A stretch of 38,248 nucleotides of DNA from Phycisphaerae bacterium (GTDB lineage: Bacteria; Planctomycetota; Phycisphaerae; UBA1845), in assembly GCA_030429365.1 (NCBI GenBank), contig JAUIEW010000017.1, forward strand, positions 1-38,248. Direction: 5' to 3'. Of the stretch, positions 1 through 38,248 are shown in pieces; position 1 is the stretch's first letter; every line of letters starts with the position of its first letter. The translations under genes and the position numbers were made by a program. The notes beneath the pieces are model-generated. The model saw only the letters and a program-made list of their open reading frames with translations, was not told the DNA's origin and ran no database searches.

Positions 1-370
1 CGCCCGCACCTGCGCATCGCCCGAGGTTGCATCCGATGTTGAACCCATCGGCATTGAACGTTGCGCGGACAACCTTGGCAGCGTCGTAGGTCAGTTTTGT
101 CAGTTCGTTTTGTTCTTGCGTGGGAAAGTCCGACGGGTCACCGCTATGGCGCTTGGGTGCGATGAGCAGGTGACCGTTGGTGTAGGGGAAGCGGTTGAGC
201 ATCACGAAGGCGCTCTCGGTGCGCCACAAGACATGGTGCCCCCGGTCGCCATCCGGGTTTTCAAAGTAGTCACAGAAAAAGCAACCCGACCCGCCATCCC
301 CCTCGTCGCCGAGCGTTCGGATGTACTCCATCCGCCAGGGGGCCCAGATGTTTTCGTTGAATTCTGCCAT
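1..370 (-). CDS. HIT-family hydrolase/transferase, N-terminal part (cut by window edge)
   Basis: Reading the minus strand from the ATG at 370 gives 123 open codons running off the window. The protein starts MAEFNENIWAPWRMEYI; the WAPWRMEYI opening is typical of Ap4A-phosphorylase-like HIT proteins. It continues with CFFCDYFEN, the strand GHLLIAPKRH, and NIGCNLGRCAGAG, which matches the N-x-G-x3-G-x-AGAG segment just before the catalytic HxHxH triad. The triad itself lies outside the window. HIT proteins of this type cleave or phosphorolyse dinucleoside polyphosphates or nucleoside phosphoramidates in the cytoplasm; the exact substrate cannot be told from this fragment. A GGGAAAG just upstream of the ATG could serve as ribosome binding site. 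It is divergent from the lipoprotein gene at 492. Confidence 0.85.
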   Translation of the reverse strand, partial: MAEFNENIWAPWRMEYIRTLGDEGDGGSGCFFCDYFENPDGDRGHHVLWRTESAFVMLNRFPYTNGHLLIAPKRHSGDPSDFPTQEQNELTKLTYDAAKVVRATFNADGFNIGCNLGRCAGAG

Positions 371-437
371 CGCTTTCCCGATCTATTCCCTGCCAAGAGT
401 CTAGCTGCATCGCAGACGGGGGACAACGGTTGTGCCT

Positions 438-465
438 TTGCAATCAGCACAATTAAGGATACACT
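438..465 (+). promoter_or_regulatory. Candidate sigma-70-type promoter for the lipoprotein gene
   Basis: TTGCAA at 438-443 and TACACT at 460-465 are separated by 16 bases. This would start transcription near 472, about 20 bases before the ATG at 492. It lies in the divergent gap between the HIT gene and the lipoprotein gene. It is a pattern match only; the -10 matches the consensus at four of six positions. Confidence 0.35.
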
Positions 466-491
466 CCATTTTCACCATAGAGACGACTCCA

Positions 492-1151
492 ATGAGCATA
501 CTTCAAATTCGAAACTGGTTCTTCGCGGTCTTGTTGGCCACCTCGTTTGGCACGCTTGCGGGTTGCAAGGAAAACGCCCGGCTCGCCGATCATGAGGTCC
601 GCGCCCGCGACGTGCAGACGGTTGAGGCGTATGGTCGCGTGCTTGATCAGGCTGCATCGCCCAGCGACGTCGTATTTGTTTTCGTCAAAGCCGTGCTCGA
701 TGACTACGATGCCGGAAACGATATCGCCAAGCGTGAGCAGGCCTTCGACACCCAACTTGGGACGCTCGCGACCGAGAGGATCAAGAAAGAAGTTTCGCGC
801 CACGCCCAGACGGAACAGCAAATACTCGATAGCTTCTTCATTGCGGCTCGGCGGTTTGCGCCGGTTCTTGGGCATTACCGCGACACGTTCCGCGAAGACC
901 ATGAATCGCTGACCGCTCGAATGCTGGCGGGTGAGAAGGGGGGCGAGGACGGTTCAGTCGCGGCTGTGCTGATGAACCTCGATCACCCCGATCCCGAGCA
1001 GCGTCCCCAGGGCAATGTGGTCGCCCGATTCGATCTGATCAAGGAGAAGGGATACTGGCGTATCTGGTGGGTCAGCTTCGACACGTCAATTCGCGATTGG
1101 AAGCAGAAACAGATCAACGGCCGACCACTTTCGGATGCCATCAAGCCGTAG
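492..1151 (+). CDS. Putative secreted lipoprotein, function unknown
   Basis: 219 residues. The open frame extends back to 432, but the ATG at 492 is preferred because it starts a clean lipoprotein signal: MSILQIRNW, a hydrophobic stretch, then lipobox LAGC with the lipidated Cys near residue 25. The mature part is hydrophilic and mostly helical, followed by a strand-rich end (around VVARFDLIKEKGYWRIWWVSF and the residues after it) that resembles the closing strands of NTF2-like folds; that resemblance is only suggestive. No catalytic motif is visible. It is followed 79 bases later by the uvrA-like gene on the same strand, with a stem-loop in between, so co-transcription is uncertain. It should be membrane-anchored on the periplasmic side. 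Confidence 0.75.
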   Translation: MSILQIRNWFFAVLLATSFGTLAGCKENARLADHEVRARDVQTVEAYGRVLDQAASPSDVVFVFVKAVLDDYDAGNDIAKREQAFDTQLGTLATERIKKEVSRHAQTEQQILDSFFIAARRFAPVLGHYRDTFREDHESLTARMLAGEKGGEDGSVAAVLMNLDHPDPEQRPQGNVVARFDLIKEKGYWRIWWVSFDTSIRDWKQKQINGRPLSDAIKP

Positions 1152-1166
1152 GTCGGTCCAGCCCAA

Positions 1167-1196
1167 CCGCAACGTTGCCTGGCTGATGCGTTGCGG
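1167..1196 (+). other. Perfect 8-bp stem-loop between lipoprotein and uvrA-like genes
   Basis: CCGCAACG at 1167-1174 pairs with CGTTGCGG at 1189-1196 around a 14-base loop. It begins 15 bases after the lipoprotein stop. No T-run follows, so it is not a standard intrinsic terminator. It could be a weak terminator, an mRNA-end stabiliser or chance. Confidence 0.4.
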
Positions 1197-1230
1197 GGCG
1201 ATTGTTCGGCGACTCTAGTTCGGTCAATTC

Positions 1231-3168
1231 ATGGATATAAGATCCATCATCGTCAAAGGCGCCCGCGAGCACAATCTGCGCGGCGTGTCACTGGAACTTC
1301 CGCAAAACAAGCTGGTGTGCTTCACGGGCGTTTCGGGCAGCGGCAAGAGTAGCCTCGCGTTTGATACGCTCTTTGCCGAGGGTCAGCGTCGCTACATCGA
1401 GTCGCTCAGCGCGTATGCCCGGCAGTTTCTCGGCCAACTTCCCAAGCCCGACGTCGATCTGATCAGCGGGTTGAGTCCGACGATTTCCATCCAGCAGCAG
1501 TCGAGCGGTTGGAATCCGCGCAGTACCGTTGGCACCGTCACGCAGATTCACGATTTCCTCCGCGTGCTCTTTGCCCGGTTGGGACGTCAGCACTGCCCGA
1601 CATGCGGCAAACCGATCACGGCTCAGACGCGCGAGCAGATCGTCGCCCGCATTCAAAGCATCGGCAGCGGTCAAAACGTCGTCATCCTCGCGCCGGTTGT
1701 CCGCGGCCAGAAAGGCGAGTTCCGCGATCTGTTTTCGGACATGCTCAAGCGCGGCTACGCCCGGGCGCGTGTGGATGGAAAGATCGTACGCCTCGCTGAC
1801 GATCCGATGCTGGATCGCAACATCCGCCATTCCATCGAAATCGTCGTCGACCGAATCAAGTTGTCCGCGACGGGACGGACGCGACTTCATGACGCGGTCG
1901 AACAGGGATTGGGGCTGGGCGATGGGGCAATCGTCGTGCAAACCGAGACGGCGTCCGGCGAATCGAAAAACGCCGCGCCGAAGGACCTTGTGCTTTCTTC
2001 GAAATACGCCTGCACAAAATGCGACCGCAGCTTTGAACCCCCAACGCCGCAGATGTTCAGCTTCAATTCGCCGTCGGGGATGTGTACGGCCTGCGACGGA
2101 CTGGGCGAGCGTTTCGATTTTGATCCGGATTTGCTCGTTCCCAATCCGAAAAAATCGTTCCTAAAACTTGCGGTTGAACCGATGCGGACGCGGATAGGGC
2201 GCTGGCGGCGACACATCTACCGCGGCGTGGCTGAGGCTGTTGGTTTTGATCTGGACAAGCCGTGGAAGGATTTGCCGCAGAAAGCCCGCGACGCGCTACT
2301 GTTCGGTACCGGTGATCTGCACGTGACCTTCACCTGGCGCACGCGGGGGCGCGTCTGGAAACATGGCGGCGAGTTTGAAGGTGTCATTGCCGACCTGCGC
2401 GGCAAATATCGAAAAGCCAAGTCCGCGTTTGTGAGGGCGTATTACGAAAAGTACATGCGCCGCAAAGCATGCGATCGCTGCGAAGGGGCGCGGTTGAACC
2501 CGCAGGCACGCTCCGTACTGATCGGCGGGCAGACGCTTCCACAAGTTTCCACGATGACCATCGGCGAAGCCGCTGAATTCTTCGCGAAGCTGAAGCTCTC
2601 CGAATTGGAGCAGTTCATCGCCGAAGATGTGTTGAAGGAAATCAACCAACGTCTCGGATTTCTGGTGGATGTTGGTTTGCACTATCTGACGCTGGACCGG
2701 ACAGCCCCCACGCTATCCGGCGGTGAGTCGCAGCGTATTCGGCTGGCCTCGCAGATTGGCGCCGGGTTGGTGGGGGTGCTGTACATCCTCGACGAACCGA
2801 GCATCGGACTTCACGCGAAGGACAACACGCGTTTGCTGGCTTCGTTGGAGCGACTTCGCGATGCGGGCAATACGGTGATCGTTGTCGAGCATGACGAGGA
2901 GACGATGCGAGCCGCCGACGTGCTCGTCGATTTCGGACCGGGGCCCGGCGTTCGCGGCGGCGAGGTGGTGGCTTGTGGCTCCGTCGCCGATGTGATCAAA
3001 GATCCACGGTCGATCACCGGTCAGTTTTTAAGCGGTAAGGAAGAAATCGCCGTGCCCAAGAATCGCCGCCCGGTTGGGAAGGAACCGAAGGTCTCCGCGC
3101 CCAAGAAACGCGCCAAGAAGACCACGCCGAATAAAGCAACCAAGAAGGCCAAAGCAAAAGCGCGTTAG
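1231..3168 (+). CDS. UvrA-like protein consisting of the N-terminal half only
   Basis: 645 residues, against about 940 for normal UvrA. UvrA recognises damaged DNA and loads UvrB in nucleotide excision repair. Visible in order: Walker A GVSGSGKS (33-40), the UvrA stretch ending IESLSAYARQFLGQ (56-69), Cys pairs CPTC (122-125) and CTKC (first zinc module), CTACDGLGE and CDRCEGARL, signature LSGGESQRIRL (about 495), Walker B YILDEPS (about 520) and H-loop VVEHDEE (about 551). This is the complete first ABC module including the UvrB-binding and insertion regions. It ends at the usual inter-half linker (TGQFLSGKEEI) and is followed not by the second ABC module but by a Lys/Ala/Pro-rich basic tail (about 610-645) and a stop. 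No second half lies downstream in any frame. The ATG at 1231 starts the conserved UvrA N-terminus; the Shine-Dalgarno signal is poor. The identity of the domain is certain; whether it works in repair is not. Confidence 0.93.
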   Translation: MDIRSIIVKGAREHNLRGVSLELPQNKLVCFTGVSGSGKSSLAFDTLFAEGQRRYIESLSAYARQFLGQLPKPDVDLISGLSPTISIQQQSSGWNPRSTVGTVTQIHDFLRVLFARLGRQHCPTCGKPITAQTREQIVARIQSIGSGQNVVILAPVVRGQKGEFRDLFSDMLKRGYARARVDGKIVRLADDPMLDRNIRHSIEIVVDRIKLSATGRTRLHDAVEQGLGLGDGAIVVQTETASGESKNAAPKDLVLSSKYACTKCDRSFEPPTPQMFSFNSPSGMCTACDGLGERFDFDPDLLVPNPKKSFLKLAVEPMRTRIGRWRRHIYRGVAEAVGFDLDKPWKDLPQKARDALLFGTGDLHVTFTWRTRGRVWKHGGEFEGVIADLRGKYRKAKSAFVRAYYEKYMRRKACDRCEGARLNPQARSVLIGGQTLPQVSTMTIGEAAEFFAKLKLSELEQFIAEDVLKEINQRLGFLVDVGLHYLTLDRTAPTLSGGESQRIRLASQIGAGLVGVLYILDEPSIGLHAKDNTRLLASLERLRDAGNTVIVVEHDEETMRAADVLVDFGPGPGVRGGEVVACGSVADVIKDPRSITGQFLSGKEEIAVPKNRRPVGKEPKVSAPKKRAKKTTPNKATKKAKAKAR

Positions 3169-3202
3169 TGCACTCATAGAAAAGACTCGAATGTGCGCTA
3201 CC

Positions 3203-3229
3203 GTCACTCCCGCGAAAGCGGGAGTCCAG
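3203..3229. repeat. REP-like palindrome, copy 1
   Basis: A 27-base unit containing ACTCCCGC (3206-3213), a GAAA loop and GCGGGAGT (3218-3225), a perfect 8-bp hairpin with a GNRA-type loop. It matches the copy at 3370-3396, in opposite orientation, at 24 of 27 positions. It sits between two convergent genes. This sequence type (ATTCCCGC..GCGGGAAT) is a commonly seen dispersed extragenic palindrome in many bacteria. Confidence 0.75.
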
Positions 3230-3369
3230 AACGGGCGCTGACAAAAGCAATGGGCGTGGATTCCCACGTGCGCGTATCGATTGCGATCAAAACCCAAGCG
3301 TAGCGTCTTGCTCGTCTACTCTTCTCAGAACAAGCACCGGTACTCACCAAATTTGATTTTGGTTTTCCC

Positions 3370-3396
3370 CTGGATTCCCGCTTGCGCGGGAATGAC
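3370..3396. repeat. REP-like palindrome, copy 2 (inverted)
   Basis: ATTCCCGC (3374-3381), loop TTGC, GCGGGAAT (3386-3393). It is the inverted partner of the unit at 3203-3229, with 24 of 27 matches. The two copies could also pair with each other in RNA across about 140 bases. The 257-base gap holding them contains no gene. Confidence 0.75.
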
Positions 3397-3425
3397 GGCG
3401 CTTTATCTCCGCTACATCTGGTGCA

Positions 3426-5615
3426 CTAACCGGCTGCGACAATCGCGCACGCCGACGGAATCTTGATCTTGCTGCCGGTTGATTTCGGCAGTGGAAGGTC
3501 GACGTCAGGTTCGTTGATCTTCCGCATGACGGCATCCTTGCGCAGATGATTGAGTTCTTTTGGCCAATCAAACGTCATCGGCGTCGCATCGCGATTGACG
3601 ACGAGCATGCCCATCATCAAACCAAAAATCTGCTCCATCAAAAGCGCCATCCAGTCGGTCTTCCAAATCGAATCACCAAGTGGCGCGGAATGGCTTGCGG
3701 GAATTTCAACGCGGATGAGCGCCGCGCCGGCTGACTTCGCCGATCGATGAATTGGGTCGGTGAAGTCGTGGTCGTCGTTGACCACATAGGTTTTCAAGTT
3801 ATCCACCCGCCAATCGATGTCCTCGATTCTGCCAAGATCAGCCCCCGCTTCAGGCGATCGGTAGAAATGCCGGCCAGCTTGCAGCTGTTCCATTATGGCG
3901 GGCAAGGGCGCCAGTCGCTTCGCGATTTCTTTGTTGTTGAATACGGCGACGCGAATTTCGTGCGCGGGTGCTGTCGTCACATCGATCCAAGCCGCCAGCG
4001 CTCCCTTGTCAAACTCCGCATCAACATCGTGACGTTCGACTTCATCGTCGACAGTCCATCCTCCCCAGCGTCCGAGGGGCGCACCATGGGGTAGCCAGGC
4101 GATGCGAAAGTGCCGATTGAGTGTGCTGGCATAGGGTGAAACATAGGGCGCGGGGCGGAGCATCGACTTAATCCAAAGCATCACGCCGTACGCCGCATCC
4201 AAATCACAACCGTTGAGAATCGATCGAACGATGATCGCCGGACGTTCAACAATCGGAAGTCCGACGGTTTCGCGATCACGCCCGACAGTGATGATCGCCG
4301 GTTGCTCGGGGTCTGCCGGTCGGCGTTCTTCCGGCCAAGATAACGCGGGGAACCGTTCGACCATGTCGCACAAGTGGCTGTGATACTCCTCCTGCGAGCG
4401 ACTGACCGCGATGAACTGTCCGATCGATTGCTGCGTGACGCCCAGCGCCGAGAGAACCAGGTTCATCATCGGGACCGCATCGCGCAGCGAACTATCCACT
4501 GCTTCGATCGGATCGATGTCCATCACAATAAGGGCGCCGTTCTCGGTGCGTTTGAAGAGTGCGATGGGTTTTTCGGAACTGGATTCGGAATCTGTGACCG
4601 AATCGAGCATGACCACCAGCCCGTGCTTCTTGCAGAATTCCTTGAAGACCTTGTTCTGGCGGAATTGTCGTTGATACAACTGAGACGAATGGTCGCTTCG
4701 TCCGGCGCAGGGGATTTGATCGTAAAGGGCAAAGGCTGCCGTCGCATAGTTCGAATGAAAGACGCGTGCGTGAAACGGATCATCGATCTGCTTGATGAGT
4801 TTCGTCAGCAGATGACCGTCGGAAATCGCTTCCATGTAGCGCGTCGAGACGATGACGATTCGATTGGCTGCCAATGCGTCGAGGGCTTTGACGCTCGCCG
4901 CTTTCGCCAGCGGCTTTTCGTCGAGAATCAACACGGCGTCGGCCTGCAGGGCGTTCGGCTGCAGCTTGGTGGGGCTGTGCGCGCTGACGCGATTCTTGCC
5001 CATTCGCTTGGACAGTAGTTCGACGATTGTCCGATCGGTTTGTTTGGTGATGACCGACACCGATCGTGCGGCTTTGGGCGGTTGGTGGGTGTACGGAAGC
5101 GGCGGAATCGCAGCCGGGTGCGAACGACTTTCCGGTTCGATGATCGGGATCACACGCACGTCATGGATACGGGCGATTCCTTCAGCATGCCGCAAACCAA
5201 TCTGCATTTCGACCGACGCCATGTTCGGGTCGGATTTGAAGAATCCGCGCAGCGTGAACTCATGGGCTTGCCGAAGCGGTTCAAACGCGAACGGGCTGAG
5301 CGGCTTGGCGTCGCGATCGAAAGGCACCATCTGCACGACCAATCCGCCATAACCATCGTCGCCCGCGCAATCGCAGGACACGACGACCTCGACGCGATAG
5401 TACTGGTCCTTCTTGCAGCGAAACTTCTGCGACCAGAATCCGCCGGAGCGCGTGTCGCTGCACGCCAACTCCATCCCGCTGAGGTGGCCATTATTTGACT
5501 TGGGCATGGGACGCCAGTCGACGTCATCGCCAGCCGATGTCCACTTCCACCCGCGCGGTTTCTTTTGCCCTTCGGAAAAGTCCGCGTTCTTGATTCGATT
5601 GAGTTCTGCAAGCAT
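3426..5615 (-). CDS. Large hypothetical protein with carbohydrate-binding-like N-terminus
   Basis: About 729 residues from the ATG at 5615, preferred because GAAGG lies 5 bases upstream. In-frame alternatives are ATG at 5648 and GTG at 5681. I do not recognise the whole protein. Residues about 10-165 (NADF..GWKW..GGFWSQKF, YYRVEVVVSCDC, LRGFFKSD, EMQIGLRHAEGIARIHDVRV) look like a jelly-roll carbohydrate-binding-type module. A Rossmann-like section follows (ADAVLILDEKPLAKA, ANRIVIVSTRYME), as in amidotransferase-like folds without visible catalytic residues. Later parts (GRWGGWTVDDEVERHDVDAEF, a hydrophobic MALLMEQIFGLMMGMLVV stretch) are unassigned. No signal peptide is seen. It converges with the uvrA-like gene, and both stop codons are TAG embedded in TAGTGCAC. 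It lies 157 bases downstream of the operon end, so it could be a weak extension of that operon. Confidence 0.75.
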   Translation of the reverse strand: MLAELNRIKNADFSEGQKKPRGWKWTSAGDDVDWRPMPKSNNGHLSGMELACSDTRSGGFWSQKFRCKKDQYYRVEVVVSCDCAGDDGYGGLVVQMVPFDRDAKPLSPFAFEPLRQAHEFTLRGFFKSDPNMASVEMQIGLRHAEGIARIHDVRVIPIIEPESRSHPAAIPPLPYTHQPPKAARSVSVITKQTDRTIVELLSKRMGKNRVSAHSPTKLQPNALQADAVLILDEKPLAKAASVKALDALAANRIVIVSTRYMEAISDGHLLTKLIKQIDDPFHARVFHSNYATAAFALYDQIPCAGRSDHSSQLYQRQFRQNKVFKEFCKKHGLVVMLDSVTDSESSSEKPIALFKRTENGALIVMDIDPIEAVDSSLRDAVPMMNLVLSALGVTQQSIGQFIAVSRSQEEYHSHLCDMVERFPALSWPEERRPADPEQPAIITVGRDRETVGLPIVERPAIIVRSILNGCDLDAAYGVMLWIKSMLRPAPYVSPYASTLNRHFRIAWLPHGAPLGRWGGWTVDDEVERHDVDAEFDKGALAAWIDVTTAPAHEIRVAVFNNKEIAKRLAPLPAIMEQLQAGRHFYRSPEAGADLGRIEDIDWRVDNLKTYVVNDDHDFTDPIHRSAKSAGAALIRVEIPASHSAPLGDSIWKTDWMALLMEQIFGLMMGMLVVNRDATPMTFDWPKELNHLRKDAVMRKINEPDVDLPLPKSTGSKIKIPSACAIVAAG

Positions 5616-5772
5616 ATCGCCTTCGCTTTCTTTAACGGTTGGGGGCATGTATAGCCGCCAACCGCGACGCTTGCAAATCACTTGTGGGCGGACTTGGCGG
5701 GATCGATTCTCATCACATCGCGAATGGATGTGAGTTTCTCTTGATGATCAGAATTGAACGGTGAATCCAGTC

Positions 5773-6921
5773 CTACGGTTCCTCGGTTTCTTCTTCGGTC
5801 ACCGGTTTGGTTGGATCGAAGGGCTCCTCTTCTTTCGGGAGCGGGCCCAGTTCTTCACTTTTTGCGAGCGTCAGCTCAACGTCAATATGCTCGGCCCCGC
5901 GCAGCAGTCGCACGTTCACACGCTCGCCGGCTGGCACCATGTAAAGCGCCTTGACCAGTTGCCCGAAATGCTTGATCGGCTGATCGTTGATTCGCACGAT
6001 CCAGTCACCTGGAAGCGCGCCGGCATCGCGAATCGGCGACGGGTCGGCCGACGATTTGATTGCAACGCCTTTTTCCACCTTCGGATCAACTGTCATCCCC
6101 ATCCAACCCCGGTGAAAGGATTTCCCTTCCTTCAAATCGGCGACGATTTCGTGAATACGCTTGCCCGGCACCGCGAAGCCCACGCCCGCATCGTAGAACT
6201 CAATACCCGCAAGCTCGCCGGGCCGCTGCGCCATCGGCACGCAGATTCCCAGAACATACCCAAACGAATCCAGCAGCGGTCCGCCGTAGTTGGCCGGCGA
6301 AAGTTTTGCGTCGGTTTGAATGGCGTTGCCCATCATGCGGTTGACGGCGCTGACGATGCCGACGCTGGCCATCGGTTTCGAACCGCCGAATCCCATGCCC
6401 ATCGCGATGGCAGTTTGGCCGGGTCGAATCTGCTCGTTGGGCACCCATTCGGGCGTGGGCAGATCCGTCGCGTCGATTTTTAGCAGCGTCAACTTGCGGA
6501 CGCGATCGCGGGCAACAATGTCAGCCGTCATCTGCCGACCATCCGCAAGCGCAACCGTGACGATGGATGGATTGCGTACAAAGTTAAAACTGCTGGTGAG
6601 GATCAATCCATCGGCAGAGTAGATGATGCCCGTCGTCGGACCATCGGCGACCATGAAGTTGGAGCCCGGGTTGTCGCGGAATTGGTTCGGATTTCTGTCA
6701 TCGTCGGACGCAAGCAGTTGATCCAGCGGTTGAACGCCACCGACCGTCTCGATGCGCACGATAAACGGACTGGCTTTGCTGATCGCCTTGTCCACGATGG
6801 CTTCAGCGCCAGATGCAAGGTTGGCGTTGGATTCCGACGCGCGGGCAACCAATCCAAACGAGCACAGCAGCAAGCATGCGCAGGTTGCGCCGATGACGCG
6901 TCGTAGAGTCCGCTCGATCAT
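5773..6921 (-). CDS. Secreted trypsin-fold pseudoprotease with PDZ domain
   Basis: 382 residues from the ATG at 6921, whose ATGA overlaps the stop of the upstream gene. A signal peptide covers about 1-30 (RRVIGATCACLLLCSF..ARA). Residues 40-260 align with HtrA/DegP-type proteases: GLILTSSFNFV (106-115), VRKLTLLKID (141-150), LSPANYGGPLLDSFG (208-221) and GVGFAVPGKRI. A PDZ domain follows (about 265-355: GWMGMTV, GALPGDWIVRINDQPIKHF) and an acidic, proline-rich tail. All three catalytic positions are changed: no His in the LTxxHVV position, Lys143 where Asp normally stands, and Tyr212 in place of the Ser of GNSGGP. It should bind but not cut peptides. It is the last gene of the long operon and is translationally coupled to the bigger protease-like gene. 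Confidence 0.85.
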   Translation of the reverse strand: MIERTLRRVIGATCACLLLCSFGLVARASESNANLASGAEAIVDKAISKASPFIVRIETVGGVQPLDQLLASDDDRNPNQFRDNPGSNFMVADGPTTGIIYSADGLILTSSFNFVRNPSIVTVALADGRQMTADIVARDRVRKLTLLKIDATDLPTPEWVPNEQIRPGQTAIAMGMGFGGSKPMASVGIVSAVNRMMGNAIQTDAKLSPANYGGPLLDSFGYVLGICVPMAQRPGELAGIEFYDAGVGFAVPGKRIHEIVADLKEGKSFHRGWMGMTVDPKVEKGVAIKSSADPSPIRDAGALPGDWIVRINDQPIKHFGQLVKALYMVPAGERVNVRLLRGAEHIDVELTLAKSEELGPLPKEEEPFDPTKPVTEEETEEP

Positions 6922-9617
6922 TTCGCTTCCTCCAGTTCGATGCGGATTTTCTTGACCTTCTCGCCCCGCAGCACGGTCAATTCGAGCACGTCGCCCGGTT
7001 CGCATTCGTCGATGAGACGTTCCAGGACGCTAAGCTTGGCGATGGGGCGGCCATTGGCGCCGATGACCAAATCGTCTTTGCGGATGCCGGCACTAGCCGC
7101 AGGTGATCCCCGTCGCACCCGTTCGACGTAAACCGGATTGGATCGGTAGCCCAATTCGAAGAACTTGATGCCGTGGTAGACATCGCGTCCCTTGGTTGCC
7201 GATTTGGTGGACTTGTTTGAGTCGGGACTTGACGCGTTGGCGACGAATTCACTGAGGACCGAACTCGGAATCGCGTAGTTGAGCTGCGTGTAGGTGAAGC
7301 GTGACTCGACGCCTCTGCCGACGAGGCCGAGCAGTTGGCCCGCACTGTCCACCAAAGCGCCGCCAGCGAATCCGGGTGCGCTGGTGATCGCGTCGATCAC
7401 GAGGACATCACCGCGATATGGAAAGTCCTGCGTACCGCGCGTTGCGTCCAGTTTGGTCGTGCCGCAATACACCCCGCGACTCAACGAAATATGTTCGCCC
7501 TTGTCGGCGACCTTGAATGGATTTCCGCCTGCAAAAACCGGTTGTCCAATGGTCAAGTCGGGCGTTTGACTCAAATCGAAGCAAGTGTATTTGTCGTCCT
7601 TGCCTTCGCTCACCGCGGCGAATTCGCCCACTTTCAATTGGATGAGCGCCAACTGCAAGTTGCGATCGGCATGCACGAGTTCCACCTGTCGCGGCGAACC
7701 GTCGTAGAGGTGCGCTCGCACATTCGGCGAATTCAGCAATCCGGAATCAACCGTCAGAGCCAGTCCATTGGTCGAGATCAGAATGCCGCAACCGTATCCT
7801 TCGCTTTGTCCCACACGCGCACCGGTCAGTTTGACCACGCGAAGGGCAACGTCATCGAATACACTGGCCGCGAGTGTCTTCGTACGGTCCAGTGCATTCT
7901 GTGTCATCCAATCGGCCGCGTTCTTGTTGGCGATATCTTCGTGGTCATCCCCATCGACGATGCGGATCGACGTTTTTCCGTGCATCGATTCGACAACGAG
8001 ATCGACGGGCCAACCTGTTGCATCCGCCAACGTGATATCGACCGATTCGCGGGTCGGCTCATCGGTGGCGGTGATTCGTCGCATGTTTCCATGCGCGGAA
8101 TCGAAGCCAAGTCGGATGGTCGTGTGATCGTCGAGTCTCGCCGTGATACATTCGAGCAGGTTTGAATGCGAGATGCCGTTGGAGTCGATGTCGAGCAGTG
8201 CATCCGCCCCACAGTGGTCAAACAACCCCGCCAACGATTCCGGATCGGTTTCGACGAGTCGCTGTGCGAACGTTCGAGCGCGATAGGTCAGATCCATGGC
8301 GGCTGACAGTGGGGCGTCGTCGATCGTTGCTTTCAATTCGCCCTCGGTTTTTTGCACGACGATATTGCCCGAATCGCTTTTCGTTGGTGTCCACGACATG
8401 CCTCCGTTTCCGGGAACAACGACGTCGTATTCCACCGCCGCGGCGTCCAATTCATCAGGCACCTGGGATTCGCGCCACGACATCATTGTGGTTTCGTCAG
8501 CTTTTTCGCCCAAGGTTCGCCGGAATCTTTGGAGTACCCGTTCGATGCCGCGGGCGACAGTTTCACCATCGGGCTCGTATGGTTTGCGGGTCTTGAGTTT
8601 GACCCCTTCGGTCCGCGTGATTCGGTGATGCACCTTGCCGGTTGCATCGCGATAGCTCAGCGTGACGGGCCAACCCCCCGGAAGCGTCCCCAGCACGCTC
8701 GCAAAATGGTTCGCGGATTCGATCGGCTGATTTGCAAAGCGCAGCAACTCATCGCCTGGCCGCACGCCAACATTCCATGCCGGACCATCTTCGTATAGTT
8801 CGACGAAGACCACGCCTGCATCGCGATCGCGCACCGTGGCTTGAATTGTCCCGTGTTCGACGAGCAGTCCCGCCCGCAAACCGGGAATGAATGGTTTGAT
8901 CTGGTTGGATGTGATGGCGTAACCCATGCCGACGTTGACGCGACCCCGCATCGAAACGGAGATGCGCCCATTGATGCCGATGACTTCGCCCGCGAGGTTG
9001 AAGAGCGGTCCGCCGGAGTTGCCGGGGTTGATCGCGGTATCGACTTGAATGCAATCGGAATAGAGCAGCACGTCGCCCGAGCCATACTGATAGCGATGAA
9101 TGCCGCTGACGATGCCCGAGGTGACGGTCGGCGTGTAATCGTCGGATAAGAGAAACGGATTGCCCATGGCGATCGCGGTGTCACCGACGCGCACGAGGTC
9201 TGAGTCGCCCAGTTTCGAGAATGGAAATGGATCGCGACCAGAAAGTTTAAACATCGCCACGTCACCGCCCGGATCGATCCCCAGGACTTGAAGTGGATAG
9301 AGCTGCCCGTCCGACATTCCGCCGAAACCGCTACGCGTTTCCATCATCGCTTCGACGACATGGAAGTTGGTCAAACCGTATCCATCGGGACTGATGATCA
9401 CACCGCTACCACCGCCGCGCTCGGCTTCGTCGAAGATGCACACCACCGAGGGGGCGACTTTCTCAACGACTGCGATACGGGCGTATTCAGCGCGCTCGGC
9501 GAGTTCAATGGCGGTTGGCTGGGATGTGTCGGTGTCTGTGGCGAACACCTGCGCACAGTTGCAAGCGCCGGCCAGCAGGGTCGCGAAGACGATGTGATGT
9601 CGAAGCGTGGGTAGGAT
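6918..9617 (-). CDS. Trypsin-PDZ-pseudotrypsin-PDZ fusion protein, probable AUC start
   Basis: 876 residues from the GTG at 9548, or 899 if it starts at the ATC at 9617. Order (GTG numbering): an active trypsin fold about 30-235 with NFHVV, GGDVAMFKL and NPGNSGGPLF, so His, Asp and Ser are all present; PDZ1 about 245-310 (GVRPGDELLRFANQPI); an unassigned mixed region about 320-560; a second trypsin fold about 560-780 with no His (LALTVDSGLL), Gln for Asp (NLQLALIQL) and Ala for Ser (APGFAGGALVD); PDZ2 about 790-870 (GIRKDDLVIGANGRPI). The GTG start leaves no signal peptide. In-frame codons upstream of it encode a basic start, a hydrophobic core (IVFATLLAGA) and VFA cleavage site, with AGGAG ideally spaced before an ATC. 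No ATG, GTG or TTG exists in frame between the preceding stop (9651) and 9548. Substrates are unknown; the family degrades or refolds envelope proteins. Confidence 0.85.
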   Translation of the reverse strand: MLPTLRHHIVFATLLAGACNCAQVFATDTDTSQPTAIELAERAEYARIAVVEKVAPSVVCIFDEAERGGGSGVIISPDGYGLTNFHVVEAMMETRSGFGGMSDGQLYPLQVLGIDPGGDVAMFKLSGRDPFPFSKLGDSDLVRVGDTAIAMGNPFLLSDDYTPTVTSGIVSGIHRYQYGSGDVLLYSDCIQVDTAINPGNSGGPLFNLAGEVIGINGRISVSMRGRVNVGMGYAITSNQIKPFIPGLRAGLLVEHGTIQATVRDRDAGVVFVELYEDGPAWNVGVRPGDELLRFANQPIESANHFASVLGTLPGGWPVTLSYRDATGKVHHRITRTEGVKLKTRKPYEPDGETVARGIERVLQRFRRTLGEKADETTMMSWRESQVPDELDAAAVEYDVVVPGNGGMSWTPTKSDSGNIVVQKTEGELKATIDDAPLSAAMDLTYRARTFAQRLVETDPESLAGLFDHCGADALLDIDSNGISHSNLLECITARLDDHTTIRLGFDSAHGNMRRITATDEPTRESVDITLADATGWPVDLVVESMHGKTSIRIVDGDDHEDIANKNAADWMTQNALDRTKTLAASVFDDVALRVVKLTGARVGQSEGYGCGILISTNGLALTVDSGLLNSPNVRAHLYDGSPRQVELVHADRNLQLALIQLKVGEFAAVSEGKDDKYTCFDLSQTPDLTIGQPVFAGGNPFKVADKGEHISLSRGVYCGTTKLDATRGTQDFPYRGDVLVIDAITSAPGFAGGALVDSAGQLLGLVGRGVESRFTYTQLNYAIPSSVLSEFVANASSPDSNKSTKSATKGRDVYHGIKFFELGYRSNPVYVERVRRGSPAASAGIRKDDLVIGANGRPIAKLSVLERLIDECEPGDVLELTVLRGEKVKKIRIELEEAK

Positions 9618-9624
9618 TGCGATT

Positions 9625-9629
9625 CTCCT
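9625..9629 (-). promoter_or_regulatory. Shine-Dalgarno AGGAG pointing to an ATC start at 9617
   Basis: Minus-strand AGGAG is followed by 7 bases (AATCGCA) and then ATC at 9617-9615, which opens the signal-peptide-coding stretch of the protease fusion gene. Spacing is optimal for initiation there and far too long (over 70 bases) for the GTG at 9548. Confidence 0.55.
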
Positions 9630-9650
9630 GCAACGCGATGCGCGGAATTC

Positions 9651-10892
9651 TCAGCTTTGCTTTTTCGGCTTGATCAAACGGGCAGCCGCCCAGTTCGCCC
9701 AATCGCCAATGTCGGCGTGTTCGGCTGGCTCGACGATTAGAGACATCCACTCCGCGCCGAACAATGGAATGTTGATCGGAATCGCCCGGTCCGTGCCTGT
9801 GATCGGTTTGCTGTCGAATACCGTTTTGCCATCGACGACGACTTTGAACGTGACGCTACCACCGGGGCGCACAGCGTCGTCTAGTCCGACCTTCGCTGCA
9901 AACGACTGGTACGCGCCGGCCAACCTGTATTGGATCTCGCTGTTGGCGTGCACGCCGATCCCGTGATCGAACGTGGTCCCATCCATGCGCATCGGTTGAT
10001 TGAAAACGTTGCGATTTTTTCGCATGGTCCAACGATCGTACAGGACGCTGGACGAGGATTGACTTTGCGGCTCCAATGCATCGAGATAGACGATCCGGTC
10101 GCTGTTGAGGGTCATCGATTCCAAATCATCGATCGACACCGTGATGACTTGGTTGAAGCTGGTCGTGAAGAAAACCAGGTCGTTCTTGACTGAATCCAAT
10201 GACCCAAAAAAGACATCTCCGGAATTGAATTGCAACGATGTTGAAGCTGTGGGCTGCGATTCCAGTGAAGCGGCGAACACCAGTGCGTGAATCTTTTCAA
10301 GGCGAATGCTGCGGGTGCGGTCGTTGAATCGAAACTCGCCGCCGGTAGGACTCAATTCGACCAGTGCGCCGTGGATCGCCCGGACACCGTCAGCCGCCTT
10401 GTCGCTTCGGGCGAGCAAAATGTCTTCGCCAGCTTGGGCGTTGGCGATCGCGTCGTCAAAGCGTGATGCGACTTCGACGGGCCAACTTTCTTCTTGAAAC
10501 GCAATTGCCCGCATGTCTGAAAACAGAATTCTCATCCGATCGGCATGGGTTGTGCGCAGGGTGATGCCATCGGGAACGGATTCGAGGATCGACCCGGAGA
10601 GTTGCCCGCCCGCTTTGGGATAGACGTTGCAGGGACGTGGGACCCGGGCTGACTCGTGGCGTCTGTGGAACGTGATCTTGGCAAGATCGGCGAGCGGTGT
10701 CGTGTGTTCTTCGCCGTCGATTTGCCAGGCGATTTCATCGAGCGAGAGCGATACGAAATCGCCAACCGAAACGGTCCCATCGACATCGGTCAAGGTGACC
10801 TGCGACGCACGGGCATGCATAGCAAACAAGCACGCGATCACACCCGCGAGCATCACCCTCGGACATTTGATGTTATGAATTGCGTTTCTCAC
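9651..10892 (-). CDS. Secreted NPCBM-domain protein
   Basis: 413 residues, GTG start whose GTGA overlaps the stop of the upstream gene. Signal peptide about 1-29 (VMLAGVIACLFAMHARA). The middle (30-265) is beta-rich with repeated short strands of the type FVSLSLDEIAWQIDGEEHTTPL, GQLSGSILESVPDGITLRT and GDVFFGSLDSVKNDLVFF, as in wall-type beta repeats. The C-terminal about 130 residues match the NPCBM/NEW2 module: TTFDHGIGVHANSEIQYRL, FAAKVGLDD, GSVTFKVVVDGKTVFDS. NPCBM modules occur on secreted carbohydrate-active proteins and probably bind sugars. No hydrolase catalytic domain is present, so this is likely a binding or scaffold protein outside the inner membrane. It lies directly upstream of the protease fusion gene; 33 bases separate its stop codon from the ATC start at 9617. 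Confidence 0.85.
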   Translation of the reverse strand: MRNAIHNIKCPRVMLAGVIACLFAMHARASQVTLTDVDGTVSVGDFVSLSLDEIAWQIDGEEHTTPLADLAKITFHRRHESARVPRPCNVYPKAGGQLSGSILESVPDGITLRTTHADRMRILFSDMRAIAFQEESWPVEVASRFDDAIANAQAGEDILLARSDKAADGVRAIHGALVELSPTGGEFRFNDRTRSIRLEKIHALVFAASLESQPTASTSLQFNSGDVFFGSLDSVKNDLVFFTTSFNQVITVSIDDLESMTLNSDRIVYLDALEPQSQSSSSVLYDRWTMRKNRNVFNQPMRMDGTTFDHGIGVHANSEIQYRLAGAYQSFAAKVGLDDAVRPGGSVTFKVVVDGKTVFDSKPITGTDRAIPINIPLFGAEWMSLIVEPAEHADIGDWANWAAARLIKPKKQS

Positions 10893-11992
10893 GGCTGCTC
10901 CGCCAACGATTCATAGTACTGCTCAACCAGCGCCCGGTAGCGGCCGGGGAAACGATCACGCAAGACTTGCAAAACCTTATCGCGATCGGCTTGGGGCATC
11001 GATCCCCAGGCGTCACCCGGATTGACCCGCCGGCCGGCTTTCTTACCAGGCTGCATCGAACCACCGTTGGGCGATTGTGGATCCTGCGGCGCCGATTCGG
11101 ACTGGTCCTGCTGCTGTGGGTTGTCTTGCGGTTGCGACTGCTGCTGATCGGAACTCGATTGTTGTTGCTGCTCCTGTTTTTCGGTCTCTTCGATCAGTGT
11201 GTCGAGCAACTCGATGACGCGTTGTTGGGCGGTCTGAACCTGCTCGCCGGTGTCGGCAGCGGCCAACCGCTTGTGCGAAAACGACATCAGGTCCGCAACT
11301 TCGCCGATGCTCTCGGGCACACGTCGGGCCAATTCCGCGAGCATCTGTTTTGCGGTCACGACAAACCGCGGCGATGCATCGGGGAACTGAACGAGAAAAT
11401 CCTCCAGGGTGCGCTTGGCTTCGTCGTGCTTGAGGTTGTGAATCTGGCAGTACCCCAGCATGTAAAGCAGGTCGGGCTCGCCGAATGCGTAGTCGTTGTA
11501 CGTCTCGATGTCTTTGAAAATCTCGGTGATGCGCGCTTCGGCTTCGACCAGTTTCTCCAATTCGACCAACTGACGGACGAGAAAGAGATTCGCGTTGTGA
11601 TGCAGGTACGGGTCATCCGACCTGGTGATTTTCTTCATCGCGGCAACGTTCTCTTCCGTCGCACCGTTTTCGTCATAGTCGTCGAGCGCGTCTCGAAACT
11701 CCGGTGACATCAGCACGAGCACTTCGATGATCAGCGACTCGGGGTCACCCGGATCACCTTCCGGGTCGGCTAACTCCTTTTGATAATCCGAGACGGCGCC
11801 AGCGATGATCTTTTGCGCCTTCTCATCAACCGACTCAATCGATTGAACGTGCGTCACAAGCCGATCAAAGAAACCGTTGCCGTTCTCGTCCAGCTCTACG
11901 CCGTCGCCAGCCCGCGCAACGCAGGCGATCCCGAGGAGTGCGATCGTCAGTGCCGCTTGTCGCCAAAGGTGTTGTCGGTATGCGGTCATCAT
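10889..11992 (-). CDS. Secreted helical (TPR-like), Gln-rich protein
   Basis: 367 residues. ATG at 11992 overlaps the upstream stop as ATGA. Signal peptide 1-28 (LTIALLGIACVARA). Residues about 30-235 are helical with degenerate TPR-like pairs (NANLFLVRQLVELEKLVEAEARI, LLYMLGYCQIHNLKHDEAKRTLEDF, split here only for description). Residues about 255-305 are Gln/Ser/Pro low complexity. The end (WGSMPQADRDKVLQVL, then RYRALVEQYYESLAE) resembles a C-terminal motif I recall from proteins next to DUF4175/VWA genes in planctomycetes and relatives, where it is thought to be part of the complex. No enzyme motif is seen. Likely a periplasmic adaptor working with the coiled-coil protein encoded just upstream. 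Confidence 0.8.
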   Translation of the reverse strand: MMTAYRQHLWRQAALTIALLGIACVARAGDGVELDENGNGFFDRLVTHVQSIESVDEKAQKIIAGAVSDYQKELADPEGDPGDPESLIIEVLVLMSPEFRDALDDYDENGATEENVAAMKKITRSDDPYLHHNANLFLVRQLVELEKLVEAEARITEIFKDIETYNDYAFGEPDLLYMLGYCQIHNLKHDEAKRTLEDFLVQFPDASPRFVVTAKQMLAELARRVPESIGEVADLMSFSHKRLAAADTGEQVQTAQQRVIELLDTLIEETEKQEQQQQSSSDQQQSQPQDNPQQQDQSESAPQDPQSPNGGSMQPGKKAGRRVNPGDAWGSMPQADRDKVLQVLRDRFPGRYRALVEQYYESLAEQP

Positions 11993-14034
11993 GGGTGCCC
12001 CTTCTCCGCCCGCGTTTGAATCTTACGCGACATTTCTTCGAGCTTCGATTGTCGTTCTGCGGCGACGGACAGATTGCTGTTGATGTCGGCTTCGGTTTCA
12101 GAACCGTCCTTGCGGGCAGCGTCAGCCGTCGTCGTTTGGCGGTTGATTCGAAGCTGCGAACTCTTGAGCATTTTGAGTTCCGCCGACGTCGGAACCAATG
12201 GGGCATTGCCGCCCCCGCCTCCGCCGCCACCACCACCCTGGCGTTTCTTTTTCTTTTGCTCTTCGATCAACTTTTTGAGCGACTCTAGAAGTCGGCTTAG
12301 TTCGCGTTCGATGTCGGATTGCGTGCCCGTGGTGATCGGTCCCAATTCCGATTTGCCCAACCGTTCGGACACCATCTGCATGTCAGCCGTCAACTGCTCC
12401 ATGATCTGCGGGAACACGACCGTGGTTCCGTCTTCTTCCAGCAGCCGCACGCACATCTGTGCCGACTTGCCCAACTCGCCCTGCTTTTTCGCAAGCTCGT
12501 CGCACTTGAGTTTCTCGGCCCGGCGAAACAGCGCCTTGTCAAGCTCGGCCAACTTCAAGGTCTCGGCGTTGAGCCCCTTTTGAATCTCAAGCATCTCGGA
12601 GAGTCGCGCCTGCAACCCCATCAGAATGTCTTCCTGCTCCTCCTGGCGAAGTTGTTTGAGCGCTTCTTCCAACTCGCGCTGGGCACGCTCCAATTCATCA
12701 AGGGCTTTGTCCTCTTCAAGGACGGCTTGCTCAACATCCTCCTCGTCGAGTTCCTTGCCGGCATCTTCCATGTGCTTGCCCGCGCGATCGACGTTCTCTT
12801 CACCGGGCAGGGATTCATCTTTCTTGGATTGCTTGGACTCTTGGTCCCCTTGCTTCTGATCGCCGGATTCGTTTGGTTTGCCGTCCTGTTTTTCGCCCTG
12901 GTTCTCCTGGGGTTTGCCCTTGGGCTCGCCACCCTTTGGCGATTGCATTTTCTGCGACAGTTTCTTGGCTCGATCGGAGAGGTTGCGCTGTGCGTCGCCT
13001 GACTTGGCGGCATCGCGCTTCTGCTCCAGTTCCTTCTTGGCCTCCTCAAGTCGATGAAGGGCGCGTTTCAATTCTTCAGTCGCTTCCTTCTGTGCTTCCT
13101 TGGGATCTTGTTTGTCGGCAGAGGGCTTGCCGCTTTCTTGTTTACCTACTTCTGAGCCGGGTTCGCGTTTGGAATTGTTTTCCTGCTTCTCTTGGCTAGC
13201 AGCCTGCATCTTTTCAGAAGCCTTCTTCAGGTCCTTTGACGCTTCCTCGAGCATTTCCGCGGCTTTTTTGTTTTCGGATTCTTTCCCTGAGTCCGTTTCG
13301 TTGGCGTCGGACTCTGGATTCAGCGACTTGCTGATGTCGTCAACATCTTTGCTCAGCTTCTCTGTTTGCTCGCCAAGCTTCTCTTGCGACTCAGCATTCT
13401 CTTTGTTCTGCGCTTCGTCGGATGCATCGGTCTCTTGCGCCTGCTTCTGCAATTCCTCCTGCTCATTGAGAAGTTGCTGGGCCCGCTGGATCGCCGCGTC
13501 CACCTGCTTGGCCGCCCGGGCGGCTCGGATGGCGTCGGCTGCCTTCTTGCGCTGTTCTTTCTGTTCTTCGATCAACGTCTTGAGTTCACGCTTGGCTTCG
13601 CGAATTCGTTCCATCTTCTCCTTGCGGGCTTGATCATTGGGATTCTGATCAAGCAACACCATCAAGATCTTTTCGAAGTCAGCCGCCAACAATTCCTGTT
13701 CACTGGCGGCTTGGTTGAGACTCTGCGACGCCTCCAGCGCCGCGACGAGTCGCTGGACCCGCTCCTTCACTTCCAACTCGCCGGTGCGCGACAAAGCCTC
13801 GCCAAGTTTCTCCGCGTTTTCCGGTTCCACCTCAGCGAGTTTCTCGCGCAATCGGAACATGTGTTCCTCAAGTCGCGCGAGTCGGTCGAGAATCATCTGC
13901 TGCTTGGTCGCCAGCGCGTTGATCGGCCGATCGTCTCCACCCTGCTGTCCAAACGCATTTCGCGCAAGGGACATCAAAATGAGCGTGACGATCAGGCAGC
14001 CGATGCAGCTGATTTTTGTCTTCGTCGTCAACAT
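11989..14034 (-). CDS. Secreted long coiled-coil protein, very Lys/Glu/Gln-rich
   Basis: 681 residues from the ATG at 14034; the frame is open to a GTG at 14070, but the ATG has GGAAAG at suitable spacing and starts a good signal peptide (MLTTKTK, IGCLIVTLILMSLA, cleavage near AFG). The mature protein is nearly all charged helix: heptad-rich 50-220 and 420-600, and a low-complexity Lys/Glu/Ser/Gln section about 220-410. A run of ten glycines (about 618-627) separates the coil from the C-terminal helical region. Such proteins accompany DUF4175 membrane proteins, and in some genomes are fused to them. No enzymatic motif. Probable structural rod or tether in the periplasm. The next gene starts inside its stop codon. 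Confidence 0.8.
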   Translation of the reverse strand: MLTTKTKISCIGCLIVTLILMSLARNAFGQQGGDDRPINALATKQQMILDRLARLEEHMFRLREKLAEVEPENAEKLGEALSRTGELEVKERVQRLVAALEASQSLNQAASEQELLAADFEKILMVLLDQNPNDQARKEKMERIREAKRELKTLIEEQKEQRKKAADAIRAARAAKQVDAAIQRAQQLLNEQEELQKQAQETDASDEAQNKENAESQEKLGEQTEKLSKDVDDISKSLNPESDANETDSGKESENKKAAEMLEEASKDLKKASEKMQAASQEKQENNSKREPGSEVGKQESGKPSADKQDPKEAQKEATEELKRALHRLEEAKKELEQKRDAAKSGDAQRNLSDRAKKLSQKMQSPKGGEPKGKPQENQGEKQDGKPNESGDQKQGDQESKQSKKDESLPGEENVDRAGKHMEDAGKELDEEDVEQAVLEEDKALDELERAQRELEEALKQLRQEEQEDILMGLQARLSEMLEIQKGLNAETLKLAELDKALFRRAEKLKCDELAKKQGELGKSAQMCVRLLEEDGTTVVFPQIMEQLTADMQMVSERLGKSELGPITTGTQSDIERELSRLLESLKKLIEEQKKKKRQGGGGGGGGGGNAPLVPTSAELKMLKSSQLRINRQTTTADAARKDGSETEADINSNLSVAAERQSKLEEMSRKIQTRAEKGHP
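12208..12237 (-). repeat. Ten-glycine codon tract
   Basis: Thirty bases of GGN codons (GGT, GGC, GGA, GGG mixed) encode Gly10 in the coiled-coil protein. The varied third bases argue for selection on the glycine run and against simple slippage of one repeat unit. Confidence 0.7.
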
Positions 14035-14104
14035 AATTACAAGCTTTCCGTTACGACTTTCCGCAAACACTGGATTCTAGAACCCAGACGCACGTCCATC
14101 GAAT

Positions 14105-16213
14105 CTAATCGTCAAACACATCGTCGGTGCGGGCTTCAATCTCCGCTTTCGTTTCGACGTTCAATTCCTTCTGCAACTGCATGATCTCGCGCAGCAGCGT
14201 CACTGTCTGCTGAAAGCCTTCCCACTTCAGCATATGATCCAAAACGTCTCGCATTTCGTAGAGAATGCGTTGCTGCTGCGGATCGACCAACCGCGCCGTC
14301 TCCATCTTCGGTTCGCGACCAAGTTGGCGAATCAGGTCGGCGGCTTGGCTTAGCTCTCTCGCACACAGATTCGTCAGTGGGGTGATAATCCCTTGCTCCA
14401 ATCGCTCGCGGACTTCCGGTTCGTCGAGTTGGTTGATCTCCAATTCGCTGAGCACCTGGGCGAACTGCTGGCGAATCACATTGACCTGCGCCAACACCTG
14501 TCTTTGACGGCGCTCGAGCGGTGCAAGTTCCAACTCCAGCTCTTTGCTCGTCGTTTGATCGTTGATCTGCGACAACACCGTGAGAAGTCGTCGTCGCAAA
14601 CGGTCCTGATTGTCGACCGCTCGCTCGAACTGACGGCGAAACTCTTGCTCGCGGCGATTGATCTCGGCGAGGAATTCGTCAGCTGTCACCACGCGGAACG
14701 TGATCGTCGTCGATTCGCCAACGCCCGGTCCTGAAACCAAATTGAGGTCCTGCGCTTTCGCAAAGACCGCCACCTGTTCGCCGACCGCAGCCCCCGTTGA
14801 CTTGACTGGCCAATCGAATTGCGCGGCGTATTGTTTCGAACGGGGTTTGAAATCCGGCAGGGTCACGGACTGCTGAGACGCGTCGGGGTTGTCGATCCGA
14901 TAGAGCATGTCGGCTGATCCCAACCCCAAGTCATCATTCATGTCGATTTCAACCGGGATCTTCGCGGCCAACGTGATCATGTTCCCGACGTGTGCGAAGA
15001 GGAGCTTGACCTGCGGTGGATTGTCTTTGAGAAGTCGAATTGAAAAGCGCATCGGCCGAACATTCGTCAAGCCGTCGAGGTCGGTCATTTCAAAATGCAG
15101 AGTTTGCGATTCGGTTGGCGAAACCGACGCCGCAATCGTCTGATCCAGCGGCTGCAACGTTTCGACCACTTCGCTTCCGTTCATCAACCGAGCCGTTGCA
15201 AGCGTCTTGGACGCGATTGCCCTGATCGTGATAACGCTGCCCGGATAGATTTCGCACGCCCGCTGTCCCGATGGAAGCGCGTATGACGCGATGCCGGTAT
15301 AAGCCGCCGGTTCGACGGACAGGGTGGCATCGTCGATCGTGGGTCGCTGCGACAACTGCGTTTCAAACCACTCGGTCGTGTCGTCGCCGCCCGTCAGGTA
15401 GAACGTCACCTCTTCTTTCGCCCGGGCGAACGTGTATCGAAACTCACGCTGGCCCACCCCTGTCATGGTCTCGCGTCCGCTCTTGCCCGACTTGGTTTCG
15501 AATACGATTTCGACATGGCGGGGCACAACCGCGCCGGCAGGGATCGCTGCGCGAATTTCCAAGTCGTCGCCGATCGCGCCTTTGATAATGCGATCGTCGG
15601 GTGCTTCGACTTCAATGATCGTGCGCTTCGGCCAATTGACGTTTCGCAGCAGGATGTTGCGGTCGAGCCAGATGCCCATCGTCTGCGGCGCGATGGCAAA
15701 CGAAGCCACGCCGACGACCATGACAGCCAACACCTTCAGCGTACCGTCTCGCGCCGGCTTGGTTTGAATCACGTCGTCGAATCGAAGCCCGTGGGTCGCC
15801 TCGACCGCCTGCGCCAAGACGGACTCCGCAAGTTGCGGCGAATTGGAAGCGGCTGGCCCGACTCGTCCTGAATCGAAATCGACGGCGGAAATGAGCAGTG
15901 AGTCGAGTTGCGGGAACCGCTTTTCGATCACACGGGCGATGTCGCGCTCGTCGAACTTGAGGCGTTGCGGTTGAATCAGTTTGCGCCAGGTCATCCAACC
16001 GATGATGACCAAAACAACGCCCAGCAGCGCGCAGCGCATGTCCAACTGCAACCGCAGCTTGTAGTCCAGTAGAAACTGAAGCGCAAACATCATCATGACA
16101 ACCATCGCCACCGCGCCTGCGCCGATCAGCGCGCGATCCACGCGCAGCCGCTTGGCCAATCGCGAAAGTCGCTGCAACACGTGTTGTCTAAATGCCGATT
16201 GCTGCATGTTCAT
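14105..16213 (-). CDS. DUF4175-like membrane protein
   Basis: 702 residues. Two N-terminal membrane segments (about 29-49 and 60-77), a third at about 158-176, then a large soluble region of repeated beta-sandwich-like segments (IIEVEAPDDRIIKGAIGDDLEI, described here in part; PAAYTGIASYALPSG; DNPPQVKLLFAH; DMNDDLGLGSADMLYRID) and a C-terminal coiled coil (about 530-695). The phrases 'P.YTG', 'D..P', 'D.DGL.....R.......D.PP' and 'DD.GL' are typical of DUF4175 proteins. The ATG at 16213 is 24 bases after the upstream stop. Location: inner membrane with the bulk on the periplasmic side (inferred). Function unknown; it is regularly found with MoxR, DUF58 and VWA genes. Confidence 0.8.
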   Translation of the reverse strand: MNMQQSAFRQHVLQRLSRLAKRLRVDRALIGAGAVAMVVMMMFALQFLLDYKLRLQLDMRCALLGVVLVIIGWMTWRKLIQPQRLKFDERDIARVIEKRFPQLDSLLISAVDFDSGRVGPAASNSPQLAESVLAQAVEATHGLRFDDVIQTKPARDGTLKVLAVMVVGVASFAIAPQTMGIWLDRNILLRNVNWPKRTIIEVEAPDDRIIKGAIGDDLEIRAAIPAGAVVPRHVEIVFETKSGKSGRETMTGVGQREFRYTFARAKEEVTFYLTGGDDTTEWFETQLSQRPTIDDATLSVEPAAYTGIASYALPSGQRACEIYPGSVITIRAIASKTLATARLMNGSEVVETLQPLDQTIAASVSPTESQTLHFEMTDLDGLTNVRPMRFSIRLLKDNPPQVKLLFAHVGNMITLAAKIPVEIDMNDDLGLGSADMLYRIDNPDASQQSVTLPDFKPRSKQYAAQFDWPVKSTGAAVGEQVAVFAKAQDLNLVSGPGVGESTTITFRVVTADEFLAEINRREQEFRRQFERAVDNQDRLRRRLLTVLSQINDQTTSKELELELAPLERRQRQVLAQVNVIRQQFAQVLSELEINQLDEPEVRERLEQGIITPLTNLCARELSQAADLIRQLGREPKMETARLVDPQQQRILYEMRDVLDHMLKWEGFQQTVTLLREIMQLQKELNVETKAEIEARTDDVFDD

Positions 16214-16237
16214 TCAGTCGCTTCGACAAGCCCGTAT

Positions 16238-18742
16238 CTACAACAGGCGGAAAATCTTTCGCAGCGCCCACTCCGTACTCAACAGTCCCACCAAAAGGAG
16301 CAACACCCATTTGTCATCCCACAACGGCGTGGGGCGTGACCGGATCGTCGTGGATTCATGGCGGTCCGGAATCTGGCTCGGAAGGTCGGCTGCATCCTTG
16401 ACATCATAGTATCGCCCGCCCTTGGTTTGCTCCGCCAAGGCAATCAGCCGATCGCGAGCGAGTTGTGGTTGCAGGATTTCGAGGTTCGGGCGCGTGACTT
16501 GCACCTCGCGGCGAACGATGTCTTCTGACAGATCGCCATCGGGAATCGGCAGCGTCAACTCGCAACTGCCCGTCGTTGGTGGGACAAACCGCGCCTCATA
16601 CCATCCGGGTCGATCGGCGATGCGCAGCAGCGTGATCCGTCCGCGCTCGTCGCCGATGGTGTATTCGGCTTCGACGCTGGGAATTTGCAGCGGTTGATAC
16701 GCCCGATCGAAGAGACGAGCCGACACATTGATCACGTCGCCGAGTTGATACGAATCGCGCTCCGTCAAAATCGAACCGCGTTGATTGCCGCCGACGAGTT
16801 TGCCCTCAACAACGTAGCGCACCAGTTGTACCCAGAACTTGTTGAACACGTTGTCGCCATACGCCCGCCAACGCCACGTGCTGTCGATCCCCAGAAACGC
16901 GGAACGCCCTGATCCCGCATACTGGGTGGCCAGCAACACGTGCCCGCCGTATCGATTTTGCATGCGCGGGTCGCCGTGTCGCATGAGCACTGTCGCGACC
17001 GGTTTTTCGCGAAGCACCGGAAAGTGCCAATACACCGAACCCACATTCGCCCAACTCAATTCTGCCGTCGTATCGCCCGGCAACTTCAGCACGGGATGAC
17101 CTTGCGACGATGTTGGCACGATCAACGGATGGGCCTGCTTTTGATAGTGTCCAATCTGATTGAGCACGAGGTCGGCATCGGGATCGAACGAGACCGGCAG
17201 GATGCGTAACAGTTCCTTCGTCGCTTCGTCGCGGGCAAATGCCGGCGCGTGCAAACGCGACGCTGCGTATATCAAACCGCCGCCATGTCGCGTCACCAAA
17301 CGGTCGGCCAACTCCACCCATTCAGCTGTGAACTCCATCGGATCGGGATCGAGCAGCACGATCGCATCGTACTTGAACAACTCCTCCGCCGACTCGGGCA
17401 GGTGGTCGATGATGATGTTGCCATCGCGGGCGGCATCGTCGTCAGCCGACTGCAACCAGCAACTGACCTCGAACGTCTCATCGCGCTCCAGCAAACGCGA
17501 CACATAGCGATATTCCCAACTCGGCGCACCGGCGACCACCAACACGCGAATTTTGTTGTCCACGACGTTGACCGTGATTTTGCGGGTGTTGTCGTCGCTG
17601 ACCGATTCGTCCTCGCTCAGCGGTACCTGCACCTGATACACGAACCGCCCGACCAACTCCTGGCGATGCTTGAAGGTCAGCGGCTCTGTGGTGTTGTCTT
17701 CTGCGAGCGTCACTTCCTGCGACGCAACCACTTGGCCGTCACCCGCGGAGCCCGCTTGCTTTTCGACCAACTCGACCGTCACAAGCTGCCCGACCATACC
17801 TTGCGCACTGATCTGCGTGACGATGGCGAAAGGATCCTGCGTGAAGACATTGTCCGGCGCGATGACTTCAGCCACCCGCACATTGCGCGGAGGAGCCGCA
17901 TTGCCAACGCCGACGATGTGAAGCGGGATTTCATGATCCTCGGCGAAGCGGGCGATATCTTCGTACGAGTCGCCGCGATTGATGCCGCCATCTGTCAGCA
18001 GCACCACGCCAGCGACCGGTGACCGATCGGCTTTCTCTATCGACTGCCGCACCGCGCGTCCAATGTCGGTTGTCGCCCCGGTGGCTTGAAAGCGGGTGAC
18101 CATCGATTCGCCATGGTTCGCATCGAGGACCGGCGAATTCTGATTGTTTGGCGTTTCATCGCTCTCGGCGGATTCTTGGGTGTCGCCATTCGATTCCCGG
18201 GCTGCGCGAATGGTGTACTGCGTTTGCACGTTCTCGGCGAAGGTGTGGACTTTGACGCGGTTGTTTTCGGCCAGTTGCCGCAGGAAGCGGTGGTCGTCGC
18301 TGCTTAAGAGCGTGTCGATGACATCGGTGCGGCGAACGGGCTTTTGCGTTGCATCGGTGACGACGCTCTTGATTCGATCAAGATCTTCGCTGCGCCGATA
18401 GCGATCTTGCAGATCCATGCTGGCCGACGCATCGACGAGGACGAGCGTGTAGGAACTGACCCATCGGTGAAGGTAGGTCGCGAGAATCGGTTCGAAGAGA
18501 ATCGTCAGCAAACAGAGCATGACGCAGATGCGCAGGCTGGCCATCACCATCCGCACACGCAGGCTCGCGCCGATGCGCCCTTCGCGTCGATAGAACCAGA
18601 TGATGGCGTAGACCAAAACGGCGGCGATGATCATCGTCGCCACGGTCCACCATCCGCTGGGTAGCGCCGCAAACTCAAGCCGGCGTTCCACTTCGATGTG
18701 GTCCACCTGACTCAATAGAATGTTGCTCCAATTCACATTCAT
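16238..18742 (-). CDS. VWA-domain membrane protein with Ig-like and GATase-like regions
   Basis: 834 residues. Membrane segments at about 33-50 and 67-90, then a von Willebrand A domain: MIDAS residues D104-A-S106-A-S108, the conserved Thr in TGATTDIG, and Asp in LLTDGGIN, so metal binding looks intact. After it come a beta-sandwich section (APPRNVRVAEVIAPDNVF), a Rossmann-like section resembling class I amidotransferases (IRVLVVAGAPSWEYRYVSRLL, YDAIVLLDPDP, ARHGGGLIY-type) without a catalytic Cys, and a C-terminal beta-sandwich ending in a short membrane segment (DKWVLLLLVGLLSTEWALRK). This layout is common in planctomycetes. It likely acts with MoxR as metal-dependent protein-binding partner. 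Confidence 0.85.
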   Translation of the reverse strand: MNVNWSNILLSQVDHIEVERRLEFAALPSGWWTVATMIIAAVLVYAIIWFYRREGRIGASLRVRMVMASLRICVMLCLLTILFEPILATYLHRWVSSYTLVLVDASASMDLQDRYRRSEDLDRIKSVVTDATQKPVRRTDVIDTLLSSDDHRFLRQLAENNRVKVHTFAENVQTQYTIRAARESNGDTQESAESDETPNNQNSPVLDANHGESMVTRFQATGATTDIGRAVRQSIEKADRSPVAGVVLLTDGGINRGDSYEDIARFAEDHEIPLHIVGVGNAAPPRNVRVAEVIAPDNVFTQDPFAIVTQISAQGMVGQLVTVELVEKQAGSAGDGQVVASQEVTLAEDNTTEPLTFKHRQELVGRFVYQVQVPLSEDESVSDDNTRKITVNVVDNKIRVLVVAGAPSWEYRYVSRLLERDETFEVSCWLQSADDDAARDGNIIIDHLPESAEELFKYDAIVLLDPDPMEFTAEWVELADRLVTRHGGGLIYAASRLHAPAFARDEATKELLRILPVSFDPDADLVLNQIGHYQKQAHPLIVPTSSQGHPVLKLPGDTTAELSWANVGSVYWHFPVLREKPVATVLMRHGDPRMQNRYGGHVLLATQYAGSGRSAFLGIDSTWRWRAYGDNVFNKFWVQLVRYVVEGKLVGGNQRGSILTERDSYQLGDVINVSARLFDRAYQPLQIPSVEAEYTIGDERGRITLLRIADRPGWYEARFVPPTTGSCELTLPIPDGDLSEDIVRREVQVTRPNLEILQPQLARDRLIALAEQTKGGRYYDVKDAADLPSQIPDRHESTTIRSRPTPLWDDKWVLLLLVGLLSTEWALRKIFRLL

Positions 18743-18776
18743 GCCGTGTGCATCAGCTACCGAATATCAATCACGT

Positions 18777-21053
18777 CTATCCGCGCCCGAAGCGCCAGGC
18801 CATCACTTGTTCGATCATCAAAAGGCCCATCGCCGCGACGAGCAGCATTGGCCAAAGTTCTTTTCGCCCGCTGTCGGCGTCATCCGTCTTCATCGCCACG
18901 CCTTCGATGTATTCAACCTTCAAGCCGTCGAGCGAGCGGCGCAGGTCGTCTTCTGTCGCGGGTGACAGGTCGCTTTCTCTCGCGTCCACATTCACCGCGA
19001 AGCGCCGAACCACGCTGCGTCCATCCCGCCGCTGCAACTGGAAACTGTAGATGCCGGCTTGGGTGGTGTGTGGCCAACTGATTTCCATTCCGCTGCTGCC
19101 ATCCGTCGATGCGACCACGTCTTCATCTTCCTGCTGCGGATAACCGGGTAGACGAAGCGTGGCTTGCGGTTCGTAATCGGATGGGTTCAGCGCGAAGGTC
19201 AGCGGTTTGCCGACGGTTGTCGATCGATTCGCATCGCCAGCCCGGGCGAGATGCTGCGTGACTTCGAGCATACCGATGACATAGCTCGCGTCCCGTGCCC
19301 AATCGTTCCACTCAAGATCGCACGAAGAGGTGAACAGCAGCACGCGTCCCCGCCCGTATGTCCGCTCCATGATCGCGGGCGTCGCCTCGTCATCGTCGTA
19401 GCTCGCAATCACTGTCGTCGGTGCGCGGGCAGCGGCATCTTCATCCTGTTCACCGGGGACGAACGTTGCGGGTTCCGTTGCAAAGTATTGAAAGTAGTTG
19501 ACGCGATCGAGAAACGGATTGACCTGTCCGGAAAAAACCCGCACCACCGGATGCAGGAAATCACTGGGAGCCAAGTGAACGCCCGATTCCTTCGCCCGCA
19601 CGATCGATTGCAGCGATGCCGGCAGCAAACCCTTGCCGTCGCGATATAGCGTTGAGTTATACGCCAACGGGTCGGACACCTGGTCGCCCAGAAAAATCGC
19701 CAGTCCACCGCCGGCGAAAACAAACCGGTGTAGGTCGTCGGCGATTGGCTCGCTCACCCGATAGAGATTGCAAAGAATCACGAGGTGATAGTCGTCGAGC
19801 GATGCGCCATCCAGCGCCGACTCGTCGATCACGTTCACCTGATTGCCGCTGAAGACATCGCCTTCGGGTCGAAGGGCTGTCGTCAGCAGATGCACCTCAT
19901 CAAGATAAGAATCAGTCGAAGGCTCACCATTGACCACCAGCACACGCACACCGTCTGTCGCTTCGAGTGCGAGATAGCGCGTGTCATCGATCGGTAGCCG
20001 ATCGGGGTCGGCTGACACCGTGATCGAGGCATCGCCTGCCCGCTGAATCACAGCCGAAATCGCCGTCGCCACCTTTCGGCCGGCAGGAATCGGATCGGTC
20101 GGCACGGAACCCGCACCCGATGTGTCGCTGGAGATTTGCAGTTCGAGCGCGTCGGCATCGCCCGTGCCGAAGTTATGAATGGTGGCTTCGAGTTGTGCCG
20201 AAACCCCGGTCACCACCTGCCGCTGCATCGACTGCAGATTCGTAATTGCCACGTTCTGCGGCGAATCGTCGCCCACATCCACGAGTACCACCCGCACATC
20301 ACGATCATCGTTCGCCCAGTCGGTCAGTTCTGCCGCGAGTGTCGCCGATGCCGCGTTTCCCTCGCCAGTCGCCGAAGCAGCCGTCAACCAATCGACTTCC
20401 TGAAAATCGCTGATCACGTACAGCACGCAACTGAGCACGCCGTCGTCGCCATCGATCAGTTTGCGCACGCTCGACATACAGCGTTCAATGGATTGCGACC
20501 GCTGCGTCGGTTGCAGCGCCTCCAATCGGGCGAGCAGCAACTCGTATTGGCGGTCGTCGAGGATCGCCCCTTCGACGATGGGGTCGTCGGGTGCGGTGGT
20601 GCGCAGCAACGTGACCGTATCGTGCGGCGCATGATCGCGCAAACGCTGCAGCAGGTTGCGCACGCTCGATTTCATGTCTTCGATCAGCGTTCGGTCATTC
20701 GACTGATAGCCCATGCTGAACGAATCATCGAGCAGGAAGATCCGCTCAGTTCGTTGCGTTCCGCCGAGGAGTGCGGATACGCCGGACGGCTGAATGAACG
20801 GGCGCGAGACCAAGAGCCCGATGAGCAGGACGGCCAGGCATCGAAGCGCCAAGAGGATCAACTCTTCCATCCGCACGCGCTTGCGATTCTGCTTGTCGGC
20901 ATCCATCAGAAACGACATCGCCGCCCACCGAATGCGTTGAAAGCGCCGCTTCGCCAGAATATGGATGATGATGGGCGCACTCATCGCTGCCGCCCCGCCC
21001 CAAAAGAGGGCAGGGTTCACCAGGGCGGCTAGGATGAGCGTCGACACATTCAT
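18777..21053 (-). CDS. BatA-like VWA membrane protein
   Basis: 758 residues. The N-terminus (LVNPALFWGGAAAMSAPIIIHILAKRRFQRIRWAAMSFL, described in part) with two membrane helices (about 8-33 and 65-83) is the BatA / aerotolerance-regulator N-terminal domain. A VWA domain follows, MIDAS D109-D-S111-F-S113. After about residue 290 there are a beta-sandwich region and a Rossmann-like amidotransferase-type region (VRVLVVNGEPSTDSY, YHLVILCNLYRVSEP, GGGLAIFLGD), then a C-terminal membrane helix (ELWPMLLVAAMGLLMIEQVMAW). It lies 20 bases downstream of the DUF58 gene. It is built like its downstream neighbour, suggesting an old duplication or a matched pair. Role inferred: membrane partner of MoxR. 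Confidence 0.87.
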   Translation of the reverse strand: MNVSTLILAALVNPALFWGGAAAMSAPIIIHILAKRRFQRIRWAAMSFLMDADKQNRKRVRMEELILLALRCLAVLLIGLLVSRPFIQPSGVSALLGGTQRTERIFLLDDSFSMGYQSNDRTLIEDMKSSVRNLLQRLRDHAPHDTVTLLRTTAPDDPIVEGAILDDRQYELLLARLEALQPTQRSQSIERCMSSVRKLIDGDDGVLSCVLYVISDFQEVDWLTAASATGEGNAASATLAAELTDWANDDRDVRVVLVDVGDDSPQNVAITNLQSMQRQVVTGVSAQLEATIHNFGTGDADALELQISSDTSGAGSVPTDPIPAGRKVATAISAVIQRAGDASITVSADPDRLPIDDTRYLALEATDGVRVLVVNGEPSTDSYLDEVHLLTTALRPEGDVFSGNQVNVIDESALDGASLDDYHLVILCNLYRVSEPIADDLHRFVFAGGGLAIFLGDQVSDPLAYNSTLYRDGKGLLPASLQSIVRAKESGVHLAPSDFLHPVVRVFSGQVNPFLDRVNYFQYFATEPATFVPGEQDEDAAARAPTTVIASYDDDEATPAIMERTYGRGRVLLFTSSCDLEWNDWARDASYVIGMLEVTQHLARAGDANRSTTVGKPLTFALNPSDYEPQATLRLPGYPQQEDEDVVASTDGSSGMEISWPHTTQAGIYSFQLQRRDGRSVVRRFAVNVDARESDLSPATEDDLRRSLDGLKVEYIEGVAMKTDDADSGRKELWPMLLVAAMGLLMIEQVMAWRFGRG

Positions 21054-21073
21054 TTCGGTTCAGGCGATGGCGG

Positions 21074-21991
21074 TCAGGCCATCGATCTCGTCTGGTGCAT
21101 TCGGTTGGAAAGAAACTGCGTCAACGCCACGTCGAGCGGATCGGCAGTGCTGATCTGGGCGTAGTCGATACGGCTGTTAAGACAGATGCCCTGGATGTCG
21201 TGAATAAACGCCTGAACGCGCTCGAGGTACGCCGTCCGCAGCGACTGCGGGTCGGTCAGAATCTCGTCCGTGGAATGCTCAAGTCCTTCAAACAGGGTCC
21301 GATCGGTAAACGGAAATTCGAGTTCGTCCTTGTCGAGCACGTGAAAGACCATCACGTCGTGATGCCCAAAGCGAAACCGCTCCAACCCATCCTTCAACTC
21401 GTCGATGTCGGTGAGCAGGTCGGAGATCAATACGACCACGCTTCGTTTGGGCAGTTGGTCGGCGAGGTAGCGAAAGAGAACCTTGGTTTGGGTTTCTTCC
21501 GTGGGCGCGGTTTGCTCGATCATCTCAACCATGTTGCGCAGCTGTGCGGGGTTCGTGCTGACGGGCAGGTTGTTGCGAATCTCGTGATCAAACAGGACCA
21601 GTCCCGCTCCATCCTGTTGTTTGACCATCAGGTAGGCAAGACTGGCTGCGATCGTCGAGGCGTACTGCCATTTGTTCATGCGATCTTCGACATGGTGCGC
21701 GGGATACTGCATCGAACCACTCGCATCGAGCAATATGTAGGCGCGAAGGTTCGTTTCGACCTCGTATTGCTTGATGTAGAATCGATCGGCTTTGGCGTAT
21801 ACCCGCCAGTCGAGATGGCGCAGATCGTCTCCGGGCACGTATTCGCGATGGTCGGCGAATTCGATGCTAAACCCGCGGTAGGGGCTGCGATGCAGTCCGC
21901 TGAGGAATCCTTCGACAACGTGCCGCGCCCGCAATTCCAGCCGCGTGATCTTGTTGAGCGTCTCAGGTTGAAAGTAGTCGGTTGTAACCAT
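21074..21991 (-). CDS. DUF58-domain protein
   Basis: 305 residues from the ATG at 21991 (AAGG 6 bases upstream); a GTG two codons earlier (21997) is too close to that site. Contains the DUF58 core YVPGDDLRHLDW (51-62) and FYIKQYEVE (71-79), followed by a VWA-like fold with DASGSM (89-94) and a SDLLTD segment. No membrane helix. DUF58 proteins are encoded next to MoxR in most bacteria and are thought to be cytoplasmic partners of the ATPase; biochemical function is unproven. The gene overlaps the end of the MoxR gene by 29 bases, so translation is coupled. Confidence 0.92.
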   Translation of the reverse strand: MVTTDYFQPETLNKITRLELRARHVVEGFLSGLHRSPYRGFSIEFADHREYVPGDDLRHLDWRVYAKADRFYIKQYEVETNLRAYILLDASGSMQYPAHHVEDRMNKWQYASTIAASLAYLMVKQQDGAGLVLFDHEIRNNLPVSTNPAQLRNMVEMIEQTAPTEETQTKVLFRYLADQLPKRSVVVLISDLLTDIDELKDGLERFRFGHHDVMVFHVLDKDELEFPFTDRTLFEGLEHSTDEILTDPQSLRTAYLERVQAFIHDIQGICLNSRIDYAQISTADPLDVALTQFLSNRMHQTRSMA

Positions 21992-23030
21992 CTTCACCCT
22001 TCAATACGGTTTCATTCGGGTCGAGCATGTTGAGCAGTTCTTCGATGACGCGGTCGGTTGAGTATCCGTCGGCGCTGGCGGAGAAGCTCGTGATGATGCG
22101 GTGACGCAACACCGGCAGGGCGCAGCGGCGGATGTCTTCAAACGAAACATGATGCCGTCCATGCAGTGCCGCCCGAGCCTTGCCGCCGAGTACCATCGCC
22201 TGCACCGCCCGCGGACCCGCGCCCCAGGTGAGCATCTTCCGGACGATCTCCGGGGCGTCGCTTTCATTCGGGCGCGTCATCCGCACGATGTCCAGCGCGT
22301 GGCGGATCACTTCCGGAGCGATGGGAATGCGCCGCACCGCATGCTGGAATCGGATAATCTGCTCGCCCGTGAAGACCTCGTCGATGTTGATTTCACTGTC
22401 GACTGTGGTTGTCTCGGCGATTCGCAACTCTTCCTCGTAGGTCGGGTACTTCACGAACACCTTGAACATGAAGCGGTCCTGTTGCGCTTCGGGAAGCGGG
22501 TAGGTGCCTTCCTGTTCGATCGGGTTCTGCGTCGCGAGCACGAAGAAGGGCGATGGCAATGGGTGCACGTTCGACCCGACGGTCACCTGCCTTTCCTGCA
22601 TCGCTTCGAGCAGGGCGGCTTGCGTCTTGGGAGGCGTGCGGTTGATTTCGTCTGCGAGGATGACATTCGCAAACACCGGACCGGGCATGAAGCGAAACGC
22701 CCGTTGGCCGGTGGTCTTGTCCTCCTGCATGATCTCCGTCCCGGTGATGTCTGACGGCATCAGGTCGGGGGTGAACTGCACGCGATGAAACGACAGCGCC
22801 AGGCAGCGTGCCAGCGTCGAGATCATCAACGTTTTCGCCAATCCCGGCACACCTTCGAGAATGATGTGCCCCTTGGCGAAGATCGCGACCATCAATTGGT
22901 CGACGACGGCGTCCTGACCGATGATGATCTTGCCCAACTCCGACCGAATCCGATTGTATCCGTCCGTCAATTCGCGGATCAGTTCGGCATCACCCGGCTG
23001 AGCGGGGACGTTCTCTGGTGCTTCACTCAT
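21963..23030 (-). CDS. MoxR-family AAA+ ATPase
   Basis: 355 residues, ATG at 23030 with GAGG 8 bases upstream. Walker A GVPGLAKT (60-67), FTPDLMPSDITGTE, Walker B VILADEINR (123-131), sensor 1 ATQNP (166-170) and the QQDRF arginine-finger segment (184-188) are all intact. C-terminal lid contains GAGPRAVQAM. MoxR ATPases act as cytoplasmic chaperone-like motors for assembly or activation of partner complexes, usually with VWA proteins, as MoxR/RavA do. Its immediate partners here are DUF58 and two VWA membrane proteins. A 73-base gap separates it from the upstream toroid gene, room for an internal promoter, though I see no convincing one. Confidence 0.95.
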   Translation of the reverse strand: MSEAPENVPAQPGDAELIRELTDGYNRIRSELGKIIIGQDAVVDQLMVAIFAKGHIILEGVPGLAKTLMISTLARCLALSFHRVQFTPDLMPSDITGTEIMQEDKTTGQRAFRFMPGPVFANVILADEINRTPPKTQAALLEAMQERQVTVGSNVHPLPSPFFVLATQNPIEQEGTYPLPEAQQDRFMFKVFVKYPTYEEELRIAETTTVDSEINIDEVFTGEQIIRFQHAVRRIPIAPEVIRHALDIVRMTRPNESDAPEIVRKMLTWGAGPRAVQAMVLGGKARAALHGRHHVSFEDIRRCALPVLRHRIITSFSASADGYSTDRVIEELLNMLDPNETVLKGEDGYNRLLST

Positions 23031-23103
23031 GGCGTTTCCTCTTCGACAGTTTCAGCAAGCGCCGGCGCGAATTCGCCCAGCCGCGCCGCATTCAAATTCG
23101 CAG

Positions 23104-24168
23104 TTAACGTTGCATGATGGGAATGCGATTGTATGGCAGTTGCAAAATGATCAATGCAAGCGCCGTGCCATAGGGCTTGCCGACGCCATCACCCATCCAT
23201 GATCCATCTTCGTTCTGTTTGGAAAGCAATTTGTCACGAATCTTCGGAAAGTACTCGTCCCACGCCTTCGCATCGCCGGCAAGGTACAGCGCTTGGGCAT
23301 AGTAAAGGTGGGCATAGAAATAGTGACCGATGTTTTTGTTGCCTGGACCGATCGTGCTGCGACAGTAGACCAATGCTTTCTTGGCCATCGGGTTGTCGTA
23401 ATCGCCCGCATTGAACCAGCAGCAGATTGCAGCGGCTGTGATGGGCGGACGTGAAGGTCCCGGGTTGCGCGCCCGATACGCAATGCCGCCGTCGGAGCGA
23501 AACGATATTTTCAAATAGTCGAGGGCCTTGTCGATGACACTCTTGGGCACGCTGATGCCGCCGTTTCGACACGCCCGCAACCCCTGCAACTGTGTGATCG
23601 TGACCGAACCCTCATCGGTGCCGCCGTCCGGTTGATAAATCCATCCGCCCAGTTCGCTTTGCGCTTGTGCCGTCAGTAAGACCGCCCGCCTGAGTGTGTT
23701 GTGGATGCGCTGCTGTCGATCCACGTCTTCGGTCATGCCATACACTTCGCCGAGAAACAGCATGCTGAATCCGTGCCCGTACATCGGTCGATTGCCATCT
23801 TCGGCGCGCAGTGCGATCAATCCGGTGTCGGTTGCGCACGACAGGAGGAAGTCCGTCACGCGATCGACGTTGGCGGCATATTTGCCCTGCGTCGGCGTGC
23901 TTCCATTCATCAACAGCGCCAACCCGCCCAGCGCCGACATCGCGACAGGATAGGTTCCATAACCGGTGCGGTTGCGCCAGGCGCCTTCACGCCCCTGGGT
24001 GCTGACGAGGTAGTCCAACCCCTTTTCGATCGCCGCCTCGGTCTCCGCGTTGATATGCTTCGGGCGCGGCGCGGGTGGCGGCTTGGCCGGTTCACCTGGA
24101 TCGGCGCCGGTGCTTGCGGGCAGGACAAACAAAATCGCCATCGTCCATCGCGTCATTCGACTATTCAT
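23104..24168 (-). CDS. Secreted squalene-cyclase/prenyltransferase-fold protein
   Basis: 354 residues. The ATG at 24168 has GGAGG 5 bases upstream and its ATGA overlaps the upstream stop; a GTG at 24174 is the less likely start. Signal peptide about 1-22 (MTRWTMAILFVLPAS). Repeated helix-pair motifs of the alpha/alpha-toroid fold: IEKGLDYLVSTQGREGAWR, DKALDYLKISFRSDGGIAY, RDKLLSKQNEDGSWMGD. The DxDD catalytic motif of cyclases is not seen, so it is probably not a terpene cyclase. Secreted proteins of this fold are common in planctomycetes and their function is unknown; they may bind proteins or glycans. Confidence 0.82.
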   Translation of the reverse strand: MNSRMTRWTMAILFVLPASTGADPGEPAKPPPAPRPKHINAETEAAIEKGLDYLVSTQGREGAWRNRTGYGTYPVAMSALGGLALLMNGSTPTQGKYAANVDRVTDFLLSCATDTGLIALRAEDGNRPMYGHGFSMLFLGEVYGMTEDVDRQQRIHNTLRRAVLLTAQAQSELGGWIYQPDGGTDEGSVTITQLQGLRACRNGGISVPKSVIDKALDYLKISFRSDGGIAYRARNPGPSRPPITAAAICCWFNAGDYDNPMAKKALVYCRSTIGPGNKNIGHYFYAHLYYAQALYLAGDAKAWDEYFPKIRDKLLSKQNEDGSWMGDGVGKPYGTALALIILQLPYNRIPIMQR

Positions 24169-27100
24169 GGCCACCTCCCCGAATCACCGGACGCACCGAC
24201 TTCGTCGGTCAGAGGAATGCTCAACAAACCGTGGTTTGCGCCAAGGATAAACTGCCCGGGCCACAATCCAAATTCACCGGTCAGGGCATTGTTGCTGGTC
24301 AGGTACATCCGAGTTCTGACTGGCTCACTGATGGTTTGCCCGGTCCGCTTGTCAATCAGTTCGATTGCCAATTCACCGCGACTTCGAAGCAACGGGCTTT
24401 CAGAGTTAACGTCAACGCGTCGAAGGATTGGCATGACTTTTTCGGCCAGCGTGAGTTGTCGCCATAAGGCATGGCGATTGAGTCCGACGACACCCAGGTG
24501 CTCGCGCTTCCAAACGACTTGCCCCGTCTCTGCATCGAAGCCATAAAGGTAGGGCGTGTCGCCGAGTGATTTCTCGGTCACCGGCATCAGGATCAGGCGG
24601 TCGCCAAGCAGTACGCCTTCGGCGTATCCCTTCGTGTCCTTCGGGATGGTAATGTCGGTGCGAACGTCGCCGGCCAGCGCGTCGATGAGAATGACGCGAC
24701 CCCCAAAGCAACTGATGCCAACGTATCCATCGCCCGGTTTGAAGAGCCATCGCAACGGATCGGGTGCGGCGTAGCGCCAATTCAACTCACCGGATCGAGC
24801 GCTGAAGCAGATGATCTCGTCTGATCCGTCGGGCCCGATCAAATGCCCGCTTTCGTAGATCACCGGGATGGGCGCCGCTTCGTCGTGCTGTCGAAACGCG
24901 ACGGTACTGAGCAGGCGACCGGTTTTTAAGTTGTAGGTTGTTGCTTTGCGGCGTTGGTTGTCGAGCGTGATGCACAGTCCATCCTGAACGAAAATGCTGT
25001 CGATCTTCTCACGCGTCAGAACGCGCTCCCATTGAATGTCGTTGGCATCGGTGAGTGACGCGCACGTCAACACACCGCGGCGCAGCGCAGCGACCAACAA
25101 GCCGTCACCGACCGCCACAAGCCGATCGCGAATCGCCAGGCGGTTTGCAGTTCCGCTGTCTTCGTATTCAGCGCCCCAGAGTCGCCGTCCCGTCCGAACG
25201 CCAATGCCAAAAAGTCCTTCGCGTCCATTGATCACCGCAATTTGATTCTCACATGCCAACCTTGGATGATCCGTTTCATCGTCGTTGTCGTCCTCCTCGA
25301 TTGCCGTCTGCACTGAACCGAGTAAACGCAACCGCGCCGTCCACGCCTGCGAACCATCCGCTCGATTGATCGCTTCCAGACGCGTTCCTGATTTTAGAAA
25401 CATCAGATAGTCGGCAAACGATCCCGATGCCGCGTGTGGATATGAGAACATCCCTTCTCCGGAGCGGTCTCGGTTGACGCTCACCGATGGCGACTTCCAA
25501 CGGAAGGACTCCGGCCGGCTCGCAAACGCACCTTCGGTCACACGATTGGGGTCCAGCGCTTCGCGGAGTCGGGTGACCTCGTCCAACACCGATACGGTTT
25601 CGCCATCAGCGTTGGTCAAGTTCTGTCGAGCGAATTCAGATTCCAACCGCGACAGCAGCAATGACGCATCATGGTGGAAGCGTTGATCGGGGCCCAGATA
25701 TTGCTCCGCCAAGTCGCGCAGCGCCTCTGCCGACTGCGTGGCCATCCTGTCCGTTTCGATTGCCCGCAGTGCGTAATACTCGGCGAATTCGAAGTGATCG
25801 CGATCCCGCTCAAGCTTCGCCAACGCGATGAGTGCCGCTTGTCCGGCGCCGCCCACATCGTTCATCTGTGCCAATTGTTCGAGTCGCAGTCGGGCGGCAG
25901 TCCGAGTCGCGGGGTTGTCCAATTCCGCGATTGCCTCGCGAGCCTGTGTTTGCGTGATTTCGGCGATGGTGCGAAGTTGCGCCGTGGTCAGGTCGCGTTC
26001 AAAGCGCGACAGAATGTCGCCGATGATCAAGCGGGCTTTGTTACGCAGTCGAGGTTCGATCGTGACGTATCCATCACCCGACGGCGTCAATCCCAATTGC
26101 CAGAGTGAGATATACGCCTCGTCTGTGGCCGCGACATCGCGCAGTCGAAATGCCAGGGCAATGGTGGCGCGCAAACTCGATAGACCCCCATCCGCGAGAC
26201 TCACCGCTTCCCGCAGTTTTTCGATGGCTTCTTCCGTGCTCGTGTCGGGTAGCGTCGCAATGCCCAGCAGCGCTTCAAAACGCAATTGGGTGACATCGCT
26301 GAGGCGGCTTGAACTGCGCCGCGTCGGCGGTTTGACTTTTTCCAGGACGTCATGTGCCTTGCGTGGGAACCCTCGGCGCAATTCCATCCATGCCAATCGA
26401 ATCGCCGCATGACGATCGGTCGGGTCTCGTTCATGAAATGCCAGCGCGCTTGGATAGGAAAGCGTCAGATCCGGGAATTTGCGGACTTCGTTTGGATCAA
26501 AACTGATCGTGGCATTGGCGATGCAAAGTAGATTGCCCAGCGGCGGTTGATCGCCCAGTGGCCGCGTGTCCAGCTTCTCGCCAGACTGTGCATCAAACGT
26601 CGCCAGACCCTCAACTGTCGGGACAAAGATGCGATCACCACTCAGCGCGCTGCGGCCTGTTGTCTGCAGCGGGTCACCGGATGTGGACCACTCGATCCAA
26701 CCGTCGTGAAGATTGACGCAGTGAAGTTGCTCGCCGCCCAGCCAAATGTGATCGTCATCGACCCCCAGCAGATACTTGGCTCCTTCCGGTTGGTTCAGCG
26801 TCCAGATCACGCGGCCGGTAGCGCGATCCAACGCCATCAGAATTTCGGAATCGGGTGCGGCAACCAAGAGGAGATTACCCGCGATGGTCGGAGGCCCGCA
26901 GCGCCAATGTTGGCTGAACAAGACGTTGTCGAAGCCAGTGTGCTGTTGGTATTGTCCTGCCCAACGAAGCGACAGCGGGTCGATGCTGGCCGAAAGTACC
27001 ACGCCGAAACCAGTTGAAACGAAGACATTTGAACCATCCGACGACGGGTAGATCGCAAAGTGCGCCCGTCGTTGCAGTTGGGCGGGATCGACCGTGCATA

Positions 27101-28697
27101 AGAGCAGACTGCGCGTCATCGTTCCCTTGTCGGGCGAGAAGGTTCCGAGAAACAGGTCGGATCGTTTTGCATAGATGACCCACAGCTCGTTTTGAATCGC
27201 GATCGGGGCTGATAGGAACTGCACATCGCCAAGTGGGTCCTCTGAATCGCCGCTGCGCCCGCGTTGCCAGACGATCTGGCCATGCTCTGCGTCATAGGCG
27301 ATGAGGCGCGTCCCGCGGTACACAGGAAACGAGTGGAACGAGAATCCCTGCTTGGTCTTGATCTGATTCGGCGACTTGCCGACGCCGTCGCGCTCGATGG
27401 CGTACACTTTGCCAAACGCGGTCGAGAGGGTCCCGCCAACATGGTCGCCAAGAATCTGATCGCTCAGCGTGTAGCTCGAGTCCACCAATTGCAACGGGCC
27501 AAATCGCTGAAACGCCCGGTTGCTGCGGGCGTTGCGGCGCTGTTCCCCGTCGATCGTGATCGGGCGGTCCGAGACCCATAGTGGATCGAGGCTTTCGAGA
27601 TCGAGCGCGACGACCTGCTGAAGATTCTTGACAAACATTCGACCTTCGCTGACGGCGTACTCACCCACAGGGTAAGCCCCATACGACTCTGCGCCGCTTT
27701 CCCAGTAGGCTTCCCACCAGGACGGATGGTCATGATCGGCAGGCAGAACAAACCGCCAGGGAAGATTGCCCTGCAATTCCGGTGTGACAGCCGGCATTCT
27801 GAAACGGCGGGCAAGATCGCCGCCCTTGAGCGGCCAAGACTCGCGCCCCGCAGATGCCGACTCGATCGACGATTCGGGCCAACCCGATTCGACAAATCGC
27901 AGCACCGATGCGTAGTCCAGCGCGTCGGCGTCAATCGTCTCCTTTGAAATCTCAGCAAGTGCACCTTGCGCCTTTGATTCGTCGCGCAACATCGTCCATG
28001 CCATCGCTCGTCGAACGGCGATCTGCACATCGGGCACATCCGTACGAACGGAGTATGTGGTGATGCGGTCGAGCACTTCGAGCGCTTCGGCAGGGCGGTT
28101 GCGGTCGAGCAGCCAGCCGGCGACCACCGTCGCCGCATCGTCACCATAACTGCTGACCATGTAGCGCGCCAGGATCGTGCGAAGCGCCGTTTCGTTGCAG
28201 TCTTTGACCCCGCGGTCGAACAGCGCTTTTGCTCGGCCATCATACAGCAGGCGATAGGCGTCAATGCCTTCTTCCGGCATCGATGCCAAGAGCATCGTCG
28301 CTCGGTCCTGAGCCGATTCGAACATCGTCAGGCCAGTGTCCGCACTGGCTTTTTCATCGTCCGAACTAAGTAGCGCACCGCCGGGGTCGTCGAGGATGCG
28401 TTGGAGCGAGTCGATCGCCAACTTCCAGTCCTGGCGATCGATCGCGCCGGTCGCCTTTCGCAAGAGGTTTTCGATGGGGGCATTGCGTTCAAGAATTGCG
28501 GGCCGAAGAGTATTCCCGCGTCGGGCGTCGCGCCATTGGGCCATCGCCTGATTGCCGAACGTTGCGAACACCAACATCGCAGAAATGACAATCGATATTG
28601 TTTTCTTCAGACGGAAGGTTCGATGGGTGTGGGAATCGATAGAGGGTATCCGGAGCGAGGAGAACCTGGGCGTCGATTGGGTTGAAATTGGTTTCAT
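24165..28697 (-). CDS. Giant secreted PQQ-like beta-propeller protein
   Basis: 1510 residues from the ATG at 28697 (GTG at 28730 is an alternative; neither has a strong ribosome site). A long basic start precedes a signal segment (KKTISIVISAMLVFATF, cleavage near AMA-Q). Residues about 50-290 are helical, TPR-like. A first propeller lies at about 320-740 with repeat phrases such as RLIAYDAEHGQIVWQRG, LMALDRATGRVIWTL and LATFDAQSGEKL. A second helical section lies at about 740-1080 and a second propeller at about 1090-1500 (GREGLFGIGVRTGRRLWG, YGFDAETGQVVWKRE). PQQ-type W-motifs are present, but no cofactor-binding dehydrogenase residues are evident, so it is likely a binding scaffold like BamB. 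First gene of the operon. Confidence 0.85.
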   Translation of the reverse strand: MKPISTQSTPRFSSLRIPSIDSHTHRTFRLKKTISIVISAMLVFATFGNQAMAQWRDARRGNTLRPAILERNAPIENLLRKATGAIDRQDWKLAIDSLQRILDDPGGALLSSDDEKASADTGLTMFESAQDRATMLLASMPEEGIDAYRLLYDGRAKALFDRGVKDCNETALRTILARYMVSSYGDDAATVVAGWLLDRNRPAEALEVLDRITTYSVRTDVPDVQIAVRRAMAWTMLRDESKAQGALAEISKETIDADALDYASVLRFVESGWPESSIESASAGRESWPLKGGDLARRFRMPAVTPELQGNLPWRFVLPADHDHPSWWEAYWESGAESYGAYPVGEYAVSEGRMFVKNLQQVVALDLESLDPLWVSDRPITIDGEQRRNARSNRAFQRFGPLQLVDSSYTLSDQILGDHVGGTLSTAFGKVYAIERDGVGKSPNQIKTKQGFSFHSFPVYRGTRLIAYDAEHGQIVWQRGRSGDSEDPLGDVQFLSAPIAIQNELWVIYAKRSDLFLGTFSPDKGTMTRSLLLCTVDPAQLQRRAHFAIYPSSDGSNVFVSTGFGVVLSASIDPLSLRWAGQYQQHTGFDNVLFSQHWRCGPPTIAGNLLLVAAPDSEILMALDRATGRVIWTLNQPEGAKYLLGVDDDHIWLGGEQLHCVNLHDGWIEWSTSGDPLQTTGRSALSGDRIFVPTVEGLATFDAQSGEKLDTRPLGDQPPLGNLLCIANATISFDPNEVRKFPDLTLSYPSALAFHERDPTDRHAAIRLAWMELRRGFPRKAHDVLEKVKPPTRRSSSRLSDVTQLRFEALLGIATLPDTSTEEAIEKLREAVSLADGGLSSLRATIALAFRLRDVAATDEAYISLWQLGLTPSGDGYVTIEPRLRNKARLIIGDILSRFERDLTTAQLRTIAEITQTQAREAIAELDNPATRTAARLRLEQLAQMNDVGGAGQAALIALAKLERDRDHFEFAEYYALRAIETDRMATQSAEALRDLAEQYLGPDQRFHHDASLLLSRLESEFARQNLTNADGETVSVLDEVTRLREALDPNRVTEGAFASRPESFRWKSPSVSVNRDRSGEGMFSYPHAASGSFADYLMFLKSGTRLEAINRADGSQAWTARLRLLGSVQTAIEEDDNDDETDHPRLACENQIAVINGREGLFGIGVRTGRRLWGAEYEDSGTANRLAIRDRLVAVGDGLLVAALRRGVLTCASLTDANDIQWERVLTREKIDSIFVQDGLCITLDNQRRKATTYNLKTGRLLSTVAFRQHDEAAPIPVIYESGHLIGPDGSDEIICFSARSGELNWRYAAPDPLRWLFKPGDGYVGISCFGGRVILIDALAGDVRTDITIPKDTKGYAEGVLLGDRLILMPVTEKSLGDTPYLYGFDAETGQVVWKREHLGVVGLNRHALWRQLTLAEKVMPILRRVDVNSESPLLRSRGELAIELIDKRTGQTISEPVRTRMYLTSNNALTGEFGLWPGQFILGANHGLLSIPLTDEVGASGDSGRWP

Positions 28698-29091
28698 CTT
28701 GACGCCCAGAATCCCAAAGACCTCGAACACGCACCGCTGACTGCGAGCCGCTGATAATGCACACCGATATTGGTCGCACGTTGGAGTCGGAGGTTTCAGG
28801 ACAAGCAGTCAAAACCGGGGCTTTGCGAAAACCTCAAATCGACTAACTAGATGCTTTAGTGCCCTTTTTTATACGGGCTTGGACCTCGATTCGCCGCTCA
28901 GAACCCACCCAGCGACAAGATTATACACTGGTAGAATCGGCCAACCGCAGTCTCCGTTGCCACCTTGCGTGGCTGTTACATGGAGAATCAGGCCCTCAAG
29001 TCACAGCCGCCCGCGCACCGGATCCTGAATTCTGGCAGCCAAACCTGTCCTAACATCATGTTTTTAATGTGTTTACGTATGGGCAATGGCG
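28698..29091. other. 394-base intergenic region between apt and the operon
   Basis: No gene on either strand with a credible start or coding pattern. It follows the end of apt and precedes the first operon gene, both on the minus strand, so it should hold the operon promoter. The only clear signal is a minus-strand TATAAT at 28925-28920. The short GCCC..GGGC pairing at 28861-28878 around a T-rich loop is too weak to call. Confidence 0.5.
28920..28925 (-). promoter_or_regulatory. Candidate -10 box (TATAAT) for the 12-gene operon
   Basis: A perfect minus-strand TATAAT lies about 220 bases upstream of the ATG at 28697. No good -35 hexamer is seen at 16-18 bases; CGGTTG is the best and is poor. 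Transcription from here would give a 5' leader of about 215 bases. Chance occurrence cannot be excluded. Confidence 0.35.
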
Positions 29092-29637
29092 CTAGTCGTC
29101 ATACGACAACAGGGAGTGGACGGTGTACTGCTTGATCTTGTCGCGCCCTTTGAGGAATGCCAACTCGATGACGAACGTGACACCGGCGATTTCGCCACCC
29201 AGGGCTTCGACGAGCCGACAGCATGCGCCGATCGTTCCGCCGGTGGCCAACAGGTCGTCGACCATCAGCACCTTCTCGCCCGGTTTGATCGCGCACTTGT
29301 GGATGTGGAGGGAATCAACGCCGTACTCAAGTTCGTAATCCTCCGAGATGGTTTCACACGGCAACTTGCCGGGCTTGCGGATAGGGACAAACCCGATCGA
29401 CAGCGACTGGGCGAGGGCTGTCCCGAAGATGAATCCGCGGGACTCTGCGCCGACCACCTTGTCGATTCGGACCTTGCGAAATGGTTGGGCAAGGTATTCA
29501 ACCGCCAGCGCCAGGCCTGCCGGGTCGGCGAGCAGCGGCGTGATATCCTTAAAAACAATGCCCTTTTTGGGGAAATCGGGCACATCGCGGATCAAGCCTT
29601 GCAGGTCGGCGATACGGGTGGTTACGTGGTCAGACAT
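29092..29637 (-). CDS. apt: Adenine phosphoribosyltransferase
   Basis: 181 residues from the ATG at 29637, with GGAAG 9 bases upstream; the frame is open further upstream but the extension is not Apt-like. Apt converts adenine and PRPP to AMP in the purine salvage pathway in the cytoplasm. Visible: IRDVPDFPKKGIVFKDITPLL (N-terminal Apt signature, in part), ESRGFIFG, GFVPIRKPGKLPCET, and the PRPP-binding loop VLMVDDLLATGGT. Length is normal for the family. Divergent from hppA. It is notable that hppA, which consumes the pyrophosphate made by Apt and similar enzymes, is the divergent neighbour, but shared regulation is not shown. Confidence 0.95.
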   Translation of the reverse strand: MSDHVTTRIADLQGLIRDVPDFPKKGIVFKDITPLLADPAGLALAVEYLAQPFRKVRIDKVVGAESRGFIFGTALAQSLSIGFVPIRKPGKLPCETISEDYELEYGVDSLHIHKCAIKPGEKVLMVDDLLATGGTIGACCRLVEALGGEIAGVTFVIELAFLKGRDKIKQYTVHSLLSYDD

Positions 29638-29986
29638 GATAATTGGCTTCCAGTGTTGGTTTGGATGACAGAGGATTCGCCCGACTCGTTTTGAGGGGCG
29701 CGGCGCGCCGAAACAGTAGCGGGGTGTCAGCGGGTCCGCAAGCGAATACCTGAGGACGGTTATCCAGACTACCCAGATACATGCCAAGCAGGAGAATCGG
29801 CACAGTCGATTCACCCAGTTTACCGCCGGCCCATCCTGCGAATGTGCAGCCAAAGGAATCGTCCGAAACGCATGGATTCGACGTTCACAAGTCGCATTGA
29901 TTTATCGCGAGCAAAGCCTGTCGGAATCGGGTCGTTTTCGGGTGTTTTCAGCGCCCGAGTTGGCTGGACTTCGGTCTCAAAGTCGC

Positions 29987-29992
29987 TATAGT
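29987..29992 (+). promoter_or_regulatory. Candidate -10 box (TATAGT) for hppA
   Basis: TATAGT matches the consensus at five of six positions and would give a leader of about 130 bases before the hppA start. The upstream TTGGCT is 21 bases away, too far for a standard -35, so support is weak. Confidence 0.3.
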
Positions 29993-30119
29993 CCGCAGTC
30001 CGCCGAGGGTGCGTGGACGCGGATCATCTCGGTGTAACCCATTTTCCTTTCTAAGCTTAAGCACATGCAAGGGTGCCGTCCGCAAGGCGCGGGTGACGGT
30101 TGACCAAGGCATGAACACT

Positions 30120-30124
30120 AGGAG
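30120..30124 (+). promoter_or_regulatory. Shine-Dalgarno AGGAG selecting the TTG start of hppA
   Basis: AGGAG followed by 7 bases and then TTG at 30132. The in-frame ATG at 30111 lies 9 bases before this AGGAG and has no well-spaced site of its own. Confidence 0.6.
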
Positions 30125-30131
30125 ACCAGAG

Positions 30132-32816
30132 TTGATCGTGTCCAAGTTTCTGAAATCGACCATTTGGGTGCTGTTGGTCGCGCTCGTCGTTTGCAGCGCA
30201 GCGACTACCGCTTTGGCACAGGACAATGCAGATGGTGGCGCAACCGTTGCCGCTGCTTCGGATGCGGCGCCTCGCTCGCCGATTCCAGGCATCTGGTATT
30301 GCGCTCCGGCGTTTGCGATTGTGGCTCTTCTTTTTGCTCGCAAGTTCTATTCAGAGGTGATGGCTTCTGACGAGGGCGACGAGAGCATGATCAAGATCGC
30401 GTCGTACGTGCGCGAAGGAGCGATGGCGTACCTCAACCGCCAATACAAGGTGGTGTTCTGGGTGTTCGTTGTGCTCGCAGGCATTCTCGCGTTCATGGCC
30501 TACGGGTTGCACGTCCAGCACAAGATCGTCTGGTTCGCGTTCCTCACCGGTGGTTTCTTCAGTGGTTTGTGCGGTTACCTCGGCATGCGTACCGCAACGA
30601 TCGCCGCGCACCGAACCACCGCAGGCGCTCGCGCCAGTTTGAATCGTGGTTTGGTCGTTGCATTCCGCGCCGGTGCGGTCATGGGTCTGGTCGTCGTCGG
30701 TTTTGCACTGATCGACATCACCGCGTGGTTCTACATCCTCAACAACTTCGTTCCGAGCATGACGCTCAACGAAATCACCGTGGTCATGCTGACGTTCGGC
30801 ATGGGGGCGAGCACGCAGGCACTCTTCGCCCGTGTTGGTGGCGGTATCTATACGAAAGCCGCCGACGTCGGTGCCGACCTCGTTGGTAAGGTCGAAGCCG
30901 GTATCCCCGAAGACGATCCCCGTAACCCCGCCGCCATCGCCGACAACGTCGGTGACAACGTCGGTGACGTCGCGGGTATGGGTGCTGACCTTTACGAATC
31001 ATACGCCGGTTCAATCTTGGCGACGGCTGCCTTGGGTGTAGCCGCTGCTTCTGCGCTGGCACCAACCGACGTCAAGACCGCAACAACCAATGCCATGATG
31101 CTGTTGTCGGTTCCGATGGTGCTGGCTGGCATCGGTATCATTCTGTCGATCCTGGGCATCTACATGGTGCGTACGCAGGAAGGCGCGTCGATGGGTCAGT
31201 TGATGTCGGCGCTCGGCAAGGGCGTCAACGGCAGTAGCGTGATGATCGCCGTTGCAGCCTACGGTATCTGCTATGTCCTGTTGAAAGACATCCAAGGCGT
31301 GACTTGGTATGGCGTCGCGTCCAGTGTTGTCATCGGATTGTTCGCCGGAATCATCATCGGTAAAGCCACCGAGTACTTCACGAGCTACGAATACAAGCCG
31401 ACACAGGAAATCGCCGGTCAGGCGGAAACAGGTTCTGCAACTGTCATCATCGCCGGTGTCGCCGAAGGCATGAAGAGTACCTGGGCGTCGTTGGCCACGA
31501 TCGTCATCGCAATCATGCTCGCCTTCGTGTCGGCGGGCGGTGGACGTGAGTTCATGCTCGGTCTTTACGGCGTGGGTATCGCAGCCGTCGGTATGTTGGC
31601 CACACTGGGTATCACCCTCGCGACCGACGCATACGGTCCCATCGCGGACAACGCTGGTGGTAACGCTGAAATGACCCACCAGGATCCGTCCGTGCGTGAG
31701 CGCACCGACGCCCTGGATTCACTTGGTAACACGACGGCTGCCACCGGTAAGGGGTTTGCAATCGGTTCGGCTGCGTTGACCGCACTGGCTTTGCTTGCTG
31801 CTTATGTCGAAGAAGTTCGCGTCGGTCAGCAGCGTGAAGCCATGGGTTATGTGCAGACCGCGGAACCGGAAGCCAAGACCGACGATGCGGCTGGCATGGA
31901 ATACATCTACTACATGGGCCACGGCAAGTTCGCCCAGAAGTGGAAAGAAGGGACGGGTGAAAGCGCCTACCTGGCTTACATGATGCTGAATCATAAAGCC
32001 CAAGCTGACCTGAAAAAGGGCGATAAGTTCCCGGCGGCTGAGTTGGGTGAAACCAATGACGTCAACGAATTCGTCTACAACGTTCACGTGGGTGACACTG
32101 AGTGTCACTTGGTGAATACGCAGCGGGCGTCGATGCAGCAGTACATGACGTTCTACGACGTGACGCTGATGAATCCGAAGGTGCTGTGCGGTATGTTCAG
32201 CGGTGTGTTGCTCGCCTTCCTGTTCTGTGCACTGACGATGAAGGCGGTGGGGCGTGCGGCGTACGAGATGATGCACGAATGTCGCCGCCAGTTCGAGACC
32301 ATCAAGGCGTACCTCAAGAGTCAAGGAAAAGACGACGCTTTCGCGAACGATCCGGAAAACTGGCCACGCGAGCAGATCACGCACGAAGGCCGCGACATTC
32401 CCGACTATGCCAACTGCGTTGCCATTTCGACCGCAGGCGCTCAGAAGGAAATGATCGTTCCATCGCTCTTGGCCATTGTGGTTCCGATCATCGTCGGGCT
32501 CATCTTCGGCGTACCGGGCGTGATGGGCATGTTGGCCGGTGGTCTGACGAGCGGATTCGCCGTCGCGATCTTCATGGCCAACGCCGGTGGTGCTTGGGAC
32601 AACGCGAAGAAGTGGATCGAAACCGGCAAGCATGGCGGTAAGGGCAGCGAAGCCCACAAAGCCGGTGTCGTCGGTGACACGGTTGGTGACCCGTTCAAGG
32701 ATACCTCGGGTCCGAGCCTCAACATCTTGATCAAGCTGATGAGTATGGTCAGCGTTGTGTTTGCGGGATTGATCGTCAAGTACGCCCCGCAGATCAGCTC
32801 GATGCTTGGTCTGTAG
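30132..32816 (+). CDS. hppA: Membrane-bound ion-pumping pyrophosphatase, K+-dependent type
   Basis: 894 residues from TTG at 30132 (ATG at 30111 is possible). Hydrolyses PPi and pumps H+ or Na+ across a membrane. All active-site motifs are present: DVGADLVGKVEAGIPEDDPR, ADNVGDNVGD, ADNAGGNAEMTHQDP, and AHKAGVVGDTVGDPFKDTSG. GNTTAATGKG has Ala and Gly at the two positions that mark K+-dependent enzymes (Lys and Thr in the independent type). Glu in DLYESYAGS is the usual transport Glu; H+ versus Na+ is not resolved. Two oddities: a cleavable-looking signal peptide ending TTALAQ, and an extra segment of about 115 residues between the helix LTALALLAAYV and the helix MNPKVLCGMFSGV, where the family has a short loop. 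In the known 16-helix topology that loop faces outward. Codon use is strongly biased (many GGT, AAC, GAC), suggesting high expression. A terminator follows. Confidence 0.96.
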   Translation: MIVSKFLKSTIWVLLVALVVCSAATTALAQDNADGGATVAAASDAAPRSPIPGIWYCAPAFAIVALLFARKFYSEVMASDEGDESMIKIASYVREGAMAYLNRQYKVVFWVFVVLAGILAFMAYGLHVQHKIVWFAFLTGGFFSGLCGYLGMRTATIAAHRTTAGARASLNRGLVVAFRAGAVMGLVVVGFALIDITAWFYILNNFVPSMTLNEITVVMLTFGMGASTQALFARVGGGIYTKAADVGADLVGKVEAGIPEDDPRNPAAIADNVGDNVGDVAGMGADLYESYAGSILATAALGVAAASALAPTDVKTATTNAMMLLSVPMVLAGIGIILSILGIYMVRTQEGASMGQLMSALGKGVNGSSVMIAVAAYGICYVLLKDIQGVTWYGVASSVVIGLFAGIIIGKATEYFTSYEYKPTQEIAGQAETGSATVIIAGVAEGMKSTWASLATIVIAIMLAFVSAGGGREFMLGLYGVGIAAVGMLATLGITLATDAYGPIADNAGGNAEMTHQDPSVRERTDALDSLGNTTAATGKGFAIGSAALTALALLAAYVEEVRVGQQREAMGYVQTAEPEAKTDDAAGMEYIYYMGHGKFAQKWKEGTGESAYLAYMMLNHKAQADLKKGDKFPAAELGETNDVNEFVYNVHVGDTECHLVNTQRASMQQYMTFYDVTLMNPKVLCGMFSGVLLAFLFCALTMKAVGRAAYEMMHECRRQFETIKAYLKSQGKDDAFANDPENWPREQITHEGRDIPDYANCVAISTAGAQKEMIVPSLLAIVVPIIVGLIFGVPGVMGMLAGGLTSGFAVAIFMANAGGAWDNAKKWIETGKHGGKGSEAHKAGVVGDTVGDPFKDTSGPSLNILIKLMSMVSVVFAGLIVKYAPQISSMLGL

Positions 32817-32911
32817 GAACGCTTTCTCGATCGCATTGGACGCCGTCGCGAACGCAGTTTGAAATCAAAACGCGCGGTGCTGTGCAGGTCGATGATCTTA
32901 AGATTTGAACG

Positions 32912-32953
32912 ACACCCCGCCGGCCGCCGCAGTGCAGCTTGCGGGGTGTTTTC
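32912..32953 (+). terminator. Intrinsic terminator after hppA
   Basis: ACACCCCGC (32912-32920) pairs with GCGGGGTGT (32941-32949) around a 20-base loop; TTTT follows the stem (32949-32952). It begins 96 bases after the hppA stop and ends before the rsfS -10-like sequence. Confidence 0.75.
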
Positions 32954-32970
32954 TGCGCAGCCGGCTGTGG

Positions 32971-32976
32971 TAATAT
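32971..32976 (+). promoter_or_regulatory. Candidate -10 box for rsfS
   Basis: TAATAT directly after the hppA terminator, about 40 bases before the preferred rsfS ATG. No clear -35 is seen. If used, starts further upstream than about 32985 in the rsfS frame would be excluded. Confidence 0.3.
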
Positions 32977-33016
32977 GGTTGAGACAGCAAGCGGTATGAA
33001 CGCAAGATTGATAGCT

Positions 33017-33430
33017 ATGTCAGAGACACAAGACAATTCAACCGAGCAGTCGGCGACTGAACAACAGAAGCCTGAACTGGACTCGAAAGACCTCGCGATC
33101 AAATTGGCGAACATGGCCCACGATCGTCGCTGCGAGCAGATCGTCGTGCTCGACTTGCGCGGCTTGAGTCCGATCACCGACTTCTTCGTGGTCTGCAACG
33201 GTACCAGTGATCGGCAGATGCGCACGACCGGTGAAGAGATGATGGTCGAATGCAAGCACGATGGCGATCCGCCGTACGGCCACACCGGTTTGGATTCGGC
33301 ATCGTGGGTGTTGATCGACTTCGTGAACGTGGTCGTCCACATCTTCACGCCGGAGCATCGCGCGTACTACGATCTCGAATTGCTCTGGGGTGATGCCCCG
33401 CGCGTCGAGTGGCAAGAGGAACAAGCGTAA
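33017..33430 (+). CDS. rsfS: Ribosomal silencing factor RsfS
   Basis: 137 residues from the ATG at 33017. RsfS binds ribosomal protein uL14 on the large subunit and blocks subunit joining when nutrients are low. Core visible from residue about 25: LDSKDLAIKLANMAHDRRCEQIVVLDLRGLSPITDFFVVCNGTSDRQ (in part), GLDSASWVLIDFVNVVVHIF, EHRAYYDLELLWGDAP. The N-terminal about 22 residues are a polar Glu/Gln/Ser extension. The frame is open back to 32939; ATG at 32996 is also possible, but residues before MSETQ are not family-like. Stands alone on the plus strand between the hppA terminator and a palindromic repeat. Confidence 0.93.
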   Translation: MSETQDNSTEQSATEQQKPELDSKDLAIKLANMAHDRRCEQIVVLDLRGLSPITDFFVVCNGTSDRQMRTTGEEMMVECKHDGDPPYGHTGLDSASWVLIDFVNVVVHIFTPEHRAYYDLELLWGDAPRVEWQEEQA

Positions 33431-33449
33431 TCGAATTGGTGCGAGGCGC

Positions 33450-33515
33450 GTAGGGTGGGCCGTGCCCACCATGTTGTTGACCGCTTCGAACGGCGGTGGG
33501 CACGGCCCACCCTAC
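33450..33515. repeat. Paired-palindrome element (21-bp perfect inverted repeat)
   Basis: Arms 33450-33470 and 33495-33515 are perfect reverse complements, with a 24-base spacer. Each arm contains its own palindrome, GGTGGGC-CGT-GCCCACC or its reverse complement. It begins 20 bases after the rsfS stop and ends 37 bases before the argS start. It could act as terminator or mRNA-end structure for rsfS, but no T-run follows. From memory, similar GGGTGGGC..GCCCACCC repeats are dispersed in planctomycete genomes. Confidence 0.85.
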
Positions 33516-33552
33516 ATCGTACTCATCACCCCATTGACTCTGAAGGTGTCGC

Positions 33553-35346
33553 GTGTTTTCAAACACCATGAAACTGCTGGGCGATCGTTTTCGCAGCGCG
33601 GTCCGATCGTCATTTGGCGATGACTGCCCGTTTGACGATCAATGGATCAAACCTTGCAACGATCCGCGCTTTGGCGATTACCAGTTCAACGGCGCTCTGC
33701 CGTTGGCCAAGTCGCTGCAAAAGAAACCGCGCGACATCGCCGAGACGCTGGCTGGCTGTGTTGAACTCGCAGACATCTCCGCGCCGCTTGAAATCGCAGG
33801 CCCCGGTTTTCTCAATATCCGCCTGACCAATGCATACCTTTCAAACGCATTGACGTCGATACCAGCCGGTGAGACGTCGGAATACGATCGCCTCGGTCTG
33901 CAATTCGACGAAGCGGTTGAGACTGTCGTGGTGGACATGTCGAGTCCGAACCTCGCGAAGGAGATGCACGTCGGTCATCTTCGCAGCACGGTGATCGGCG
34001 AAAGCGTTTCGCGCATTTTGGAATTCGCCGGGCACACCGTCGAACGCGTCAACCACGTGGGCGATTGGGGCACGCAATTCGGTATGTTGATCACGCACTT
34101 GCGCGATGTTCAGCCGGACGTCATCAGCGATCCGGATTCGCTGGCGATTGGCGACCTTGAAGCGTTTTATGTCGCCGCAAAGAAGGCGTTTGACGGCAGC
34201 GAAGAGTTTGCCAACCGCGCCCGGCAAGCCGTCGTGCAGTTGCAGGGCGGTGATGAAGAAACACTGGCTGTCTGGCGTGCGTTTTGCGATGAGTCGCTGC
34301 GTCATTGCCACGCGATTTACGATCGATTGGGAATCACCAAGCTCGAAGATCGCGGCGAAAGTTTCTACAACGATCAGTTGGCGCCGACGGTTCAGGAATT
34401 GACCGATGCGGGCATGGTCGAAACCAGCGACGGAGCCGAGTGCATCTTCCTCGACGATTTCAAGAACCGCGACGGTGAACCGCTGCCGATGATCGTTCGC
34501 AAATCCGACGGCGGATTCAATTACTCCGCGACCGACCTTGCGGCTGTCCGACATCGTCTGCGCGACATAGGGGCGACGCGGTTGATTTACGTCGTCGGCA
34601 TTCCGCAGCAGCAACACTTCGCGATGCTCTTCGCCGCGATCCGCAAGTCGGGTTGGGCGGCAGATAGCGTCCGCCTCGAACATCTTGCGTTCGGCAGCAT
34701 GCTGGGGCGCGACGGCAAACCCTTCAAGACGCGTGAAGGTGGGACGGTGAAGCTCAAGAATCTGCTCGAAGAGGCTGTGCAAGCCGCCCGGGCAGCGATT
34801 GACCAACGGCAGGGCGATGACGACGATCGCTCGTTAAGCGAATCGCAAAAGCAAACCATCAGCGAAGCCGTCGGAATCGGAGCCGTCAAGTATGCCGACC
34901 TGTCGCACTCGCTGACGACCGACTATCGCTTCGACATGGAGCAGATGCTTTCGTTCGAGGGCAACACCGCGCCATACATGCTCTACGCATACGCCCGAAT
35001 TCGAAGCATCGGTCGAAAAGCGGATATCGACCTCGACGCACTGCCATCAGACGCGCCAATCACCATCGAACACGACGCCGAAATCGCTCTGGCCAAGATG
35101 ATCACGCGCTTCCCCGAAGTTATCAGCCAGATCGTTCGCGACCTTCGACCGAACGTGCTAACCGAATACCTCTACGAGTTGTCGAAGGCGTTTAGCCGCT
35201 TCTACGATCGTCGCCACGGCGTCCGCGTCACCGACGCCGAACCCGAATCCACACGCATGTCGCGCTTGCGCCTATGCCAGATCACCGCCCGAACCATCAA
35301 GTCGGGCTTGTATCTATTGGGCATCGACACGATCGAGCAGATGTGA
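33553..35346 (+). CDS. argS: Arginyl-tRNA synthetase
   Basis: 597 residues. The GTG at 33553 is chosen because GAAGG lies 6 bases upstream; ATG at 33568 is the alternative. Charges tRNA-Arg with arginine. Visible: the N-terminal Arg-tRNA synthetase domain (NGALPLAKSLQKKPRDIAE, PGFLNIRL), the class I signature SSPNLAKEMHVGHLRST (HIGH site, HVGH), NHVGDWGTQFGML, YVVGIPQQQHF, the GRDGKPFKTREGGTV segment that replaces KMSKS in this enzyme, and the C-terminal anticodon-binding helical domain (AKMITRFPEVI, YLYELSKAFSRFYD, RLCQITARTIKSGLYLLGI). Length and motif order are normal. Confidence 0.97.
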   Translation: MFSNTMKLLGDRFRSAVRSSFGDDCPFDDQWIKPCNDPRFGDYQFNGALPLAKSLQKKPRDIAETLAGCVELADISAPLEIAGPGFLNIRLTNAYLSNALTSIPAGETSEYDRLGLQFDEAVETVVVDMSSPNLAKEMHVGHLRSTVIGESVSRILEFAGHTVERVNHVGDWGTQFGMLITHLRDVQPDVISDPDSLAIGDLEAFYVAAKKAFDGSEEFANRARQAVVQLQGGDEETLAVWRAFCDESLRHCHAIYDRLGITKLEDRGESFYNDQLAPTVQELTDAGMVETSDGAECIFLDDFKNRDGEPLPMIVRKSDGGFNYSATDLAAVRHRLRDIGATRLIYVVGIPQQQHFAMLFAAIRKSGWAADSVRLEHLAFGSMLGRDGKPFKTREGGTVKLKNLLEEAVQAARAAIDQRQGDDDDRSLSESQKQTISEAVGIGAVKYADLSHSLTTDYRFDMEQMLSFEGNTAPYMLYAYARIRSIGRKADIDLDALPSDAPITIEHDAEIALAKMITRFPEVISQIVRDLRPNVLTEYLYELSKAFSRFYDRRHGVRVTDAEPESTRMSRLRLCQITARTIKSGLYLLGIDTIEQM

Positions 35347-35364
35347 TTGGCTGACGATGTTGGT

Positions 35365-35438
35365 GTGCCACTGCTCTGTGAGCAGTGCAGTCAAAGTTCA
35401 ATGCCAACCGGTCGACACTGCTCACAGAGCAGTGGCAC
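35365..35438. repeat. Paired-palindrome element (23-bp perfect inverted repeat)
   Basis: Arms 35365-35387 and 35416-35438 are perfect reverse complements separated by 28 bases. Each arm contains a smaller palindrome, CACTGCTC-TGT-GAGCAGTG or its complement. It lies between the convergent ends of argS and the kinase gene. Its sequence is unrelated to the elements at 3203 and 33450 but the layout is the same. May serve as a bidirectional transcript end. Confidence 0.85.
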
Positions 35439-35458
35439 GGTTGATCCAATCACGATTT

Positions 35459-38248
35459 CTAGTTCTGCTTGGTCGTCTCGGCCAAGTGCTTATAAAGGCT
35501 CTGGTGGGGGTGGGGTTGTTGGGTGATTTCGATGGAGCGCTTTAGGCATTGGACGGCGCTGTCTTTTTCGCCGGCTAGTTCGTGGGCTCTTGCTTTTTGT
35601 TCCCAGGCGTCGGCTTCCATGCGGCGGTTGTTGTGCTTCTGAGCCAACGTCAGACGCTGGTTGATGGCGTCGAGTGCTGAATCGGTCTTGCCCTCCTGCA
35701 GGTACATTTCCGCGAGGTGTTCGTACACCATCGTCAGGCCGTTCCAGAAATTCGTGCCATTGAGCGCGGTCAGCGCCTCGTCAAAACACGCTTCGGCTTC
35801 GGCGTAATCGTTCATCAAACACGCGCAGCGCCCGAGGTTCATGTGCGACACGCCGATGTTGACGCGATCCCCGACTTCATTGGCGAGCCCCAACGCCCGG
35901 CGATAATACTCTGCCGCCTCCGCATAGCGCTGCTGCTTGAGGAGCACACCCCCCATGCCGTTGTATGGCCAAGCCAATGAAACCACGTCGCGGTATTTCT
36001 TGTGAATGTCGATGGCCCGCGCGAACGCCCGTTCGGCGTCCTCGAAGTGCTTCAACCGCATCAACACGAACCCAAGGTTGCCTTCGTACTTCGCCGTGTC
36101 GGAATGCTGTTCCAACTCGATGGTCAGGTCCCGGGCTTTTTCAAGAAACTCATACGCCGACGTGTATTCGCCCTGGTAGTAATACATCACGCCAAGGTTG
36201 CCGAGTGCTTCAGCCACCCGACGTTGATCTCCGTCATGGCGGGCGGCGACTTCCTCGCGGCGGTGAAATTCAAGCGCGCGATCGTAGTCGCCGGTTCGCG
36301 CGTAAGCCGCGCCGATCAAGCTGACCGCGTCGATGTATTGCTCGTCGATTTCGAGCGCCTCGTTGCAAAGTTTGATCGCCGACGAGTAACTGGCTTCTGC
36401 GTAGGCCAACCGCGCTTTGATGAATTTTTCGTGGGCTTCGAGGTTTTCCGTGCCGGCTGTGTGAACTTTCCCGCCGGTGCGAACGCTGCGATGGGCGCCG
36501 ATGGCATCGATCACCTTCGCCGCCAGTTGATCCTCCAGCGTGAAGAGGTCTTCGATATTTCCGACGATATCCGCCGAGAAGCTCGGTTGCGCCGCTCCCG
36601 ACCGGCTGACCGATCGGGCGATGATCCGCAACTTGTCACCGGTTCGCTGGTACGTGCCCACGATGACGGTTGCCGCGCCGAGCATTTCGGCTGAATCAAG
36701 CAGGCGATTCTCATCGTGCACATCGATCGCGGCTCCCCGTTCCTTTCCGAGCAGTTTCGACAATCCGTGTCGATCGACCACGTGCAGCCCGTCGAGATCC
36801 AGCAGGCGAGCGCTGAGAAATTCGGCGACGGCTTCACCGATCCAATCATCGGAAGGGTGTCGCGACATATTCTCGAACGCTGAGACAACAACCCCGACCG
36901 GCGACGACGCATCGGCAGACTGGGGGACCAGCGCGGTGACATCGACTCCGCAGCGCAGCGCTTCGCTGAGTTTCTCCGCGTTTTCAAAACGGTGTTCGGG
37001 GCGCTTGGCCAGGCACACTTCGATGACGTTGCGCAGCCAGCCGGGTGACGATCGCGTGATGTCTTCGGGCCAGATGACCGGATCATGCTTGTGCCGGTTG
37101 GACAGTTCGATGACGCCGGACCCACGGAAGGGTGGTTTGCCGCAAAGCAGGTGATACATGCTCGCCCCGAGGCTGTAGAGGTCGGCTCGGTGCGTCAGGT
37201 GGTTGTCACCGTCGAACTGCTCGGGGGCCATGTAATATGGCGTGCCGAGAATCTGACCGTCGCAGGTGAGGGCCATGTCGCCTTCGAGGCCTTTGATCTT
37301 GACCAGCCCGAGGTCGGTGATCTTCGCCACCCCGTTGGCCGCGAGCATTATGTTGCTCGGTTTGATGTCGCGATGGATCAGGTCTGCCGCATGGATCGCG
37401 ATTAAGCCGTTGGCGATCTGCACGCCGATTTCGACGACCTGCTGCCAGCACATCGCCCCGACGGCATTGAGCATTTTCCGCAGGTTTTCGCCCTCGATGT
37501 ACTCCATGGCGAAGTACCAGGTGTCGTCCACGCAGTCGCAGTCGAGGACCTTGGCCACGTTCTGATGGGCGATGAGCGCCCCCGCACGGGCTTCGGCTTG
37601 GAGGCGGGCGGTGGCGAGTTCGCGCCATTCGTCCTGGGTAACGATGATTTTGAGGATGCAGATCTGGTCGAGGTGGCAGTGGTGGGCGAGGAGAATCCGC
37701 CCCTGGGCACCGTTGGCGACGGCTCGGATGATGCGGTAGCGGTCGGACCGGACCTTGGGCCAGGCTTCGCCAACCGCGTCGAACAATGCGGTTCCAACCG
37801 CCACATGGCCACCCGCCGAATTGCCAGCGACCGCAATACGTGCCGGATCGATCCCCAAGGCGACGGCGTGGCGTCGCAAGTAGCGAACGGCCGCACGGCC
37901 ATCGCGAACGCAGTCAAACACCGTTGTTCCTGGGCCGGAACCCAGCAAGCGGTACTCCAAGCTCGCTCCTACCATGCCGAGGCGGGCAAAGCGGTCCGCG
38001 ATCGGGTAGGAACGCCGCGGGTTGCCGCCCGTCCATCCGCCACCGTGGATCACGAGCAACACGGGACGGCGATCGGTCGGCCGATGGCCATCAGGCTCGA
38101 ATAGATGGAGCCGCAACGAACGCTCACCGACAGATCGGTAGACAACCGTCCGCGTTGGCTCGAGCTTGGCAGCGAGGGGGTCAAGCGGTCGGGCCACCTG
38201 GCCGACTGCCGGTTGGCAAGCCAAGCCGATCGCGGCAACGATCAATAG
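35459..38248 (-). CDS. Ser/Thr protein kinase with TolB-like and TPR regions, fused to a half alpha/beta hydrolase (start outside window)
   Basis: At least 929 residues; the frame is open to the window edge and the TTG at 38245 is probably internal. Numbering from that TTG: end of a signal peptide (AAIGLACQPAVGQ), then the front of an esterase/lipase with oxyanion motif HGGGW (67-71) and nucleophile GNSAGGH (141-147, Ser143). The hydrolase stops near residue 162, before its catalytic Asp and His. A full kinase domain follows at once: YRIIRAVANGAQGR, Lys199 in CILKII, Glu218, HRDIKPSN (291-298), DLG (311-313), GTPYYMAPEQ. Next are a TolB/FlgO-like segment (about 450-600, VGVVVSAFENMS, LHVVDRHGLSKLL) and about eight TPRs to the end. 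The kinase needs cytoplasmic ATP while the front half is built for export, so the junction near 37750 may be a chimera of assembly or recombination. Confidence 0.85.
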   Translation of the reverse strand, partial: LLIVAAIGLACQPAVGQVARPLDPLAAKLEPTRTVVYRSVGERSLRLHLFEPDGHRPTDRRPVLLVIHGGGWTGGNPRRSYPIADRFARLGMVGASLEYRLLGSGPGTTVFDCVRDGRAAVRYLRRHAVALGIDPARIAVAGNSAGGHVAVGTALFDAVGEAWPKVRSDRYRIIRAVANGAQGRILLAHHCHLDQICILKIIVTQDEWRELATARLQAEARAGALIAHQNVAKVLDCDCVDDTWYFAMEYIEGENLRKMLNAVGAMCWQQVVEIGVQIANGLIAIHAADLIHRDIKPSNIMLAANGVAKITDLGLVKIKGLEGDMALTCDGQILGTPYYMAPEQFDGDNHLTHRADLYSLGASMYHLLCGKPPFRGSGVIELSNRHKHDPVIWPEDITRSSPGWLRNVIEVCLAKRPEHRFENAEKLSEALRCGVDVTALVPQSADASSPVGVVVSAFENMSRHPSDDWIGEAVAEFLSARLLDLDGLHVVDRHGLSKLLGKERGAAIDVHDENRLLDSAEMLGAATVIVGTYQRTGDKLRIIARSVSRSGAAQPSFSADIVGNIEDLFTLEDQLAAKVIDAIGAHRSVRTGGKVHTAGTENLEAHEKFIKARLAYAEASYSSAIKLCNEALEIDEQYIDAVSLIGAAYARTGDYDRALEFHRREEVAARHDGDQRRVAEALGNLGVMYYYQGEYTSAYEFLEKARDLTIELEQHSDTAKYEGNLGFVLMRLKHFEDAERAFARAIDIHKKYRDVVSLAWPYNGMGGVLLKQQRYAEAAEYYRRALGLANEVGDRVNIGVSHMNLGRCACLMNDYAEAEACFDEALTALNGTNFWNGLTMVYEHLAEMYLQEGKTDSALDAINQRLTLAQKHNNRRMEADAWEQKARAHELAGEKDSAVQCLKRSIEITQQPHPHQSLYKHLAETTKQN

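Follow-up and report, generated by a model that had tools for sequence, protein, structure and literature searches.

The end of this contig raises the question of whether an exported esterase and a Ser/Thr kinase have really become a single gene. The window, that is, the whole stretch of 38,248 bases analysed here, is a complete contig (C36) of a draft genome in 455 contigs (G000). An earlier note had described there, without giving a strand, the front half of a secreted esterase joined in frame to a kinase, and as far as the printed sequence goes this was confirmed: a frame of 929 residues on the minus strand (38248..35459), with its 5' end open at the contig edge, encodes an esterase front half followed by a Ser/Thr kinase with TPRs. 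In a Pfam search of the frame (best 25 of the 31 families listed), BD-FAE was detected at residues 58–155, Abhydrolase_3 at residues 64–155, Pkinase at residues 172–425 and several TPR models, above their cut-offs, C-terminal to Pkinase. The kinase domain spans profile positions 2–256 of 263 and, as the note had claimed, is complete; at the domain-profile level it is accompanied by C-terminal TPRs. The BD-FAE match covers positions 10–108 of 215, the front half only, and a complete BD-FAE or Abhydrolase_3 fold with Ser, Asp and His is not present in the window. Both the HGGGW and GNSAGGH motifs were found in the frame, followed by no stop up to ALFDAVGEAWPKVRSDRYRIIRAVANGAQG. The printed frame begins within a stretch resembling a signal peptide, ahead of which the intact relative at locus L061 has MTTPMNRHA.

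We have little doubt that the apparent fusion is a chimeric contig end and not a gene fusion, and we infer that the join was made in the library or by the assembler, not in a cell. The observations behind this reading are a foreign tail, a full-length esterase elsewhere, the kinase's own front end on a second contig of the assembly (C26) and a gene order conserved in congeners. Coordinates of the relevant features are collected in Table 1.

Table 1. Features around the apparent esterase–kinase joint (window coordinates).
Feature	Position	Strand	Evidence
Foreign tail: front half of an alpha/beta-hydrolase (BD-FAE/Abhydrolase_3) esterase gene from a distant bacterium, with signal-peptide-like start	37771..38248	-	474/478 vs JAUIHJ010000583.1 (L061:2677-3154)
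Joint	37771..37789	-	19/19 vs foreign esterase; 15/19 vs G001 kinase gene
Host kinase gene, genuine part (own N-terminal segment missing from the contig)	35459..37785	-	Amino acid identity to G001, G002 and G004; Pfam
Ser/Thr kinase domain	about 37735-36974	-	Pfam
argS, adjoining the kinase gene	33553..35346	+	98% identical in G001

The best match of the tail, among 78 loci from genome_contigs, was the contig of the MAG Co_bin.204 that carries locus L061. The identity ends at window position 37771. The two sequences differ at four positions, all of them synonymous, and the tail therefore derives from a strain variant and not from the identical template. In L061 the esterase is full length, with a BD-FAE match over profile positions 10–213 of 215 as compared with the truncated match of the window. 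When 30 genomes including G000 were searched with the tail at E ≤ 1e-10, matches were obtained in 10, G000 among them, those outside G000 sharing 30–43% identity, and all four same-genus genomes (4/4) were without any match at this threshold. The remainder of L061 was not found in G000 in a DNA search with all its 5,527 bases as query (E ≤ 0.001), which returned the tail only, nor was the second half or any other piece of the esterase found there by protein search. Viral contigs were also considered as a source of the tail and rejected, since none of the 12 stretches that matched a pattern encodes a relative.

The regions HGTADTVTP and GGKHGY, which we take to contain the catalytic Asp and His, respectively, were aligned in six esterase loci (L061, L062, L066, L067, L070 and L072; the motif filter left out L024, L063, L064, L065 and L069). 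The corresponding stretches are missing from the window frame, in agreement with the earlier description of a hydrolase devoid of its Asp and His. Altogether 90 esterase loci were considered, 12 from the 30-genome tail search and 78 from genome_contigs. An esterase-like frame was recognized in 88 of them (phmmer, E ≤ 1e-5), two loci being without one, and none of the 89 esterase-like ORFs matched the kinase. Loci L072 and L123 do contain a kinase-like ORF, as a frame distinct from that of the esterase. At L062, a Pirellulaceae MAG locus, the esterase frame extends into a further long stretch. Judging from ArgS, which shares 44–45% identity between Co_bin.204 and the window and 98% between G001 and the window, Co_bin.204 is a distant bacterium relative to G000. 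A near copy of the kinase gene was not found in Co_bin.204 by DNA search, which gave short matches only, at 70–86% identity (40 of 69 candidates scored).

As to the kinase side, a whole-protein search of 100 genomes, G000 included, gave as best matches outside G000, among the matches listed, those of the same genus, with 96% (G001), 91% (G002) and 89% (G004) amino acid identity, starting at frame residues 153, 152 and 148, respectively. A further congener, G003, showed a partial match (87% over residues 152–348) in a frame of 274 residues, outside the inspected loci. Apart from the copy of G000 itself, none of the matches listed in this search of 100 genomes (G000 among them) began before residue 142. 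By BLAST, the window is collinear with G001 (locus L004) through the kinase gene and most of argS at 92% DNA identity, and the kinase side is therefore native to G000; argS lies beside the kinase gene in G001 too, in the same order as in the window. The two sides of the joint match different genomes, each of them continuous past it: Co_bin.204 (at L061) for the esterase, and G001, G002 and G004 for the kinase.

The kinase of G001 starts with MTRETMLEMTWTCPHCKGS...CDACKF...STWREQAALFDAVGESWPKV, a layout identical in G002 and G004. C36 lacks this N-terminal segment, which in G001 comprises about 56 residues, from the MTRETM methionine to ALFDAVGE. Nineteen kinase relatives outside G000 were inspected (L004–L022), two of which, L013 and L019, are cut by contig ends. 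Two CxxC motifs were present in the N-terminal segment of all the relatives that reach the N-terminus (17/17), and no esterase match was found in the kinase frames of these 17 relatives with a complete start. Since ORFs in the relatives were taken from stop to stop, some of the N-terminal residues displayed precede the real start. By eye, the two-CxxC segment, lying ahead of the kinase domain, looks zinc-ribbon-like; Pfam listed nothing for it in G001 at E ≤ 0.001. In the middle region of the G001 orthologue a FlgO match was obtained at 22.4 bits, against a Pfam cut-off of 22.6.

The displaced continuation of the kinase gene was found in the same assembly. G000 was searched with a 12-kb stretch of G001 that extends upstream from the kinase start. 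The match to C36 covers query bases 1–304 and ends there, while C26 matches from query base 355, corresponding to its own base 1. Indeed, the first bases of C26 encode the native kinase N-terminus, MTRDTMLEMTWTCPHCHGS...CKF (translation: MTRDTMLEMTWTCPHCHGSDALPSAIDTNLVTCEGCKF). The next gene upstream, coding for a protein of 189 residues, adjoins the kinase start in C26 as it does in G001, G002 and G004. Because the matches of the G001 query are split at 304/355 and the order with the 189-residue gene is conserved, C26 and C36 are most likely chromosomal neighbours, about 50 bp apart according to the spacing in G001, and it is most likely the place of this interval that the C36 tail occupies. 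These about 50 bp of the G000 kinase gene are absent from both contigs.

The earlier note had placed the transition near 37735–37760. Position 37735 does mark the start of the Pkinase match; the joint itself lies upstream of it in the frame, in the 19 bases given in Table 1, of which the 15 shared with the G001 kinase gene were counted by eye on the alignment. This similarity is due to the resemblance between TALFDAVDEA of the esterase and AALFDAVGES of the G001 kinase, both genes encoding ALFDAV(D/G)E at the joint, and it can explain why the join is in frame. A short chance similarity of this kind would be a natural site at which the template could switch or the assembler take a wrong path. 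Moreover, the 478 bases of the tail would be on the order of one sequencing or library fragment, and about one random join in three would be expected to preserve the frame. Composition on the two sides of the joint had been suggested as a check. The GC content is modestly higher in the tail (66%) than in the kinase gene (60%) or in the window without the tail (58%), but a clear break is absent: GC3 in the tail is 0.69, at the low edge of the 0.69–0.84 observed along the frame. With a modest GC rise and GC3 within the range of the frame, composition was discarded as a marker of the chimera.

The sequence of events would then be as follows. In the organism, the kinase gene would comprise, in this order, the two-CxxC segment, the kinase domain, the middle region and the TPRs, and the esterase gene would belong to another, distantly related bacterium. 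Library preparation or assembly would have linked part of the esterase gene with the kinase gene across about 19 bases of chance similarity, and the contig would have ended 478 bases beyond the join. The assembly chimera, which the earlier note had called a serious alternative, is in fact the best supported explanation, given the foreign tail, the intact esterase in a distant genome and the kinase start on C26. The gene fusion that it had put forward is not borne out, the tail and the kinase start being both accounted for elsewhere and no such fusion turning up among the relatives searched; nor was an orthologous fusion encountered in related genomes, either among the matches listed for the 100 genomes searched by protein (including G000) or in the 90 esterase loci. 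With the chimera favoured, the capture of a dead domain and the "unusual routing" of the protein are therefore left with nothing to explain.

A real and very recent fusion, in which the kinase gene of the cell line acquired esterase DNA of a distant bacterium by recombination and had its own start replaced or displaced, appears very improbable. No stop interrupts the frame at the joint, recombination by micro-homology in cells would also make use of a short shared word, and the four synonymous differences show that the tail and L061 do not simply represent one molecule. However, G000 retains the native 5' end of the kinase gene, at the extremity of C26 and in conserved gene order; the insertion would have had to place half a gene precisely at a contig break that lies 478 bases from the end of the contig; and neither the second esterase half in G000 nor any such fusion in the relatives examined was found. 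A real fusion would require half a gene, the breaks between contigs and the kinase's own front end to fall together by chance. There is likewise a very slight chance that a fraction of the population carries a recent transfer, by which the start of a foreign exported esterase replaced the N-terminal segment of the kinase, the rest of the population keeping the native gene, hence C26; if this were true, the kinase would be addressed to the membrane or periplasm.

An established family of esterase–kinase fusions, with the dead hydrolase serving as a sensor domain, is scarcely credible. The printed frame of the window, taken alone, would suggest it, but the search of 100 genomes (G000 included) listed no match before residue 142 other than that of G000 itself, the relatives with a complete start have the two-CxxC N-terminus without exception (17/17), and no esterase-like ORF (0/89) matches the kinase. 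Furthermore, the tail shares 99% identity with an esterase that is full length and stands alone, the differences being all synonymous, and therefore shows no sign of hydrolase decay. That the window is correct and the Co_bin.204 contig chimeric can be virtually dismissed, since L061, short as it is and with a low coverage given in its title (cov 0.81), holds an esterase that aligns over its full length with five other loci, Asp and His regions included, the ORFs in the 88 of 90 loci holding an esterase-like one do not match the kinase, and the native kinase start on C26 would be left unexplained.

Metagenome assembly is known to produce chimeric contigs, as described in two reports (PMC7881036, PMC8171044), and what likens the present case to such interspecies contigs is that two genomes are joined at a shared word. 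In PMC8171044, chimeric nodes are stretches shared by two evolutionarily similar species; here, on the contrary, the two species are only distantly related and the stretch in common, between unrelated genes, is short (no more than about 19 bases visible), and a library (PCR) chimera is therefore as plausible as an assembler error. The order Pkinase and then C-terminal TPRs, found in the window kinase, is the layout of many Planctomycetota kinases according to PMC11032199, where many of the kinases span the membrane. To that layout the present family adds the two-CxxC N-terminal segment (17/17) and, in G001, the sub-cut-off FlgO match. With BD-FAE and Abhydrolase_3 esterases (PF20434, PF07859) the window tail has in common the HGGG and GNSAGG motifs; the full-length relatives have the Asp and His regions, whereas the window holds the front half only.

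Other features were observed along the window. A perfect 23-base inverted repeat (GTGCCACTGCTC... / ...GAGCAGTGGCAC) lies at 35365-35387 and 35416-35438, between argS and the 3' end of the kinase gene; it is also present in G001 at the equivalent place and was not found in the G002 and G004 stretches, searched for the short motif on the + strand of the locus. It may represent a two-way terminator or a small mobile repeat. Window positions 3201-3274 and 3280-3421, as well as L036:6651-6738, carry a dispersed repeat whose palindromic core is of the type CGTCATTCCCGC..GCGGGAATCCAGG. In G000 it has at least 40 short matches (40 of 44 in the search with the G001 query; 40 of 154 candidates scored), one of which is the window copy, and many short matches were seen in G001, G002 and G004 as well. 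Finally, the AT skew of the region 12001–14000 is strong (-0.36 and -0.39) relative to that elsewhere in the window.

The case is a caution that two ordinary genes of different bacteria can yield an in-frame two-domain protein at a contig end. The question was nearly settled, with no recourse to reads, by seeking the missing partner of each half within the assembly itself and in further genomes. The fusion protein should stay out of databases, and the terminal 478 bases of the contig are best regarded as foreign. As for the parent genes, they probably encode an ordinary exported hydrolase and an equally ordinary Ser/Thr kinase whose TPRs would be its partner-binding part.
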